This document shows positions 1 to 64,000 of a DNA stretch of 64,000 nt, piece by piece. The stretch covers positions 49,477 through 113,476 of the forward strand of contig NZ_JAIQXX010000010.1 of NCBI RefSeq assembly GCF_021887715.1, given 5' to 3'. This DNA is from Winogradskyella immobilis (lineage in GTDB: Bacteria > Bacteroidota > Bacteroidia > Flavobacteriales > Flavobacteriaceae). Within the stretch, counting starts at the first letter, position 1; every line of letters starts with the position of its first letter. Position numbers and translations under genes: made by a program. The notes beneath the pieces are model-generated. The model was not told where the DNA came from, did no database searches, and saw nothing but the letters and a program-made list of their open reading frames with translations.

Positions 1-315
1 CGAAAAGATTTCCAATTGTTGATTAAGCGTAAAGAAATCTGTATCAGATAAATTAGAGACTGCACGCTGAATCTTGTCATTAAAACTTACTTGATTGTCT
101 TCAAAAATATCTCTTAATGTAACACCTGAAGCTCCATAGCTTGTCTGTATATGAGATGCAAATGGAACTCCCAAATGCCACTCGTACTCTACTTTCTCTC
201 CTGGGTTTAGTAATAACGATTGTGGTAATTCTGAAAATCCATATAACCCTTGTTTATTCTGAGAAGTCAAGATTAAACTGATTAGCAAAAATATGAATAT
301 TACTATGTTTTTCAT
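1..315 (-). CDS. DUF5723 family protein, N-terminal part only
   Basis: The gene runs off the left edge, so only about 105 N-terminal residues are visible. They start with a signal peptide (MKNIVIFIFLLISLILTSQ) followed by YGFSELPQSLLLNPGE and a segment reading GVPFASHIQTSYGASGVTL. This pattern matches the start of Bacteroidota DUF5723 proteins, which are predicted outer-membrane or surface proteins of unknown function; that assignment is from memory of the family. The ATG overlaps the stop of the upstream lipoprotein gene (ATGA), so the two are probably co-translated. The C-terminal part, which would show any barrel or OmpA-like domain, is outside the window. Confidence 0.65.
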   Translation of the reverse strand, partial: MKNIVIFIFLLISLILTSQNKQGLYGFSELPQSLLLNPGEKVEYEWHLGVPFASHIQTSYGASGVTLRDIFEDNQVSFNDKIQRAVSNLSDTDFFTLNQQLEIFS

Positions 316-881
316 TCAGAGATATCTATTCTAAAAAAGAAAGTTCCTCTAGAATTAAATAGTAATCTACCCAATGTATCTTCGTCTATAGGTGGTAGAC
401 TTGTATCTTCCATTAACGTTAGAGTAAACACAATCTCAGTTGTCGCTTTTAAACTCTCTAAATCGTTATCTAAAAAAACTTTTGTGAATTCTGTAATGAC
501 ATCTGCATTATTTTGAGACCTAAGAACATCTACTGTAAAAGTATCTTGCAATTCAAATTCGTCATTAAAAAAATCTACTTGTGCTTGGAAGACTCTGTTA
601 ATTGAATTTGTAGTTTCTAAAAAAAACTCAGCTCTAATTAAATTATCTACTACAAATTGATCATTAAAAATATCTACACTTAAGGTATCTGTTATAACAT
701 TTGAATCTCCTTGATCTATAATAAACGTACTTGCAGGTTCATCAAAAAAAGCAAGACTAGATACTAAAATAGGTTCTGCCGAGAAATCTTCAGCTTGGTC
801 AAAATCTAAATCTTCAATACAAGAAAAAAGCATGACACCAACACAGATTATAAAGGTATATATGTAGACTATTCTTTTCAT
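312..881 (-). CDS. Hypothetical lipoprotein (189 aa)
   Basis: The protein begins with a short charged N-terminus, a hydrophobic stretch and the lipobox LFSC (Cys at about residue 21), so it should be a lipid-anchored envelope protein. After the cysteine comes an acidic segment (IEDLDFDQAEDFSAEP), which fits the Bacteroidota habit of placing acidic residues after the lipid-bearing Cys of exported lipoproteins. The rest looks like a beta-rich domain with no motif I recognise. It is followed by the DUF5723 gene with a 4-bp ATGA overlap, suggesting the two products work together at the outer membrane. I cannot assign a function. Confidence 0.75.
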   Translation of the reverse strand: MKRIVYIYTFIICVGVMLFSCIEDLDFDQAEDFSAEPILVSSLAFFDEPASTFIIDQGDSNVITDTLSVDIFNDQFVVDNLIRAEFFLETTNSINRVFQAQVDFFNDEFELQDTFTVDVLRSQNNADVITEFTKVFLDNDLESLKATTEIVFTLTLMEDTSLPPIDEDTLGRLLFNSRGTFFFRIDISE

Positions 882-929
882 TTCTATATGTTAAGCTAAT
901 AGTTAACGCTTTTTTCACTTCTGTTATTA

Positions 930-1616
930 CTAAAAATACTTTTGTAACTCTGTTAAATGATTAACTCGTTTTATTGTATTTGGCAAATCTTCGTTATGAT
1001 AATTGAAGCAAATAGCATCCATACCAATGTTTAGTGCTCCTAATACATCTGCTTCGTAATTATCTCCTACCATAACACTTTCTTTTACATTAGCTTTAGC
1101 ACTATTTAAAGCATAATTAAAAATCTTCGGATTTGGTTTTTTAACTCCTACCATTTCTGAATTGGTTATTGTCTTAAAATAATGCTTAATATTTGAAGCT
1201 ATCATTTTTTTCTCTTGTGCTTCTTTAAAACCATTAGTAATAATATGAAGTTGGTACCGATCACCTAAATATTCTAAAATTTCGATAGTTCCTTCAAACA
1301 AATGATTAAATGTTGTTAAATACCTAATGTAGTCTTCAGATAATGCATCCACGATAGTATCTAAAATCGCAACATTAATTTTATTAAACGCATCTTTTAA
1401 TCTCCCATAACGTAGATCTTCTTTGCTAACTTTTTCTTCTCTGTATAGTTTCCAATATTGAAAATTAATAGGTTCATAAACTTTTAAAAAAGTATTGAGG
1501 TTAACATCAATATTATGAAGCCTAAATATCTTCTCGAAGGTTAAAGCTGAATTTTTATCAAAATCCCAAAGCGTGTGATCTAAGTCAAAAAAAATGTGCT
1601 TAATTGTATTAGTCAT
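930..1616 (-). CDS. YjjG-family HAD phosphatase (noncanonical pyrimidine nucleotidase)
   Basis: This 228-residue cytoplasmic protein has the complete set of haloacid-dehalogenase motifs. Motif I is FFDLDHTLWDF with nucleophile Asp11 and acid/base Asp13. Motif II is HIITNGF, and motifs III/IV are VKKPNPKIF and VMVGDNYEADVLGA. The helical cap between motifs I and II and the length match the YjjG/YfnB subfamily, which hydrolyses nucleoside monophosphates, including non-canonical pyrimidine ones, and is thought to clean the nucleotide pool. The start overlaps the end of the upstream deacetylase gene by 8 bp, so the two form an operon. The exact substrate cannot be read from sequence. Confidence 0.88.
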   Translation of the reverse strand: MTNTIKHIFFDLDHTLWDFDKNSALTFEKIFRLHNIDVNLNTFLKVYEPINFQYWKLYREEKVSKEDLRYGRLKDAFNKINVAILDTIVDALSEDYIRYLTTFNHLFEGTIEILEYLGDRYQLHIITNGFKEAQEKKMIASNIKHYFKTITNSEMVGVKKPNPKIFNYALNSAKANVKESVMVGDNYEADVLGALNIGMDAICFNYHNEDLPNTIKRVNHLTELQKYF

Positions 1617-2907
1617 TTGCTGAATCTAAAATAATATTAAACAACTCTTTAAATCCTTCCCATCGTGTATGATCCGCAAATGAATAATTATGAAATACAG
1701 GAACAAACGTTCCGTTTACTGCTTTTATTTCTGAAATGAAACGTTGTAAATGCTCTCTTTTATCAAGTAGAGATTTGTGTTTTAACAAAACATAATCTAA
1801 GCAATGATATGGATTAATTTGAAGTGGAGTTTGCACTTCGTAATCTAAATCGTAAAACTGAAATGGTGTACATGTGCCAGCTCTAAAGCCTAACTCATTA
1901 ACATAACCCATTGTATAATCTTTATGAATTTCTAACTCTACCAAATTCCGGTAGGTTTTTGGCAAATTCAATTTAGAAAATGAATTTCTTACAGCGTCTA
2001 AATCTACCTTAGTAATACTTTCTAGCTTTTGCTTTTCTTTCTTTAAAAGCTCTATATCTTCTAATGCAAAATAAGATGCTTTTAATCCGATATTACAATA
2101 ATCACCAACCGACTTAATTAATGACACAAACTGTTTTTTATTAACACTTATGTTTTTGTCGTAAGTAGAATAATTACCTATTAAAAAAAATACTGTAAAC
2201 TTATAATTACATGTTTTTTGTCTATTAATAATCCATTTAAATGTATCGTAAGGGTCGCGTTTAAAGCCAGATAAAACAGATGTACGTTGATATAACTGTT
2301 TAAATCTTAACCGAAATACGTCAGCAAAAAACCCACCAATAGTTCTTAATAATCCTTTCTGCTTAAAATAAAATGCGCTAGGCACATCTATAACTGGTTG
2401 CACGTTATATTTTCGTTTTGGGAACTCAAAATCTGGAAAACGTATTTTTAAAACCTCTTGTAATTTATATGCCCAAATATCTACAATAGGTTGTTGCAAA
2501 AAATTGTGTTTTTTCGCTATACTTTCAGAAGATAAAAATCGCCCGTAATCGTCTTTAACATGCGGTAAATATTCTTCGTATCTACTTAATAAATAAAAAG
2601 AAGCAGCAAAAATATCAAAGGGTAAATTACTACGGTCTCCGGTTGTAAAAAACCCTTTTGTATCATCCCACTTTTGCACATTAACATCTATATCTGACAA
2701 GCCTTGCTCAAACAACAGCTCATGGCTTTTCACAAAAACCTCATTACTTAAAGGTTGCTTTGTATACGACATTTTTAAACTATTATGCGCAATAAAATCT
2801 TCAACTTTAGATGTAAAATCAACATCTATATTTAGTATGCGTTTGCAAATATGCTTAAACGTATAGCGTAATCTTGGAGTAATTTTATGAGTATATACTA
2901 ATAACAT
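1609..2907 (-). CDS. Polysaccharide deacetylase family protein (432 aa)
   Basis: The first ~170 residues form a domain found in front of carbohydrate-esterase modules in Bacteroidota (containing DDYGRFLSSESIAKKHNFLQQPIVDIW). The C-terminal ~250 residues resemble a polysaccharide deacetylase fold: an early Asp in NVQPVIDVPSAFYFKQ, the late GFRAGTCTPFQFYDLD and a terminal HNYSF. The classic HxxxH zinc motif is not obvious, so catalytic competence is uncertain. No signal peptide is visible. It overlaps the YjjG gene by 8 bp. Such proteins often modify cell-surface polysaccharide, but the substrate is unknown here. Confidence 0.72.
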   Translation of the reverse strand: MLLVYTHKITPRLRYTFKHICKRILNIDVDFTSKVEDFIAHNSLKMSYTKQPLSNEVFVKSHELLFEQGLSDIDVNVQKWDDTKGFFTTGDRSNLPFDIFAASFYLLSRYEEYLPHVKDDYGRFLSSESIAKKHNFLQQPIVDIWAYKLQEVLKIRFPDFEFPKRKYNVQPVIDVPSAFYFKQKGLLRTIGGFFADVFRLRFKQLYQRTSVLSGFKRDPYDTFKWIINRQKTCNYKFTVFFLIGNYSTYDKNISVNKKQFVSLIKSVGDYCNIGLKASYFALEDIELLKKEKQKLESITKVDLDAVRNSFSKLNLPKTYRNLVELEIHKDYTMGYVNELGFRAGTCTPFQFYDLDYEVQTPLQINPYHCLDYVLLKHKSLLDKREHLQRFISEIKAVNGTFVPVFHNYSFADHTRWEGFKELFNIILDSAND

Positions 2908-2931
2908 TCTGTTATAAATTCCAAAAAATTA

Positions 2932-2967
2932 AAATTCCAAAACCCAGTTACATGATTATTGGAATTT
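2932..2967 (-). terminator. Probable intrinsic terminator after radC
   Basis: Read on the minus strand just past the radC stop codon, AAATTCCAA pairs with TTGGAATTT (9 bp) across an 18-nt loop and is followed by TAATTTTTT. A further copy of the arm sequence lies at 2916-2924. The long loop weakens the call, but position and T-run fit a terminator for radC ahead of the deacetylase gene. Confidence 0.45.
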
Positions 2968-2986
2968 AGTGATTGATTATTGAGAT

Positions 2987-3688
2987 TTAATCTAATAGAT
3001 TCTTATCCGCAAAACTAAAATACGCTTTCTCGGTAACAATAAGATGATCTAGTACTTTTATATCTAAACTTTGTGCTGCCGTTTTTAACTTTTGAGTAAT
3101 GGCTTTATCTGCAGCACTTGGTTTTAAAGTACCTGATGGATGATTATGCGAAAGAATAATGGAGACTGCATTGACTTCTATTGCTTTTTTTAAAACCAAA
3201 CGCACATCGACTAAAGTTCCTGTAATGCCACCTTTACTAAGCTGATGTTTTTGAATTACTTTATTAGAATTGTTTAGATATAAAATCCAAAATTCTTCAT
3301 GAGGCAACTCTCCAATTATAGGTTGCATAATATTAAATACAGAACGACTTGACTCAATTTTTTCTTGTTGAAGTGCATCTTCTAACCGTCTACGACGACC
3401 TAATTCTAAGGCAGCTGTTATAGTAATAGCCTTAGCTTCACCAATACCTTTAAAATGCATTAATTGCTGCAGTGATAATTTTCCTAGTGCATTTATATTG
3501 TTGTCTACACTAGCCAAAATACGTTTACATAAATCTACTGCACTTTCGTCTCTATTACCCGATCCAATTAAAATAGCCACCAATTCTGCATCACTTAAAG
3601 TGGCTTTTCCTTTATCTCTTAGTTTTTCTCTTGGTTGATCGTCTTGCGCCCAATTTTTTATAGAAAACGAATTTGATTTTTCTGACAT
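2987..3688 (-). CDS. radC: RadC-family JAB-domain protein
   Basis: This is a full-length (233 aa) RadC homologue. The N-terminal part has a UPF0758 helical region and a helix-hairpin-helix (LMHFKGIGEAKAITITAALELG, in two parts around residues 77-95). The C-terminal JAB/MPN domain carries the JAMM metal motif SHNHPSGTLKPSAAD, i.e. H-x-H-P-S-G-x7-D, with an upstream Glu in ELPHEEFW. RadC was named for DNA repair, but its biochemical role is not settled. It is transcribed away from the DUF1569 gene, with a 45-bp intergenic space. Confidence 0.93.
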   Translation of the reverse strand: MSEKSNSFSIKNWAQDDQPREKLRDKGKATLSDAELVAILIGSGNRDESAVDLCKRILASVDNNINALGKLSLQQLMHFKGIGEAKAITITAALELGRRRRLEDALQQEKIESSRSVFNIMQPIIGELPHEEFWILYLNNSNKVIQKHQLSKGGITGTLVDVRLVLKKAIEVNAVSIILSHNHPSGTLKPSAADKAITQKLKTAAQSLDIKVLDHLIVTEKAYFSFADKNLLD

Positions 3689-3733
3689 GGTTTAAATATA
3701 ATTATTGTAAATTTCAGAAGCAAAAACAATCCT

Positions 3734-4186
3734 ATGAATTCTATATTTACAAATGAAGGACATAAAGATATTCTTGAACGTATTAACAAACTTAACGAAA
3801 CTTCTCATGCCAATTGGGGCAAGATGAATGTAAGTCAAATGTTTAAACATTGTCAAAAAGCACTTGAAATTGCCACTGAGAAACAAGAGCTAAACATGAA
3901 AATGGGATTCTTTAAAAAGCTTTTAATGAAAAGTTTTAAGCCTTTGATGTATAATGATAAACCTTGGCGAAAAAATGTACAAACTCCTAAACAGTTTGTT
4001 ATTACAGATACCTATGAGTTTAATGCCGAAAAGGACAACTTAGTAAACTTAATTAATGAATTTGCTGCTAAAAAGGAACAAACGGAATGGCCAGAGCATC
4101 CTGCATTTGGGCATTTTACACCAGAACAGCGTGGCAAAATGCAATACAAACATTTAGATCATCATTTAAGACAATTTGGAGTATAG
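3734..4186 (+). CDS. DUF1569 (DinB-like) protein
   Basis: This 150-residue soluble protein starts MNSIFTNEGHKDILERINKL and contains SHANWGKMNVSQMFKHCQKALE and a C-terminal PAFGHFTPEQRGKMQYKHLDHHLRQFG, split here as two recognisable blocks. These are hallmarks of DUF1569, a DinB/YfiT-type four-helix bundle. The spaced His residues (HC near 40 and the terminal HLDHHL) are in the positions that bind a metal in this superfamily. Such proteins are proposed thiol-dependent transferases, but no substrate is known. It lies between radC (divergent) and a PaiB-like gene on the same strand. Confidence 0.8.
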   Translation: MNSIFTNEGHKDILERINKLNETSHANWGKMNVSQMFKHCQKALEIATEKQELNMKMGFFKKLLMKSFKPLMYNDKPWRKNVQTPKQFVITDTYEFNAEKDNLVNLINEFAAKKEQTEWPEHPAFGHFTPEQRGKMQYKHLDHHLRQFGV

Positions 4187-4259
4187 TTTCGAGAAGCTAC
4201 CTTTAAAATTAACTGTTTAAGAACCTATGCTTTTCTTAAACATGTTCAGAGTGACAATT

Positions 4260-4850
4260 ATGAATTATCCGCCAAAACATCATCAAGATAGTGACATTAA
4301 CCACATGGTTGAAGTCATAAAAACTTATCCTTTAGCTACCGTTATTTCTGTAGAAGACAATCAACCTTTTATAACGCATTTGCCATTGGTATATGAAGAT
4401 GGAAAACTCATTGGGCATATAGACATATACAATCCTCAAGCAGAGCTTTTAAAAAATGACAATGAGGTGACTATCCTTTTTGCAGGACCAGAATGTTATA
4501 TCTCACCTAGTGTTTATGGCACAACGCAATTACCAACATGGAACTATATTAAAGTGCATTTAAAAGGTACTGTAAAAGCCATTGAAAATAAAACAGCTTT
4601 AAAGCAATCGTTGATTACAATGACTGAATTTTTGGAAGCTCCAGATCATAAATACGTTTTAGAACCAGATAATCCACGTTTAGACCGTAATCTCAATTAT
4701 ATAGAACTATTTGAGATTACTATTAACAATTGGGAGGGCAAGTTTAAACTGTCTCAAGATAAAAAGCCAAGTGATATTAAAGCTGCACGTGAAGAATTAA
4801 TTAGAACCAACCAAGAAAGTATAAAACAATTTTTGGATAAGGTGTTTTAA
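4260..4850 (+). CDS. PaiB-family FMN-binding protein
   Basis: The protein resembles PaiB, a flavin-nucleotide-binding split-barrel protein described as a negative transcriptional regulator in Bacillus. Typical features are an N-terminal YPPKHHQD, ITHLPLVYEDGKLIGHI, the YISPSVYG and PTWNYIKVHLKG segments, and a C-terminal IELFEITINNWEGKFKLSQ. I chose the ATG at 4260 (196 aa) rather than the in-frame ATG at 4227 because family members begin right at the Y-x-P-K-H motif and the 11 extra residues have no counterpart. Whether it regulates transcription or acts as a flavin-dependent enzyme here is unknown. Confidence 0.82.
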   Translation: MNYPPKHHQDSDINHMVEVIKTYPLATVISVEDNQPFITHLPLVYEDGKLIGHIDIYNPQAELLKNDNEVTILFAGPECYISPSVYGTTQLPTWNYIKVHLKGTVKAIENKTALKQSLITMTEFLEAPDHKYVLEPDNPRLDRNLNYIELFEITINNWEGKFKLSQDKKPSDIKAAREELIRTNQESIKQFLDKVF

Positions 4851-4882
4851 TCTTTATCTATTTTAATAGCTTTGAAAGTGAC

Positions 4883-5890
4883 ATGTATAAATACACTCTC
4901 ATATTTATAATATGCTTAACGTCTACACTAGCCTTTGGGCAATCAAAAGATTCTACTGTGGTTGCTAAACGCGGTGATGGTATTTATTCACTTTTAAAAG
5001 CACATAATATTGCATTTTCTTATGCCGATGCTTTTATTGAACTTAATAAAACGAAACTGACTTCCAGTAATGGTTTAATTGCCGGAAAAACCTATACACT
5101 ACCTATTGTAAAAGTAGATTCTATAACTAAAGCACCTTTAGATTCAAAACTAAAAATTAAAGAACCTTTATTTGGAAAAAAATATAGCGAGGTTACTATA
5201 GAAAATGACAAGCTTAAAAACAATGTGTACTATCTAATCTCTGGTCATGGTGGTCCTGATCCGGGTGCCACAACGACATATAATTCTAAATTAATTTCTG
5301 AAGATGAATATGCTTATGATGTAACTCTACGTTTAGCCAGAAAATTAATGGAGAATGGAGCAAAAGTGTATATCATTATTAAAGATAAAAACGATGGCAT
5401 AAGAGACCAACGTGTTTTAGAGGTCGACTATGATGAAGTAGCACATCCAAATAATAAAATCCCAAGAAATCACAGGTTACGATTACAACAACGTACCAAA
5501 GCAGTAAACAACCTCTATCAAAAACATAAAGGAGCCTATCAACGCCTTGTAGTAACTCACGTCGATAGCAGAAATACAGGAAAAAATGTTGATGTTTTTT
5601 TCTACCACCATAAAAACAGTAAAAGCGGAAAACGCTTAGCAGACAACATACTTAAATCCTTTCGTTTAAAATATGCTAAACATCAACCTAACCGCGAGTA
5701 CTCAGGCTCTGTGAGTGCTAGAAGTGGTTTATATTTAATTAAAAATACCACTCCCGCAATGGTATATATTGAATTAGGAAATATTAAAAATGCTAAAGAC
5801 CAAAGACGTATTTTAAATTACGAAAATAGAGAAGCTTTAGCCAATTGGATTCATAACGGACTTTTAATGGATTTTGAAGAGAATCATTAA
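4883..5890 (+). CDS. N-acetylmuramoyl-L-alanine amidase (Amidase_3), LysM-like N-terminus
   Basis: A secreted 335-residue peptidoglycan amidase. Residues 1-19 are a signal peptide ending in LAFGQ. Residues ~27-75 look like a LysM-type repeat (RGDGIYSLLKAHNI...LIAGKTYTLP). The amidase domain (~110-330) shows the expected zinc ligands and catalytic Glu: His122 in SGHGGPDPGA, an acidic residue in SEDEYAYDV (140-142), His226 in VTHVDSR and Glu297 in VYIELGNIKN. It would cut the amide bond between MurNAc and the stem peptide in the periplasm, probably during cell division or wall turnover. It stands 33 bp after the PaiB-like gene. Confidence 0.9.
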   Translation: MYKYTLIFIICLTSTLAFGQSKDSTVVAKRGDGIYSLLKAHNIAFSYADAFIELNKTKLTSSNGLIAGKTYTLPIVKVDSITKAPLDSKLKIKEPLFGKKYSEVTIENDKLKNNVYYLISGHGGPDPGATTTYNSKLISEDEYAYDVTLRLARKLMENGAKVYIIIKDKNDGIRDQRVLEVDYDEVAHPNNKIPRNHRLRLQQRTKAVNNLYQKHKGAYQRLVVTHVDSRNTGKNVDVFFYHHKNSKSGKRLADNILKSFRLKYAKHQPNREYSGSVSARSGLYLIKNTTPAMVYIELGNIKNAKDQRRILNYENREALANWIHNGLLMDFEENH

Positions 5891-5994
5891 TAGCAATGAT
5901 TTGACTTTTAAAATAAAAAAGACGAACTTCGTTAGTGTTGGTATAAGTCTTTAAAACGAACCAATATCATTAAAGTTAGGCAAAATATCAAAAC

Positions 5995-6114
5995 CTACTA
6001 AAATTGAATCAATTAGCAGATATTAGTTTTGATAAAATCTACTAATTATATTATTATTAGTAGATAAAATTAGGTAAACATGCTAAAAACTACTAAATTT
6101 GATATAATTAGTAG
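5995..6114 (+). promoter_or_regulatory. Three 25-bp dyad sites upstream of the Fic gene
   Basis: Three inverted repeats of identical length (25 bp) lie in the 235-bp space before the Fic gene: 5995-6019, 6039-6063 and 6090-6114. Each reads CTACTAA at the left and TTAGTAG (TTAGCAG in the first) at the right around an 11-bp AT-rich centre. The middle one is a perfect dyad extended to ATCTACTAAT/ATTAGTAGAT. The last ends 11 bp before the Fic ATG. The arrangement suggests cooperative binding of a dimeric repressor; the Fic protein itself has a C-terminal winged helix and is a plausible ligand. This is inference from symmetry and position. Confidence 0.65.
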
Positions 6115-6125
6115 ATATTTAAAGT

Positions 6126-7457
6126 ATGAAAAAACCTGAATTACCACCAAACTCTGAAATAAGCAAGGATGAAACTGATGATCTTATAGCCTTATTAAGT
6201 AACAAAGAATTAATTGAAAAAGTATTTGAGGTTGAAAAGGACTATCCATATTGGGAAAAATTCAAACATAAGACAAAAGGATTTGACAGTAATCCAAAGT
6301 TATTATGGAAATTTATAAAACTTCAACGAACTAGAAATATTTCAAAAATTGACCTTTGCGACATAAATGGTTTTAAATTTAAATATAATATATCAGGTAA
6401 TACACTCAAACGACTACATCAATTTGATTTAAATCTTGGAGGTATACTTGAAGGAGGTTCAATCGTTCCTGAAAGAGAAAAAGAACGCTTTTTAATTAGT
6501 TCATTGATGGAAGAAGCAATAGCATCAAGTCAACTAGAAGGTGCTGTAACTACTAGAGAAGTTGCAAAATCAATGTTACGAACAAAGAGAAAGCCAAAAA
6601 ATCATTCTGAAAAAATGATTCTGAATAATTATCTTACTATAAAAGAGATAATATCTATTCAAAAAGAACAATTAACACCTGAAATTATTAAACGTATTCA
6701 TAGTTTAATGACTAAAGGTACTCTTGAAGAAAAAAAAAATGAAGGAGAATTTAGAACAAACAACGAAGTAAAAGTAGTTGATGTAAATGGAGAAATATTT
6801 TATGATCCGCCATCTCATACTGAACTTACTAAATTAATAGAAGCATTTTGCAAATTTGCAAATTCTAAAAATGACAAAAACTTTATGCATCCAATAGTTA
6901 GAGGAATAATACTTCACTTTCTTATTGGTTACATACATCCTTTTGTTGATGGAAATGGAAGAACAGCAAGAGCAATTTTTTATTGGTATTTAATATCACA
7001 AGGATATTGGCTTGTTGAATTTTTGTCTATATCAAGAATAATAATAAAATCTCCAAGTCAATATGCAAGAGCATATTTATATACCGAATACGATGAAAAT
7101 GACTTAACCTATTTTATTGATTTCAATTTAAAATCAATGGAATTAGCTCTAAATAGTTTAAAAGAATATATTGAGAGAAAAATTAATGAAAAAAAGAATT
7201 TATATAACATTTTAAAAAATGAAAACATAAATGAGAGACAGGCAGAAACAGTTAAATCTATAATTAACGAACCTGACTTAATCTTAAATATTAATGAAAT
7301 TCAAGGTAAATTTGGAACATCTTATCAAACAGCGAGAACAGATTTATTAAATTTAGAAGAAATAGGCTACTTAAAGAGTAAATTGATAGGAAAAAAATTA
7401 ATATTTTTTAAATCAGAACAATTTGATGAAAAGATAAAGAAAATTCACTTTGTCTAA
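6126..7457 (+). CDS. Fic family protein with winged-helix C-terminus
   Basis: A 443-residue Fic-domain protein. The catalytic loop is HPFVDGNGRTAR (His271), intact for AMP or similar transfer onto a target hydroxyl. Upstream is the class II inhibitory helix motif S-x-x-x-E-G at Ser134-Glu138-Gly139 (SSQLEGAV), expected to hold the enzyme autoinhibited. The C-terminal ~70 residues look like a winged helix (INEIQGKFGTSYQTARTDLL NLEEIGYL), suggesting DNA binding. No antitoxin or partner gene is adjacent. The gene is more A-rich than its neighbours and stands alone between amidase and mpl, so recent acquisition is possible. The modified target is unknown. Confidence 0.93.
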   Translation: MKKPELPPNSEISKDETDDLIALLSNKELIEKVFEVEKDYPYWEKFKHKTKGFDSNPKLLWKFIKLQRTRNISKIDLCDINGFKFKYNISGNTLKRLHQFDLNLGGILEGGSIVPEREKERFLISSLMEEAIASSQLEGAVTTREVAKSMLRTKRKPKNHSEKMILNNYLTIKEIISIQKEQLTPEIIKRIHSLMTKGTLEEKKNEGEFRTNNEVKVVDVNGEIFYDPPSHTELTKLIEAFCKFANSKNDKNFMHPIVRGIILHFLIGYIHPFVDGNGRTARAIFYWYLISQGYWLVEFLSISRIIIKSPSQYARAYLYTEYDENDLTYFIDFNLKSMELALNSLKEYIERKINEKKNLYNILKNENINERQAETVKSIINEPDLILNINEIQGKFGTSYQTARTDLLNLEEIGYLKSKLIGKKLIFFKSEQFDEKIKKIHFV

Positions 7458-7508
7458 CACCGCATATAATTCATTGCTAATATTTGCCTACTTATGAAAG
7501 TACTCACC

Positions 7509-7525
7509 TCCCGATGCTATCGGGA
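7509..7525. repeat. Palindrome TCCCGAT-GCT-ATCGGGA
   Basis: A perfect 7-bp inverted repeat with a 3-nt loop lies between the convergent Fic and mpl genes. Near-identical palindromes recur at 42821-42838 and 56528-56545, so this is a dispersed element. At this site it could also act as a terminator hairpin, but no T-run follows on either strand. Confidence 0.75.
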
Positions 7526-7601
7526 TTCTATTCAGTTTGTATTTGCTAATTTAGTTGCTAAAATACGCAACGAAACCAAACACAAAAACGATAACGAAAC
7601 T

Positions 7602-8954
7602 CTAAAAAAGTTTCTTTACCTCATCAAAGTCTAGGCCTCCGTAATTCCCTGAACTCATCAATAACAGAGATTTGTTTTCAAAATTTTGAGAGAACAGAAA
7701 ATCTTTAAAATCATCTGGGTTGGTATAAATGATTAAATCGTCTCGCTGAAAAGCATTGGCTATTTGATCTTTAGTAACTTCTTCTAGTTTTTTAATTTCT
7801 ACAGCATGCGGCGAATAAAATACAACAGCTACATCTGCAGCATCTAATGCGCCTTTATACTCTTTTAAAAATTCTGCATTTAAACTACTATATGTATGCA
7901 ACTCTAAACAAGCTACCAAAGTTCTGTCATTATACTGCGTTTTTAAGGCCTTAGTCGTTGCTTCTACTTTACTTGGTGAATGTGCAAAATCTTTATAGGC
8001 TATGCTGGTTTTAGATTCTGCAATTTTTTCTAAACGTTTGCTTGCTCCTGTAAAAGTAGAAATGGCTTCGTAAAAATCATCTTCGTCTATGCCCATATGT
8101 TGGCAAATCCATTTGGCACCAGCTAAATTATTAAGATTATGCGCACCAAAAACTTCAATTGGCATTGGCCCTTCTGAAGTTTCTAATAGTGTTTCTCCAT
8201 CTTCTACCGTATAATCTGGTGTCTGGTAAGGTAGCTTTCTAATCTGGTTTTCAGAAGCTTCTACAACACGTTTTACCTCAGCATCTTCTTCGTTATAATT
8301 TATGCTTCCGCCTGTAACAATACTATCTACAAAAATGCTAAACTGTTCTACGTAATCTTCATAGGTTGGAAATACGTTGATATGATCCCAAGCAATACCA
8401 CTTAACAACGCAATATTAGGTTTATACAAATGAAATTTAGGGCGACGATCTATTGGAGAGCTTAAATATTCGTCTCCTTCTAGTACTATAAAATCGTTAT
8501 CTTCTGTGAGTTTCACCATAACATCAAAACCTTCTAACTGTGCACCAACCATGTAATCGACATCTCTTCCATGGTAATGCATTACATGTAAAATCATAGA
8601 TGTAATGGTTGTCTTACCATGACTACCACCAATAACAACACGTGTTTTGTGTTTGGCCTGTTCATATAAAAACTCTGGATAACTATAAATTTTTAAATTG
8701 AGTTCTTGAGCTTTTAGCAATTCAGGATTGTCTGCTTTAGCATGCATTCCTAAAACAATAGCATCTAAATTTGAAGTGATTTTTTCTGGAAACCAACCAA
8801 AAGTTTTTGGTAGTAATCCTTTTGCTTCTAATCTAGATTTAGAAGGGTCAAAAATAGTGTCGTCACTTCCCGTAACTTTGTATCCTTTATTATGAAGCGC
8901 TATCGCCAAATTGTGCATCGCAGCACCACCAATAGCTATAAAATGTACATTCAT
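7602..8954 (-). CDS. mpl: UDP-N-acetylmuramate:L-Ala-gamma-D-Glu-meso-DAP ligase
   Basis: A 450-residue Mur ligase that reattaches recycled murein tripeptide to UDP-MurNAc. The N-terminal nucleotide-sugar domain begins HFIAIGGAAMHNLAIALHNKG, with the Gly-rich loop of the MurC/Mpl branch. The ATP P-loop is GGSHGKTTITSM (about residues 108-119), and the central domain includes EGDEYLSSPIDRRPKFHLY and IAWDHINVFPTY, typical of Mpl rather than MurC. The C-terminal domain has DFAHSPSKV. Its presence with anmK and an amidase implies active peptidoglycan recycling and a meso-DAP wall. It is 33 bp upstream of nothing else on the strand and seems monocistronic or the tail of the export operon. Confidence 0.93.
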   Translation of the reverse strand: MNVHFIAIGGAAMHNLAIALHNKGYKVTGSDDTIFDPSKSRLEAKGLLPKTFGWFPEKITSNLDAIVLGMHAKADNPELLKAQELNLKIYSYPEFLYEQAKHKTRVVIGGSHGKTTITSMILHVMHYHGRDVDYMVGAQLEGFDVMVKLTEDNDFIVLEGDEYLSSPIDRRPKFHLYKPNIALLSGIAWDHINVFPTYEDYVEQFSIFVDSIVTGGSINYNEEDAEVKRVVEASENQIRKLPYQTPDYTVEDGETLLETSEGPMPIEVFGAHNLNNLAGAKWICQHMGIDEDDFYEAISTFTGASKRLEKIAESKTSIAYKDFAHSPSKVEATTKALKTQYNDRTLVACLELHTYSSLNAEFLKEYKGALDAADVAVVFYSPHAVEIKKLEEVTKDQIANAFQRDDLIIYTNPDDFKDFLFSQNFENKSLLLMSSGNYGGLDFDEVKKLF

Positions 8955-8987
8955 AGTTTGCTTAAATCTGTCCTGTAAAAATACTAT

Positions 8988-10391
8988 TTATAATTCAGGA
9001 TTTACAGCTAAACTATTAAACAATTTTGCTTTTGTGGTATAGTATTTCTTTTGCAACTCAATAGCTTTTAATTGCCCGTCAATAAGTTTAGACTCTCTAG
9101 AATTTACCAAAAACAACGAGCTTTCACCTAACTGAAATTTTCGTTCTTCAGCTCTTAACATTTGCGTATAATCTGTAATCATTTGAGACATTACACCATT
9201 TTGAATAACATAAGAATCTAATTCTTTTTGAGTTGCCGTAACTTTATTAGAAATCTTTATTCGCGTAGCGTTAATCTCATAATCTACATCTTTAATTTTA
9301 AGCTTCGCTAATTTTAAATCTCCGCGTTCTTTTCTTAAAAACAATGGATAACTAATATTAACTCCTGCTTTATATTCTGATGTACTGAATGATCGAGAGA
9401 CTCGCGGTGTTTCACTTAAAAAATTGTATTCTAAATCTATTTTAGGCAAAAGTTTATTCGCTTTTAAACGTCGTTCTAAATTAAGGTTTTGTTTTTTATA
9501 ATCTAACGATAACAACTTAGGGTGTTGATCTACAGAAAATTCATTTTCACGAAGTGCAGATGTATTAAATGTATCATCAATAATACGTTCACTATTAACA
9601 TTTGGTATAATATTATCTTGTAATTCTAGAGGTGTGTTATCATCTAACCATAAATAGTTAGACAATTTTAATGATGCTTTTATAAGCTTTACTCGTGTTT
9701 TTTCAAAATTCAGTTTACGGTCATTCACCGCTATACGTGCTTCAATAGAATCTATCGCTGCGCGCTCACCAACTTCCACGCCACGTTTAACACCAAGAAA
9801 ACGTTGTTCTGCGTTTACTAAAAAGTTTTCGAATACTTGATTTTCTTTGTACGCTTTTAACCATTCAAAATACACAACTGAAGCTTCAAACAAAATGTTA
9901 TTAACATAGATATCTCTATCTGCTTTAGCTTGTTCTTTAAACAATTTTGCCTGTTTTAATGCTGCCATTCTTTCATTAATTAACAAGCCTCTTGCTGCGG
10001 AAAAACTAAATCCGGCAGAGTACAAACCTCCTTCGGGAACATCGGCTTCAGGATTTAGAAACACTCCTGTATTTTCTTCAAAATTGGCTTTTAATTCAAT
10101 ACCATACCAAGTAGGCACTTTAAATGTAGCGTTTAACTTATCGAAATATTCTAATGATTTAAATTTCTTGCGATCGTAATCTACTTCAATCTTAGGGTCA
10201 AAAGCACCACGAGACTTTAATAGTTTTGCTTGACTTTCATCTATAACTAACTCGGCTTGTTTTACAATTGGATGAAACTTTTTTACAAAACCTAAATACT
10301 CATCAAAACCTAGCACTTCTTTAATCGAGGTGTTTTGAGCATCTACCGTACTAAAAGCAGACATAAAAATAATTATATATAAATACCTCAT
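8988..10391 (-). CDS. TolC-family outer membrane efflux protein
   Basis: A 467-residue outer-membrane channel component. A signal peptide (MRYLYIIIFMSAFSTVDAQ) precedes two similar halves rich in coiled-coil heptads, the layout of TolC/OEP proteins. Segments such as YSAGFSFSAARGLLINERMAALKQA and AGVNISYPLFLRKERGDLKLAKLK, each shown as a family-typical beta strand plus helix, support this. It is the last gene of the TetR-ABC-HlyD-TolC operon; its ATG overlaps the HlyD stop by one base (TAATG), so translation is coupled. It should form the exit duct for the adjacent ABC exporter. Confidence 0.9.
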   Translation of the reverse strand: MRYLYIIIFMSAFSTVDAQNTSIKEVLGFDEYLGFVKKFHPIVKQAELVIDESQAKLLKSRGAFDPKIEVDYDRKKFKSLEYFDKLNATFKVPTWYGIELKANFEENTGVFLNPEADVPEGGLYSAGFSFSAARGLLINERMAALKQAKLFKEQAKADRDIYVNNILFEASVVYFEWLKAYKENQVFENFLVNAEQRFLGVKRGVEVGERAAIDSIEARIAVNDRKLNFEKTRVKLIKASLKLSNYLWLDDNTPLELQDNIIPNVNSERIIDDTFNTSALRENEFSVDQHPKLLSLDYKKQNLNLERRLKANKLLPKIDLEYNFLSETPRVSRSFSTSEYKAGVNISYPLFLRKERGDLKLAKLKIKDVDYEINATRIKISNKVTATQKELDSYVIQNGVMSQMITDYTQMLRAEERKFQLGESSLFLVNSRESKLIDGQLKAIELQKKYYTTKAKLFNSLAVNPEL

Positions 10392-11749
10392 TATTTCTTT
10401 TTTGCTGTTTTATTTGTCGCCGTTTCTGGTTGGTAGTAATTAGGTGGAAAACCGTTTAATTGTCTCCAAAGTTCAAACCAAATAGGAACATCATCTAATA
10501 ATGCCATGGTAAATGCTCCCGATCCTGCACGTACATCTTTTGGCCACTTTTGGTCGTCCTCATCTGGCGCTAATAATACTCTAAACTTACCGTTACTTAG
10601 TGTAATAAAATTTTCTACTGCTACAACTTTTGCGCCATAGGTACCATAAGACACATTTGGCCAACCTCTAAATACAATAGCCGGCCAACCATCAAACTGA
10701 ACACGTACTTTTTCACCAACATGTATCAGTGGTAAATCTATTGGTGACACAAAAGTTTCGACAGCTAAATCTACATTAGCAGGCATAATACCGACTAACT
10801 TCTCTCCTTCTTTAAATGTTTGACCAATACCTGGCACTAATACTTTATTGATATAGCCATCATAAGGTGCTGTGACAAATAAAAGGCCATTTCTAATTTT
10901 ATAATTTGAAACTTGATTATCTAATTTAGTCACTTGTGCTTCGGTATCAAACTGACTCGATTGCGCTGAAAATTTATCGCTTTCTGCTTTTGAAATCTTA
11001 TCTGAAAATTCAACATTTACTCTAGAAATTTCAACCTTAGCATTAATGACTTCGTTTTTACTTGCTAGTAATTTATTGTTTTGAGAAATTAATTTTGCTT
11101 GTGTCTCACGTAATTTAACTGTAGCGTCTTCAACATTTTTTAGTGCTGTAAAACCATCTTTAAATAATGAGTCTGCACGATTGTATTTTGTTTCAGCAAT
11201 TTTTATAGCTGTTTTAGCAGCTTCTAAATCTATACTATCACTTTCTACCTTATACTTAGCTTGAATAAGTTTATTCTCAGCTTGTTCTAGTTTTAATCTT
11301 CGCTCACTAATTAATGCCGATATACGTACATCATTAGCCTTAACTTTTCCTTGATAAGACTCAACAGATAATGCTTTTGCATCGCGTTGTTTTGTTGTAC
11401 GTTCCACAAGTTTAGGGTCAAAATAATCGGTCTTCACTTCTGAGATACGAATAATTGTATCTCCTTTTTTTACAAAAGCACCTTCTCTAACAAACCACTC
11501 TTCTATTCTACCAGGAATTTGAGATTGTATCGTTTGCGGACGTTGATCTGGTGTTAACGTAGTTACGTTACCACGACCAGTAATATTTTGCGTCCATGGT
11601 AAAAACAAAATAATGAAACCAAGTATAGCTGACCCACCTAAAAAGCGATTAAAATACTTATAATAATTACTGTGAAATACACGCTTCCCTGACTTAGAGT
11701 CTGTGATATCTACCGATTTATTAAGTTGATTATGAGATATATTTAACAT
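10391..11749 (-). CDS. HlyD-family membrane fusion protein
   Basis: This 452-residue periplasmic adaptor has one N-terminal membrane span (FLGGSAILGFIILFLPW, about residues 32-50), then a biotinyl-lipoyl half-motif (GRIEEWFVREGAFVKKGDTI), a long helical hairpin between ~125 and 280 and the second lipoyl half (APYDGYINKVLVPGIGQTFKEG, written in part). A C-terminal beta-barrel follows. It should link the inner-membrane ABC protein encoded just upstream (9-bp gap) with the TolC protein encoded just downstream (1-bp overlap). The transported substrate is unknown. Confidence 0.92.
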   Translation of the reverse strand: MLNISHNQLNKSVDITDSKSGKRVFHSNYYKYFNRFLGGSAILGFIILFLPWTQNITGRGNVTTLTPDQRPQTIQSQIPGRIEEWFVREGAFVKKGDTIIRISEVKTDYFDPKLVERTTKQRDAKALSVESYQGKVKANDVRISALISERRLKLEQAENKLIQAKYKVESDSIDLEAAKTAIKIAETKYNRADSLFKDGFTALKNVEDATVKLRETQAKLISQNNKLLASKNEVINAKVEISRVNVEFSDKISKAESDKFSAQSSQFDTEAQVTKLDNQVSNYKIRNGLLFVTAPYDGYINKVLVPGIGQTFKEGEKLVGIMPANVDLAVETFVSPIDLPLIHVGEKVRVQFDGWPAIVFRGWPNVSYGTYGAKVVAVENFITLSNGKFRVLLAPDEDDQKWPKDVRAGSGAFTMALLDDVPIWFELWRQLNGFPPNYYQPETATNKTAKKK

Positions 11750-11758
11750 CGTTTTTTC

Positions 11759-13420
11759 TTATATAATTTCACCGTTTTCTAATGTAATAACTTGACTACA
11801 GCGTTTAGACCAAGTATCATTTGTACTCACCACAATTAAAGCCCAAGGGTTTGATTTACTGGTAAGCATATCTATAATTTCTGAAGCTTCTTCTGCTTCG
11901 AAATGCTCTAACGGATCTTCTAGAATTAATAATTTAGGTGCATCTATAATAGCCCTAGCTAATACAATTCTTTTAACTACTGTAAAAGATGTACGCTTGC
12001 CTTCTGGGTATAAAATAGTATCCAATCCATTAAGGTTTTCTTTTATAAAATCTGTTAGACCTACTTGCTTTGTTACTTTAAGTAATTGATCATCAGAAAT
12101 ATCTTTACTGCCAAAAGTGATGTTTTCTCTAATAGTACCTTCAAAAAGAGACTCATCAGCAAGAGACAAACCTAAATGCGAGCGGTAATAATTAAGATTA
12201 ATATTATGAATATTAGATTCATTAATATATATCTGTCCTTTTGTTGGTGCAATAACTCCTGATATTAAACGTAGTAAGGTGGACTTCCCTGAACCACTTG
12301 CTCCTTTAATTAAAAGCCTACTTTGTGGCTGAATTTTTAAAGACACCTTATTTAAAATATGTTTCTCTCTATCCGGAACATTATAACTCACTTCATTTAA
12401 TTCTAGAGTAAACTGTTCTTGAAAATTAGGCTGAAGTCCTTCTTGGTCTTCAAGCTCTTTATCGACAACTTGTCCCATTTTTTCTAATGAGGTTAGTACA
12501 TCATAAAAAGATTCTAGGCCAAGTATTAATTTCTCTACAGAGTTTATGACCAAAAGAATAATTATTTCGGCAGCTACAAATTGCCCTATGTTCATCTCTT
12601 GATTTAAAACAAGTAGTCCTCCTATAATTAATAAACCCGCTGTAACTAAAACTTTAAAACCTATCATTTGTATAAACTGAATGATTAGAATTTTAAAATG
12701 GTCTTCTCTAGCTTCCAAATAAGCTTCTACCAGATTGTCATTTTTATCTATTGACAATTTTGTTTTACCTGATAGTTTAAAACTTACTATAGTTCTTGCA
12801 ACTTCCTGTATCCAATGTGCAACTTTATACTTATGCTTAGACTCTAACAAACTTGTTTCCATACCTCGCTTTGCCGTATATCTAAATACTACATAAATGA
12901 GTAGTATTAATAAAACACCAAACGCAATAAAAAACGGGTGATAAAACGACAGTAAGATTAATGCAAAAACAATTTGCAAAATAGCAGCAGGAACATCAAC
13001 CAAAACTTTAGCTAATCCTTTTTGTATGGTCAGTGTGTCAAAAAAACGATTGGCTAATTCTGGCGGATAATAATGCCTTAGTGCGCTCATTTTTATTTTT
13101 GGAAAACGGTAAGTGAACTCAAAAGATGCACGTGTGAATATACGTTGTTGAATAGTTTCAATAATTCGCATTTGCATTAATTGTAAAACACCTACAAAAG
13201 AAACACCTACAGTGACCAAAATGACTAGAACAATCCATGAAGTGCTTACTTGAGCTCCTTGAATAAGGTTAATAATGGCTTGTATTCCTAGTGGTAATGT
13301 TAACGCTACTAGTCCTGAAAAAATGGCGTAATAAATAACCTGTTTTATTGCTTTTTTTTCAAGTCTTAATAATCCCACAAGGCGTTGCCAAGGAGACATT
13401 ATCTCTTTAATTAAACTCAT
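11759..13420 (-). CDS. ABC exporter, fused permease-ATPase with atypical nucleotide-binding motifs
   Basis: The first ~310 residues form a six-helix type I exporter domain and the last ~220 a nucleotide-binding domain. Walker A is intact (GASGSGKST, Lys379). The other motifs are not: the position of the LSGGQ signature reads SFTVVKRIVLARAI with no SGG, Walker B reads LLILEDP (Glu501-Asp502 reversed relative to the usual Asp-Glu), and the switch His is replaced in VVSTNDTW. The protein therefore may bind ATP but hydrolyse it poorly, or may follow variant chemistry. It lies second in the TetR-ABC-HlyD-TolC operon, so it is likely to be functional as an exporter. No peptidase C39 domain is present. 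Confidence 0.88.
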   Translation of the reverse strand: MSLIKEIMSPWQRLVGLLRLEKKAIKQVIYYAIFSGLVALTLPLGIQAIINLIQGAQVSTSWIVLVILVTVGVSFVGVLQLMQMRIIETIQQRIFTRASFEFTYRFPKIKMSALRHYYPPELANRFFDTLTIQKGLAKVLVDVPAAILQIVFALILLSFYHPFFIAFGVLLILLIYVVFRYTAKRGMETSLLESKHKYKVAHWIQEVARTIVSFKLSGKTKLSIDKNDNLVEAYLEAREDHFKILIIQFIQMIGFKVLVTAGLLIIGGLLVLNQEMNIGQFVAAEIIILLVINSVEKLILGLESFYDVLTSLEKMGQVVDKELEDQEGLQPNFQEQFTLELNEVSYNVPDREKHILNKVSLKIQPQSRLLIKGASGSGKSTLLRLISGVIAPTKGQIYINESNIHNINLNYYRSHLGLSLADESLFEGTIRENITFGSKDISDDQLLKVTKQVGLTDFIKENLNGLDTILYPEGKRTSFTVVKRIVLARAIIDAPKLLILEDPLEHFEAEEASEIIDMLTSKSNPWALIVVSTNDTWSKRCSQVITLENGEII

Positions 13421-13423
13421 AAA

Positions 13424-14098
13424 TTATGATTTGATGGCGTTAAAAACTAAGTCTTTAAAAAAATCTGTTGGTGTTAAATCCTCATTACAATCTGTTATGG
13501 ATTTAAAATGATCTTTTAAAAAATGTTGATGCAAAGCTCCTTCTACGATAGTACTTGCCAAACTTGAAGCATATTTATAATTAGGGTTAATTTTTAAAAT
13601 CATATCTCTAATTCTCGATATCAATCGTTTATATATAACAAAATAACCTTCTTTATTTTCGCTATCTACCTCTTTAGTTAAATACGATTTTGAATACTCA
13701 TTAATAATAATTTGATTTAGTTTCACTTCATTGATATGAGAAAAACTAAAATCTTCTTTAATAGATCTTGTAACAATTTCAATTGTTTTTGAAAGTTGTT
13801 TCTCGGTATCAGGCATGTTAAACGTTTCAAAGACTAACTGGTATTCTATCCATGCCCAATACCAAGATGTTAAGTATAATAATAGTTTATGCTTACTCTC
13901 AAAATAGCGATATATAGAGCTCTCATTAGAGCTAATAAGTAATCCTAATTTTTTAAAGGTAAAGCTATCAAAGCCTATATCATCAATTAACAATATACTA
14001 TGCTTTATAATTCGTTTTCCTAAATCAGAGGATTCCGGATCTTTTAAAAATATTTTATCTGGAACAGAAATTTTTAAATTTGATAGTAAACTTTTCAT
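13424..14098 (-). CDS. TetR/AcrR-family regulator of the export operon
   Basis: The N-terminal helix-turn-helix lies at about residues 28-72 (IIKHSILLIDDIGFDSFTFK ... SSNESSIYRYFESKHKLLLY), with the hallmark S-I-Y-R-Y-F-x-S-K recognition helix of TetR proteins. The C-terminal ~140 residues form a helical ligand-binding domain without a recognised ligand. It is the first gene of the operon, 3 bp before the ABC gene. A perfect 17-bp palindrome overlaps its promoter, which fits autorepression relieved by a ligand that may also be exported. Confidence 0.9.
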   Translation of the reverse strand: MKSLLSNLKISVPDKIFLKDPESSDLGKRIIKHSILLIDDIGFDSFTFKKLGLLISSNESSIYRYFESKHKLLLYLTSWYWAWIEYQLVFETFNMPDTEKQLSKTIEIVTRSIKEDFSFSHINEVKLNQIIINEYSKSYLTKEVDSENKEGYFVIYKRLISRIRDMILKINPNYKYASSLASTIVEGALHQHFLKDHFKSITDCNEDLTPTDFFKDLVFNAIKS

Positions 14099-14116
14099 TA
14101 CAAACTATTTTGATTG

Positions 14117-14139
14117 CAAATATAATAGTATTACTATTA
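14117..14139 (-). promoter_or_regulatory. Promoter -7 box and TetR-type operator
   Basis: On the minus strand TATATTTG (14124-14117) matches the Bacteroidota -7 consensus TAnnTTTG. Immediately upstream and touching it, TAATAGTA-T-TACTATTA (14123-14139) is a perfect 17-bp palindrome of the size bound by TetR dimers. It lies 25 bp from the TetR start codon, so bound repressor would block the -7 region. Binding by the adjacent TetR protein is an inference. Confidence 0.65.
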
Positions 14140-14213
14140 ATATTGCATATTTAACAATTATTTAGCTCCTAAAAAATTAGGATCTAAATAAAAAAACTAA
14201 AAAGTAGTATTGA

Positions 14214-15167
14214 TTATTTACTGAGAATTGTAGATTTCTCTCTTAATGCTTGCTTAAAATCCGAACGTATTTCTAAAGCTTTATCAATATACTCGATCGC
14301 TTTATTTTTATCGTTTTTATGCTTGTAAATTTGTGCTAATCGGTAGTAAGCCCATTCTTTTGGCACTCCATCTGCAGCAGAGTAGTTTTCTATGTACCTC
14401 ATTAAGCAACGTTCGCCTTTATCTAACTGTACATTGTAATCTGCACAAACTTTACCTATTTGATAGTGCAATGCATTACGTTTATGCTTTTTTTGTGCTA
14501 CTTCTATATTAGAAATTGCTTTATCTGGTTGTTGTTGAGATTCGTATAGATTGGTTAATTTTTCAAAACAATTAATAGATCCTCCAACTTCAATCGCTTT
14601 TTTATAATACGTTTCAGCTAATTTGGGTTCATCATCATATTCGTATATGTAACCTTTAGCTAAATAACCATCTACTAAAGATAATTGTTCTAACTCATTC
14701 GCATATTTTAATGACTTCTTTTTACTTCCACCAACAATTCCTGGTAAAGACATGTATAATTCTACAAGCGCCCATCGTGTATCTATATGCTTAGCATCTA
14801 GCTCTGCTGCTTCTAAAAAAGCTTCTTTAACATCTCCAATAATACCTAAAGCTTTAAATTTATTAACATTAAGTGCTTTCATACCTAAAGCTCCTCCATA
14901 CTTATAATGGTAATTAGCATTAGATGGACTAAGCTCTTTAAGCCGTTTATAATTTTTAATTGCTTCATCCCAGTTTTTCTGATGCCCGTGAGCATCTCCT
15001 AAAAGCTCAATAGCTTTTAAATCTTTTGTATTTGAAGTTACATATGGTGCAATGAGTTTTTCTGCCTTTGCAAATTGTTTTTCGCTTATAAGTGATTCAA
15101 CTGCATCATAAGGCACTTGTGCATAAAGTACAATAGGAAAAAATAGTAGAATTAAAAGGCTTTTCAT
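14214..15167 (-). CDS. Secreted tetratricopeptide-repeat protein
   Basis: I start the gene at 15167 (317 aa) rather than at the ATG 12 bp upstream because the signal peptide begins at MKSLLILLFFPIVLYAQ. The mature protein is made of TPR-like helix pairs, e.g. AIELLGDAHGHQKNWDEAIK, LAETYYKKAIEVGGSINCFE and WAYYRLAQIYKHKNDKNKAI. TPR arrays usually scaffold protein-protein contacts; here the location should be periplasmic. It is divergent from the alpha-2-macroglobulin gene and has no obvious operon partner. No function beyond that can be proposed. Confidence 0.85.
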   Translation of the reverse strand: MKSLLILLFFPIVLYAQVPYDAVESLISEKQFAKAEKLIAPYVTSNTKDLKAIELLGDAHGHQKNWDEAIKNYKRLKELSPSNANYHYKYGGALGMKALNVNKFKALGIIGDVKEAFLEAAELDAKHIDTRWALVELYMSLPGIVGGSKKKSLKYANELEQLSLVDGYLAKGYIYEYDDEPKLAETYYKKAIEVGGSINCFEKLTNLYESQQQPDKAISNIEVAQKKHKRNALHYQIGKVCADYNVQLDKGERCLMRYIENYSAADGVPKEWAYYRLAQIYKHKNDKNKAIEYIDKALEIRSDFKQALREKSTILSK

Positions 15168-15357
15168 CGTTATTAGCAAATTGCTAAATGCAAAAATACA
15201 TTATATGTCTTAAAACTGTTTAGCTTAATATTCTAAAAAAGTCATAAATTAGTTTACGCATTAATTAGTTAACTTCACTCACTATAACAATGCATTAACT
15301 CATTATTCTTTTTTTTGGAACGCATTTTGAATGTCATTTGTTGTAAATACATATATA

Positions 15358-18300
15358 ATGAAACATTACTTAACACTTCTTATACTTATCTGTTTTTCAC
15401 AATTTTCGGATGCTCAAGACGATTATTATGAAAAAGAATGGGCCGCTATTCAAAAGCTAGAAAAAGATGGGCTCACCAAATCCGCATCTCAACGCGTCGA
15501 TGTCATTTATAAACGTGCTAAAGCTAAAGGTCACAAAACACAAATAATTAAAAGTTTATTGTTTAAAAGTAAATACCTTCAAATCTTAGAAGAAGATGCA
15601 CAATTAAAAATTGTTAATCATTTTAAATCTGAAATTGAAACCAGCAATATTGTTACCAAACGCATCTTAGAAAATTTGTTGGCTACGATGTATTGGCAAT
15701 ATTTTCAACAAAATCGTTTTATATTTTATAACCGTTCTAAAACCAAAGAAAAAGTAAGTGATGATTTTAGAACTTGGGATTTAGAAACTCTTTTTGCCGA
15801 AATTCATAAATACTACCAACGATCTCTAAAAAATGGCCTTTTACTTCAGCAAGAAGATTTAAACGAATACAAAATTCTTTTAAATGAAGTTGAAAATTCT
15901 AAAACTTATAGACCTACCTTATACGATTTACTGCATCATAATGCTTTACAATTTTATAAAACGGATGAAAATAGCATTACGCAACCAGCATATCAATTTA
16001 AAATTGATAATCCAGATTTTTTAGCTAACAGCGATTTATTTATCAACTTAAAAATTACTTCTAAAGATTCTGTAAATCTTCAACTTAATGCACTTAAAAT
16101 ATATCAAAATTTACTAAAATTCCATCGTAGCAATTCTACATCAAAAGCTTTTGTTAACCTCGATATTGAACGTTTAAATTTCATTAAAGATCATGCTACT
16201 TTTGATAACAAACTAGAAAAATTACTAGAAACACTTAAAATTAAAGTTACTGAATTAGTGGATTCTCCATTATCTGGTTTATATCATTTTGAAATGGCTC
16301 AGGTTTTAAAAAACCAAAGTTCCGCATATAATCCGCAAGACATAGACCATACCAATCGTTGGAAAGCTAAAGAAGCTCTTGACCTATGCAATACAGTTAT
16401 TTCAAAATTCCCAGATAGTGATGGCGCAAAGAAATGTGGCGTTTTAAAACAGCAAATTTTAAACCCAGATATTGCCATTAGAACTGAACAGTTTTTACCG
16501 ATTAACAAACCTTCTCGTGCACTTGTAACCTATAAAAATTTAGACAGCCTTAATTTTAAAATTTATAAGGTTAGAAAAGCACAGCTAGATCGTTTTAATA
16601 AACTATATCAAGCTGATGATAAAGCTCAATTTTTATCGCGATTAACCCCTAAAACATCATGGATTGCAAAACTCACTAACGAAAACGATTACCAATTACA
16701 TAGTACAGAAGTGGTTTTACCAAAGCTTGAAAATGGATTTTATATTATTAAAACAGAAACTTTAAATAAAGACAACGTCTTTGCAGCGACACATATACAA
16801 GTTACTGATTTGGTTTTGGTAGAGTCTTCAGAAAAAGAAAAGTATCACTATCAAGTTATTGACAGAAATAATGGCAAACCTATTGTTAATGCTAAAGTAG
16901 AACTGACTTATTCTTTAAATAATGGTAGTAACCGTTGGACAAATCAATATACTACAAACAATGATGGCAAATTTATTTTTAATAAAGATCATAGCACCTA
17001 TCGTGATATAGATATTAAGATTACTCATGCAAACGATGTTGCCAATTTCGATGGTTTTTATATCTATAGAGATTATAATCAACCTAAAAACAACAACACT
17101 CAGCATAGCACTTATGTATTTTCTGACCGCAGTATATACAGACCAGGACAAACAGTCTATTTTAAAGGTATTATTACGCAAAAAAACGCTTCTATTACTG
17201 AGGTTGCTTCTAATAAAAAAGTAAAAGCCACCTTACATAACGTTAATGGTGAGCAACTATCTGAACTAGAATTTACGACCAATGCATATGGCTCATTTCA
17301 TGGCGAGTTTGTTTTACCAAGCTCAGGTTTAACGGGGAATTTTAATATTAAAATTCATTCATCAAGCACAGGTCAGAAACGTCATTATTTTTCGGTAGAA
17401 GAATATAAACGCCCTAAGTTTAAAACTACATTTCAACCGATTACAGACACTTATAAGGTTAATGATAGTGTCACTGTAAAAGGGAACGCTTTGGCTTTTG
17501 CCGGAAGCAATATTACAGATGCTAAAGTAGTTTATCGTGTAAAACGAATTGTACAATTACCACGCTGGTATTATTGGAGACGACCGTCTTATAATTCTGC
17601 TCCTCAAGAAATTACATTTGGAGAAAATAAAACCAATGCAAAAGGAGAATTTGAAATTAGCTTTAAAGCTATTCCTGATGCTACTGTAGACAAAGACAAT
17701 CTTCCTGTTTTTAATTACGAAGTCACAGCAGACGTTACAGATATTAATGGAGAAACACGCAGCGCAACCACTACAGTAAGTGTTGGTTACCATACGTTAA
17801 TAGCAAACATTATAGCTCCAAGTACTATAGATAAATCTAAAAAAGATATAGGAATTGGCTTAAATACAAGTAATTTAAATGGTGAGTTTGCTCCTGCAAA
17901 AGGCATACTAAAAATCTATAAACTTACAAGCCCTAAATCTGTATTGCGTCAACGTTCATGGGATGCTCCCGATTATCAAGCATTAACCGAATCAGAATTT
18001 AAAACTCTATTTCCTAATGAACCTTATAAAGATGAACACTTAGTTACCAATTGGAAAAAAGGTAAACTGGTTTTTGAAACCGATTTTAATACTGAGACTT
18101 CTAAAACTGTTCAATTAAAACGTATAAAAAATTGGGCTTCGGGTAAGTACATTATTCTTTTAGAAAGCAAAGATAAATACGGTCAATTGGTAAAAGACGA
18201 AGTCTACACTACTTTATACAGTGATAATGACACCTCAATTTCTGATCAGCAATTATTCGATATTAAATTATCCAAAACGAGTTATACTATAAATGATACT

Positions 18301-21300
18301 GCAAAACTCAGTTTTGGCTCAGCTGCAAAGGGTCTCAGTGTGACTTTAGATATTGAAAAAGAAGGCAAAATAACAGATACTCAAATACACCATTTAAACA
18401 ATTCTAAAACGACAATTACATTACCCATTTCTAAAAACGATTTGGGAGGCTTTGTAGTGCATTATAGCTTTTCTGCATTTAATGATTTTAAAACAGGTGC
18501 TGTAAAAATAAATGTGCCTTACCCAAAAACCGATTTAGAAATTATTACTAAAACCTTTAGAGACAAGTTACAACCAGGACAAGACGAAACTTGGAGTTTT
18601 ACCATTAAAGGCCCTAAAGGAGATAAAGTTACTGCTGAAATTTTAGCAAGCATGTATGATGCTTCTTTAGATGAATTTAAAGCACAAGATTGGTCGTTTA
18701 ACCCAATACGTAATCCTATTTATGCGGCACGTTCTCATAAAAGTGCTAGACAAAGTTTTGGCATTACTAATTTTAGACGTTATAACAATTTTAAACGCAT
18801 ACCAAATTACACGTATCAAGGCTATGACCAATTGCATTGGTTTGGGTTTTATTTTGGGAGTAGTAGACTTATAAAGTTAAGAGGAGTATCCTCTAAAAAA
18901 GTTGATGCTTATTCATTATCAGAATCTGTGGCATTAAATGAAATTACGACCACACCAAATGCAGGTTTTGTACAAACATTATCAGGTCAAGTCCCTGGAT
19001 TAAATATTACAACTAATGATACTGATCTTAGATCAGACGACTTGGTTCAATTACGTGGCGTTAGTAGTGATACTAAAACTATAGTAGAACCTAAAACTAT
19101 ACAAATCCGAAAAAACCTTCAAGAAACCGCATTTTTCTTTCCGCAATTACAAACAGATGCTAGTGGTAATGTAAGTTTTAATTTTACAGCGCCTGAAGCC
19201 TTAACTCAATGGAAATTACAACTATTAGCACATACCAAAACTTTAGAGAGTTCAGTGGCACAATTTGAAACCGTCACCCAAAAAGAACTTATGGTCATCC
19301 CAAATGCACCACGTTTTCTTAGAGAAGGAGATGATATTACCATTAGCACTAAAATTGCTAATCTTACAGAAAAAGAACTTTCTGGTAGTGTTAGATTAGA
19401 ATTAACAGATCCTACAACTGGAAAGTTAATCAATGATGAGTTATCAAATACTAACCATTCTTCAACATTTTCTGTAGATGTTAAAGGCAATACTCAAGTA
19501 TCTTGGCAATTAAAAATACCAGAAGCTATTCAAGCTGTTGAATACAAAATTATTGCGCAATCAGAAACATTTAGTGACGGCGAACAAAACGCTTTACCTG
19601 TATTATCTAATAGAATGTTAGTTACCGAAACACTACCAATGTGGGTGCGTTCTAACCAAACCAAAACATTTACATTAGATAAATTAGCAACATCAACTTC
19701 AAACACACTTAAGCATCATAAATTAACTTTAGAGATGACCTCTAATCCGGCTTGGTATGCAGTGCAAGCTTTACCATATCTAATGGAATATCCGTATGAG
19801 TGTAATGAGCAAACATTTTCAAGATATTATGCTAATGCTTTAGCTCAACATATTGTAACATCTAACCCAAGAATTGAAGCCGTTTTTAATCAGTGGAAAT
19901 CCGCAGATACCTTATTAAGTAATCTCGAAAAGAATCAAGAGTTAAAATCCATTCTAATTGAAGAAACTCCTTGGTTACGCGATGCACAATCTGAAACAGA
20001 ACAAAAGAAGCGTATTGGATTATTATTTGATTTAAACAAAATGAATAATGAATTACAATCTTCAATACGTAAACTTAAAAATAATCAATCTTCAACTGGA
20101 GGTTGGCCATGGTTTTATGGAGGAAGAGATAACCGCTATATCACACAACATATTATAGGTGGTTTTGGGCATTTAGATAAGTTAGGCGTGACTCTAAATG
20201 ATAATGAAGAATCTATGATTAAAAGCGCATTACGCTATTTAGATAATGCTTTTGTAAAAGAATACAAAGACTTAAAAAAATACAATAACAAAATCGACTT
20301 AACCAAAGATCACTTATCGTATTCGCAATTACATTATTTGTACGTACGCAGCTTTTATCCAGAAATAAAAGTTTCTAACGAAGTACAAAAAATTACGGAT
20401 TATTATATCGGTCAGATAAAAACTTATTGGTTAAAACGGTCGTTATATGCTAAAGGGTTAATGACATTAACGCTTCATAGACATAAAGAAACCTCAGCTG
20501 CCAATAAAATTCTAAAATCTCTAAAAGAAAACAGTATTACTTCTGAAGAATTAGGTATGTATTGGAAAGCAAACACCAACTCATGGTATTGGTATCAGGC
20601 TCCTATTGAAACGCAAGCACTTTTAATTGAAGCATTTTCAGAAGCAGGTCGTAATTTTCAAAATGAAACAAAGAACCTTGACGATATTGATAATATGAAA
20701 ATTTGGCTTTTAAAAAATAAACAAACCAATCAGTGGAAGACCACAAAAGCAACAACTGAAGCTGTCTATGCATTACTGCTTCAAGGCAGCGATTGGTTAA
20801 GCGTAACAGATATGGTAGATGTCACTGTTGGTAATACAACTATAAATCCTTCAATATTAGAAAATGTAACTATTGAAGCTGGTACAGGATATTATAAAAC
20901 CAGTTGGAATACTACTGAGATTAAACCAGAAATGGCTAAGGTAACTTTAGCAAAAAAAGGAGATGGTATTGCTTGGGGAGGATTATATTGGCAATATTTT
21001 GAAGACTTAGACAAAATCACTTCGGCAGAAACTCCTTTAAAGTTAAGCAAAAAACTCTTTTTAAAGACCAATACAGATAAAGGTGAAGAGATTTCAGAAA
21101 TAACAAAAGACACAAAATTAAACGTTGGTGACTTAGTTAGAATCCGTATAGAATTACGAAGCGATCGTCCTATGGAATTTATACACCTTAAAGATATGCG
21201 CGCTGCAGGTTTTGAACCTATTAATGTTATATCTAAATACAAATGGCAAGATGGATTAGGATATTATGAAAGCACTAAGGACGCATCTACCAACTTTTTT

Positions 21301-21453
21301 ATTGATTATTTACCAAAAGGAATTTTTGTTTTTGAATACGATGTCCGTGTTAACAACGCCGGTGATATGAGTAATGGCATTAGCACTATACAAAGTATGT
21401 ATGCCCCAGAATTTAGCAGTCATAGTGAAGGAGTTAGAATTACAGTAAATTAA
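15358..21453 (+). CDS. Alpha-2-macroglobulin family protein with TonB-plug-like insert
   Basis: A very large exported protein (2031 aa from the ATG at 15358; the ATG at 15331 would put nine extra residues before the signal peptide MKHYLTLLILICFSQFSDAQ). An N-terminal helical region (~20-390) is followed by macroglobulin-type beta domains, with an MG2-like YVFSDRSIYRPGQTVYFKG at ~585. The thioester motif CNEQ is present (Cys1482 in YPYECNEQTFSRYY), followed by the alpha/alpha toroid (GGWPWFYGGRDNRYI). Such proteins are periplasmic protease traps. Residues ~1172-1240 hold an unusual insert (FVQTLSGQVPGLNIT, then LVQLRGVSS) resembling part of a SusC/TonB receptor plug. A pbpC gene, often adjacent in other bacteria, is absent. 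Confidence 0.92.
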   Translation: MKHYLTLLILICFSQFSDAQDDYYEKEWAAIQKLEKDGLTKSASQRVDVIYKRAKAKGHKTQIIKSLLFKSKYLQILEEDAQLKIVNHFKSEIETSNIVTKRILENLLATMYWQYFQQNRFIFYNRSKTKEKVSDDFRTWDLETLFAEIHKYYQRSLKNGLLLQQEDLNEYKILLNEVENSKTYRPTLYDLLHHNALQFYKTDENSITQPAYQFKIDNPDFLANSDLFINLKITSKDSVNLQLNALKIYQNLLKFHRSNSTSKAFVNLDIERLNFIKDHATFDNKLEKLLETLKIKVTELVDSPLSGLYHFEMAQVLKNQSSAYNPQDIDHTNRWKAKEALDLCNTVISKFPDSDGAKKCGVLKQQILNPDIAIRTEQFLPINKPSRALVTYKNLDSLNFKIYKVRKAQLDRFNKLYQADDKAQFLSRLTPKTSWIAKLTNENDYQLHSTEVVLPKLENGFYIIKTETLNKDNVFAATHIQVTDLVLVESSEKEKYHYQVIDRNNGKPIVNAKVELTYSLNNGSNRWTNQYTTNNDGKFIFNKDHSTYRDIDIKITHANDVANFDGFYIYRDYNQPKNNNTQHSTYVFSDRSIYRPGQTVYFKGIITQKNASITEVASNKKVKATLHNVNGEQLSELEFTTNAYGSFHGEFVLPSSGLTGNFNIKIHSSSTGQKRHYFSVEEYKRPKFKTTFQPITDTYKVNDSVTVKGNALAFAGSNITDAKVVYRVKRIVQLPRWYYWRRPSYNSAPQEITFGENKTNAKGEFEISFKAIPDATVDKDNLPVFNYEVTADVTDINGETRSATTTVSVGYHTLIANIIAPSTIDKSKKDIGIGLNTSNLNGEFAPAKGILKIYKLTSPKSVLRQRSWDAPDYQALTESEFKTLFPNEPYKDEHLVTNWKKGKLVFETDFNTETSKTVQLKRIKNWASGKYIILLESKDKYGQLVKDEVYTTLYSDNDTSISDQQLFDIKLSKTSYTINDTAKLSFGSAAKGLSVTLDIEKEGKITDTQIHHLNNSKTTITLPISKNDLGGFVVHYSFSAFNDFKTGAVKINVPYPKTDLEIITKTFRDKLQPGQDETWSFTIKGPKGDKVTAEILASMYDASLDEFKAQDWSFNPIRNPIYAARSHKSARQSFGITNFRRYNNFKRIPNYTYQGYDQLHWFGFYFGSSRLIKLRGVSSKKVDAYSLSESVALNEITTTPNAGFVQTLSGQVPGLNITTNDTDLRSDDLVQLRGVSSDTKTIVEPKTIQIRKNLQETAFFFPQLQTDASGNVSFNFTAPEALTQWKLQLLAHTKTLESSVAQFETVTQKELMVIPNAPRFLREGDDITISTKIANLTEKELSGSVRLELTDPTTGKLINDELSNTNHSSTFSVDVKGNTQVSWQLKIPEAIQAVEYKIIAQSETFSDGEQNALPVLSNRMLVTETLPMWVRSNQTKTFTLDKLATSTSNTLKHHKLTLEMTSNPAWYAVQALPYLMEYPYECNEQTFSRYYANALAQHIVTSNPRIEAVFNQWKSADTLLSNLEKNQELKSILIEETPWLRDAQSETEQKKRIGLLFDLNKMNNELQSSIRKLKNNQSSTGGWPWFYGGRDNRYITQHIIGGFGHLDKLGVTLNDNEESMIKSALRYLDNAFVKEYKDLKKYNNKIDLTKDHLSYSQLHYLYVRSFYPEIKVSNEVQKITDYYIGQIKTYWLKRSLYAKGLMTLTLHRHKETSAANKILKSLKENSITSEELGMYWKANTNSWYWYQAPIETQALLIEAFSEAGRNFQNETKNLDDIDNMKIWLLKNKQTNQWKTTKATTEAVYALLLQGSDWLSVTDMVDVTVGNTTINPSILENVTIEAGTGYYKTSWNTTEIKPEMAKVTLAKKGDGIAWGGLYWQYFEDLDKITSAETPLKLSKKLFLKTNTDKGEEISEITKDTKLNVGDLVRIRIELRSDRPMEFIHLKDMRAAGFEPINVISKYKWQDGLGYYESTKDASTNFFIDYLPKGIFVFEYDVRVNNAGDMSNGISTIQSMYAPEFSSHSEGVRITVN

Positions 21454-21547
21454 TGTCTAGGTTTTAGAATACTAATTGGTAGTAAAATCTAACTATTAAA
21501 AAAAATATTTTGTACCTTTCAGGCACTAACTGATAAAACATATAATT

Positions 21548-21922
21548 ATGAATTCGAAAATTTTTATGATTCTAAGAATATTGCTTGGACTTTTTGTTTT
21601 AGTCTTTGGAGCTAATAAATTCTTAGATTTCTTGCCTCCATTTGAAGGTTTATCTCCTGAAGCAGGCGCTTATTTTGGAGCATTAACATCTTCTAAAACA
21701 TTAATGCTAGTTGGTATTGTAGAGGTTGTAACTGGCTTAGCATTAATTACTAATAAGTTTGGTGCTCTAATGGCAGTTATATTAATGAGTGTTTCTGTAA
21801 ATGCTGTATTATTCCATGCTGTTTTAGATCCTGCAAATATTGTTCCTGCGCTAGCATTATTAGTTTTAAATATTGCTGCTCTAATTAGTTATAAAGACAA
21901 GTATAAAGATTTACTTAGCTAA
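21548..21922 (+). CDS. DoxX-like membrane protein
   Basis: A 124-residue inner-membrane protein with four hydrophobic segments: ~8-26 (ILLGLFVLVFGANKFLDF), ~47-67, ~70-90 and ~95-113. The first helix with G-x-N-K-F-x-x-F is typical of the DoxX/DoxD-like superfamily. The molecular function of this branch is not known. It is monocistronic: a strong bidirectional terminator follows the stop codon by 10 bp. Confidence 0.75.
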   Translation: MNSKIFMILRILLGLFVLVFGANKFLDFLPPFEGLSPEAGAYFGALTSSKTLMLVGIVEVVTGLALITNKFGALMAVILMSVSVNAVLFHAVLDPANIVPALALLVLNIAALISYKDKYKDLLS

Positions 21923-21932
21923 AAATATTTAT

Positions 21933-21962
21933 AAAAAAAGAGGCAAATTTGCCTCTTTTTTT
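21933..21962. terminator. Bidirectional intrinsic terminator
   Basis: A perfect 30-bp palindrome (arms of 15, core GAGGCAAA/TTTGCCTC) ends in A-runs on the left and T-runs on the right. It lies between the convergent DoxX and DinB-like genes and should terminate both. Confidence 0.9.
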
Positions 21963-21983
21963 ATATCATCATATCAAATGATT

Positions 21984-22538
21984 TTAATTTATCCGTTTAG
22001 TAATTAATGCCAATTGTCCCATATGGTTTGCTTGATGCTCCATAACATGAAACCAAGAAAAATGATTTGTCAAGCCACCATTTTCTTTAGTAAACCATTT
22101 ATCATCTTTAGTCTTCAATAACTCTTTAGTTTTAGCTCTAACTTCATCATAAATATCCATATAATACTGTATCGGCTTATCTTTAAATTCAGCTCTTGCT
22201 TTATCTCCTAAACTTAATGCTGTTCCCCATTTCGCTTCTTCTTCCTTATTAAACTGTCGCTTCTCAAATGTATAAACTTGGTAATATGCTTCAGTCGCTG
22301 CTAAGTGATAAATAATTGCTCCTGGACTATTAGCATTTTCATCTAAAAGAAAATCTGTTCCTTTTACATCTAAATCTTTCACATTGTTTTCTACTCTAGT
22401 TTTAAGATTATCTAACATAGATATCATATTTCCGATATCTTGAGAATATCCTTTTTCTGGTTTAATAGCATATTGGGCATAAGTGTTACATACAAATCCT
22501 ATAAATAAGATTGTAGCATAAATTATTCGTTTTTTCAT
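21984..22538 (-). CDS. Exported DinB-family protein
   Basis: A 184-residue DinB/YfiT four-helix-bundle protein with a signal peptide (MKKRIIYATILFIGFVCNTYAQ). Candidate metal ligands are the His in IYHLAATEAYYQ and the pair in SWFHVMEHQANHMGQLAL near the C-terminus, the usual positions of the family. The signal peptide implies a periplasmic site, which is less common for this family. Catalytic activity is not known; related cytoplasmic proteins are thiol S-transferases. Confidence 0.82.
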   Translation of the reverse strand: MKKRIIYATILFIGFVCNTYAQYAIKPEKGYSQDIGNMISMLDNLKTRVENNVKDLDVKGTDFLLDENANSPGAIIYHLAATEAYYQVYTFEKRQFNKEEEAKWGTALSLGDKARAEFKDKPIQYYMDIYDEVRAKTKELLKTKDDKWFTKENGGLTNHFSWFHVMEHQANHMGQLALITKRIN

Positions 22539-22584
22539 ATTATGTTAATTTTTGTTTGGTTTTATAGAATAAAAGTGAATACGT

Positions 22585-23115
22585 TTATTTCTTAGGAGGA
22601 TACTTTTTAAATATTTTTTCAACCAATGCTATAAATTTTGCTTCGCGTTTTTCGGGTGTTGAATCTGCCCCATAAGTGTCAGCACTAACAGCTTGCCAAA
22701 TTACTTTTTCATTGTTATTATCATCTACAAATTCTATAACAATTTCTCTATTATGAGCATTTCCTCCTACAGGGATTCCAATAGATACTCCACCTCCAAC
22801 ATTTCGTCCTGTGCCTCCTAATCCTATGCCAACATTGCTATTACTTCTACTTTCAATAACTTTAGATTGTATGTCTATATAAAAAGTAGGATTATCAGAT
22901 TTTGTAATTCCGATTGACTCTAGCTTTGCATCTAATGCTCTATAAAGTCTTCTGGTATCAAACTCACTTAAACCTGATTTGATATCAGAAAAATAATTAT
23001 AGGTTGTATATTCTGAAAAATTAGTGTCTTTATCGTAATCGTAATTCACAATAACTCCACATGAACTAAATAGTAAAAGGATAATTGAGAATTTTAAAAA
23101 TTTATTCTTTTTCAT
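22585..23115 (-). CDS. DUF4136 lipoprotein
   Basis: A 176-residue predicted lipoprotein with lipobox LLFSSC (Cys at ~19). The mature part shows the DUF4136 pattern: VNYDYDKDTNFSEYTTYNYF near the N-terminus, a central glycine-rich loop (VGIGLGGTGRNVGGGVSIGI) and a C-terminal VIWQAVSADTY. The function of DUF4136 proteins is unknown; they sit in the outer membrane or periplasm. The gene lies between obg and a DinB-like gene on the same strand, with gaps of about 45 bp on each side. Confidence 0.85.
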   Translation of the reverse strand: MKKNKFLKFSIILLLFSSCGVIVNYDYDKDTNFSEYTTYNYFSDIKSGLSEFDTRRLYRALDAKLESIGITKSDNPTFYIDIQSKVIESRSNSNVGIGLGGTGRNVGGGVSIGIPVGGNAHNREIVIEFVDDNNNEKVIWQAVSADTYGADSTPEKREAKFIALVEKIFKKYPPKK

Positions 23116-23159
23116 TTTTTCTTTTAAAGATAGTAAAAAATGAAAAAGAATTTTAGATT

Positions 23160-24161
23160 TTAACTATTTAACATCTTCCAAAGCTTATCTTTAAGCTCTT
23201 GAATACCTTGATGCGCCACAGAAGACATAAACATGTAATTAATATCTAGTAATTGTTTATCTAGTTCTGTTTTTAATTCTGTTTTAAGTTCGTCATCTAA
23301 CATATCGGATTTTGAAACAAGTAGAAAGCGTTCTTTATCTAACATTTCTGGATTGTAACGTCTTAACTCATCTACAAGCACTTCATATTGTTTTGCTATA
23401 TTTTCAGCATCTGCAGGCACTAAAAATAATAATATAGAATTACGTTCAATATGTCTTAAAAAATAATAGCCTAACCCTTTACCTTCAGCAGCTCCTTCAA
23501 TAATTCCTGGAATATCTGCCATAACAAACGATTGAAAATCGCGATATTCTACAATCCCTAAATTGGGTTTAAGTGTTGTAAATTCATAATCTGCTATTTT
23601 AGGTTTTGCAGAGGTCATTACTGACAATAATGTAGATTTACCTGCATTTGGAAAACCAACTAAGCCAACATCTGCTAAAACTTTTAATTCTAGTGTAATG
23701 TCTCTTTCTTCAAGAGGCATTCCTGGTTGAGCGTATCTTGGAGTTTGATTTGTCGAACTCTTAAAATGCCAATTGCCACGACCTCCTTTTCCTCCTTCAG
23801 CTATAATGCGCTCCTCACCTATTTCTGTAATTTCAAAAAGTATTGTATTGGTTTCGGTATCTCTAACCACAGTGCCTAATGGCACATCTAAATACACATC
23901 TTCGCCATCTGCACCCGTACTTCTGCTCTTACTACCATGTGCTCCATGTCCAGCACGTGCATGACGTTTAAATTTTAAATGTAACAGTGTCCAAAGATTT
24001 TCATTAGCTCTAAGAATAACATGACCACCACGACCACCATCTCCTCCATCTGGACCACCTTTAGTGATATATTTTTCTCGATGTAAATGCACAGAGCCTT
24101 TTCCTCCGTTTCCAGAAGAGACATGCATTTTTACATAATCAACAAAATTGCCTTCAGTCAT
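23160..24161 (-). CDS. obgE: GTPase Obg/CgtA
   Basis: The N-terminal Obg fold (~1-157) has the characteristic glycine-rich segments ([31 protein letters not shown]). The G domain carries G1 GFPNAGKST (~168), G2 [13 protein letters not shown]3 [16 protein letters not shown] and G4 VSKSDM. The length of 333 residues means the C-terminal OCT domain is absent, as is usual in Bacteroidota. Obg acts in late 50S ribosome assembly and stress control. It is encoded 52 bp after the hpt-adk fusion gene on the same strand. Confidence 0.96.
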
Positions 24162-24166
24162 GATTG

Positions 24167-24202
24167 AGTTTAAAGTTCTAAGTTTAAAGTTTAAAGTTTA
24201 AA
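24167..24202. repeat. 7-bp tandem repeat, five units
   Basis: Five head-to-tail units of AGTTTAA (the second is AGTTCTA) lie between obg and the hpt-adk gene. The flanks GAGTTT and AAACTC also make the whole array an inverted repeat. It may be a slippage-prone spacer; no function is evident. Confidence 0.7.
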
Positions 24203-24213
24203 CTCCTCTGAAT

Positions 24214-25323
24214 TTATAATGAATCTATTACTTTATTCAAACGCTCAGTAATAGCTTCTATACTACCAACACCATCAACTCCAAAATACCTATTTTGTTC
24301 TGAGTAATATTCTTTAAGTATTGCTGTCTTGGTATAATACTCTTTTATTCTATTTCTAATAATATCTTCGTCTGCATCATCAGCTCTTCCACTAGTTTTA
24401 CCACGCTCTAATAAACGTTCTACCAACACCTCATCGTCTACTTCTAGAGCAATCATAGCATTAATTTGAGAATCTTTAGAATCCATTAAATCCGCTAAAG
24501 CTTTAGCTTGCTCATTTGTTCTTGGAAATCCGTCAAAAATAAATCCATTAGCATCTGCATTTTTCTCAACTTCTGCATTAAGCATATCTATAGTTACTTT
24601 ATCTGGCACCAACTCACCTTTATCCATATAAGATTTAGCAAGCATTCCTAAAGCAGTTTCATTCTTTATATTATATCTAAAGACGTCACCTGTAGAGATA
24701 TGTACCAAATCGTATTTTTCTTTCAGAAAATTTGCTTGTGTTCCTTTACCTGCACCAGGAGGACCAAATAGCACTATGTTTGTCATGTGTTGTGTTGTTT
24801 TTAATTGATATACTTCTGGCAAATCGCGCCCAAGACCATTATAGTCTAAACCGTAACCAACAATAAATTTATTTGGGATTTCTAGACCTACATAATCTAG
24901 TTTAAAATCTTTTTTATAAGCTTCAGGTTTGTAGAACAAAGTCGCAATTATAAGTTGCTTTACATTTTCATTTCTAAAAATACGATGTACCTCTTCTAAA
25001 GTATTCCCAGAATCGATAATATCTTCTAAAATAACTACTGTTCTACCTGTTAAATCTTGAGTCAATCCTATTAAACGTTGAATGTCTTCTGTAGATTTTA
25101 ATCCTTCGTAAGATGCTAATTTTATAAAAGTGACTTCACATGGATGCGGATATTTTTTTACAAAATCGCTAACGAACATAAAAGATCCATTTAAAATGCC
25201 TATAAAAATTGGCATTTCATCTTTTAAATCTCCTGCAATATCATTAACCATACGCTCTACAACGTCAGTTATTTCTTGTTCAGAAATAAAGGGTTTAAAA
25301 TGTAAATCGTGAAGCTTAAGCAC
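24214..25323 (-). CDS. Fused hypoxanthine phosphoribosyltransferase-adenylate kinase
   Basis: One 369-residue reading frame joins two purine enzymes. Residues 1-~178 are a phosphoribosyltransferase with the PRPP loop VVILEDIIDSGNTLEE (about residues 91-106) and the terminal YGLDYNGLGRDLPEVY. Residues 180-369 are a complete adenylate kinase: P-loop FGPPGAGKGTQ, DGFPRTNEQA and the short LID-type ERGKTSGRADD. The junction is KTTQHMTNIVLFG, where Met180 coincides with a normal adk start, so internal initiation is possible. Hpt salvages IMP/GMP from bases and PRPP; Adk interconverts AMP and ATP with ADP. No frameshift or stop separates them. Confidence 0.93.
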   Translation of the reverse strand: MLKLHDLHFKPFISEQEITDVVERMVNDIAGDLKDEMPIFIGILNGSFMFVSDFVKKYPHPCEVTFIKLASYEGLKSTEDIQRLIGLTQDLTGRTVVILEDIIDSGNTLEEVHRIFRNENVKQLIIATLFYKPEAYKKDFKLDYVGLEIPNKFIVGYGLDYNGLGRDLPEVYQLKTTQHMTNIVLFGPPGAGKGTQANFLKEKYDLVHISTGDVFRYNIKNETALGMLAKSYMDKGELVPDKVTIDMLNAEVEKNADANGFIFDGFPRTNEQAKALADLMDSKDSQINAMIALEVDDEVLVERLLERGKTSGRADDADEDIIRNRIKEYYTKTAILKEYYSEQNRYFGVDGVGSIEAITERLNKVIDSL

Positions 25324-25452
25324 TAGTTTTTAATTTAAAGATGCAAAGATAATCATTTGATTGGCGATTGACGATTTTTGATTTGCGATTTTAGAAGTTT
25401 CTTCTATAATTAGCTTATTTTTGCATTGAAATAAAGTTGAATTTTTAAAAGA

Positions 25453-25470
25453 TTTCCGCTTTTGTGGAAA
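25453..25470 (+). repeat. Hairpin just upstream of purK
   Basis: TTTCCGC and GTGGAAA pair (7 bp, one G-T wobble) around a TTTT loop, ending 6 bp before the chosen purK ATG. A similar hairpin with a TTTC loop precedes the methyltransferase gene at 35359-35374. It could affect translation or be a small dispersed repeat. Confidence 0.5.
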
Positions 25471-25476
25471 GTAAAT

Positions 25477-26631
25477 ATGAACTACTTCTCTTCTCAATTT
25501 AAACTCGGTATTTTAGGTGGTGGACAGTTAGGCAAAATGATGCTTTACAATACACGAAAATTTGATATCTACACTAAAGTTATTGATTCTAGCGCTGACG
25601 CTCCATCGCGTTTAGCCTGTGACGAATTTATACAGGGTGATATTTTAGATTATGAAACCGTATTAAATTTTGGACGACAAGTAGACGTACTTACTTTTGA
25701 AATTGAAAATGTTAATGTAGATGCCTTAGAGACTCTTGAGCAGGAAGGCATAAAAGTATATCCGTCTTCAAAAACATTACGCACCATTCAAAACAAAGCC
25801 ACACAAAAATTGTTTTATACTGATAATGGTATTCCAACGGCTCCTTTTTTTCGTTTTGCATATACTTCAGAAATTAAAGAAGCTATAAATCATGGTGGAT
25901 TAAATTTACCATTTGTATGGAAAAGTGCACGATTTGGTTATGATGGTAATGGTGTAAAAGTGATACGACAAATATCGGATTTAGAGCAACTCCCAAATGT
26001 AGAATGTATAGCCGAAGAGCTTATTCCATTTAAAAACGAATTGGCTGTTATCGTTGCTAGAAATGCAGATGGTGAAATAAAAACCTATCCGACGGTAGAA
26101 ATGGAGTTTCATCCTGAAGCTAACCAAGTAGAATATGTTTTATGTCCTGCTCGTTTGCCTGACGCTATTACTAAAAAAGCTGAAGATTTAGCTTTACAAG
26201 TTGCTACAGCTTTTAAACATGTTGGTCTTTTAGCTGTAGAGATGTTTCTTACCAAAGATGATAATGTTCTAGTAAATGAAGTAGCTCCAAGACCTCATAA
26301 TTCTGGGCATTACAGTATTGAAGGTAGTTACACCTCTCAATTTGAGCAACAATTAAGAGCTATTTTAAACTTACCTTTAGGTAATACAGATAACAAAGTT
26401 GCCGGAGTTATGGTAAATTTAGTTGGTGCAGAAAACCATACTGGTAATGTACACTATAAAAATATTGAAACTATTATGGCTATGGATGGCGTAACACCTC
26501 ATATCTATGGCAAAAAACAAACACGTCCATTTCGTAAAATGGGACATGTAACTATCGTAGACAAAGACATTAATAAAGCCAGAGAAATAGCAGGAAAAGT
26601 AAAACAAACAATCGAAGTAATTAGCAAATAA
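25477..26631 (+). CDS. purK: N5-carboxyaminoimidazole ribonucleotide synthase
   Basis: An ATP-grasp enzyme of 384 residues that makes N5-CAIR from AIR, bicarbonate and ATP in purine synthesis. The N-terminus LGILGGGQLGKMMLYNTRKF is the PurK signature, and the C-terminal region holds EVAPRPHNSGHYSIEGS and GKKQTRPFRKMGHVTIV. I start at the ATG at 25477 because the family begins just before the Gly-rich strand; the upstream in-frame ATG (25462) lies inside a hairpin. purE follows 3 bp downstream, so the pair forms an operon converting AIR to CAIR. Confidence 0.95.
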   Translation: MNYFSSQFKLGILGGGQLGKMMLYNTRKFDIYTKVIDSSADAPSRLACDEFIQGDILDYETVLNFGRQVDVLTFEIENVNVDALETLEQEGIKVYPSSKTLRTIQNKATQKLFYTDNGIPTAPFFRFAYTSEIKEAINHGGLNLPFVWKSARFGYDGNGVKVIRQISDLEQLPNVECIAEELIPFKNELAVIVARNADGEIKTYPTVEMEFHPEANQVEYVLCPARLPDAITKKAEDLALQVATAFKHVGLLAVEMFLTKDDNVLVNEVAPRPHNSGHYSIEGSYTSQFEQQLRAILNLPLGNTDNKVAGVMVNLVGAENHTGNVHYKNIETIMAMDGVTPHIYGKKQTRPFRKMGHVTIVDKDINKAREIAGKVKQTIEVISK

Positions 26632-26634
26632 ATT

Positions 26635-27117
26635 ATGAGTAAAGTAGGCGTAATAATGGGTAGCAAAAGCGATTTGCCAGTAATGCAAGACGCTATTGAC
26701 ATTTTAAAAGGATTTGATATTGAAGTTGAAGTTGATATTGTTTCAGCACATCGCACACCTGAAAAATTATTTGATTACAGTAAAAATGCGCATACGCGTG
26801 GCATTAAAGTTATTGTTGCTGGTGCTGGCGGAGCTGCACATTTACCTGGTATGGTAGCGTCTTTATCTCCATTACCTGTTATTGGTGTTCCTGTAAAAAG
26901 TAGCAACTCAATTGATGGCTGGGATTCTATATTATCTATACTACAAATGCCTGGTGGAGTTCCTGTGGCTACAGTAGCTTTAAACGGAGCTAAAAACGCA
27001 GGAATTTTAGCTGCTCAAATTATTGGTAGCAGCGATCAATGTGTTTTAGATAAAGTTTTAGTTTATAAAGAAGGTTTGAAAGCTAAAGTTATAGAATCAG
27101 CTAAGGATTTAAAATAA
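26635..27117 (+). CDS. purE: N5-carboxyaminoimidazole ribonucleotide mutase
   Basis: A 160-residue class I PurE, which isomerises N5-CAIR to CAIR. The N-terminus VGVIMGSKSDLPVMQDAIDI, the SAHRTPEKL segment with the catalytic His, and AGAGGAAHLPGMVASL are all conserved. It follows purK by 3 bp and supplies the next step of the same pathway. Confidence 0.96.
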   Translation: MSKVGVIMGSKSDLPVMQDAIDILKGFDIEVEVDIVSAHRTPEKLFDYSKNAHTRGIKVIVAGAGGAAHLPGMVASLSPLPVIGVPVKSSNSIDGWDSILSILQMPGGVPVATVALNGAKNAGILAAQIIGSSDQCVLDKVLVYKEGLKAKVIESAKDLK

Positions 27118-27188
27118 AACAAATTATGTTGGTTAATTAAACATAATCAAAGCCTATAAATGAAATTATACTTTATCTATATTATAAA

Positions 27189-29219
27189 ATGAATATTCTA
27201 AATTCTAAATTCAACACACCATACAGCACAGCTCCATTTTCTGATATTAAAGATGAAGATTTCCTTCCTGCATTTAAAATTGCTATAGAGAACGCGCGTG
27301 CCGAAATTGATGCTATTACTAGCAACTCTGATACACCAACATTTAAGAACACTATTGAAGCCTTAGATTATTCTGGTGAAGAATTAGATAGAATATCTAG
27401 TATTTTCTTTAACCTTAACTCAGCTGAAACTAACGATGCTATTCAAAAAATTGCTCAAGACGTTTCTCCATTACTTTCTGAGTTTAGTAATGATATAACG
27501 TTAAACGAAGCTTTATTTAAACGCGTTAAGGCCGTTTATGATTCTAAATCAACTTTAGATTTAACAATAGAACAAACTACACTTCTCGATAAAAAATATA
27601 AAGGGTTTTCTAGAAATGGAGCTAACCTCAACGACGATAAAAAGGAACAACTTAGAGCTATTGATAAAGAATCTAGTCAATTAAAATTAAAATTTGGTGA
27701 GCACATTTTAGCAGAAACTAATGCTTTTGAAATGCATCTAACAGACAAATCTGATTTGTCTGGTTTGCCAGAAGGTGCCAAAGAAGCTGCCAAACAATTA
27801 GCAGAAAGCAAAGGAAAAGACGGTTGGTTAGTTACATTAGATTACCCAAGCTATATTCCGTTTATGACTTACGCAGACAATCGTGAGTTACGTAAAAAAC
27901 TATCTAAAGCCTTTGGCAGTAAAGGTTTTAATAATAATGATCTAGATAATCAAGATATTGTGTTACGCATTGCTAATTTACGATTTCAGCGTGCAAAGCT
28001 TTTAGGCTACAAAACACATGCTCATTTTGTACTAGAAGAGCGTATGGCGGAAACACCAGAAAAGGTGAATTCTTTTTTAAACGAACTATTAGAAAAAGCT
28101 AAACCAGCAGCAAAAGAAGAATTCAAAAATCTTGAAAACTTTGCTAAAGAATTAGATGGTATTGACCAATTACAAAAATGGGATTCTGCATACTATTCTG
28201 AAAAGTTGAAACAAAAACTATTTAGTTTAGATGATGAGCAATTAAAACCATACTTTAAATTAGAAAATGTTATTGATGGAGCATTTACCGTTGCTGAAAA
28301 ATTATTCGGATTACAATTTGAAGAGATTGACACTATAGACAAATACCATGATGATGTTTTAACATACAAAGTCACAGATGCTACTGGCGAATTGGTTTCT
28401 ATTTTTTACGCAGACTTCTTCCCAAGAGCTGGCAAACGTAATGGAGCTTGGATGACGTCTTATAAACCACAAATGATTAAAGGTGGACATAATCATCGTC
28501 CGCACGTATCTATCGTTTGCAACTTTACTAAACCAACTAAGAGTAAACCTTCTTTACTAACATTTAATGAGGTTACCACATTGTTTCATGAGTTTGGACA
28601 TGCACTTCATGGTATGCTAGCTAACACAACCTACCCAAGTTTATCTGGTACTAATGTATTTTGGGATTTTGTAGAATTGCCTAGTCAGATTTTAGAAAAC
28701 TGGTGTTACGAAGAAGATACCTTAAAATTATTTGCTACACATTATAAAACTGATGAAGTGATTCCAATGGAACTCATTGAAAAAATAAAAGCATCTTCTA
28801 CATTTCATGAAGGTATGCAAACCATGCGTCAGTTAAGTTTTGGATTACTCGATATGGCGTGGCATGGTGTTGATACTTCAAACATTAAAAATGTAAAAAC
28901 TTATGAAACTAAAGCTTTTGGAGATACTAGTCTTTATCCAGATGTGATAGAAAATTGCATGAGTACTTCTTTTGCACATATATTTCAAGGCGGTTATTCT
29001 TCTGGGTATTACAGTTACAAATGGGCAGAAGTTTTAGATGCTGATGCCTTTGAATATTTTAAAGACCAAGGTATTTTTAATAAAACCGTTGCCGATAAAT
29101 TTAAAGCCTTTGTGTTATCTCAAGGAGGAACGCAAAACCCGATGACTCTGTATAAGAAATTTAGAGGTCAAGAACCAAAACCAGAAGCATTGCTTAGACG
29201 TGCTGGATTGATAAAATAA
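27189..29219 (+). CDS. M3-family metallopeptidase (Dcp/oligopeptidase A type)
   Basis: A 676-residue peptidase without a signal peptide, so probably cytoplasmic. The zinc motif is HEFGH (His467, Glu468, His471) in TLFHEFGHALHGML, and further family blocks are PRAGKRNGAWMTSY, VFWDFVELPSQILENW and the C-terminal YSSGYYSYKWAEVLDADAF. These match peptidyl-dipeptidase Dcp and oligopeptidase A, which degrade short peptides. The choice between the two cannot be made from sequence alone. It lies 71 bp after purE and may be separately transcribed. Confidence 0.93.
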   Translation: MNILNSKFNTPYSTAPFSDIKDEDFLPAFKIAIENARAEIDAITSNSDTPTFKNTIEALDYSGEELDRISSIFFNLNSAETNDAIQKIAQDVSPLLSEFSNDITLNEALFKRVKAVYDSKSTLDLTIEQTTLLDKKYKGFSRNGANLNDDKKEQLRAIDKESSQLKLKFGEHILAETNAFEMHLTDKSDLSGLPEGAKEAAKQLAESKGKDGWLVTLDYPSYIPFMTYADNRELRKKLSKAFGSKGFNNNDLDNQDIVLRIANLRFQRAKLLGYKTHAHFVLEERMAETPEKVNSFLNELLEKAKPAAKEEFKNLENFAKELDGIDQLQKWDSAYYSEKLKQKLFSLDDEQLKPYFKLENVIDGAFTVAEKLFGLQFEEIDTIDKYHDDVLTYKVTDATGELVSIFYADFFPRAGKRNGAWMTSYKPQMIKGGHNHRPHVSIVCNFTKPTKSKPSLLTFNEVTTLFHEFGHALHGMLANTTYPSLSGTNVFWDFVELPSQILENWCYEEDTLKLFATHYKTDEVIPMELIEKIKASSTFHEGMQTMRQLSFGLLDMAWHGVDTSNIKNVKTYETKAFGDTSLYPDVIENCMSTSFAHIFQGGYSSGYYSYKWAEVLDADAFEYFKDQGIFNKTVADKFKAFVLSQGGTQNPMTLYKKFRGQEPKPEALLRRAGLIK

Positions 29220-29432
29220 GTGGATCTATAAAAATTAGTTTTATATATTTAATATTCTTTTTTAAAGTATTTTTCAATAATTTTTACATAAAAGCTTCAT
29301 AACTTCAAAAGTTTTTTATTTACTTCATTATTAAGCGTATATATGGGAAGTTTTAGGTGTTATTAGATTAGCAATGCCTAATACATAATTACCTTCTACC
29401 TTAATTAATTATTATAATATTAAATTACTCTT

Positions 29433-29510
29433 AAAATGTTAAAATCACATCATCTCTTTTTTAACATTTTCAATTTATTTATAGTATTTTTACAACTTGT
29501 AACGTTGTAA
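29433..29510 (+). promoter_or_regulatory. Inverted and direct repeats upstream of the sigma factor gene
   Basis: The 298-bp space before the sigma gene holds two striking elements. AAAATGTTAAAA (29433-29444) and TTTTAACATTTT (29459-29470) form a perfect 12-bp inverted repeat. Next, TTACAAC-TTGTAAC-GTTGTAA (29490-29510) contains both an inverted repeat and two direct copies of TTGTAAC, ending 7 bp before the ATG. GTAAC-type elements are common in ECF promoters, so autoregulation is plausible. Elsewhere in this space (29220-29432) I see nothing. Confidence 0.45.
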
Positions 29511-29517
29511 CCTAATC

Positions 29518-30072
29518 ATGGCCGAACACAAATTAGATCCTAATAAATGGATTACCCTATATTCCGATTATCTTTTTAATTACACCATAACTCGTGTTAG
29601 TGATAGAGAGATAGCACAAGATCTTGTTCAAGAAACTTTTTTGGCTGGACTAAAATCCATGACCAATTATAAAGGTGAAGCTAGTGAGCGCACTTGGTTG
29701 ATTTCTATTTTAAAACGAAAAATAATTGATCATTATCGCAAAATTAATTCTAATAAAGGAAAAGCTGAAGTAAGAATGTCTTACAACAGTGATTCTGAAA
29801 CCGAAGGAGATTGGTTAGAAGAACGCGTTGCGGATCCTTTTGACAAAACTGCTGAAGACAAAATAGAAAACACAGAATTAGGCACTGCTATACACGAATG
29901 TTTATCTAAATTGCCAGAAAAGCAAGCTAAAGTTTTTAAAATGAAAACTATTTTAGGTCATGAAACTGAAAACATTTGTAATGAACTAAATATTACTGCG
30001 TCTAACCTTTGGGTAATTATACATAGAGCTAGAACCGCAATGGCTAGTTGTATGGAAAAAAATTGGTTTTAA
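29518..30072 (+). CDS. ECF-type RNA polymerase sigma factor
   Basis: A 184-residue sigma-70 family protein with region 2 (YLFNYTITRVSDREIAQDLVQETF, ~18-42) and region 4 (LSKLPEKQAKVFKMKTI then ICNELNITASNLWVIIHRAR, ~125-170). Regions 1.1 and 3 are lacking, as in ECF factors. The acidic linker SDSETEGDWLEERVADP is typical of Bacteroidota members. A small cysteine-containing protein follows after 7 bp and is probably its regulator. The target genes are unknown; a GTAAC-rich repeat in front of the gene may reflect self-control. Confidence 0.9.
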   Translation: MAEHKLDPNKWITLYSDYLFNYTITRVSDREIAQDLVQETFLAGLKSMTNYKGEASERTWLISILKRKIIDHYRKINSNKGKAEVRMSYNSDSETEGDWLEERVADPFDKTAEDKIENTELGTAIHECLSKLPEKQAKVFKMKTILGHETENICNELNITASNLWVIIHRARTAMASCMEKNWF

Positions 30073-30079
30073 AAAAATT

Positions 30080-30340
30080 ATGAGTAATATAAAATTAGAA
30101 TGTCACGAAGCAAATCATATCTGTGATAAAAATCAGTATAAAGAAGCTAGCTTTTTAGAAAAAGTGAAGTTAACTATACACCTAATTTATTGCAGAGCTT
30201 GTAGACAATACACAAGAAAAAATACTAAATTAACTAAATTGGTAAATAATCCTAAAGTACAAGCATTAGATGCTACCGCTAAAGAGGATTTACAAAACGT
30301 TTTTGAAAGAGAATTAGTGAAGCAGCAACAAGATCATTAA
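30080..30340 (+). CDS. Small putative zinc-binding anti-sigma factor
   Basis: An 86-residue soluble protein with the pattern HEANHICDKNQYKEASFLEK followed by VKLTIHLIYCRACRQYTRK. A His-x3-Cys-like arrangement plus C-x2-C after a helix resembles zinc-containing anti-sigma (ZAS/zf-HC2) domains. No membrane helix is present, so it would act in the cytoplasm, and it lacks the C-terminal sensor of larger anti-sigma factors. The gene is 7 bp after the sigma gene. Its last 27 bp overlap the end of the convergent UbiA-like gene. Confidence 0.8.
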   Translation: MSNIKLECHEANHICDKNQYKEASFLEKVKLTIHLIYCRACRQYTRKNTKLTKLVNNPKVQALDATAKEDLQNVFERELVKQQQDH

Positions 30341-31147
30341 CCAAAAAACAGGTAAACTTTCTACCCAAAACGCACTATAATACTTAGATTGATTTTTATT
30401 AGAAAAAATCAAAAATAATAAGAGAAAAAATACTAATATTAAAGTTGAAACGATAAAGGATATTTGCATCTCATCTTTAAAAAATTCTAGATTAAAAAAT
30501 ATAATTAAGACCAAAGCACCGATAGCTTTGGTTTTTTTTATTCCTATTTTTTGAGGTATTGTTGCTAATTTTAAGCTATCGTATTTAAGATCTCTAATTT
30601 CAAACGGTAGCATTAACACTAATACCAATAAAAAACGTTGAATTATACTTATACTTACATCTACAGTTATTTGAGTTTCTAAATGTAGAATTGGTAAAAG
30701 AACGGTAACACCAGCCCAAACAAACGCAATAACATATATTTTCAAACCTCCTATTTCTCTTAAATTTTGTTGCTGATCTAATAGAATATGCTTTGGTAAC
30801 ATTGGTATAGCATATAAAAAAGTAATGCCCCCAAATATTGCTATAATTATTATAGTCCTTACTCCTAACGCAAACGCATAATATAACATAAGCAAAAAGC
30901 AACCTAAAGAAAATAACTGTATAATCTTAAGCCATTTTGCCAAACTGCGATGATGAAATTTAGCAACTCCAAAATATTTAATAAAATTATAACCAGTTAT
31001 CGTTGCAAAAAACACAAAATAGAGTAACTCCTTATCGTACTCAAAACCATACTCAATTAAAGTTATCCATGTTAATGCATATACCGCTAAAGCTACATGA
31101 ATACTACTATTAATATAAAAGTTGAATATGTTTTGCAAGGGCTTCAT
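30314..31147 (-). CDS. UbiA-like polytopic membrane protein
   Basis: A 277-residue integral membrane protein with about eight hydrophobic helices. The layout and a late FEIRDLKYDSLKLATIPQ (second Asp-rich motif position) resemble UbiA prenyltransferases. The first motif, normally NDxxD, appears as NFIKYFG, lacking the acidic residues that bind Mg-diphosphate, so prenyltransferase activity is doubtful. The 3' end overlaps the anti-sigma gene by 27 bp on the opposite strand. The function in Bacteroidota is not known to me. Confidence 0.65.
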   Translation of the reverse strand: MKPLQNIFNFYINSSIHVALAVYALTWITLIEYGFEYDKELLYFVFFATITGYNFIKYFGVAKFHHRSLAKWLKIIQLFSLGCFLLMLYYAFALGVRTIIIIAIFGGITFLYAIPMLPKHILLDQQQNLREIGGLKIYVIAFVWAGVTVLLPILHLETQITVDVSISIIQRFLLVLVLMLPFEIRDLKYDSLKLATIPQKIGIKKTKAIGALVLIIFFNLEFFKDEMQISFIVSTLILVFFLLLFLIFSNKNQSKYYSAFWVESLPVFWLMILLLLH

Positions 31148-31233
31148 AATGTAAAAATAATCAAAGTGTTAATAATAGCTTATTTCAGTTAAAAACTTTA
31201 GTCTTCCTTAACTAAATAAAATAGGTAATTGCG

Positions 31234-31241
31234 TATTTTTG
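31234..31241 (+). promoter_or_regulatory. Candidate -7 box for gcvP
   Basis: TATTTTTG matches the Bacteroidota TAnnTTTG consensus 28 bp before the gcvP ATG. No clear TTG -33 element is found at the expected distance, so the promoter is tentative. Confidence 0.4.
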
Positions 31242-31269
31242 CATATCAAAAAATTAGCAATTTTAAAGA

Positions 31270-34119
31270 ATGGACACAACTTCTTTTGCACTTAGACATA
31301 TTGGCCCAAATTCCGAAGAACAAAAGGCCATGTTAAACACTATCGGTTCTACAAGTATTGACCAATTGGTATCACAAACGGTACCGGCAGACATACGTCT
31401 TAAATCAGATTTAGATTTAGACGAAGCCATGAGTGAACAGGATTACCTTTCTCATATTTACGAATTATCTCAACACAACCAAGTTTTTAAATCTTATATC
31501 GGTTTAGGATATCATCCTGCAAATTTGCCTTCAGTAATACAACGTAATATTTTAGAAAACCCTGGTTGGTATACAGCTTACACGCCATATCAGGCAGAAA
31601 TTGCCCAAGGACGTTTAGAAGCATTACTAAACTACCAAACCATGGCAATTGATTTAACGGGTATGGAGATAGCCAATGCATCACTTTTAGATGAAAGTAC
31701 TGCTGCTGCTGAAGCTATGAGTCTACTTTTTGCGGTAAGAGAAAGAGCGCAAAAAAAAGCTGGTATTAACAAGTTTTTTGTTTCTAATTTAGTTTTACCA
31801 CAAACCATTTCGCTACTAGAAACAAGAGCTAATCCTATTGGTATAGAACTTGTTATTGGAAATGAATCAGATTTCAATTTTTCTGAAGATTTCTTTGGAG
31901 CTTTAGTACAGTATCCTGGAAAGAATGGACAAATTACAGATATAAAGTCGTTTATAGAAAAAGCAAATGCTGTTGCCATAAAAGTTGCCGTTGCTGCTGA
32001 TATTTTAAGCCTTGTTAAACTAGAAGCTCCAGGTAAATTTGGTGCTGATGTTGTTTTAGGAACCACACAACGTTTTGGTATTCCAATGGGATATGGCGGA
32101 CCTCATGCGGCATATTTTGCAACTAAAGAAAAATACAAACGTGATGTCCCTGGTCGTATTATAGGTGTTACTAAAGACACTAACGGCAATAGAGCTTTGC
32201 GTATGGCACTTCAAACACGTGAGCAACATATTAAACGAGATAAGGCAACTTCTAATATATGTACCGCTCAAGTTTTATTAGCGGTTATGGCTGGTATGTA
32301 CGCTGTATATCACGGTCCTAAAGGCTTAGAATTTATTGCCAATAAAGTTAATAACAGTGCAGCCACTTTGGCCGCTGCTTTAGAACATTTAGGAGTCGCA
32401 CAACTAAATTCGCATTATTTTGATACACTTCAAATTAAAACAAATGCAGATTTGGTAAAAGTTGAAGCAGAAAAAAGAGGTGTTAATTTCTTTTATCCTA
32501 ATTCTGAAACGGTAACTATTTCTATTAATGAAACCACTTCCATTTCAGATTTAAATACTATTCTTTCAATTTTTGAAACAATTACTCAAAAATCAACAGA
32601 TAAAATAACTGGTATTTCTGATACAAATACGATTCCTGAAGCTCTTCAACGTCAATCCGATTTCTTAACTTTTGATGTGTTTAATAGTTATCATTCTGAA
32701 ACTGAAATGATGCGTTATATTAAGCGTTTAGAACGAAAAGATTTAGCATTAAATCATTCGATGATATCATTAGGATCTTGTACAATGAAATTAAATGCAG
32801 CCTCAGAAATGTTACCATTAAGTTGGGGAAATTGGGGAAATATACATCCTTTTGTTCCTGTTGAGCAAGCAAAAGGTTATACTACAATGCTAAGCACTTT
32901 AGAAGATCAGCTTACTGAAATTACAGGATTTGCAGGTACATCATTGCAACCTAATTCTGGAGCACAAGGAGAGTTTGCCGGCTTAATGGTTATTAAAGCT
33001 TATCACGAGTCTCGTGGAGATCATCATAGGAACATTTGCTTAATTCCATCGTCTGCTCATGGTACAAATCCAGCTAGTGCGGTTATGGCAGGGATGAAAG
33101 TTGTTGTTACTAAAGCTACTGAAGAAGGCAATATTGATGTTTACGATTTAAGAGAAAAAGCCGAATTACATGCCGATAATTTATCTGCATTAATGGTAAC
33201 CTATCCATCTACACACGGAGTGTACGAATCTGCTATTAGAGAGATTACTCAAATTATTCATGATAATGGTGGTCAAGTATATATGGATGGAGCTAACATG
33301 AATGCGCAAGTAGGATTAACCAATCCAGGAAATATTGGTGCAGATGTATGCCACCTTAACTTACATAAAACATTTGCTATACCTCACGGTGGTGGTGGCC
33401 CTGGTGTTGGCCCAATATGCGTTGCTGAGCAATTAGTTCCTTTTTTACCAGGTAATCCAATTATAAAAACAGGAGGAGACAATGCTATTACTGCAATATC
33501 TGCAGCACCTTTTGGCTCTTCTTTAGCATGTATTATTTCTTACGGTTATATAAAAATGTTAGGTGCTAAAGGTTTAAAACAAGCAACTGAAGTTGCTATC
33601 CTTAATGCCAATTATATAAAAGAACGCTTAGAAGGTTATTATCCAACACTATATACTGGAGAAAATGGTAGAGCTGCTCATGAGATGATTATAGATTGTC
33701 GTGATTTTAAAGCTAATGGTATAGAAGTTACTGACATTGCTAAACGCTTAATGGATTATGGTTTTCATGCTCCTACAGTATCATTTCCTGTAGCAGGTAC
33801 TATGATGATAGAACCAACAGAGAGCGAAAGTAAAGTTGAAATGGATCGTTTTTGTGATGCTATGCTTTCAATCCGAAAAGAAATAGAAGGAGCTTCCAAA
33901 GATAATCCTAATAATGTATTAAAAAATGCACCACATACTTTGGCAATGCTAACCTCTGACGAATGGTTGTTTCCATACTCAAGACAAGAAGCAGCTTTTC
34001 CATTAGACTATGTAGCCAGCAATAAATTTTGGCCTACAGTAAGACGTGTTGACGAAGCTTTTGGAGATAGAAATTTAATCTGTAGTTGTGCTCCAATAGA
34101 AACTTATATGGAAGCTTAA
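31270..34119 (+). CDS. gcvP: Glycine dehydrogenase (glycine cleavage P protein)
   Basis: A full-length 949-residue fused (alpha-beta type) P protein that decarboxylates glycine and passes the aminomethyl group to lipoyl-H protein. It begins [17 protein letters not shown], and the PLP Lys is Lys700 in [19 protein letters not shown]. Other conserved blocks are [19 protein letters not shown] and the terminal [15 protein letters not shown]. gcvT and gcvH are not in the window. A terminator 24 bp after the stop suggests a monocistronic unit. Confidence 0.97.
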
Positions 34120-34142
34120 AAATTTTGAAATATGAAATTTTG

Positions 34143-34167
34143 AAAAGCGTCATAAAATGACGCTTTT
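34143..34167 (+). terminator. Intrinsic terminator after gcvP
   Basis: AAAAGCGTCA and TGACGCTTTT pair over 10 bp around TAAAA, followed by more T. It lies 24 bp past the gcvP stop codon. Confidence 0.88.
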
Positions 34168-34293
34168 TTATGATATTCATATAAATATCGATTTATATTA
34201 CGAATTATTAAAAAATAACTGATTTTAAAGCCAATTAAAGCTTAAACAACATAATATTAATTAGATTCGTCATACAACCATAAAACTTTTAGA

Positions 34294-35352
34294 ATGTCAA
34301 TCCGAATTACGGGAACAGGAAGTTATTTACCATGCACTATTGAAAAGAATGAAGATTTCTACAATCATGAATTCTTAAATGCTGACGGATCTTCTATAAA
34401 TAATTGTAATAAAGTTATTATAGAAAAATTTAAAGCCATTACTGGTATAGAAGAAAGACGTTATATTAAAGATGAATTACTAAATTCTGACATCGCATTC
34501 TTTGCTGCAGAAAAAGCTATTGAAGATGCTAAAATTAGCAAAGAAGATATAGACTATATCATTGTTGCACATAATTATGGAGATATTAAGCATAATACAG
34601 AGCAAAGTGATACTGTTCCTAGCATTGCATCTCGTGTTAAACATTTATTGAAAATTAAAAACCCTAAGTGTGTTGCTTATGATATACTTTTTGGTTGCCC
34701 TGGTTGGATAGAAGGAGTTATACAAGCCAATGCATTTATTGTGTCTGGTATTGCTAAACGTTGTTTGGTTGTTGGTTCTGAAACACTATCTCGGGTTATA
34801 GATAGACACGATAGAGATTCTATGATTTACAGTGATGGTGCTGGAGCAATTATTATTGAAGAAACTTCTGATGAAGGAGGAATCATTGCTCATGAAACAG
34901 CTACATTTACCTTAGATGAGGCACATTTTATATACTTTGGAAAAACTAACCATCCTGAAAGTAAAGATCAACGTAAATACATAAAAATGTATGGGCGTAA
35001 AATATATGAGTTTGCACTAACAAATGTACCATTAGCCTTAAAATCGTGTTTAGAAAAAACAGATATTTCCATTAACGATGTTAAAAAAATATTAATCCAT
35101 CAAGCCAATGAAAAAATGGATGAAGCTATTGTAAAACGTTTTTACAAACTTCATAATATGGAAATGCCAGAAGGTGTTATGCCTATGACTATTGGCTTAT
35201 TGGGCAATTCGAGTGTTGCAACTGTGCCTACGCTTTATGATATGATATTAAAAGGTCAACTTGAAGACCAGCATATAAATAAAGGTGATATTATTATATT
35301 TGCAAGTGTTGGAGCAGGAATGAATATCAACGCTATTATATATAAACATTAA
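34294..35352 (+). CDS. Beta-ketoacyl-ACP synthase III-like enzyme
   Basis: A 352-residue thiolase-fold protein of the FabH type with a full Cys-His-Asn triad: Cys135 (LFGCPGWIEG), His269 (LIHQANEKM) and Asn305 (LLGNSSVATVP). It is longer than housekeeping FabH and has an insertion near residues 25-50 (FLNADGSSINNCNKVII), so it is likely a specialised enzyme condensing an acyl-CoA with malonyl-ACP or related. It starts a plus-strand cassette with a methyltransferase and a glycosyltransferase, suggesting a lipid or secondary product pathway. Alternatively it could be the main FabH, which I think less likely. Confidence 0.83.
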   Translation: MSIRITGTGSYLPCTIEKNEDFYNHEFLNADGSSINNCNKVIIEKFKAITGIEERRYIKDELLNSDIAFFAAEKAIEDAKISKEDIDYIIVAHNYGDIKHNTEQSDTVPSIASRVKHLLKIKNPKCVAYDILFGCPGWIEGVIQANAFIVSGIAKRCLVVGSETLSRVIDRHDRDSMIYSDGAGAIIIEETSDEGGIIAHETATFTLDEAHFIYFGKTNHPESKDQRKYIKMYGRKIYEFALTNVPLALKSCLEKTDISINDVKKILIHQANEKMDEAIVKRFYKLHNMEMPEGVMPMTIGLLGNSSVATVPTLYDMILKGQLEDQHINKGDIIIFASVGAGMNINAIIYKH

Positions 35353-35358
35353 TTATAA

Positions 35359-35374
35359 TCTCACTTTCGTGGGA
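35359..35374 (+). repeat. Hairpin before the methyltransferase gene
   Basis: TCTCAC and GTGGGA pair (6 bp, one wobble) around TTTC, ending 16 bp before the TTG start. It resembles the hairpin in front of purK. Confidence 0.45.
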
Positions 35375-35390
35375 ATAAAAATCATTTTCC

Positions 35391-35915
35391 TTGTACGAAG
35401 GCACTTTTCCTAATAAACGCTATAAACTTACTTTAGAATTTTTAAGAACTCATGTTCCTAATTCTGAATCTATACTAGATTTGGGAGTTAAAAATCCATT
35501 TTCTGAAATTATGATTTCGGAAGGATATTCGGTTGAGAATACAAATGGAGAAGATTTAGATGAAGATCGTAGTGCTATTGAAAATTCTAATGCAACAGTC
35601 ATTACAGCATTTGAAATATTTGAACATCTACTTTCTCCATACGAAGTTTTAAAGTCTATTAAAGCGCAAAAATTAGTAATTAGCGTACCATTAAACTTAT
35701 GGTTTTCTTCCGCATATCGAAGTAAAACAGATCTTAGAGATCGTCATTATCATGAATTTGAAGATTGGCAACTCGATTGGTTATTAGAAAAAACAGGTTG
35801 GGAAATTAAAGCCAGAAGTAAATGGACAAATCCTACAAAAAAAATTGGTTTTCGTCCTATTTTACGTCATTTTACTCCTCGATATTATATTGTTTATGCC
35901 ACAAGAAATTCTTAA
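35391..35915 (+). CDS. Small class I methyltransferase-like protein, TTG start
   Basis: A 174-residue protein with a SAM-methyltransferase-like layout: SILDLGVKNPFSEIMI in the motif I position (lacking the usual G-x-G) and ATVITAFEIFEHLLSPYEVL in the motif II/III region. The C-terminus has the RHYHEFEDWQLDWLLEKTGW pattern of methyltransferases near surface-glycan genes. No in-frame ATG or GTG exists between the upstream stop (35376) and well inside the domain, so TTG at 35391 is the best start. It lies between the ketosynthase and the glycosyltransferase, 3 bp before the latter. SAM binding is uncertain given the weak motif I. Confidence 0.72.
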   Translation: MYEGTFPNKRYKLTLEFLRTHVPNSESILDLGVKNPFSEIMISEGYSVENTNGEDLDEDRSAIENSNATVITAFEIFEHLLSPYEVLKSIKAQKLVISVPLNLWFSSAYRSKTDLRDRHYHEFEDWQLDWLLEKTGWEIKARSKWTNPTKKIGFRPILRHFTPRYYIVYATRNS

Positions 35916-35918
35916 GCT

Positions 35919-36773
35919 TTGAATATTTCTATTATCATTCCGGCGCATAACGAAGCCCATTTTATTGGGTTAACGCTTCAATCATTAGTAGAACAAAACT
36001 TATTACCTAAACAGGTTATTGTAGTTAATGATAATTCTACTGATAATACAAAAAAAGTTGTTGAAGGCTTTACTGAAAAACATTCCTGGATTTCTCTTCT
36101 AAATATAACATCTTCAAACACACATTTACCTGGATCAAAAATCATTAATGCGTTTAATAAAGGTTTAAACCAATTAAATAATACCTATGACATTATCTGT
36201 AAATTTGATGCTGACTTAATCTTTCCAAAAAACTACCTAGAAGTTATCGCTATTCATTTTCAAAAAAATGACAAACTTGGTATGGCTGCTGGCTTCTGTT
36301 ATATTGAAAAAAATGACCAATGGATCCTAGAAAACTTAACTAACAAAGATCATATCCGCGGTGCGCTTAAAGCCTATAGAAAAGATTGCTTTGAGCAAAT
36401 AGGAAAATTAAAAGCATCTATGGGTTGGGATACTGTAGATGAACTTTTAGCTAAATACTACAATTGGGAACTCTTAACAGACGAGTCGCTGCATGTTAAA
36501 CATTTAAAACCCACAGGCCAATCTTACAATAAAGCTTCTAAATTTTTACAAGGAGAAGCTATGTATAAAATGCGTTATGGTTTTACCCTTACATTAATCT
36601 CCGCTTTAAAACTGGCTTATAAAAAAAGAAGTTTTAGATTATTTAAAGATTATATGAATGGGTATTTTAAAGCGAAAGCTAAGTCTTTAGAATTTTTAGT
36701 AGATGAAGACCAAGGCAAATTTATACGACAACTACGCTGGAAAGGTATAAAAACAAAAGGAAGACTTAAATAG
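35919..36773 (+). CDS. Family 2 glycosyltransferase, TTG start
   Basis: A 284-residue GT-A fold glycosyltransferase. It begins ISIIIPAHNEAHFIGLTLQS, has the first acidic site VVNDNSTDN and the DxD-like CKFDADLIFP near residue 93. The start codon is TTG, 3 bp after the methyltransferase stop; translation from this codon gives the exact family N-terminus. No transmembrane helices are evident, so it would act at the cytoplasmic membrane face on a nucleotide-sugar. A terminator overlaps the stop codon and ends the cassette. Confidence 0.88.
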   Translation: MNISIIIPAHNEAHFIGLTLQSLVEQNLLPKQVIVVNDNSTDNTKKVVEGFTEKHSWISLLNITSSNTHLPGSKIINAFNKGLNQLNNTYDIICKFDADLIFPKNYLEVIAIHFQKNDKLGMAAGFCYIEKNDQWILENLTNKDHIRGALKAYRKDCFEQIGKLKASMGWDTVDELLAKYYNWELLTDESLHVKHLKPTGQSYNKASKFLQGEAMYKMRYGFTLTLISALKLAYKKRSFRLFKDYMNGYFKAKAKSLEFLVDEDQGKFIRQLRWKGIKTKGRLK

Positions 36774-36783
36774 TCTTCCTTTT
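36755..36783 (+). terminator. Intrinsic terminator overlapping the glycosyltransferase stop
   Basis: AAAAGGAAGACT and AGTCTTCCTTTT pair over 12 bp with loop TAAAT and a T-run. The stop codon TAG lies in the loop and right arm. Confidence 0.9.
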
Positions 36784-36855
36784 TTAGGTTAGTAAATGTA
36801 AATGATTAATAGCAATAATATTTACTCATCTAAAATATAACATCTCTCATTTACA

Positions 36856-36877
36856 AAATGTTAGCTAGCTAACATTT
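36856..36877. repeat. 22-bp perfect palindrome
   Basis: AAATGTTAGCT followed directly by AGCTAACATTT lies between the convergent glycosyltransferase and pafA genes, with CTTTTTATT after it on the plus strand. It could be a back-up terminator or a protein-binding site. Confidence 0.6.
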
Positions 36878-36902
36878 CTTTTTATTAATCTTAAGTTGGT
36901 TT

Positions 36903-38528
36903 TTAATCCAAAACAAATCCTAAAGGTTGTCCCGTTGCTGCATTAGGAAATGCAATATTTAAAAGTGCTGAAATGGTTGGTGCTATATCTGTTATTCTTG
37001 TTTTTTGAAGTGTTTCTCCTTGCTTTATCCCTTTTCCGAATAATAATAAAGGTACATGTGTATCATAGGTATAACCAGAACCATGTGTTGTTCCTTTTTT
37101 AGAATACGATATTACAGATGGGCTTAAAACAACTAAAACATCACCAGATCTTTTTTGGTGATAGCCATTTTGCAATAAATGTTCTATACCATGGTTATAT
37201 GATGTATTTCGCATTGCCGTTGCCGAATAGGCTTTATCTATAAATTTGTAATCTATAATTTCATTGACAATAGCTTCTTGTACCTCAGCTAAATTTAATT
37301 TCAGTGATTTAATCTTAGCTCTATTTAAAAAAATCTGAAAGTCTCCAGCGTATTCTAATAAATCTGAGGCTCCGTAGGTACGTGCTAAGAACACATTTAG
37401 TTTTTTTCTAAAATCATTTAAATCGTAATAGCCTGCGGCAATTTTTTGAGACTGTAAAAATGATGGTACATCGGCAGCAGCATGATCGGCCGTTAAAAAT
37501 ACGGTGTAATTGCCTTTACCTACTTTAGTATCTAATACCGTAAATAAACGCTCTAAATCTTTATCTAATCTTAAATAGGTATCTTCTGTTTCTTTAGCAT
37601 TTACACCAAAATTATGACCCACATAGTCCGTACTAGAATAACTGATAGCTAAAAAATCAGTAACATTATCTTTTCCCAAATCTTCGCCATCAATAGCAGC
37701 TATAGCAAAGTCCGTAGTTAAACTGTTTCCGTATGGAGTTGATTTTATAATATCAAAACCGTTATTCTCTTCACTTAAAGCTTTTAAGTCATAAGGAAAT
37801 GTAGCGGATTCTTTTCCTCTAAATCCATTTTCAAAATTATTTAAGTCTAAACCACTTTCTGTATAAGTGTTAATATCTAATAAGGTATTCCAGGGTTTTA
37901 AATAATCTTCAGTAACTTTAGAGTCATTAAATGTTTTAACCCATTGTGGAAGTTCTTCCATGTAATACGAGCTTGTAACCCAATTGCCCTCTCCTTTTCC
38001 TTGAAACCAATAAGCTGCATTTGCGGAATGTCCAGCAGGTAATACTGCTCCTCTATCTTTCATGGCTATTCCTATAACTTTAGAACGTTGTTGCGTATGT
38101 AAACGCAATTGGTCTGTAACCGTAGTAACAGTCATTCTATTAGGCGAAACTCTACTGTATTTATCTTCTGTACCGACTGGATTAAAACTATCATCATTAA
38201 CACAGTACACTGATTTTTTTTCAACTTTATCGTACCAATTATTAGAAATTATACCATGGTATTTGGGAGTTGTGCCAGTATAAACGGCTGCATGCCCTGG
38301 ACCTGTATAAGTTGGAATATAATTAAAGTGATTGTTTTTACAATTAAAACCTTCATTCATCATACGTTTAAAACCGCCATTGCCGTATTTAGCATCGAAT
38401 CTTGTGAGGTAATCGTATCTCATTTGGTCAACTACAATACCAACTACAAGTTTCGGTTTTTCATTAGATTGTGCTTTAGAAAAAGTGAAACTAAAGCAGA
38501 TGATTATAAGTAAGAATGCATTTTTCAT
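36903..38528 (-). CDS. pafA: PafA-type alkaline phosphatase
   Basis: A 541-residue exported phosphatase of the PafA/NPP branch. After a signal peptide (cleavage near FSKAQ, residue 20) comes VGIVVDQMRYDYLTRFD with the first metal Asp. The nucleophile is probably Thr75 in PTYTGPGHAAVYTG, and metal-binding TADHAAAD and THGSGYTYDTHVPLL follow. PafA is a calcium-influenced, phosphate-independent periplasmic phosphomonoesterase that frees phosphate from organic compounds. It is encoded alone, divergent from mlaE. Confidence 0.92.
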   Translation of the reverse strand: MKNAFLLIIICFSFTFSKAQSNEKPKLVVGIVVDQMRYDYLTRFDAKYGNGGFKRMMNEGFNCKNNHFNYIPTYTGPGHAAVYTGTTPKYHGIISNNWYDKVEKKSVYCVNDDSFNPVGTEDKYSRVSPNRMTVTTVTDQLRLHTQQRSKVIGIAMKDRGAVLPAGHSANAAYWFQGKGEGNWVTSSYYMEELPQWVKTFNDSKVTEDYLKPWNTLLDINTYTESGLDLNNFENGFRGKESATFPYDLKALSEENNGFDIIKSTPYGNSLTTDFAIAAIDGEDLGKDNVTDFLAISYSSTDYVGHNFGVNAKETEDTYLRLDKDLERLFTVLDTKVGKGNYTVFLTADHAAADVPSFLQSQKIAAGYYDLNDFRKKLNVFLARTYGASDLLEYAGDFQIFLNRAKIKSLKLNLAEVQEAIVNEIIDYKFIDKAYSATAMRNTSYNHGIEHLLQNGYHQKRSGDVLVVLSPSVISYSKKGTTHGSGYTYDTHVPLLLFGKGIKQGETLQKTRITDIAPTISALLNIAFPNAATGQPLGFVLD

Positions 38529-38639
38529 TCGTAAGAGAAATTAATTCAATATCAAAAATACGGATTTTAAGAGATCTTAATTTAATTTAGCGTTAATTTA
38601 CCCATAGATTTTCATAATTTAGCGATAGTAAAATTAAAG

Positions 38640-39377
38640 ATGAGTTATCTTCAAAGTATAGGCCTTTATTTTTTAATGATTAAAGATATGTTTCGGAAAC
38701 CAACAAAATGGTCCGTTATGCGTTCTTTAATCCTTAAAGACATTGATGATCTTGTTATTGGATCTATAGGTATTGTAGCGTTTATATCTTTCTTTGTTGG
38801 TGGTGTTGTAACCATTCAGACTGCATTAAATTTAAACAATCCGCTTATCCCTTTACATTTAATTGGTTTTGCAACAAGGCAATCTATAATATTAGAGTTT
38901 GCTCCAACATTTATCTCTATAATTATGGCTGGTAAAGTTGGCTCTTTTATAACATCTAGTATTGGTACAATGCGTGTTACCGAACAGATTGATGCTTTAG
39001 AAGTTATGGGTGTTAATTCTCTAAACTATCTTATTTTCCCTAAGTTTATTGCACTAATGTTGTACCCTTTTGTAATTGCTATTGCTATGTTTTTAGGAAT
39101 TTCAGGAGGTCTTATTGCTAGTGTATATGGTGGTTATGCACCTATGGATGTATATATAACAGGTGTACAACTCGATTTTATTCCATTTCATATTGTATAT
39201 GCATTTCTTAAAACATTAATCTTTGCTTTTCTTTTGGCTACAATCCCATCATTTCATGGTTATTATATGAAAGGTGGAGCTCTAGAGGTTGGTAAAGCAA
39301 GTACGACATCGTTTGTTTGGACAAGTGTATTTATTATACTTTTAAATTATATATTAACTCAATTGCTTTTAAGTTAA
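38640..39377 (+). CDS. mlaE: MlaE-family ABC transporter permease
   Basis: A 245-residue permease with about five membrane helices and the MlaE hallmark ITSSIGTMRVTEQIDALEVMG, involved in coupling to the ATPase. It belongs to systems that move phospholipids between inner and outer membranes to maintain asymmetry. Its stop overlaps the start of the ATPase gene (TAATG). An MlaD (MCE) gene is not adjacent in this window, so the complex may use one encoded elsewhere. Confidence 0.93.
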   Translation: MSYLQSIGLYFLMIKDMFRKPTKWSVMRSLILKDIDDLVIGSIGIVAFISFFVGGVVTIQTALNLNNPLIPLHLIGFATRQSIILEFAPTFISIIMAGKVGSFITSSIGTMRVTEQIDALEVMGVNSLNYLIFPKFIALMLYPFVIAIAMFLGISGGLIASVYGGYAPMDVYITGVQLDFIPFHIVYAFLKTLIFAFLLATIPSFHGYYMKGGALEVGKASTTSFVWTSVFIILLNYILTQLLLS

Positions 39378-40144
39378 TGATCATAGTAGATAACATATTT
39401 AAATCATTTGGAGAGAACCAAATTTTAAAGGGCATTAATACTACTTTTGAAAAAGGAAAAACAAATCTTATTATTGGGCAAAGTGGATCAGGGAAAACAG
39501 TATTTTTAAAATGCCTATTAGGATTGTTTGAGTATGAAGATGGTTGCATATCGTATGATGGAAAAAAATATATAGAATTAAACGCTAATCAAAAACGAGA
39601 TTTAAGAGCTGAAATAGGCATGGTATTTCAAGGTAGTGCTTTATTTGATTCTATGACTATTGCCGAAAACGTAATGTTTCCATTACGTATGTACACCAAA
39701 CAAAGTAGAAGCGAAATGGAAGATCGTGTTAATGTGGTATTAAACCGTGTTAATCTCAGTGATGCCCATAAAAAGATGCCTAGTGAAGCTTCTGGAGGTA
39801 TGCAAAAACGTGTTGCTATAGCAAGAGCTATTGTAAATAATCCTAAATATTTATTTTGTGACGAGCCTAACTCTGGTTTAGATCCAAGAACTTCTATTGT
39901 TATTGATAATTTAATTCAAGAGATTACGGACGAATTTAATATTACTACGGTAATTAACTCTCACGATATGAATTCTGTAATGGAAATAGGTGAGAAAATT
40001 GTGTTTTTAAAAGATGGTTTAAAAGAATGGGAAGGTTCTAATAAAACTATTTTTAAAACAGATAATGAAGCTGTAACTAACTTTGTTTACTCATCTAACT
40101 TGTTTAAAAAAGTAAGACGCATGTATTTAGAAGAGAATGCTTAA
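39377..40144 (+). CDS. mlaF: MlaF-family ABC transporter ATPase
   Basis: A 255-residue ATPase with complete motifs: Walker A GQSGSGKT, signature ASGGMQKR, Walker B YLFCDEPNSGLDP and switch NSHD. I start at 39377 because MIIVDNIFKSFGENQIL is the normal N-terminus and the TAATG overlap with mlaE signals coupling; the open frame upstream to 39317 lies within mlaE. It drives lipid transport by MlaE. Its stop overlaps the convergent DUF389 gene by 4 bp. Confidence 0.95.
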   Translation: MIIVDNIFKSFGENQILKGINTTFEKGKTNLIIGQSGSGKTVFLKCLLGLFEYEDGCISYDGKKYIELNANQKRDLRAEIGMVFQGSALFDSMTIAENVMFPLRMYTKQSRSEMEDRVNVVLNRVNLSDAHKKMPSEASGGMQKRVAIARAIVNNPKYLFCDEPNSGLDPRTSIVIDNLIQEITDEFNITTVINSHDMNSVMEIGEKIVFLKDGLKEWEGSNKTIFKTDNEAVTNFVYSSNLFKKVRRMYLEENA

Positions 40145-41649
40145 TTTCTTTTAATCACTATAGTATCTGACTTTATTTCTTGCCTTAACCAAGCACTTAG
40201 TTCTTTTTCCTTAATTGACATAAGGCTATCGTTAAGTGTATTATTCCATTTTACATTAGCAACGGCTAGTGTATCTATATTTATAAAATCTTTAGATTCT
40301 AACATTTCTGCATAGCTAAAATATTGTAAATCGTTAAATCTTATTTTAGCATCTTTAGCCAAATTTGTAAATGATACCGAATTTTCATTAGCACTATTCT
40401 GCTCTATCTCTTGATTTAAATTGGTAATTTCAGATTCCAAGTTATCAATCTGACTTTGTAACCCTGAAATAATATTATCCTTTCCATCTATTTGCTGTAT
40501 CGCTCTATCATAAGCATCAGAAATTTTATCGATACTTCGGTTTTTGTTCCCGTTAATAATCAATTCAAAATCTTTTATTTTATCATAACGCCTTAAACCA
40601 TTTTTTAGGTAAGCTTCAGTAGCCAGAGTTATTTCATCATTAAAATACAATGTAATCTTCTTCTCTTCGTAATTTAGTATACCTTGTTGAAACCAGAGTT
40701 CATGGTTATCTTTTACTTCATATTTTTCATAACGTTCATAATCATTTTCACAACCGCTTAATCTCAAAACATTTACAAATGTTTTAATTGGCCATATCAT
40801 TACTAAAATTGCTATTAAAGCAGCAAACCTCGCAATTCGTCTTCGTTTTGCTGAATTTGCATAACGTATCATCGGAAAACGCAATACCTTAAGTACAATA
40901 AATGTTGCTATAGCAATAAATATGGTGTTAATAGTAAATAGGTTCATTGCCCCTAAGAAATAGTTCCATCCAAGTGAAACATCATCTCCTCCTCTAAAAA
41001 CTATACCCAAACCATAGCCTGCCGTACATAACGGAGGCATTAAAGCTGTAGCTATTGCTACACCAAAAATTACAGAAGCTATAGTACCTTTTTTAGTTCT
41101 AGCAATAATTAATGCCGATCCTCCAAAAAAAGCAATAAGCACATCTCTAATATCTGGTGTTACTCGACCAAAAAGTTCATCTGTTTTAAACTCACCTCCT
41201 GGAAATAACCAAAAAAACAAAAATGCCGTTAATAAGCTTAACACAATCATGGTCGTTAAATTAACTAGCGACTTTTTTAAAGTATCTATATCATTAATAG
41301 CTAGAGACATACCAATACCAAGTATTGGTCCCATTAGTGGTGATATTAACATAGCTCCAATAACCACAGCTGTAGAATCGGCATTAAGACCAACTGAAGC
41401 CACCATAATTGAACAAACTAAAATCCAAGCGGTTGCTCCTTTAAACGGAATGTCTGCTTTTATAGCCTCAATAGTTGCATCTCTATCTGTATCATCTCTA
41501 AAGCTTAGAAGTTCAACCATAAAAGTCTTTATGCTTGCAAATAAGCCTTTAGCATCTTCTTTTACTGCCTGTTTTTTTTCTTCAACAGCTTTCTCCTTAT
41601 CGACGGACTGCTCTTCAGAAAAATTGAATTTGTTTTCTTGCTCTGCCAT
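40141..41649 (-). CDS. DUF389 (TIGR00341-like) membrane protein with long C-terminal domain
   Basis: A 502-residue protein. After an acidic, Lys-rich N-terminus, residues ~65-290 hold 6-7 membrane helices with the DUF389 pattern LISPLMGPILGIGMSLAIND and TALMPPLCTAGYGLG. The C-terminal ~210 residues form a soluble part with a coiled coil (SDAYDRAIQQIDGKDNIISG then LQSQIDNLESEITNLNQEIE). The role of DUF389 proteins is not known. The gene overlaps mlaF at the 3' end and is 15 bp after the guanylyltransferase gene. Confidence 0.85.
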   Translation of the reverse strand: MAEQENKFNFSEEQSVDKEKAVEEKKQAVKEDAKGLFASIKTFMVELLSFRDDTDRDATIEAIKADIPFKGATAWILVCSIMVASVGLNADSTAVVIGAMLISPLMGPILGIGMSLAINDIDTLKKSLVNLTTMIVLSLLTAFLFFWLFPGGEFKTDELFGRVTPDIRDVLIAFFGGSALIIARTKKGTIASVIFGVAIATALMPPLCTAGYGLGIVFRGGDDVSLGWNYFLGAMNLFTINTIFIAIATFIVLKVLRFPMIRYANSAKRRRIARFAALIAILVMIWPIKTFVNVLRLSGCENDYERYEKYEVKDNHELWFQQGILNYEEKKITLYFNDEITLATEAYLKNGLRRYDKIKDFELIINGNKNRSIDKISDAYDRAIQQIDGKDNIISGLQSQIDNLESEITNLNQEIEQNSANENSVSFTNLAKDAKIRFNDLQYFSYAEMLESKDFINIDTLAVANVKWNNTLNDSLMSIKEKELSAWLRQEIKSDTIVIKRN

Positions 41650-41664
41650 TTTATAATGGATTAA

Positions 41665-42747
41665 TTAACCGTATTCTTCTCCAAAATTAGCTTTTACATT
41701 CTGGAGTACTTTCTTTATATCTTGTTCTTTTGTTTTAGGAAAGATAAGTAAAACTTCATCCTTATCTACCACAATATAATCTTTAAGGCCATCGATAACC
41801 ACGAGTTTATCTTTGTTAGAACGAATCATATTTCCTGATGCGTCTTCTAAAAGTGTCTTTGCATTAACTACAGCATTATTAGTATCATCTTTATCTAACT
41901 TGTCGTATAAACTGCCCCAAGTTCCTAAATCGTTCCAATCAAAAGTAGCAGGAATCACATAGACATTATCACTTTTTTCCATCACCGCATAATCAATAGA
42001 TATATTTTCGGCCTTAGCATAATTCTCAGTTATAAAAGCACCTTCTTTTTCAGTATTATAGGCTTCATATCCGTTTTTAAAGTGTTGGAATAACTCAGGC
42101 TGATTCTTTTTAAATGCTTCTAAAACGCTTTTTACACTCCACATAAAAATACCTGCATTCCATAAAAAATTTCCTTGTTTAATAAACGATTTTGCCGTTT
42201 CATAATTTGGTTTTTCTCTGAATTGATTGACTTTTCTAATAGAATCACCTGAAGTATTATCATATTCTATATACCCATAACCTGTATTGGGAAATGTTGG
42301 CGTTATACCCAAAGTCATCAAAGCATTGTTTGACCCACAAAAATCAAAAGCTTGTTGCACATTATTAGTAAAAGCTTGTTCATCTTCAATCCAATGATCG
42401 CTAGGTGCAACAATCATAACGGCGTCAGGGTTTTCTTTTTGAATCTTTAATGCCGCATACAAAATACAAGGAGCAGTATTTCTCATGGCAGGTTCTAAAA
42501 CGACTTGCCGTTGTGTTATCTCTGGTAATTGTTCAAATACTAGATCGTTGTAACGTTCATTAGTGAGTATAAATATATTCTCTTTTGGAATCAATTGAGC
42601 TAAGCGATGAAACGTCTTTTGTATCAACGTATCTCCTGTACCCAGCATATCGTGAAACTGTTTCGGGAAATCTTGAGTACTAATCGGCCAAAATCGTGAG
42701 CCTACTCCTCCAGCCATTAAAATGGCGTAATAATTTTGGTTTTTCAT
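41665..42747 (-). CDS. manC: Mannose-1-phosphate guanylyltransferase
   Basis: A 360-residue nucleotidyltransferase that makes GDP-mannose from mannose-1-phosphate and GTP. The N-terminal signature AILMAGGVGSRFWPISTQDF with PKQF is clear, followed by VAPSDHWIED and GYGYIEY, and the late FREKPNYETAKSFI and NAGIFMW. The length shows it lacks the isomerase domain of bifunctional ManC proteins. GDP-mannose feeds surface glycans. It is upstream of DUF389 in the same direction. Confidence 0.93.
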   Translation of the reverse strand: MKNQNYYAILMAGGVGSRFWPISTQDFPKQFHDMLGTGDTLIQKTFHRLAQLIPKENIFILTNERYNDLVFEQLPEITQRQVVLEPAMRNTAPCILYAALKIQKENPDAVMIVAPSDHWIEDEQAFTNNVQQAFDFCGSNNALMTLGITPTFPNTGYGYIEYDNTSGDSIRKVNQFREKPNYETAKSFIKQGNFLWNAGIFMWSVKSVLEAFKKNQPELFQHFKNGYEAYNTEKEGAFITENYAKAENISIDYAVMEKSDNVYVIPATFDWNDLGTWGSLYDKLDKDDTNNAVVNAKTLLEDASGNMIRSNKDKLVVIDGLKDYIVVDKDEVLLIFPKTKEQDIKKVLQNVKANFGEEYG

Positions 42748-42760
42748 TTTATTATTAGTA

Positions 42761-42786
42761 ACCTTTCGACTGCGCTCAAGGTGACA
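42761..42786 (+). repeat. Covarying-stem hairpin repeat, copy D
   Basis: The stem ACCTT/AAGGT encloses the constant loop TCGACTGCGCTC and is followed by GACA. It lies in the 118-bp space between the SprT-like and guanylyltransferase genes. See the other copies at 44244, 44353, 45260 and 45701; each has a different but complementary stem. Confidence 0.85.
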
Positions 42787-42814
42787 TTTTCTATATTAAT
42801 TCATATATTTTTAT

Positions 42815-42853
42815 ATTCCTTCTCGATAGCTATCGGGATTCACAGGAATGACA
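42815..42853 (+). repeat. Compound palindromic repeat
   Basis: An outer stem ATTCCT/AGGAAT encloses the inner palindrome TCTCGATAGCTATCGGGA (42821-42838) and ends in TGACA. The inner part matches the palindromes at 7509 and 56528. The TGACA end is shared with the covarying-stem hairpins, one of which lies 29 bp to the left. Confidence 0.75.
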
Positions 42854-42865
42854 ATTGTTCTTTAT

Positions 42866-43501
42866 TTATGTGATATTCCCTTCTTCAAGGGAATGGAGTT
42901 GTTGTTTTAACAATTCCACCTCAGCATTAGGGTTGAAAAGATACAACTTTCCTGAATTTACCTCTATACATTCAAATCGCTTTCTACGTTTTTGCCCCTT
43001 TTTAAATATTCGTCCATTATATAACTTAAATGTTACACCTAAAGGCACTTCAAATACATAAGTTTTATCATTTGGCGCATCAAACTGCTTTAATGCTAGT
43101 GCTAATTGTGAATCCGTATCACTAGAAGCTTTTGGGTTTTTAAAATGCTCTGCCAAAAGCGGTAATAATTCATTAGGAAAAATTTCTGGATTTAAAAACG
43201 GTAGCATTAAATACTGAAAGGTTTGCTTCCATTCTTTACCATGGGGTTTTATAAATTTTCCGAAACGTTTATACGCTTCTAAATGCGCTATCTCATGAAC
43301 TAAAGTGATTAAAAAACGGTATTTATTCAAATTAGAATTTACTGTAATCTGATGCTTCCCATTAGGTAACTGTCTATAATCTCCATGACGGGTTTTACGT
43401 TCATTTTTTATTTTAACAACAAGATGTTCTTCATCTAATAGACTCGCAACAATATCTAAAGCCGTTTCGGGAATATAATTTTTAATCTGGTTTTGCATCA
43501 A
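42866..43501 (-). CDS. SprT-like zinc metalloprotease
   Basis: A 211-residue protein with the zincin motif HEIAH (His69, Glu70, His73) in LITLVHEIAHLEAYKRFG and a third His in KPHGKEW. The C-terminal ~80 residues form a small beta-rich domain with an unusual KKGQKRRKRFECIEVNSGK stretch. SprT/Spartan proteins are poorly understood in bacteria; eukaryotic relatives cut DNA-protein crosslinks. The start overlaps the stop of the SDR gene by 4 bp (ATGA), so the two are co-expressed. Confidence 0.88.
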   Translation of the reverse strand: MMQNQIKNYIPETALDIVASLLDEEHLVVKIKNERKTRHGDYRQLPNGKHQITVNSNLNKYRFLITLVHEIAHLEAYKRFGKFIKPHGKEWKQTFQYLMLPFLNPEIFPNELLPLLAEHFKNPKASSDTDSQLALALKQFDAPNDKTYVFEVPLGVTFKLYNGRIFKKGQKRRKRFECIEVNSGKLYLFNPNAEVELLKQQLHSLEEGNIT

Positions 43502-44181
43502 GGTGTAGAGTTCGATACTTGTAATAGTTTACCGTTATAATATTTACTTCCTGTTAAAGCAAAATCAGTAATATATTCTGCCATTTCTAAAGCCGTTGTT
43601 GGTGCTTGATAGCCTGGAAAAGCTTCTTCTAACATCTCTGTTTGTACAGCTCCTAAGGCTAGCACATTAAAATTTGGTCCGGTTTCTTTATATTCTTCGG
43701 CTAGTAATTCAGTTAATGTAATCACTGCTGCTTTGCTAGAACTATAAGCCGCCAATCCTGGGAATTTTAAACTGCCTTGCACACCTCCCATAGAGCTAAC
43801 AGTTACAACATGTCCTTCTTTTTTCATAAACGGAATAACAACACGTGTTAGTTCTGAAACGCCAAACACATTCGTTTTATAAACGGTTTCAAAATCTGAA
43901 ATTGTAGTCTCTGCAAACGGCTTGTTAAGTAATGCGCCTGCATTGTTAATTAAAACATCTACCTGTTGCCAATTCTCTTTAATAAAATTAGTGACTTGTT
44001 TGTAAACATTAGCTTCACATAAATCACACGAAAAAGTAATTACATTATCTAATTTCAAGTTTTTAATTGGTGTTTCGTTTCTAGATAAAGCTAATACTTG
44101 ATGACCTTGACTGGCAAATAATTTAACCATTTCAAAGCCTATACCTCGGCTTGTCCCTGTGATTATGATGTTTTTTGACAT
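43498..44181 (-). CDS. Short-chain dehydrogenase/reductase
   Basis: A 227-residue classical SDR. The NAD(P)-binding motif is GTSRGIGFEMVKLF, with NNAG at LINNAGALLNKPF. The catalytic Ser-Tyr-Lys is visible in VTVSSMGGVQG and AAYSSSKAAVITL. An Arg/basic residue after the second strand (LSRNE) suggests NADPH. The substrate is unknown. It is co-transcribed with the SprT-like gene. Confidence 0.9.
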   Translation of the reverse strand: MSKNIIITGTSRGIGFEMVKLFASQGHQVLALSRNETPIKNLKLDNVITFSCDLCEANVYKQVTNFIKENWQQVDVLINNAGALLNKPFAETTISDFETVYKTNVFGVSELTRVVIPFMKKEGHVVTVSSMGGVQGSLKFPGLAAYSSSKAAVITLTELLAEEYKETGPNFNVLALGAVQTEMLEEAFPGYQAPTTALEMAEYITDFALTGSKYYNGKLLQVSNSTP

Positions 44182-44206
44182 AATAGAAATTGATTATAAA
44201 AAGCCG

Positions 44207-44287
44207 TCAATTCGAGTATCCTGTCCCGATACAATTTTCTTTTATCTCAACTACGCTCGATATGACAGAAAATCACTCTGATTGACA
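44207..44287 (+). repeat. Mosaic of degenerate hairpin repeats, includes copy E
   Basis: The space between the SDR and pdhC genes is built of repeat pieces. Copy E (44244-44268) has stem TATC/GATA around TCAACTACGCTC, a variant of the standard loop, and ends TATGACA. To its left GTATCCTGTCCCGATAC (44217-44233 approximately) forms another hairpin. To its right AATCA-CTC-TGATT is followed by GACA (44271-44287). Confidence 0.6.
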
Positions 44288-44315
44288 TAAATTTTCAAAA
44301 TATTACTTAAAGATA

Positions 44316-44343
44316 AAATCCTACCACTAAGTAGGTAGGATTT
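44316..44343. terminator. Terminator downstream of pdhC
   Basis: AAATCCTAC and GTAGGATTT pair over 9 bp with a 10-nt loop. The stem lies 45 bp past the pdhC stop codon on the minus strand. A T-run is stronger on the plus strand, so activity for pdhC is likely but not certain. Confidence 0.6.
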
Positions 44344-44352
44344 ATTTTTATA

Positions 44353-44381
44353 GAGACTCTTCGACTGCGCTCAGAGTGACA
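44353..44381 (+). repeat. Covarying-stem hairpin repeat, copy C
   Basis: GAG is followed by stem ACTCT/AGAGT around loop TCGACTGCGCTC and then GACA. It ends 7 bp before the pdhC stop codon on the opposite strand, just downstream of the gene. Confidence 0.85.
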
Positions 44382-44387
44382 TTTTTA

Positions 44388-46019
44388 TTATACTAGCATC
44401 GTCACTGGATTCTCAATATATCCTTTTAAGGTTTGTAAAAATTGTGATCCCGTTGCGCCATCAACAGTACGATGATCGCAAGCCATTGTTAATTTCATGG
44501 TATGCCCTGCTACGACTTCGCCATTTTTAACTACTGGTTTTGCAACAATAGCTCCAACCGATAATATCGCAGAATTTGGCTGATTAATAATTGATGTAAA
44601 ACTCTCAATACCAAACATTCCTAAATTAGAAATGGTAAACGTACTGCCTTCCATTTCGTCTAAAGTCAATTTTTTATCTCTAGCTCTACCTGCATAATCT
44701 TTAACCGCAGCACCTATTTGAGGTAAACTCTGTTCATTTGCAAAACGTACCACTGGCACTACCAATCCGTCAGGTACCGCTACAGCAACACCAATATGTA
44801 CGTGATTGTTTAATTGCATGCGATCATCAAACCAACGTGAGTTAACTTGAGGATGTTGTTTTAATGCTAAAGCACAAGCTTTAACAATCATATCGTTATA
44901 CGATATTTTAATATCTGGTATAGAATTATATTGTGCACGGAATGCCATTGCATTTTCCATATCAAACTCTACATTCAAATAATAATGTGGCGCAGTAAAC
45001 TTAGATTTTACTAAGTTTTTAGCAATTGCTTTACGCATATTTGAATTTTGAACCTCATCAAAATCTTCTTGACCTGTTGGCACAAACTTACCAACAGAAG
45101 CTGTTGCTTGAGATGGTGTATAGTTTTCAATATCTCGTTTTACAATACGTCCGTTTTCACCAGAACCATTAACTTGATTTAAGTTAATGCCTTTTTCTTC
45201 AGCCATTTTTTTAGCTAATGGCGACACGTACAATCTTCCGTTAGAAGATGAAGTCGTTTGAGACGTCTCGACTGCGCTCGACGTGACAGGTGTAGTTTTC
45301 TTCTTAGTTTCTTTTGGTGCTTCAACTTTTTTAGGTGCTTCTGCAGGTTTTGAATCTCCACCAGAAATTTTAAAGTTTTTTGCTACAGCAGTTACATCTG
45401 TTCCTGCAGGACCAATAATAGCCAATAATGCATCTACTTTTGCAGATCCACCTTCTTGAATTCCGATATGTAACAATGTACCTTCATTAAAAGATTCAAA
45501 TTCCATTGTTGCTTTATCTGTTTCAATTTCAGCAAGAATATCTCCTTCTTCTACTACATCTCCTTCTTTTTTTAACCAAGTAGCTACAGTACCTTCTTCC
45601 ATCGTATCACTTAAACGTGGCATAGTAACTACAATGACTCCTTCTGGCAATTCCGCTTCCTTAGATGCTTCATCAACTACACTTGGAGTGACATCGTCTT
45701 GAGACTCCTCGACTGCGCTCGGAGTGACATCTTCTTTTTCTTCAGAAGTGTTACCATTTAGCAATCCAGAAATATCTTCTCCTTCTTCTCCTATAATAGC
45801 TAAGAGTTTATCAACTTCGGTGGTTTCGCCTTCTTGTACTCCTATATGAAGTAATGTTCCTTCGTTAAAAGATTCAAACTCCATCGTTGCTTTATCTGTT
45901 TCAATCTCAGCAAGAATATCTCCTTCTTCAATTTTATCGCCAACTTGTTTTAACCATGAAGCAACAGTACCTTCTTCCATGGTATCACTTAATCTTGGCA
46001 TATTTACTACTACTGCCAT
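44388..46019 (-). CDS. pdhC: Pyruvate dehydrogenase E2, dihydrolipoamide acetyltransferase
   Basis: A 543-residue E2 subunit. Two lipoyl domains (~1-80 and ~130-210) each carry EIETDKATMEFES with the lipoylated Lys. The peripheral subunit-binding domain is at ~262-298 (YVSPLAKKMAEEKGINL), and the catalytic domain ends with DHRTVDGATGSQFL. It forms the core that transfers acetyl groups to CoA. The linkers between domains, at residues ~97-116 and ~245-254, are encoded by copies of a hairpin repeat also found between genes (VTPSAVEES, VTSSAVETS). pdhA is 3 bp upstream; E1 beta and E3 genes are elsewhere. Confidence 0.96.
   Translation of the reverse strand: MAVVVNMPRLSDTMEEGTVASWLKQVGDKIEEGDILAEIETDKATMEFESFNEGTLLHIGVQEGETTEVDKLLAIIGEEGEDISGLLNGNTSEEKEDVTPSAVEESQDDVTPSVVDEASKEAELPEGVIVVTMPRLSDTMEEGTVATWLKKEGDVVEEGDILAEIETDKATMEFESFNEGTLLHIGIQEGGSAKVDALLAIIGPAGTDVTAVAKNFKISGGDSKPAEAPKKVEAPKETKKKTTPVTSSAVETSQTTSSSNGRLYVSPLAKKMAEEKGINLNQVNGSGENGRIVKRDIENYTPSQATASVGKFVPTGQEDFDEVQNSNMRKAIAKNLVKSKFTAPHYYLNVEFDMENAMAFRAQYNSIPDIKISYNDMIVKACALALKQHPQVNSRWFDDRMQLNNHVHIGVAVAVPDGLVVPVVRFANEQSLPQIGAAVKDYAGRARDKKLTLDEMEGSTFTISNLGMFGIESFTSIINQPNSAILSVGAIVAKPVVKNGEVVAGHTMKLTMACDHRTVDGATGSQFLQTLKGYIENPVTMLV
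45260..45288 (+). repeat. Covarying-stem hairpin repeat inside pdhC, copy B
   Basis: GAG then stem ACGTC/GACGT around TCGACTGCGCTC, followed by GACA. On the minus strand it encodes VTSSAVETSQ in the linker between the second lipoyl domain and the subunit-binding domain of PdhC. Confidence 0.85.
45672..45729 (+). repeat. Covarying-stem hairpin repeats inside pdhC, copies F and A
   Basis: Copy A (45701-45729) has GAG, stem ACTCC/GGAGT around TCGACTGCGCTC and GACA; it encodes VTPSAVEESQ. A decayed copy F starts at 45672, 37 bp away, with loop TCAACTACACTT and the GGAGTGACA end, and encodes VTPSVVDEAS. Both lie in the linker between the two lipoyl domains. Confidence 0.8.
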
Positions 46020-46022
46020 AAC

Positions 46023-47024
46023 TTATTTAATTTTATGATCAATAAATGGATAATCTTCTTGCTCATATACAGCATCATACATGACATTCTTTTCTGGATA
46101 CGGAGATTCTTCTGCAAATTTTTCGCATTCTTTCACTAAATCTTTAACCCTTTTGTCAATCGCTGCTATATCATCTTCCGTAGCATATTTCTTTTCTAGA
46201 AGAATATTTTTAACCTGAGTAATAGGGTCAATTTTCTTATATTCATTTACCTCTTCCTTAGTTCTATAATGTTGTGCATCTGACATAGAATGTCCTCTAT
46301 ATCTATATGTTTTTACTTCTAAAAATGAAGGACCTCCACCACTTCTTGCCCTAGAAATAGCTTCATCAAAAGCTTCAGCAACTTTAATAGGATTCATACC
46401 ATCAACTGGACCAGATGGCATTTCATAACCTCTTCCTAATTTCCATACATCTGTGTGGTTTGCTGTACGTTCTACTGAAGTTCCCATAGCATATCCATTA
46501 TTTTCACATACAAAAACCACTGGCAAATTCCATAACATAGCTAAATTAAAAGTTTCATGTAAAGAACCTTGTCTTGCTGCTCCATCTCCAAAACAACAAA
46601 TAGTAACAGCATCTTTATCGTGGTACTTGTCACCAAAAGCAATACCTGCTCCTAGAGGAATTTGACCTCCAACAATACCATGACCTCCAAAAAAACGATG
46701 TTCTTTAGAAAAAATATGCATCGATCCTCCTAAACCTTGTGATGTTCCTGTTGCTTTTCCATACAATTCTGCCATAACACGTTTTGGATCAACTCCCATA
46801 CCAATAGGCTGAACGTGATTACGGTATGCCGTAATCATTTTATCTTTGGTTAAATCCATGGCATGTAATGCACCAGCTAAAACCGCTTCTTGACCATTAT
46901 ACAAATGAAGAAAACCTCTTACTTTTTGTTGAATGTATACTGCTGCGAGTTTGTCTTCAAACTTTCTCCAGAAATACATATCTTCATACCACTTTAGGTA
47001 AACTTTTTTAGTTATTCTTTTCAT
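46023..47024 (-). CDS. pdhA: Pyruvate dehydrogenase E1 alpha subunit
   Basis: A 333-residue thiamine-diphosphate enzyme subunit. The TPP motif begins at GDGAARQGSLHETFNLA and ends near CENNGYAMGTS; the phosphorylation-loop counterpart is YRYRGHSMSDAQHYR. With E1 beta it decarboxylates pyruvate and acetylates the lipoyl groups of PdhC, encoded 3 bp downstream. A candidate -7 box TATTTTTG lies on the minus strand at 47083-47076, 52 bp upstream of the start. Confidence 0.96.
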   Translation of the reverse strand: MKRITKKVYLKWYEDMYFWRKFEDKLAAVYIQQKVRGFLHLYNGQEAVLAGALHAMDLTKDKMITAYRNHVQPIGMGVDPKRVMAELYGKATGTSQGLGGSMHIFSKEHRFFGGHGIVGGQIPLGAGIAFGDKYHDKDAVTICCFGDGAARQGSLHETFNLAMLWNLPVVFVCENNGYAMGTSVERTANHTDVWKLGRGYEMPSGPVDGMNPIKVAEAFDEAISRARSGGGPSFLEVKTYRYRGHSMSDAQHYRTKEEVNEYKKIDPITQVKNILLEKKYATEDDIAAIDKRVKDLVKECEKFAEESPYPEKNVMYDAVYEQEDYPFIDHKIK

Positions 47025-47157
47025 CTATTTTAATTATAAATAATGAATCTTATTATTTTGATAACACTCTGAAAACAAAAATAACACTTTAGAGACTAAT
47101 GAAGAAACAGTATTTGGTAAAAATTAAAATATTGAAGGCTTACAGATAATAAAAGCA

Positions 47158-47640
47158 TTAGAGTACAGAACTTTCAAAAACTAATGGCAATAGGTTAGCC
47201 AACGATTTAGATTTTACAACTTTACCTTCAGCTCCCATAAAATAAATTTCTATAGGCAGCGACTGTTTTATCTCATATTCTGCTATTGCTTGTCTGCAAG
47301 CACCACATGGTGGTATTGGCTGAGTTGTTAATTGATTTTGAGAAGAAGCACTTATGGCTATTTTTAGCATTTTAGCGTTAGAAAATTTTGCTCCGGCATA
47401 ATATATTGCTGTACGCTCTGCACATAAACCAGATGGATATGAGGCGTTCTCTTGATTACTGCCAATAATAGTTTCATTATTATCTAACAAAATAGCAGCA
47501 CCTACATTAAAATTTGAATACGGAGAGTAAGCATTATTACGTGCATTAATAGCGGCTTGCATTAATTTTTGTATATCATCGGGAAGCTCCTGTAGATTAC
47601 TATAAACTTCTAAAACGGTTTCTATTTTAACTTCCTTCAT
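47158..47640 (-). CDS. cdd: Cytidine deaminase
   Basis: A 160-residue homotetrameric-type deaminase. Zinc and catalytic residues are in LCAERTAIYYAG (Cys, catalytic Glu) and PPCGACRQAIAEY (two Cys). It converts cytidine and deoxycytidine to uridine forms in pyrimidine salvage. Its place between pdhA and porV is one I recall from other flavobacteria; no functional link to secretion is implied. The gap to porV is 73 bp. Confidence 0.94.
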   Translation of the reverse strand: MKEVKIETVLEVYSNLQELPDDIQKLMQAAINARNNAYSPYSNFNVGAAILLDNNETIIGSNQENASYPSGLCAERTAIYYAGAKFSNAKMLKIAISASSQNQLTTQPIPPCGACRQAIAEYEIKQSLPIEIYFMGAEGKVVKSKSLANLLPLVFESSVL

Positions 47641-47713
47641 TCTGAATCTTTTTAAGACAAAAAACTATTGTCGTAAAACAATAGTTTAAATATGGTTAGA
47701 AAAAATACAACTT

Positions 47714-48913
47714 CTAGTATTCTTGATATGTACCGTCACCAAAATTAAATGTTAATGAGAAACGTAATGTATTTTCTAATGGACTTTGAACTCTTGATGC
47801 AGAAAACAAATAAGATAAGTCTATATTAATGGTAGTATACTTAAAACCTGCACCTAAAGTAAAAAACTTACGTGCTCCTTTTTCATCCGATTCATTAAAA
47901 TAGCCAGCTCTTAACGCAAAAGATTCTTGATATAGATATTCTGCACCTAATGCCCAAGTAAATTCTTTTAACTCCTCACTAAACCCTCCTGGTGCATCAC
48001 CAAACGATTGAAAAACACCCGTTAAAAAACCTACATCATTATCTTCTCCTTCAGTAATTATTGTTGGCTCATCTTGTCCTTGTTCTCCATCTCCATCTGT
48101 ATCTACAAATCCTAATAATGGCGGAGTAGGCACTAAATATTTTGAAACTTCTGCAGTAATACCTAATGTACTGTTTTGATCAAATATAAAATCGAAACCA
48201 CCACCTAATCTTAGGTTTGTTGGCTGAAACACATCTTCTCCTCCATCATCATACGTGAATTTAGGTCCTAAATTCTGTATTGCAAAACCAGCTCTCCAAC
48301 GTCCATTAAAATCATTATATGCTTCTTCTTCACTCTGATAATATCCTGTAATATCTGCACCAAAAGAACTTGCAGGATTTGCATTAGGGTCTACTTCTCC
48401 TATTCTAAGTGCTGATCTAAAATATCTTAAACCTACTGCCATAGAAAATTGATCTGTTAATTTTAGTGAATATGCAAAATCTACAGCATATTCATTAGGT
48501 CTAACTGAAATACCCGGATCATTAGCATCTTGCGTTAATACTATATCTCCCAAACTAAAATATTTAATACTCCCAGAAATTGCACTAAACTCATTTAATC
48601 TATTAAAATAAGTAGCATAACTAATAGATATGTCATTAACTAATCGTGTTAAATAAGGTGTAAAGCTTAACCCAAGTCCAGATTTAGCTTCGGAAAATGC
48701 ATATTTAGCAGGGTTCCATTGTTGAGAAAAACCATCAACTGAAGTTGCTACTCCCATATCTCCCATACCTGCAGACCTAGAGTCTGGAGCAATAAGTGTA
48801 AATGGAATACCTGTAGTAATTACTGTAGATTGATTAGGAAACGTAATCGTTTCTTGAGAAATAGATACTTGCGAAACCGCAAGAACAATTATAAATAGTA
48901 AGTAATTTTTCAT
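47714..48913 (-). CDS. porV: Type IX secretion outer-membrane protein PorV (LptO)
   Basis: A 399-residue outer-membrane beta barrel with a signal peptide (ends near VSISQ). The N-terminal GIPFTLIAPDSRSAGMGDMG is characteristic of PorV, followed by SQQWNPAKYAF, and the protein ends in alternating strands. PorV shuttles type IX cargo from the translocon to the sortase PorU. It is encoded 50 bp after porU, as in other flavobacteria. An internal acidic loop (DTDGDGEQGQDEPTI) is probably surface exposed or calcium binding. Confidence 0.95.
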   Translation of the reverse strand: MKNYLLFIIVLAVSQVSISQETITFPNQSTVITTGIPFTLIAPDSRSAGMGDMGVATSVDGFSQQWNPAKYAFSEAKSGLGLSFTPYLTRLVNDISISYATYFNRLNEFSAISGSIKYFSLGDIVLTQDANDPGISVRPNEYAVDFAYSLKLTDQFSMAVGLRYFRSALRIGEVDPNANPASSFGADITGYYQSEEEAYNDFNGRWRAGFAIQNLGPKFTYDDGGEDVFQPTNLRLGGGFDFIFDQNSTLGITAEVSKYLVPTPPLLGFVDTDGDGEQGQDEPTIITEGEDNDVGFLTGVFQSFGDAPGGFSEELKEFTWALGAEYLYQESFALRAGYFNESDEKGARKFFTLGAGFKYTTINIDLSYLFSASRVQSPLENTLRFSLTFNFGDGTYQEY

Positions 48914-48963
48914 ATTAATTGTAGTAAAAATAGCTATATAGGGTTAACAAATATAAATGATTA

Positions 48964-51900
48964 TTATAGTATTACAAGTTTTTGAATATTCTCGATTTGT
49001 TTATTTAAACGTTGAGATTTCACTTTTAGTTTATAAACATATACTCCTTTTCCTATTTTATCCCCAAAATCATCTCTTCCATCCCAAACAATATCTCTAG
49101 ATAGTGTGCTAGTTGATTTCCCTGATTGGTTGGTTTGTCCATTAATTGTTTTAACTAATTTACCAGAAACTGTAAAGATTTGCACAGATATATCTAAAAC
49201 ATCGCTACTATTATGATTAAACCAAAACTCTGTATAATCTACAAAAGGATTAGGGTAATTAAGAACATTATTAATTACTAATTCTTCATTATTGTCGAAT
49301 ACCAAAAATTGAATTTCGGATTCTGAAGAATTATTATAAACATCCCAAGCTGTTAATGTTATGGTATGCAATCCTGGTTCTAAATCTCTAAATGGAAATG
49401 AAACCACTCCATTTGTAAAATCATCAACGTTTGCTTGGTAATAATCATTTAGTATAAACGGGTTTGTTTCATCTCCATCTAAAATTGCAGAAATATCATG
49501 ACCAATTCCGCTTGCTGTATTTATACCATTAGCATCTTGCAACCTAGCCAATAATGTTGGTGACTCATTAGTAATTCCACCAGAAACAAAGTTTTCATCA
49601 TTCATAAATAAATTAACCACAGGACCTACATTATCTTCTTCAGCATTTTCATTAATTCCTCCGACTTGAATATCAAAACTATATCCTGTTTGATCTTCTA
49701 ATCTCGCGTTATTTTTAGCATAAAAGCTCACTTTGCCTTGACCTACAGGAATACCAATATCTCTTGGAACCACAAAATTGAATTCAAAAACACCATTGTT
49801 AATTGTAGCTTGGCCATTAAAAATAGTTTCGCCAAGTGTTGTGAAATCTAGCCTTATTAATCCATTACTATCTGTTACTCCATCATTTGCCAAGGTTTGT
49901 CGCTGTATTTCTTTATCGTAAACAGTAGCCGTTAAAACTCCGTTATAATCTGATAGCACATTACCATTTTCATCTGTAACTTCACCAGACAATTTAATTC
50001 TAGACAATGACTGCAATACATCAGTATCTTGCCCAACTGGGACATCATTTATAGCTGTAAGTCTAATATTAGGTTGTGGTATTGCTAATTTCATAGCCGG
50101 ATCTCCAATAAAATGTACTAAGCGATTTTGAAAACTTCCTGCAATCTGAGGATCTAATTTTGTAAGCCTTAACGCTTCTGCCATTGTAGGAACTTCATTA
50201 GAACCGAATGCAAAAAGATAATCGTCTAGCACTTCGTTATAATCTGTACCAACAGTAACAAAAATTTGACGAGTAGTCGTTATCAATGCCACTGCTCCAC
50301 CTCTAGTATTCCAATACGTAAACTCACCAGCAGTTGCTCTATTGGGATCGTCATATCTCGTATACTCACACGTAACAGTAACAAAACAATTAAATCGGCA
50401 AAAATTATTCACCTCTTGTGCGTCATTGGTAATAAATATACGTTCATCAGCTAGGCCATCTTCTCCTCCATGCCCAAAATAATTAACTACCAAAGCACCC
50501 ACTTCTATGGCATCTCTAATTGCTGCATTTGCATCGGGATAACGATCACCACCAGAAGATGATTGTTGCTGAAAAGCATCTGAATGTACTTTAATAGTAT
50601 TAAAAAATGGTTTTTCTATTGCTGCCTCTGTTGCTAGGTCATCTGTAGTTTGTTGAAGAACACGCTCAAAAGGTTCATCCACATCATCAGAAACAACTAA
50701 TAAATTATTACGCCAGTTACCAAAGGATTCTTCTGCATAATACCTTTCTATTTTATCTACAATATCTTTTGCACGTTGCAAATCATCTGCTAAAAGTCGA
50801 CCTACCGCTACATCTAATCGATCTGATGTTGCTAATGTGCCTTCGTTAACATCTAAAACACCATAAAAATCATCTGAGATAAACGAACTTGTTAAACTAA
50901 AGCTATTGACAGAAAACCAAGATGGTACTATATTGGTATTGTTTCGAATTCTGTCTTTGTAATCGTATGATGCATCTCCAAAAAGCCCTAGATATTTAAG
51001 CCTTCTACTATCTTCACTTGCATTATCATACACGTAACGCACAAAATTTCTAATTCCAGCGATATCTTGATTCCCAGAACTGAACTCATTATAAATTTCG
51101 TTAAGCATTACTACTTTAACATTAAGATTGTTTTGGTTTCTATTAATCTCAGCCAAACGTTCGGCTTGGCCTAATAAAAATTCTGGAGTAATTATGATGT
51201 AATCAATGTCCTCAAACACTCCGTCATCATTTAAAAAAATAGTTCCTTTTAAATTCTGATTAGCTACCTGAGAATTCGATGTTCTTCTAGGTTCAAAAAA
51301 ATCTGAATTGGAAAACGCAATATAAGTTCGTTCTTCTCCTGCTATAGCTTTAAGATTTATTTCACTATTCTGATCTGAATTTGAAAATGAAGTAACATTG
51401 AACCTATCAGTAATATCCCATATTTGAGATACGCTAGAAGTGTTTGTTAAGTTATATTGAGCAATTCCTGAGTTAATAGCTACGTTTCTATTAGTAAATA
51501 ATAATTGTTCGTCAACATACTCAAGTCTTCGAGTAGCTTCAATATTAATATAGTCTAAATGTGCTATCGTGGTAGGGTTTCCGTTATTTTCATAATCTAA
51601 GTTAATTCCAATCTCATCACTAGTAAGATTCACATTACCTACATATTGTCCTCCGCTAGCTATTACTGTTCCTTCAAGATCTACTATAGGAAAACTTATA
51701 TTAGACACATTATTACCATTTATACTAACAGCCATAGACGTAGATGTTTCTGCAATTGAGCCAAACGTAATGGTAAATCTAGCAGGTTCTGAAGTGTCTA
51801 TATTAGGAAAGTTAAAGGTATAACTTCGTTGATTTTCAACATTAAAACTATCTCCAAACCATCGTCTTCCTAGTCTGACTAAGTTAAACTCATCAACTTC

Positions 51901-52821
51901 ATAAAACTGATTGGCCTGAAAATTATCTATTATTAATGTAGGTTCACCTTCTGGTTGTATAAGCGGAGCTATTCGTTTACCATTACCAGAACTTACATTA
52001 ACATAATAAAAAGATTCATCACTGTATAAATTTAAGTTTGTATTACTCTCTTGTGTAAAACCTGTTGGTCCTTGTGCATAAAATAGTATAAAGTCATTAC
52101 TATCAAAACTTCCGTCTTCTTCACCAACAAACTGAATTGCATTCTCTGTTAAATCTATTGGGTAATCTACCGAATTAGGTAATGGTAACATTCTACCTCC
52201 ATTACCGAATATTTTTATTGTTCTTGGGTCTACTGCATTTGTATTAACGCCTAACTGATTTAAAAAATTTCTAGTCAATTGAAAAACACCTGTTGTATCT
52301 ACTGTAAAACGATACCAATCTCCAGACTCTAAAACTGAGTTAAATGGTGTTCTATTTAAAAATGCTGAGTTAGATGAACGGTTATTAGCACCAAAATTAT
52401 AATTTACAGTAAATGCTGTTACTTTTTTATAAACTCCATTATCGTTAATAATAGGTGTTAATTCAAAATATGCGGATCGCTTATCTCTAGCTTTTGTGTT
52501 TTTAAGGGTATATCGTAACTCTGAAGGAATAAGTTCTGGTTTTAAATCTTTTAACTCTGCTATAGTTATTTGAGCATAGCTAACATTTGTTAACCTTACC
52601 GAATTTTCATTTATAATGTTATTGTTATCCCATTGTGCAAAATAGGTTAATCCTGTTTCATCATTATAACTAAAATGATTAGAATTAAATGATGGTATTT
52701 CAATTTTTGAATAGTCCGATTCTAAAACACGAACACCTTCCCAATTAATAACATATTGCTTTTGTTGAGAAAATGAAAAAAGATAAATTAAAAATAGAGT
52801 GAGTGTAAAGCTCTTTTTCAT
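48964..52821 (-). CDS. porU: Type IX secretion system sortase PorU
   Basis: A 1285-residue gingipain-like (C25) cysteine peptidase that cuts the C-terminal signal of type IX cargo and attaches it to a glycolipid anchor. A signal peptide (ends FSFSQQ) precedes an N-terminal beta region, and the peptidase dyad is His784 (YFGHGGEDGLA) and Cys818 (VTVTCEYTRYDD). The C-terminus has its own sorting-domain-like end: NYPNPFVDYTEFWFNHN, then GKGVYVYKLKVKS. Together with porV and gldJ nearby it shows that the organism runs a type IX system, probably with gliding. Confidence 0.95.
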   Translation of the reverse strand: MKKSFTLTLFLIYLFSFSQQKQYVINWEGVRVLESDYSKIEIPSFNSNHFSYNDETGLTYFAQWDNNNIINENSVRLTNVSYAQITIAELKDLKPELIPSELRYTLKNTKARDKRSAYFELTPIINDNGVYKKVTAFTVNYNFGANNRSSNSAFLNRTPFNSVLESGDWYRFTVDTTGVFQLTRNFLNQLGVNTNAVDPRTIKIFGNGGRMLPLPNSVDYPIDLTENAIQFVGEEDGSFDSNDFILFYAQGPTGFTQESNTNLNLYSDESFYYVNVSSGNGKRIAPLIQPEGEPTLIIDNFQANQFYEVDEFNLVRLGRRWFGDSFNVENQRSYTFNFPNIDTSEPARFTITFGSIAETSTSMAVSINGNNVSNISFPIVDLEGTVIASGGQYVGNVNLTSDEIGINLDYENNGNPTTIAHLDYINIEATRRLEYVDEQLLFTNRNVAINSGIAQYNLTNTSSVSQIWDITDRFNVTSFSNSDQNSEINLKAIAGEERTYIAFSNSDFFEPRRTSNSQVANQNLKGTIFLNDDGVFEDIDYIIITPEFLLGQAERLAEINRNQNNLNVKVVMLNEIYNEFSSGNQDIAGIRNFVRYVYDNASEDSRRLKYLGLFGDASYDYKDRIRNNTNIVPSWFSVNSFSLTSSFISDDFYGVLDVNEGTLATSDRLDVAVGRLLADDLQRAKDIVDKIERYYAEESFGNWRNNLLVVSDDVDEPFERVLQQTTDDLATEAAIEKPFFNTIKVHSDAFQQQSSSGGDRYPDANAAIRDAIEVGALVVNYFGHGGEDGLADERIFITNDAQEVNNFCRFNCFVTVTCEYTRYDDPNRATAGEFTYWNTRGGAVALITTTRQIFVTVGTDYNEVLDDYLFAFGSNEVPTMAEALRLTKLDPQIAGSFQNRLVHFIGDPAMKLAIPQPNIRLTAINDVPVGQDTDVLQSLSRIKLSGEVTDENGNVLSDYNGVLTATVYDKEIQRQTLANDGVTDSNGLIRLDFTTLGETIFNGQATINNGVFEFNFVVPRDIGIPVGQGKVSFYAKNNARLEDQTGYSFDIQVGGINENAEEDNVGPVVNLFMNDENFVSGGITNESPTLLARLQDANGINTASGIGHDISAILDGDETNPFILNDYYQANVDDFTNGVVSFPFRDLEPGLHTITLTAWDVYNNSSESEIQFLVFDNNEELVINNVLNYPNPFVDYTEFWFNHNSSDVLDISVQIFTVSGKLVKTINGQTNQSGKSTSTLSRDIVWDGRDDFGDKIGKGVYVYKLKVKSQRLNKQIENIQKLVIL

Positions 52822-52873
52822 GATTAAATAACGCCTAAGAAAAAGGCTTATTATAAGGTTCTGCTTTTTATTT

Positions 52874-52881
52874 CAAAAGTA
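52874..52881 (-). promoter_or_regulatory. Candidate -7 box for porU
   Basis: TACTTTTG on the minus strand matches TAnnTTTG, 53 bp upstream of the porU start. No clear -33 TTG was found. A small hairpin GCCT/AGGC lies in the presumed leader. Confidence 0.35.
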
Positions 52882-53070
52882 CAACAATATTTTATTTTCT
52901 TTAGCGTTTTCCTAAGATGAATTACATCGGTAAAAACGCAAAAAATCCGTTGTAATGTTTAAAAAAAAGGATGAAATACACATTTTTTTGCATTTTGACG
53001 ATAAAAAATGTTGGATGTTTACCTTAAATTACTATATTGCACGTCGAAATAAACGAACTTACTTAAAAGT

Positions 53071-54750
53071 ATGGATATGAAAAATGCCTCAAACCTCAAA
53101 TATCTAGTAATTGCCGCCCTAGCAATTACTGTTGTTAGTTGCAAACGCTCATCTAGCTCTGGCAGCAATGTCGATAGTGCTACTGGCTGGGCCATTAATG
53201 ATAAAAAAGGTGGCTTTCAGTACAACACCAATTTTAAAGAACAAGAAACGCCTCCAGGAACATCCTTTGTAGAAGGAGGTACTTTTACAATGGGTAAAGT
53301 ACAGGATGATCCAATGCATGATTGGAACAACAACCCTAATCAACAGCATGTTCAATCTTTTTATATGGACGAAGCTGAAGTTACTAACCTTAACTACTTA
53401 GCGTATTTAGATTATTTAAGACGTGTTTATCCACCTGAAGATCCAGCATATGCTTCTATATATAAAGGAGCTTTACCAGATACTTTAGTATGGAGAAATC
53501 GTCTAGGTTATAACGAGATGATGACAGAGAATTATCTACGTCATCCTGCCTATGCAAACTACCCAGTTGTTGGAGTAAGTTGGATACAGGCTGTAGAATA
53601 TGCAGGTTGGAGAACAGATAGAGTTGCTGAAATGGCTCTGCAAGAAGCAGGTTACCTAAAAAGAGATGCTCAATATACTGACTTAAATTCAGACAGTTCA
53701 TTTAGCACCGACACATATATTAATGCTCCAACTCAAACTTATGGAGGAAATGAAGATGTTCTTACTGGTGGTAAAAGAAGACCTCAAGTTGATGCAAATG
53801 GAGATCCTATCAACATCTATGCAAATAGAGAAACTGGAGTAATTCCGATAAAATATAGATTACCTACAGAAGTAGAATGGGAATATGCTGCTTTAGGCTT
53901 AAGTGAATTAAGAAGCTATAACATCTATAGAGGTCGTAAAAAGTATCCATGGGACGGACAATATACACGTTCTGGTAAACGTGCAAAACGCGGAGATCAA
54001 TTAGCTAACTTTAAACAAAGTAAAGGTGATTTTGGTGGAATAGCTGGATGGTCTGATGATGGTGCAGATATTACACAAGAAGTTAAATTTTATGAGCCTA
54101 ATGATTTTGGATTATATGATATGGCTGGTAATGTAGCCGAATGGGTTGCAGATGTATACCGACCAATAGTAGATGATGAATTTAATGACTTTAATTACTT
54201 TAGAGGTAATGCATATTATAAAAATGCATTAAATGCTGATGGTACTGTTAAAATAGTTGAAGAAACTATTTTTGATACCTTAAGTAACGGTAAGATTATT
54301 GCTCGTCAACTTAAAGGAGAAATTGCTCAAGTTCCTGTTGATGATAACGAAACTTATTTAAGAACTAACTTTGACAAGAGCGATCATAGAAACTTTAGAG
54401 ACGGTGACGTAAAATCTTCTAAATATTACAATGATAATTTTGAAGAAGATAGAGTTGAAAAAGGTGATGTCACTCGTAAAATGTACAATTCACCTAAGCA
54501 TAAAATTGCTAAAGATTCTTCAGATAATAAATTGATTAAAGAGTTTGATAAGTCTGACAAAAGAACATCTTTAATTAATGATGAAGTAAGAGTTTATAAA
54601 GGTGGTTCTTGGAAAGATCGCTCATACTGGATTGATCCAGCACAAAGACGCTATTTCCCACAAGATATGGCTACAGACTATATTGGTTTTAGATGTGCTG
54701 TATCTAGAGTTGGATCTAAATCTAGAACAGATAAAAAGAAACGTAATTAA
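53071..54750 (+). CDS. gldJ: Gliding motility lipoprotein GldJ
   Basis: A 559-residue lipoprotein (lipobox ITVVSC, Cys ~24) of the formylglycine-generating-enzyme-like family. FGE-type blocks include SFVEGGTFTMGKVQDDP, YRLPTEVEWEYAALG, FGLYDMAGNVAEWVAD and the terminal YKGGSWKDRSYWIDPAQRRY. GldJ forms part of the gliding/type IX machinery and stabilises other Gld proteins. The acidic Lys-rich segment at ~440-515 is unlike enzymes of the FGE family. ATG at 53077 is an alternative start. It is divergent from porU, a flavobacterial arrangement. Confidence 0.93.
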   Translation: MDMKNASNLKYLVIAALAITVVSCKRSSSSGSNVDSATGWAINDKKGGFQYNTNFKEQETPPGTSFVEGGTFTMGKVQDDPMHDWNNNPNQQHVQSFYMDEAEVTNLNYLAYLDYLRRVYPPEDPAYASIYKGALPDTLVWRNRLGYNEMMTENYLRHPAYANYPVVGVSWIQAVEYAGWRTDRVAEMALQEAGYLKRDAQYTDLNSDSSFSTDTYINAPTQTYGGNEDVLTGGKRRPQVDANGDPINIYANRETGVIPIKYRLPTEVEWEYAALGLSELRSYNIYRGRKKYPWDGQYTRSGKRAKRGDQLANFKQSKGDFGGIAGWSDDGADITQEVKFYEPNDFGLYDMAGNVAEWVADVYRPIVDDEFNDFNYFRGNAYYKNALNADGTVKIVEETIFDTLSNGKIIARQLKGEIAQVPVDDNETYLRTNFDKSDHRNFRDGDVKSSKYYNDNFEEDRVEKGDVTRKMYNSPKHKIAKDSSDNKLIKEFDKSDKRTSLINDEVRVYKGGSWKDRSYWIDPAQRRYFPQDMATDYIGFRCAVSRVGSKSRTDKKKRN

Positions 54751-54772
54751 TAAACATTTATAATATAATTAG

Positions 54773-54800
54773 AAAGTCCTAACTTGTTTGTTAGGACTTT
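54773..54800 (+). terminator. Intrinsic terminator between gldJ and murF
   Basis: AAAGTCCTAAC and GTTAGGACTTT pair over 11 bp around TTGTTT and are followed by TTTATTTTTA. The stem lies 23 bp past the gldJ stop and only 15 bp before the murF ATG, so murF needs read-through or its own promoter. Confidence 0.88.
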
Positions 54801-54814
54801 TTTATTTTTATAAC

Positions 54815-56098
54815 ATGAAGATTGAAGAACTCTACAATATATTTATAAAAAACACGTCTGTTTGTACAGATACCCGAAAGTTAAAAGAAGGCGACCTCTA
54901 TTTCGCTCTAAAAGGAGAAAATTTTAATGGCAATTTATTTGCAGAAAAAGCTTTATTAAGTGGTGCTTCCTATTGCATTATAGATGACGAAAGTTTAGCT
55001 AAAAAATATGATCGATTTATTTTAGTTAAGGATGTTTTACAAACATTACAGGATCTAGCTCAATTTCATAGAAGATCAATAAGTACTACTATAATTGGTT
55101 TAACAGGAAGTAATGGTAAAACAACTACTAAAGAGTTAATCTACTCTGTTTTAAATGAATCTTACAAAGTGCAAGCCACTAATGGCAATTTCAATAATCA
55201 TATTGGCGTGCCTTTAACTTTACTCGCTTTTAATAAAGATACAGAATATGGCATTGTAGAAATGGGTGCAAATCATCAAAAAGAAATTTCGTTTCTGTCT
55301 AATATAGCAGAACCTGATTATGGCTTAATTACCAATTTTGGAAAAGCGCATATGGAAGGTTTTGGTGGTATTGAAGGTATTATAAAAGGAAAATCAGAAT
55401 TATATGATTATCTAAAAACTAATAGCAAAACTATTTTTTGTAATACTGACGATTCAATACAGGTGAAACAAATTGGCAGCTATAATAATGTTATTCGTTT
55501 TGGAACATCTAATAACAATGATACTTCTATACAATTTAAATCTGCAGACCCATTTGTTTCTGTCCTATATAATGGTATAGAAATTAGGAGTCAATTGATT
55601 GGCAAATATAATTACGGTAATATAGCTTCTGCCGTAGCTATAGGACATCATTTTAATGTCCCTAATGATAAAATAATACTTGGTATAGAAAAATATTGCC
55701 CTAAGAATAACCGCTCGCAGATTATTAATCAAAATTCTAACAAGATTATTTTAGATGCATACAACGCCAATCCAACAAGTATGCTAGCTGCATTAGATAA
55801 TTTTAAACAACTAAAAGACAAAAACAAGATGTTATTTTTAGGAGATATGTTTGAATTAGGAAATGCTTCACCTAAAGAGCATCAAGCTATTGTTGATTAT
55901 CTAGAAACTAATTTTACCGAAAATATTTACATTATTGGTGAAAATTTCTTTATAACTAGAACCAATTCTTTTATTAAGGCTTATAAAACTTTTGAAGATT
56001 TAAAACTTGACTTGAATATAACTTCTATTAAAGATTCTACAATTTTAATAAAAGGTTCTAGAGGCATGGCTTTAGAACGTATATTACGTATTATATAA
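54815..56098 (+). CDS. murF: UDP-MurNAc-tripeptide D-alanyl-D-alanine ligase
   Basis: A 427-residue Mur ligase that adds D-Ala-D-Ala to the UDP-MurNAc tripeptide. The N-terminal domain shows SVCTDTRKLKEGDLYFALKG, the P-loop GLTGSNGKTTTKE is at ~95-107, and NNHIGVPLTLL and EMGANHQKEISFL are MurF-typical, as is DAYNANPTSMLAALDNF. I chose the ATG at 54815 because the earlier in-frame ATG at 54788 lies within the terminator hairpin and adds residues absent from the family. It follows gldJ, from which it is separated by a terminator. Confidence 0.94.
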   Translation: MKIEELYNIFIKNTSVCTDTRKLKEGDLYFALKGENFNGNLFAEKALLSGASYCIIDDESLAKKYDRFILVKDVLQTLQDLAQFHRRSISTTIIGLTGSNGKTTTKELIYSVLNESYKVQATNGNFNNHIGVPLTLLAFNKDTEYGIVEMGANHQKEISFLSNIAEPDYGLITNFGKAHMEGFGGIEGIIKGKSELYDYLKTNSKTIFCNTDDSIQVKQIGSYNNVIRFGTSNNNDTSIQFKSADPFVSVLYNGIEIRSQLIGKYNYGNIASAVAIGHHFNVPNDKIILGIEKYCPKNNRSQIINQNSNKIILDAYNANPTSMLAALDNFKQLKDKNKMLFLGDMFELGNASPKEHQAIVDYLETNFTENIYIIGENFFITRTNSFIKAYKTFEDLKLDLNITSIKDSTILIKGSRGMALERILRII

Positions 56099-56102
56099 TT
56101 GC

Positions 56103-56120
56103 TGTGGGTCATACTGGATT
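56103..56120 (-). pseudogene. tRNA-Val 3'-end remnant
   Basis: These 18 bp (TGTGGGTCATACTGGATT) are identical to 56267-56284, the 3' end of the intact tRNA-Val(GAC) and the bases just beyond it. The match breaks off within the T-arm. It is the leftover of a duplicated tRNA or of a recombination at its 3' end. Confidence 0.7.
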
Positions 56121-56230
56121 ATCTATGATGATTCAGACTAGAACCGCTACTGCAATTACAAATCCTTTTTGCTATGCAAAAACCATTTTATTCCGTTTAC
56201 TTACAAAATGAAATTTTGACGTTACAGAAT

Positions 56231-56254
56231 AAAAACCCAATGCTTTGCATTAGG
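56231..56254 (-). terminator. Terminator of the tRNA-Val operon
   Basis: On the minus strand CCTAATGC and GCATTGGG pair (one G-T wobble) around AAA, followed by TTTTT. The hairpin lies 16 bp past the tRNA-Val(GAC) 3' end. Confidence 0.82.
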
Positions 56255-56269
56255 ACTTCTGAATGATGT

Positions 56270-56343
56270 GGGTCATACTGGATTCGAACCAGTGACTTCT
56301 ACCCTGTCAAGGTAACACTCTAAACCAACTGAGTTAATGACCC
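56270..56343 (-). tRNA. tRNA-Val (anticodon GAC)
   Basis: A 74-nt cloverleaf with acceptor stem GGGTCAT/ATGACCC, anticodon stem TTACC/GGTAG around the loop TTGACAG (anticodon GAC, reading GUC/GUU), and T-arm ACTGG-TTCGAAT-CCAGT. CCA is not encoded. Confidence 0.95.
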
Positions 56344-56361
56344 TAAATGTATAAAACCAAA

Positions 56362-56383
56362 AAGTCCACTATAAAGTGGACTT
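56362..56383 (-). terminator. Hairpin between the two tRNA-Val genes
   Basis: AAGTCCACT and AGTGGACTT pair over 9 bp with a 4-nt loop; on the minus strand TTTGGTTTT follows. It may terminate partly, or be a processing signal. Both this hairpin and the operon terminator border GGACTTCTG on the plus strand, indicating a duplicated hairpin-tRNA unit. Confidence 0.5.
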
Positions 56384-56387
56384 CTGT

Positions 56388-56461
56388 GGGCGCGAAGGGA
56401 TTCGAACCCCTGACCCCTTGGGTGTAAACCAAGTGCTCTGAACCAACTGAGCTACGCGCCC
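56388..56461 (-). tRNA. tRNA-Val (anticodon TAC)
   Basis: A 74-nt cloverleaf with acceptor stem GGGCGCG/CGCGCCC, anticodon stem CTTGG/CCAAG around TTTACAC (anticodon TAC, reading GUA and probably other GUN codons) and T-arm AGGGG-TTCGAAT-CCCTT. CCA is not encoded. Confidence 0.95.
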
Positions 56462-56473
56462 TAATTTTTTTAT

Positions 56474-56559
56474 TGTCAGAATTAGAAAACCTGACCCAAT
56501 TTATGCATAATCTATAGACTCTGAACCTCCCGATAGTTATCGGGATGAGCTACGCGCCC
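56474..56559 (-). pseudogene. Decayed tRNA-Val with a palindrome inserted in the D-arm
   Basis: On the minus strand the sequence begins GGGCGCGTAGCTCA, identical to the first 14 nt of tRNA-Val(TAC). Then, instead of GTTGG, comes TCCCGATAACTATCGGGA plus GG, and the tRNA resumes with TTCAGAG. Later GGGTCAGG and TTTTCTAATTCTGAC resemble the variable/T-arm region. The anticodon stem and acceptor 3' strand have diverged. It is a dead tRNA copy carrying a dispersed palindrome. Confidence 0.75.
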
Positions 56560-56573
56560 GTTTATTTGGATTG

Positions 56574-56604
56574 CAAATATAGACTAGTTTTTAAAATCTC
56601 AAAA
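56574..56604 (-). promoter_or_regulatory. Promoter of the tRNA-Val operon
   Basis: On the minus strand TTTTG (56604-56600) and TATATTTG (56581-56574) are separated by 18 nt, a very good fit to the Bacteroidota TTG-N17-19-TAnnTTTG promoter. It is 14 bp before the decayed tRNA copy and would transcribe it with both intact tRNAs. Confidence 0.75.
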
Positions 56605-56621
56605 GGTTTTTATAAAAAATA

Positions 56622-57842
56622 TTATATTATTTCAGCCACCACAAATGTACTTCCGCCTACATAAATAAAGTCATTATTAGTGACTCTATTTTTAGCCATA
56701 TTTAATGCTTCTTTTACTGATGAATATGCATTACCAGTAAATCCTTTTTTGCGAAATATGTCTTGTAATCTCCCTGCATCAAAACCTCTCTCAATCATAG
56801 GTTTACAAAAATAATAAGTTGCTTCTTTCGGTAATAGTGGTAAAATTGAATCTAAATCTTTATCATTAACAATACCAAAAACAATATGTAAGTTATTATA
56901 AGTTTCAAATGCTAATTGTTTCATGACATAACTTAACCCTTCTTTGTTATGAGCTGTATCACATACAATCTTAGGTACTTCATTTAATATCTGCCATCTT
57001 CCTAATAGCCCTGTATTTTTTACAACATTTAATAACCCCTTGGTTATATTACTCTTACTAATCTTAAACTGTTTGTTTTGTAATTTTTTTAAAGTGACTA
57101 AAACTGTTTTAATATTATTTTTTTGATAACTCCCTTTTAAATCAGTTTCATAAATTTTTACATTATCTATTTTGTCTGCAAATGTAATCTCTGACTTATT
57201 TTCTTTGGCAATTCTATTAAAAATTGATGTTGTTTCAATATGTGTCTCTCCTATTACAATTGGAATATTTTTTTTAATGATTCCTGCTTTCTCTGCAGCT
57301 ATAAGCGGTAAAGTATCTCCTAAAAATTGTGTGTGATCTAATCCAATATTAGTAATTACAGAAACTTCAGGGTTAATAATATTAGTTGAGTCTAGTCTTC
57401 CTCCAAGTCCTACTTCTATAATTGCTATATCTACTTCTTTTTTTGCGAAATAATCAAAAGCTAATCCTACAGTCATTTCAAAAAAAGATAAGGCATTTAC
57501 TTCAAAGAATATTTTATGTTTTTTTACAAAACCTCTAACAAATTGTTTACTAATTGTCTTGCCATTTATTTTAATCCGTTCTCTGTAATCTTTTAAATGA
57601 GGTGATGTATATAGCCCAACTTTATAACCAGCTTCTTGTAAAATAGAGGCTAGAATATGGCATGTTGAACCTTTACCATTGGTACCAGCAACATGAATAC
57701 TTTTAAATTTATGTTCAGGGTTTTTAAGATGTTTTGCTAAAAGAATAGTATTGCTTAAATCTGTTTTATATGCCGCTTTGCCTTTTGCTTGATACATAGG
57801 CAACTGTTGAAACATCCAATCAACGGTCTCTTGATAATTCAT
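56622..57842 (-). CDS. folC: Folylpolyglutamate/dihydrofolate synthase
   Basis: A 406-residue Mur-ligase-like enzyme adding Glu to dihydropteroate and folates. The P-loop is VAGTNGKGSTCHIL (residues ~51-64), and later blocks YTSPHLKDYRERIKING, EVGLGGRLDSTNII and LDHTQFLGDTL are typical. The start overlaps the stop of the tonB gene (TAATG), so it is translated as the last gene of exbB-exbD-tonB-folC. I see no metabolic reason for that pairing. Confidence 0.93.
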   Translation of the reverse strand: MNYQETVDWMFQQLPMYQAKGKAAYKTDLSNTILLAKHLKNPEHKFKSIHVAGTNGKGSTCHILASILQEAGYKVGLYTSPHLKDYRERIKINGKTISKQFVRGFVKKHKIFFEVNALSFFEMTVGLAFDYFAKKEVDIAIIEVGLGGRLDSTNIINPEVSVITNIGLDHTQFLGDTLPLIAAEKAGIIKKNIPIVIGETHIETTSIFNRIAKENKSEITFADKIDNVKIYETDLKGSYQKNNIKTVLVTLKKLQNKQFKISKSNITKGLLNVVKNTGLLGRWQILNEVPKIVCDTAHNKEGLSYVMKQLAFETYNNLHIVFGIVNDKDLDSILPLLPKEATYYFCKPMIERGFDAGRLQDIFRKKGFTGNAYSSVKEALNMAKNRVTNNDFIYVGGSTFVVAEII

Positions 57843-58690
57843 TATTGGCTTACCGAAAAGTTGATACTTACAAAACCTACTTGGGTTGTTGGTGCTTTAG
57901 AATCTGCTGGCCATTTATGAGATAATGCTATTTTTTTTGCAGGCTCTAATAAACAAGGATGTGTATTGGTGGTACCTCTTGCACCTGGTTCAGCCTTAAT
58001 GACTTGCCCGCTTTTATTCACTTCAATACGAACAACAACTAAACCGTATTCATTACAGTCTTGTTTATAAATTTGTTTCGTTGGTCGTCCTCTTCCATTA
58101 AGTCCGTAACCTACACCTCCTTTACCTGGACCAGACCCACCAAAATAACTTGGTGCATATGGATTTCCATCTAACTGTCCTTTATTTCCTGCTTGATTAT
58201 CCGGACCTTCACCACCATTATCAGAATCTTGAGAATTCTTTACACCTCCTATAAGATTATCTAGTCTCTTTCTTTTTTCAGCTTCTTCTCTACGTTTTTT
58301 CTCTTCAGCTTCTTGCTTTAAACGCTCAATACGTTCTGCTTCTACTTTTGCCTTTGCCTCAGCTTCTTCTCTTTTTTTAATAGCTATGGCTTCAGCATTT
58401 TCTTGTGTTAAAACATCTTCAGCCTTACTTTCTGCAACTTTAGGTTCTACTTTTTCTTGTTTAGGTTGGGTTTCCTCTACTTTTTTAGGAATTTCTGCTT
58501 TATTTGGCCTACTTAATGGTTTACTACCACTACCAAAATCCGTAGTTCCAAAATTTACTGCGACACCATATTCTTCTGGCGGATCTATATACGGCGGCCC
58601 AACTACGAATAACAACAACACTAGAATAACAATTAATAAAGCTGTTATTCTTGCTGAATTACGTTCGTGTTTGGTCTCAAAGTATTTCAA
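57842..58690 (-). CDS. TonB-like energy transducer
   Basis: A 282-residue protein with an N-terminal membrane helix (ITALLIVILVLLLFVVGPPY, ~15-34), a long charged linker with a Glu/Lys/Ala-rich coiled coil (~90-145), a Gly/Asn-rich region (~155-205) and a C-terminal ~75-residue domain (YGLVVVRIEVNKSGQVIKAE) like TonB/TolA. It should carry energy from ExbB-ExbD to the outer membrane; it could equally be TolA-like. Its gene is 48 bp after exbD and overlaps folC. Confidence 0.85.
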   Translation of the reverse strand: MKYFETKHERNSARITALLIVILVLLLFVVGPPYIDPPEEYGVAVNFGTTDFGSGSKPLSRPNKAEIPKKVEETQPKQEKVEPKVAESKAEDVLTQENAEAIAIKKREEAEAKAKVEAERIERLKQEAEEKKRREEAEKRKRLDNLIGGVKNSQDSDNGGEGPDNQAGNKGQLDGNPYAPSYFGGSGPGKGGVGYGLNGRGRPTKQIYKQDCNEYGLVVVRIEVNKSGQVIKAEPGARGTTNTHPCLLEPAKKIALSHKWPADSKAPTTQVGFVSINFSVSQ

Positions 58691-58738
58691 AATATATTTT
58701 GTTATTAAAAAAGTAGTACTTAAAAAAACAGTGCCTTT

Positions 58739-59131
58739 TTAATTAGGCTTTACTGCTAAAATGACTTTAAATTTATTTCTATTAGCAATATCCATAACCT
58801 TTACTACATTTTCTACGGGTACAGATTTCTCTGCTCTTAACACTATTGTTGGAGTGTTCTGTTTAGATAAAATAGAAATTAATTGATTCTCTAAAACACT
58901 AACTCCTACTCTTTTTTGATCTATATAATAGGTTAGGTCTTTCTTAATGCTTACCGCTACAGATTGTTTGTTCTCTGTTTTTCCACTAGCTTTAGGTAAA
59001 ATAATATCAATAGCATTAGTCGTTACTAGAGTAGATGCAAGCATAAAAAAGATCAATAATAGAAATACAATATCTGTCATCGATGACATATTGAATTCTG
59101 GAGTGACTTTATTTCTTCCTCTAATATTCAT
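58739..59131 (-). CDS. exbD: ExbD/TolR-family proton-channel subunit
   Basis: A 130-residue protein with one membrane helix (SMTDIVFLLLIFFMLASTLV, ~17-36) containing the conserved Asp of DIVFLLLIFF, which carries protons. The periplasmic part ends VLAVKPN. Its start overlaps the exbB stop (TAATG), and it works with ExbB and the TonB-like protein. Confidence 0.93.
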   Translation of the reverse strand: MNIRGRNKVTPEFNMSSMTDIVFLLLIFFMLASTLVTTNAIDIILPKASGKTENKQSVAVSIKKDLTYYIDQKRVGVSVLENQLISILSKQNTPTIVLRAEKSVPVENVVKVMDIANRNKFKVILAVKPN

Positions 59132-59826
59132 TAGATAGGTTCGTTTAAATGATCTAAAAACTCAACAGAGTTAGCTTCCATTTGATGCACCACTTTATTC
59201 GTTTTTACTACTAAATGATTATAGGCTACGTAACCAATGATACCAACGATAAGGCCTCCAACAGTAGTTGTCATTGCCGTATATAATCCATCAGCTAAAA
59301 GTTTAATATCTATTTGTCCGCCTGAATTGGCTATTTCAAAAATAGAAAGTATCATTCCTATAACCGTACCTAAAAAACCTATCATAGGTGCTGCTCCAGA
59401 TATAGTAGCTAAAACACTTACATTTTTTTCTAAGCCATAAACTTCTAGTCGTCCTGCATTTTCAATGGCTGTATTAATATCTTCAAGTGGCTTCCCGATT
59501 CTGGTAATACCTTTATTAATTAATCTAGAAACTGGAGAGTTTACCTGTGCACATAACATTTGAGCAGAATCTACCTTACCATTACTTACATGATCTTTTA
59601 TTTGATTCATGAAATTTGAATCTACTTTAGAAGCTGCTTTGATAGCAAATAAACGTTCAAAATAAATATATGTTGCTATTACTAAAAGCACAAAAAGAAT
59701 TGCAATGATTACCATTCCTGCAGTTCCTCCACTACTTATCAATTCAATAATTGACAATGTTTTTTCTGTAGATTCACCATCAACTAGCGTTTCTGTTGCT
59801 TCTTGAATATTACTTTGTAATATCAT
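59131..59826 (-). CDS. exbB: ExbB/TolQ-family proton-channel subunit
   Basis: A 231-residue protein with three membrane helices: ~36-58 (GMVIIAILFVLLVIATYIYF), ~140-165 (APMIGFLGTVIGMILSIF) and ~180-205 (ADGLYTAMTTTVGGLIVGI). The conserved Thr/Gly pattern of TolQ/ExbB is intact. It uses the proton gradient to power TonB- or Tol-type transport. It is the first gene of a four-gene minus-strand operon. Confidence 0.94.
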   Translation of the reverse strand: MILQSNIQEATETLVDGESTEKTLSIIELISSGGTAGMVIIAILFVLLVIATYIYFERLFAIKAASKVDSNFMNQIKDHVSNGKVDSAQMLCAQVNSPVSRLINKGITRIGKPLEDINTAIENAGRLEVYGLEKNVSVLATISGAAPMIGFLGTVIGMILSIFEIANSGGQIDIKLLADGLYTAMTTTVGGLIVGIIGYVAYNHLVVKTNKVVHQMEANSVEFLDHLNEPI

Positions 59827-59889
59827 AGTTTAAGTCTTAAAAATTGATTTCGATTAGTGTAATAACGCTTAGTTTTTAACTTAAGTATA

Positions 59890-61281
59890 TTAGAAAATAC
59901 TTCTTGTTACCATAAATGCTGCTGCACCAACAATAAAGCCTAATAAAGCTAACCAAGAAATTTTCTTTAAGTACCAGAAAAAATCTATTTTTTCCATTCC
60001 CATAGCTACAACACCTGCTGCAGAACCAATAATTAACATACTACCACCTGTACCTGCTGAATATGCGATAAAATGCCACAATTCATTATCTAATGATTCT
60101 GTAAACATCCCTAAACTTGCAGCTACTAACGGAACGTTATCTATAACTGCAGATCCTACGCCTAATAATAAGACTACTAAATCTGATACACCATCGCTGT
60201 GTAATTCAGTATTTAGCATAGGCATTGTTTCTTGTAATGTATTTGCAAAACCAAATAATATACCTAATGACTCTAAAGCAGCTACAGCCATTAAAATTCC
60301 TAAGAAGAATAAAATACTTGGCAACTCAATTCTAGATAACGAATGGTGCACTGGACTATGATTTGAGTCCTCATTATGCTCTTCTGAGCTTATTGCAGAT
60401 ATTGCAAATTTAGAATTGCTGTAAATCTCAGCAAAGATAGCCACAACTCCTAACGATAGCATCATACCCACATATGGAGGCAAATGTGTAATAACTTTAA
60501 AAACCGGAACAAAGACAATAGCACCTAAACCTAAAAAAAGCATCGTAGAACTAAACTTGCTTTTAGGTTTATTGTCGTCTTCATTTATTTCTAATTCGCC
60601 TTTAAATGGCTTTAAAAAAGAAGCAACAAAGGTTGGCACAACCATACATAATAATGATGGTATAAATAAGTAAATAAATAGTTTTCCTGTAGATACTTTA
60701 TCACCAATCCACAACATTGTTGTAGTTACATCTCCAATAGGTGACCATGCTCCGCCAGCATTAGCAGCAATAATGATTAAACCTGCGTACCATATTCTAA
60801 TATCTCTATTTTTTACAATTTTTTGCAATATAGATATTAGCACTATTGTTGCTGTTAAGTTATCTATAATTGCAGAAAGCAAAAATGCTAAAATAGAAAA
60901 CATCCATAATAGTTTTTTCCTACTTCTAAAGTTAACTGCATTTTTTATAGTAGAGAATCCATCAAAATAATCAATGATTTCTACAATAGTCATTGCCCCT
61001 AAAAGAAACACCAAGATCTCAGCTGTTTTACCTAAATGATGCAATAGTGTTTCTTCCATAAGGTGCGTTTTTTCCTCATGAGAAAGCAAACCAAAATTAT
61101 CCATTAGTGTATGCTTCGCAGAATCAAACCATTGTGGAAAAGCATCAATACCTAAAGAGATAAGTGCCCAACTCACTGCCATCATCACTAATGCAGGAAT
61201 AAGTTTGTCTATTTTTATACTATGCTCAAGTGTAATTGCTAAGTAGCCAAATACAAATACTAAAATTATAATGGTTTCCAT
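59890..61281 (-). CDS. nhaD: Sodium/proton antiporter NhaD
   Basis: A 463-residue inner-membrane antiporter with about 11-13 helices. It begins ETIIILVFVFGYLAITLEHS and contains SAIIDNLTATIVLISILQK, NAGGAWSPIGDVTTTMLWI and AVIDNVPLVAASLGMF, the two Asp-Asn (DN) discontinuous-helix motifs of the ion transporter superfamily. NhaD expels Na+ in exchange for protons, which fits a marine or salt-exposed habitat. It appears monocistronic. Confidence 0.94.
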   Translation of the reverse strand: METIIILVFVFGYLAITLEHSIKIDKLIPALVMMAVSWALISLGIDAFPQWFDSAKHTLMDNFGLLSHEEKTHLMEETLLHHLGKTAEILVFLLGAMTIVEIIDYFDGFSTIKNAVNFRSRKKLLWMFSILAFLLSAIIDNLTATIVLISILQKIVKNRDIRIWYAGLIIIAANAGGAWSPIGDVTTTMLWIGDKVSTGKLFIYLFIPSLLCMVVPTFVASFLKPFKGELEINEDDNKPKSKFSSTMLFLGLGAIVFVPVFKVITHLPPYVGMMLSLGVVAIFAEIYSNSKFAISAISSEEHNEDSNHSPVHHSLSRIELPSILFFLGILMAVAALESLGILFGFANTLQETMPMLNTELHSDGVSDLVVLLLGVGSAVIDNVPLVAASLGMFTESLDNELWHFIAYSAGTGGSMLIIGSAAGVVAMGMEKIDFFWYLKKISWLALLGFIVGAAAFMVTRSIF

Positions 61282-61479
61282 ATATTATACTGTTTTAATA
61301 CAATCTTAAAAGTTATTATCTTAATTGTTGCGGTGAGTTATTGTAAAAATACATTTAGCAACATAAGCTTTATTAGTCATCCTAAAAAATTTATGTCCGT
61401 ATTTATACAATAAGATTTTAATCAAATTAGTTATTTTTAGTCCTTACAAATATAAAAAACTCTGAAGCGCTATTGTAAA

Positions 61480-62553
61480 TTATATCTTAATTTTAGGAAT
61501 TAAAATTCTTCCTGAAGAATGATCTCTTGAAGCTCCGGTTACACTAGCAAGGCAGTTAACTTCGCCTCTATGTTTTAATACTCCTAAGAGTCCGAAAATC
61601 AGTGCTTCTTTATATTCTATAATAGCTGCTGAAGGAATTATTATTGAAGTTTTTGTATGAGTTTTTATGCGTTTTATCAAAAAACTATTATAAACTCCAC
61701 CTCCTGTAATTAAGACGGAAGTATAACTTTTTTCTAATTCTTTAGAAATTTGAATTGCTATATGCTCAATAAAAGTTCTTAAAACATCTTTAATTTGAAG
61801 ATTATAAACATCAATCTTTGATAACATGTTTTTTTGCACCCATTCTAACCCTAAAGATTTTGGAGGCAACTCTTTATAAAATGCTAAACCATTAAGATCT
61901 CTTAATAATACGTCATTAATTTTTCCTTTGGAAGCTATTTCTCCTTTATCATCGTATTCAAACCCCAAACGTTTAACATAATGATTTAGAACAATATTAA
62001 CTGGGCATATATCATAGGCAATTCGTTTCCCTTTAATATCGAATGACACATTAGCAAATCCGCCCAAATTAAGACAATAGTCATAATCTGAAAACAACAA
62101 CAAATCACCAATAGGAACCAATGGTGCTCCTTGACCTCCTAATTCTACATCTTGTACTCTAAAATCACAAATTACTTTATGATTTAATTTGTTTGCTAAC
62201 TCTTGACGATTTCCTATTTGATAAGTTAGACACTTTTCTGGTTGATGTAGTGCTGTATGACCATGAGATGATATAAAATCAATAGTCTCAATTGAATTAA
62301 TTGCTATAAAATTTAAAATTACATCTGCTAAAAACAACGTATAATCTTGATCTATAATTTTTAGCTCGCTTTTCGATTTTTGAGTTAAGTTACTTAAAAT
62401 TAATTTCCAGTCCTTAGAGTATTCATAAGTTTTGGCATGTTTAATTTTAAAACTCAAATCCTTTTCATAAAAAAAATTAATGTAAACTATATCTATACCA
62501 TCTAAAGAAGTACCAGACATTAAAGCTATTACATTAAAATCACCTGCTAACAT
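61480..62553 (-). CDS. anmK: Anhydro-N-acetylmuramic acid kinase
   Basis: A 357-residue ASKHA-fold kinase that phosphorylates and opens 1,6-anhydroMurNAc during cell-wall recycling. The N-terminal ATP motif is ALMSGTSLDGIDIVYINF (SGTSLDG at ~13-19), with SSHGHTALHQP, CDFRVQDVELGGQGAPLVPI (the catalytic Asp among them) and LITGGGVYNSFL. With mpl and the amidase it completes a recycling theme in the window. A TATATTTG box lies on the minus strand at 61454-61447, past its stop, and may serve nhaD. Confidence 0.94.
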   Translation of the reverse strand: MLAGDFNVIALMSGTSLDGIDIVYINFFYEKDLSFKIKHAKTYEYSKDWKLILSNLTQKSKSELKIIDQDYTLFLADVILNFIAINSIETIDFISSHGHTALHQPEKCLTYQIGNRQELANKLNHKVICDFRVQDVELGGQGAPLVPIGDLLLFSDYDYCLNLGGFANVSFDIKGKRIAYDICPVNIVLNHYVKRLGFEYDDKGEIASKGKINDVLLRDLNGLAFYKELPPKSLGLEWVQKNMLSKIDVYNLQIKDVLRTFIEHIAIQISKELEKSYTSVLITGGGVYNSFLIKRIKTHTKTSIIIPSAAIIEYKEALIFGLLGVLKHRGEVNCLASVTGASRDHSSGRILIPKIKI

Positions 62554-62576
62554 ATTCGTAAAAATAATATTATATA

Positions 62577-62607
62577 TTGAAAATAAGACAACAAAAAGTT
62601 ATCTTTG
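62577..62607 (+). promoter_or_regulatory. Promoter of the acyl-CoA dehydrogenase gene
   Basis: TTG at 62577-62579 and TATCTTTG at 62600-62607 are 20 nt apart, fitting the Bacteroidota consensus; the -7 box ends 36 bp before the ATG. Confidence 0.65.
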
Positions 62608-62643
62608 TATCGCATTTTATTGAATTAATAACAGAATACATTT

Positions 62644-63786
62644 ATGGATTTTAGCTTAACAGAAGAGCATCAAATGATTCGCGAAGCTGCTCGCGATTTT
62701 GCTCAAACAGAATTACTTCCTGGAGTAATAGAACGTGATGAAAAACAGTCATTCCCAAATGAACTTGTTCGTAAAATGGGTGACTTAGGTTTTATGGGAA
62801 TTATGGTAGATCCAAAATATGGAGGAAGTGGTATGAATGCGACTTCTTATGTTCTTATTATGGAAGAGCTTTCTAAAATTGATGCCTCTGCATCAGTTAT
62901 AGTCTCTGTGAATAATTCATTAGTATGTTATGGTCTCGAAGCTTATGGTAATGAAGATCAAAAACAAAAGTATTTAACAAAATTAGCAACAGGTGAATAT
63001 GTTGGTGCATTTTGTTTAAGTGAGCCTGAAGCTGGCAGTGATGCTACATCACAAAAAACAACCGCGATAGAGAAAGGAGATCATTATGTTATTAATGGCA
63101 CTAAAAATTGGATTACTAGTGGAGGAAGAGCAGATGTCTATTTAGTCATTGCTCAAACGGATAGAGAAAAAGGACATCGAGGTATTAATGCTTTTATTGT
63201 CGAAAAAGGAACTCCTGGTTTTGACGTTGGACCTAAAGAAGATAAATTAGGCATTCGTGGAAGCGACACACATACATTACAATTTAATGACGTAAAAGTT
63301 CCTAAAGAAAATAGAATTGGTGAAGATGGTTTTGGTTTTAAATTTGCGATGAAAACCTTATCCGGCGGACGCATAGGTATTGCTTCTCAAGCTTTAGGTA
63401 TAGCACAAGGCGCATACGAGCTAGCTTTAAAATATTCTAAAGAACGTAAAGCTTTCGGCACAGAGATTTGTAATCATCAAGCTATTGCTTTTAAGTTAGC
63501 TGACATGTATACAGAAATCAATGCTGCTAGACACTTAGTAATGAAAGCCGCTTGGGATAAAGATCAAGGTAATAATTACGATATGTCAAGTGCGATGGCA
63601 AAATTATATGCTTCTAAAGTAGCCATGGAACAAACGGTTGAAGCTGTACAAATTCACGGTGGTAATGGTTTCGTTAAAGAGTATCATGTAGAACGTTTAA
63701 TGCGTGATGCAAAGATTACTCAAATTTATGAAGGTACTTCTGAAATTCAGAAAATTGTAATTTCTAGAGGAGTTATCAAAGGATAA
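62644..63786 (+). CDS. Short/medium-chain acyl-CoA dehydrogenase
   Basis: A 380-residue flavoenzyme. The N-terminal helical domain starts DFSLTEEHQMIREAARDFAQ; signature 1 is GAFCLSEPEAGSDATS and signature 2 lies in the QAIAFKLADM region. The terminal IYEGTSEIQKIVISR holds the position of the catalytic Glu, typical of short-chain (butyryl) enzymes. It performs the first step of beta-oxidation or branched-chain amino-acid breakdown. It is monocistronic with its own promoter and terminator. Confidence 0.94.
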   Translation: MDFSLTEEHQMIREAARDFAQTELLPGVIERDEKQSFPNELVRKMGDLGFMGIMVDPKYGGSGMNATSYVLIMEELSKIDASASVIVSVNNSLVCYGLEAYGNEDQKQKYLTKLATGEYVGAFCLSEPEAGSDATSQKTTAIEKGDHYVINGTKNWITSGGRADVYLVIAQTDREKGHRGINAFIVEKGTPGFDVGPKEDKLGIRGSDTHTLQFNDVKVPKENRIGEDGFGFKFAMKTLSGGRIGIASQALGIAQGAYELALKYSKERKAFGTEICNHQAIAFKLADMYTEINAARHLVMKAAWDKDQGNNYDMSSAMAKLYASKVAMEQTVEAVQIHGGNGFVKEYHVERLMRDAKITQIYEGTSEIQKIVISRGVIKG

Positions 63787-63832
63787 ATTTTTAAGTAAGC
63801 ACAATATTATTTACTTTATAATAAATATTAAG

Positions 63833-63850
63833 ATCAGCATTATTGCTGGT
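63833..63850 (+). terminator. Terminator after the acyl-CoA dehydrogenase gene
   Basis: ATCAGCA and TGCTGGT pair over 7 bp (one wobble) around TTAT and are followed by TTTTTT. Confidence 0.8.
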
Positions 63851-63889
63851 TTTTTTATGGTTTAAATTAGTAATAACTATAAACGAAAA

Positions 63890-63921
63890 AAAGTCCTAAT
63901 TACGTTTGTAATTAGGACTTT
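63890..63921 (-). terminator. rRNA operon terminator
   Basis: AAAGTCCTAATTAC and GTAATTAGGACTTT pair over 14 bp around a 4-nt loop; on the minus strand it lies just past the 5S rRNA 3' end and is followed by TTTTTCG. A stem with the same AAAGTCCTAA base appears in the gldJ terminator. Confidence 0.88.
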
Positions 63922-63928
63922 CAAAAAA

Positions 63929-64000
63929 GGCGGCGACCTACTCTTCCACAATAGTAGTACCATCGGCGCAAACGGGCTTAACTTCTCTGTTCGGAAAGGT
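63929..64000 (-). rRNA. rrf: 5S rRNA, 3' part only
   Basis: The last 72 bases, read on the minus strand, include CCGAACAGAGAAGTTAAGCC and GAGTAGGTCGCCGCC, typical of the conserved 3' two-thirds of Bacteroidota 5S rRNA. The 5' end and the rest of the rRNA operon lie beyond the window. Confidence 0.93.

What the first reader, a model, noticed from the sequence alone, without database searches (positions are those of the whole stretch)
42761..45729. Hairpin repeat family whose stem sequence changes in every copy but stays complementary
Five copies in 3 kb share the loop TCGACTGCGCTC (one variant TCAACTACGCTC) and the 3' tail TGACA. The four inner stem positions differ each time yet always pair: CCTT/AAGG (42761), TATC/GATA (44244), CTCT/AGAG (44353), CGTC/GACG (45260), CTCC/GGAG (45701). 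Compensatory change of all four base pairs with an invariant loop means selection, or a copying mechanism, preserves a folded structure rather than a sequence. All copies have the same orientation. This resembles REP/RAYT or other structured mobile repeats, but I see no transposase here.
Basis: partly seen in the sequence, partly recalled or inferred. Interest (0 to 1): 0.78.

Follow-up and report, generated by a model that had tools for sequence, protein, structure and literature searches.

The report
Hairpin repeat with freely changing stem
A short DNA repeat found 72 times in this bacterium's genome keeps nearly one loop sequence while its paired stem differs between copies, and it is likely recognised by its folded single strand rather than by its stem sequence, probably during DNA replication.

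Summary
The loop GAGCGCAGTCGA (minus strand) occurs 72 times in the genome at up to one mismatch; reversed control 1. Of 71 distinct copies, 55 have a perfect four-pair Watson-Crick stem; shuffling predicts 4.9. In three genomes, 105 footed copies carry 28 stems; pair 3 is almost uniform over G-C, A-T, C-G and T-A, and G·T is nearly absent. Copies in viral contigs, found by foot and loop alone, pair too (64 of 86 full stems). Three orthologous copies show compensated pairs; other sites are empty in a relative. In one complete genome copies follow the replication strand more than the gene strand; another shows no clear switch. Y1 (RAYT) genes do not track copy number. I read it as a REP-like element near the CGTC/TGTC-tagged repeats, recognised as single-stranded DNA by foot and loop, with an unidentified enzyme. 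It fails two features of that superfamily (stem and loop length), so it is a new variant, not a member. Pairing is shown; mechanism and loop fold are inferred, and computed folds are weak.

The parts
42758..42786 (-). copy, stem CCTT/AAGG, foot TGTC, loop GAGCGCAGTCGA, intergenic, downstream of the ORF 42866-43501
44239..44267 (-). copy, stem TATC/GATA, foot TGTC, loop GAGCGTAGTTGA (two changes), intergenic
44353..44381 (-). copy, stem CTCT/AGAG, 15 nt (loop to stop codon) downstream of the E2 gene
45260..45288 (-). copy, stem CGTC/GACG, in frame inside the E2 gene (linker near residue 247); site empty in relative G244
45701..45729 (-). copy, stem CTCC/GGAG, in frame inside the E2 gene (linker near residue 100); orthologous copy in G244 has CTCT/AGAG
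45669..45693 (-). decayed neighbouring copy: foot and 5' arm TGTCACTCC intact, loop AAGTGTAGTTGA (3 mismatches), 3' arm not complementary
   Evidence: sequence; read by eye
44388..46019 (-). gene that holds two copies: pyruvate dehydrogenase E2 (dihydrolipoamide acetyltransferase)

Best explanation
It is a family of short hairpin repeats, most with an unpaired 5' foot TGTC, with four to five stem pairs of largely free sequence and one nearly fixed 12-nt loop, and it is likely recognised as single-stranded DNA on the lagging-strand template by a protein that would read foot and loop but not the stem. Shown: the covarying stems, the free third pair, the near absence of G.T, the loop with one free base, inverted pairs, empty and filled orthologous sites, and a replication-strand bias in one complete genome. 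Inferred: that the loop folds into a compact cap (tandem G.A, G-C, C-G and a GNA triloop with one bulged T); that an HUH-like or other single-strand DNA enzyme encoded elsewhere moves or processes the element; and that constraint at the DNA level keeps each stem paired after insertion. Stems differ because only pairing is constrained, so compensated changes of one or two pairs accumulate in place, and new insertions bring other stems.
For: Pairing: 55 of 71 perfect four-pair stems against 4.9 shuffled; alignment covariation. DNA-level signature: 105 footed copies of three genomes are Watson-Crick at 102, 105, 101 and 100 of 105 for pairs 1-4, G.T 0, 0, 1 and 4 against 25.6, 19.0, 13.2 and 10.2 shuffled; pair 3 is G-C 27, A-T 27, C-G 25, T-A 22. 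A set chosen by foot and loop only: 64 of 86 full stems, 33 stem sequences, G.T 1, 3, 4 and 4 against 20.4, 12.5, 10.0 and 14.2. Loop: 15 of 23 single mismatches among 71 copies fall on position 6, the tip of the proposed triloop (p 2e-11). Compensation in place: E2 CTCC to CTCT, RNase R CACT to CGCT, L009 TCCT/AGGG to TGCT/AGCA. Insertion: an inverted pair in purL, a single copy in a mutase gene and copies between genes are absent in G244. Replication strand: G224 unpaired copies 7:31 and 27:7 (+:-) on either side of 1.85 Mb, p 3e-7; 45:9 with the positive-GC-skew half, 14:2 where genes point the other way; G244 17:5. Such a bias is reported for IS200/IS605 single-strand transposons (PMC5371812, passages).
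Against: No enzyme found. In the own genome the gene-strand bias (33:6) is stronger than the replication-strand bias (32:17, p 0.04), with direction estimated from draft contigs; in G224 estimating direction per 20-kb stretch weakens 45:9 to 41:13. G157, one contig, shows no clear switch; its GC skew was not computed. Computed hairpin energies are weak. Pair 4 and the fifth pair are less consistent (59 and 30 of 71; the fifth is below its shuffled mean of 37.7). 68 of 173 exact-loop copies in the three genomes lack the foot classes counted, so the foot is not obligatory for the loop. The cap has no covariation support because the loop hardly varies.
Confidence: 0.5

Rival explanations
1. An RNA hairpin at mRNA 3' ends or between genes, bound by an RNA-binding protein or nuclease; pairing is selected in the transcript.
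For: In the own genome (75 copies, four of them with two loop mismatches) 47 of 60 intergenic copies follow a same-strand gene, and 12 of 15 in-gene copies are sense; among unpaired intergenic copies my count from that list is 37:7 (p 5e-6).
Against: G.T pairs are nearly absent; in G224 gene direction matters less (28:16) while 14 of 16 gene-opposed copies follow the replication strand; in 87 copies of viral contigs same:opposite:mixed is 34:41:12; the two sub-threshold Rfam matches in 42000-46500 do not touch a copy.
Confidence: 0.17
2. Hairpin-templated repair: polymerase template switching copies one arm onto the other (quasi-palindrome correction), so the arms stay complementary without any function.
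For: Strict Watson-Crick pairing with arbitrary sequence is what copying would give; orthologous copies differ by whole base pairs.
Against: Does not explain the fixed loop and foot: footed copies with perfect stems have 0-1 loop mismatches in 27, 13 and 35 cases and 2-3 mismatches in 0, 2 and 1 in the own, G244 and G224 stretches, and three orthologous copies keep all 11 non-tip loop bases at about 80% flank identity (0.8^33 = 6e-4). It could act together with constraint on the loop.
Confidence: 0.13
3. A RAYT-mobilised REP, with the Y1 transposase domain fused to HemF as its enzyme.
For: The genome holds one Y1 domain with NHYH and YIHRNP motifs; one copy lies 20 nt downstream of that fused gene and another follows about 1 kb further.
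Against: Of 51 related loci only 5 carry a copy in the stretch fetched; 22 of 60 genus genomes have the gene, median copies 21.5 with and 16 without, p 0.09; any Y1: 16 of 30 genomes with 20 or more copies and 12 of 30 with fewer, p 0.44; G244 has 46 exact copies and no Y1 match.
Confidence: 0.06
4. A host DNA signal used at replication forks (orientation guide, priming or repair site), fixed by host selection and not a mobile element.
For: Strand bias with replication in G224, nearly fixed loop, conservation in place.
Against: Exact-loop copy number is 0-86 within one genus and four of 60 genomes have none; copies lie inside conserved enzymes and are missing at the same sites in relatives; a tailed phage contig carries several.
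Confidence: 0.12

Closest known systems
CGTC-tagged REPs (Di Nocera et al. 2013, PMC3733652; abstract, sections 6, 14, 15, first part of 17, and search passages seen)
   Same: Unpaired CGTC/TGTC foot, A-T at the stem base, singletons and inverted dimers, mostly intergenic with some in-gene copies, no dedicated transposase reported; found in 5 phyla including Bacteroidetes. TGTC repeats of the canonical kind occur in the same stretches.
   Different: The paper gives stems of 8-9 bp with A-T in the first two positions and loops of 4-5 nt; here 4-5 pairs, second pair free, loop of 12 nt, and stem sequence largely unrestricted.
GTAG REPs with RAYT/TnpA-REP transposases (Quentin et al. 2018, PMC6006769; abstract, sections 12 and 15, and search passages seen)
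   Same: Short hairpin with a tetranucleotide foot, inverted pairs, dispersed copies; subclass 2.6 of Bacteroidetes is said to have 'atypical secondary structures'.
   Different: No GT[AG]G foot, no transposase gene flanked by the repeat in the loci tested, no co-occurrence with Y1 genes.
IS200/IS605 single-strand transposons (IS608, ISDra2)
   Same: Orientation follows replication (PMC5371812, passages); hairpin recognition on the lagging-strand template; IS608 hairpins carry an extrahelical T (recalled, no call).
   Different: No tnpA or tnpB, about 30 bp long, several copies conserved in place.
Rickettsial palindromic elements (RPE-4, RPE-6)
   Same: In-frame insertion of palindromic repeats into proteins (PMC3733652, section 15).
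   Different: Not compared by sequence here.

Membership tests
CGTC/TGTC-tagged REP superfamily | Unpaired CGTC or TGTC at the foot of the hairpin | tested here: met
   TGTC in 40 of 71 own copies; TGTC, CGTC, GGTC or TGTT in 105 of 173 exact-loop copies of three genomes
CGTC/TGTC-tagged REP superfamily | Stem of 8-9 bp, almost always A-T in the first two positions | tested here: not met
   4-5 pairs; first pair A-T in 67 of 105, next pair C-G 59, G-C 28, T-A 13
CGTC/TGTC-tagged REP superfamily | Loop of 4-5 nt | tested here: not met
   12-nt loop; it would be a 3-nt loop if the proposed cap forms, which is not tested
CGTC/TGTC-tagged REP superfamily | Frequent dimers in opposite orientation | tested here: met
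   8 convergent pairs less than 60 bp apart in the own genome by my count; 7 in G224. Head and tail naming not compared
CGTC/TGTC-tagged REP superfamily | No associated transposase | tested here: inconclusive
   No Y1 association; other enzyme classes not searched
REP/RAYT (GTAG REPs) | GT[AG]G foot | tested here: not met
   Foot consensus TGTC
REP/RAYT (GTAG REPs) | tnpA-REP gene flanked by cognate repeats | tested here: not met
   Copies in 5 of 51 P0001-type loci (up to 5 kb each side) and 0 of 30 PF01797 loci (about 1.5 kb each side); in the own genome one copy 20 nt downstream of the fused gene
IS200/IS605 | Orientation follows replication | tested here: inconclusive
   Yes in G224, p 3e-7; 17:5 in G244; weak in the own genome; not seen in G157
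IS200/IS605 | Encodes TnpA (Y1 transposase) | tested here: not met
   Element is about 30 bp; no Y1 match in 14 of 30 genomes with 20 or more copies
Rfam families | Match to a curated RNA family | tested here: not met
   Two sub-threshold matches in 42000-46500, neither on a copy

The most novel reading that the evidence does not exclude
A single-stranded-DNA element whose recognition code is 'foot plus mini-hairpin cap on any Watson-Crick stem': a DNA-aptamer-like mobile repeat, spread over a bacterial family and some phages, that moves at replication forks with an enzyme class not yet linked to REP elements.
Probability: 0.3. Interest if true: 0.8.

Novelty: new variant of a known kind. Interest (0 to 1): 0.58.

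Why it matters
Short CGTC/TGTC hairpin repeats were reported in 2013 to lack a dedicated transposase (PMC3733652), so what makes and keeps them is open. This family separates the constraints cleanly: a common foot, a nearly fixed loop with one free base, and a stem pair that is free in sequence but not in pairing. That makes a binding protein directly searchable with one oligonucleotide and matched stem variants, and the strand bias of one genome suggests the step at which to look.

Tried and rejected
Y1 transposase as the mobiliser: the single Y1 domain found (contig C8) is fused to HemF and does not track the repeat. A PF01797 survey of 199 family genomes found Y1 in 73; I did not cross-tabulate it with the repeat counts and used the 60 genus genomes instead. 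HMMs of two Y1 types built from fetched loci found nothing in the fetched viral, own, G244 and G224 stretches, which do not include contig C8; positive controls rang. Covariation inside the loop: no support either way, the loop hardly varies. A survey of feet before hairpins of 7 or more pairs in 1.12 Mb of G244 did not single out TGTC. Matches of about 140 bp between some loci are, as I read them, the start of paralogous genes and not a carrier element; other matches of 60-177 bp are around inverted pairs and were not aligned further. Literature: text searches for the loop, for a related loop, for flavobacterial REPs and for CGTC REPs listed no paper that I recognised as describing this family; hits other than PMC3733652, PMC6006769 and PMC5371812 were seen as listings only, and subscription papers are mostly absent from that library. 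The stability of GNA mini-hairpins is recalled (search listing only).
Full report
What is there. Read on the minus strand, each window copy is TGTC-A-NNNN-loop-N'N'N'N', with a closing T in four of five. Two lie in frame in the pyruvate dehydrogenase E2 gene and three between genes. A decayed copy sits beside the 45701 copy (read by eye).

Genome-wide. The genome (3.0 Mb, 82 contigs, 99.97% complete) has 72 loops at up to one mismatch, against 1 for the reversed control. Two copies with identical surroundings count once, leaving 71: pairs 1-4 are Watson-Crick in 69, 69, 65 and 59; 55 have all four, against 4.9 (largest 12) in 2000 shuffles. The alignment test agrees on pairing and covariation score, not on the number of pair types. 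The fifth pair (A-T) holds in 30 of 71, below its shuffled mean of 37.7.

The constraint looks like DNA, not RNA. I pooled exact-loop copies (loop position 6 free) of the fetched own, G244 and G224 stretches (61, 45 and 67) and kept the 105 with a TGTC, CGTC, GGTC or TGTT foot. They have 28 stem sequences. Pair 2 is always pyrimidine:purine and pair 1 in 102 of 105; pair 3 is G-C 27, A-T 27, C-G 25, T-A 22. G.T appears 0, 0, 1 and 4 times at pairs 1-4 where shuffling gives 25.6, 19.0, 13.2 and 10.2. The 68 copies dropped before that count have other sequences at the foot, such as GTTTA, GCCTGT or TTGGT; some have longer outer stems.

Independent check. A scan of viral contigs for foot and loop only, leaving the 5' arm and the whole 3' arm free, matched 89 stretches; 80 loci were returned and gave 86 distinct copies. 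64 have full four-pair stems, with 33 stem sequences; pairs 1-4 are Watson-Crick in 81, 75, 78 and 71; the loop tip is A 27, T 27, G 25, C 7. Copies show no preference for gene direction: same 34, opposite 41, mixed 12 of 87. Locus L367 is from a contractile-tailed phage by tape measure, sheath and baseplate matches: three copies lie between genes and against them, a fourth near the end of a minus-strand ORF, and two more are in locus L390 of the same contig. Some of the other contigs may be host DNA; this was not tested.

The loop. Of 71 own copies 48 have the exact loop and 23 one mismatch, 15 of them at position 6 (p 2e-11). I propose a cap: G.A and A.G, G-C, C-G and a G-N-A triloop with one bulged T. 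The stability of GNA mini-hairpins is recalled. Covariation cannot test the cap because its bases hardly vary. Standard energies for the five window copies are -2.9 to 0 kcal/mol as DNA, no better than shuffles, and as RNA likewise. Stability must then come from the cap, a protein, or neither.

In place and on the move. Against G244 (E2 85% identical) three copies are orthologous with alignable flanks and show compensated pairs: E2 CTCC/GGAG to CTCT/AGAG, RNase R CACT/AGTG to CGCT/AGCG, and L009 TCCT/AGGG to TGCT/AGCA, where pair 3 swaps and pair 4 goes from T.G to T-A (RNase R named). Others (among them L005, L013 twice, L027, L041 and leuS) lie at matching places with poorly alignable flanks and may be orthologous or independent. 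At several sites G244 has none: an inverted pair in purL, a copy in an acyl-CoA mutase gene, the second E2 copy, and copies between genes. 30 of 75 own copies had no two-sided match or were otherwise not placed in the G244 sequence at hand (which held about half of that genome), so presence and absence were not counted. The E2 loci of 30 of 60 genus genomes were fetched; 3 have a loop with two or more stem pairs inside the gene (own, L148, L168), and L148 has a second loop with a poor stem. Footed copies with a perfect stem fall at 0-1 loop mismatches (27, 13 and 35 in own, G244, G224) with 0, 2 and 1 at 2-3; G224 also has 6 at four mismatches. Decayed copies are thus rare, which argues for constraint in place or quick turnover.

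Replication strand. In G224 (one contig, 3.35 Mb) 72 unpaired copies split 7:31 and 27:7 at 1.85 Mb, a point chosen after seeing the list (p 3e-7). In the 20 stretches fetched, 54 unpaired copies are 45:9 with the positive-GC-skew strand of their half, 14:2 where the genes run the other way, and 28:16 by gene direction. Estimating direction per stretch gives 41:13. G244 gives 17:5. The own genome gives 32:17 (p 0.04) with direction estimated per draft contig, and a stronger gene bias, 33:6. G157 shows no clear switch; its GC skew was not computed. If the positive-skew strand is the leading strand (general knowledge; dnaA was not mapped), the element lies on the lagging-strand template, as for IS200/IS605 (PMC5371812, passages).

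Enzyme. The one Y1 domain found in this genome is the first part of a 505-residue protein whose second part is HemF, among genes that I read by eye as heme genes. HemF follows directly in 30 of 51 related loci and lies elsewhere in the locus in 5 more; 22 of 60 genus genomes have the gene, with HemF beside it in each. No copy lies in 46 of the 51 loci, though one does lie 20 nt after the gene in this genome. Any Y1: 16 of 30 genomes with at least 20 exact copies and 12 of 30 with fewer, p 0.44. Absence rests on E <= 0.001 in the two searches. Of the 14 copy-rich genomes without Y1, four are less than 95% complete (G199 83, G216 89, G219 78, G232 94) and ten are at 98% or more. An unrecognised relative cannot be excluded.

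Verdict. The pairing is real, general and strict. The element works like a REP and is nearest to the CGTC/TGTC-tagged repeats, canonical forms of which occur in the same stretches, but its short free stem and 12-nt loop fail two features reported for them. Single-strand recognition at forks by an unknown protein is my best reading, at about even odds.

Noticed in passing
L052:9441-10958 (-), contig C8 of the genome: A TnpA-REP-like Y1 domain (NHYH, YIHRNP) is fused in frame to the N-terminus of coproporphyrinogen III oxidase HemF. In 22 of 60 genus genomes the best match lies in an open frame of 490-532 residues with HemF following (two read in full). A possible domesticated transposase domain in heme synthesis.
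   Followed up: partly
L283 and L276, linker between the Y1 and HemF parts: The linker peptide (GFEKPAR-like) might encode a palindromic repeat of its own; guessed from the peptide, DNA not examined.
   Followed up: no
own genome, G244 and G224 stretches: Other TGTC-footed hairpins of the canonical kind (stem ATTCCTGC with a 4-nt loop; stem ATTCTGAA with loop CTTGT) coexist with the repeat.
   Followed up: partly
L064, L048, L036, L035, L019: Paralogous genes with a conserved start (MIKFFR...GKYFKYAIGEI type, read by eye), with several different hairpins between them in L064 and L048.
   Followed up: no
L367 and L390 (viral contig IMGVR_UViG_3300037488_003126): A contractile-tailed phage carries four plus two copies, all on the minus strand of their loci, mostly at gene junctions.
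   Followed up: partly
G224 positions 2554649-2567968: Nine copies in 13 kb, eight on the same strand: a local cluster like the one in the window.
   Followed up: no
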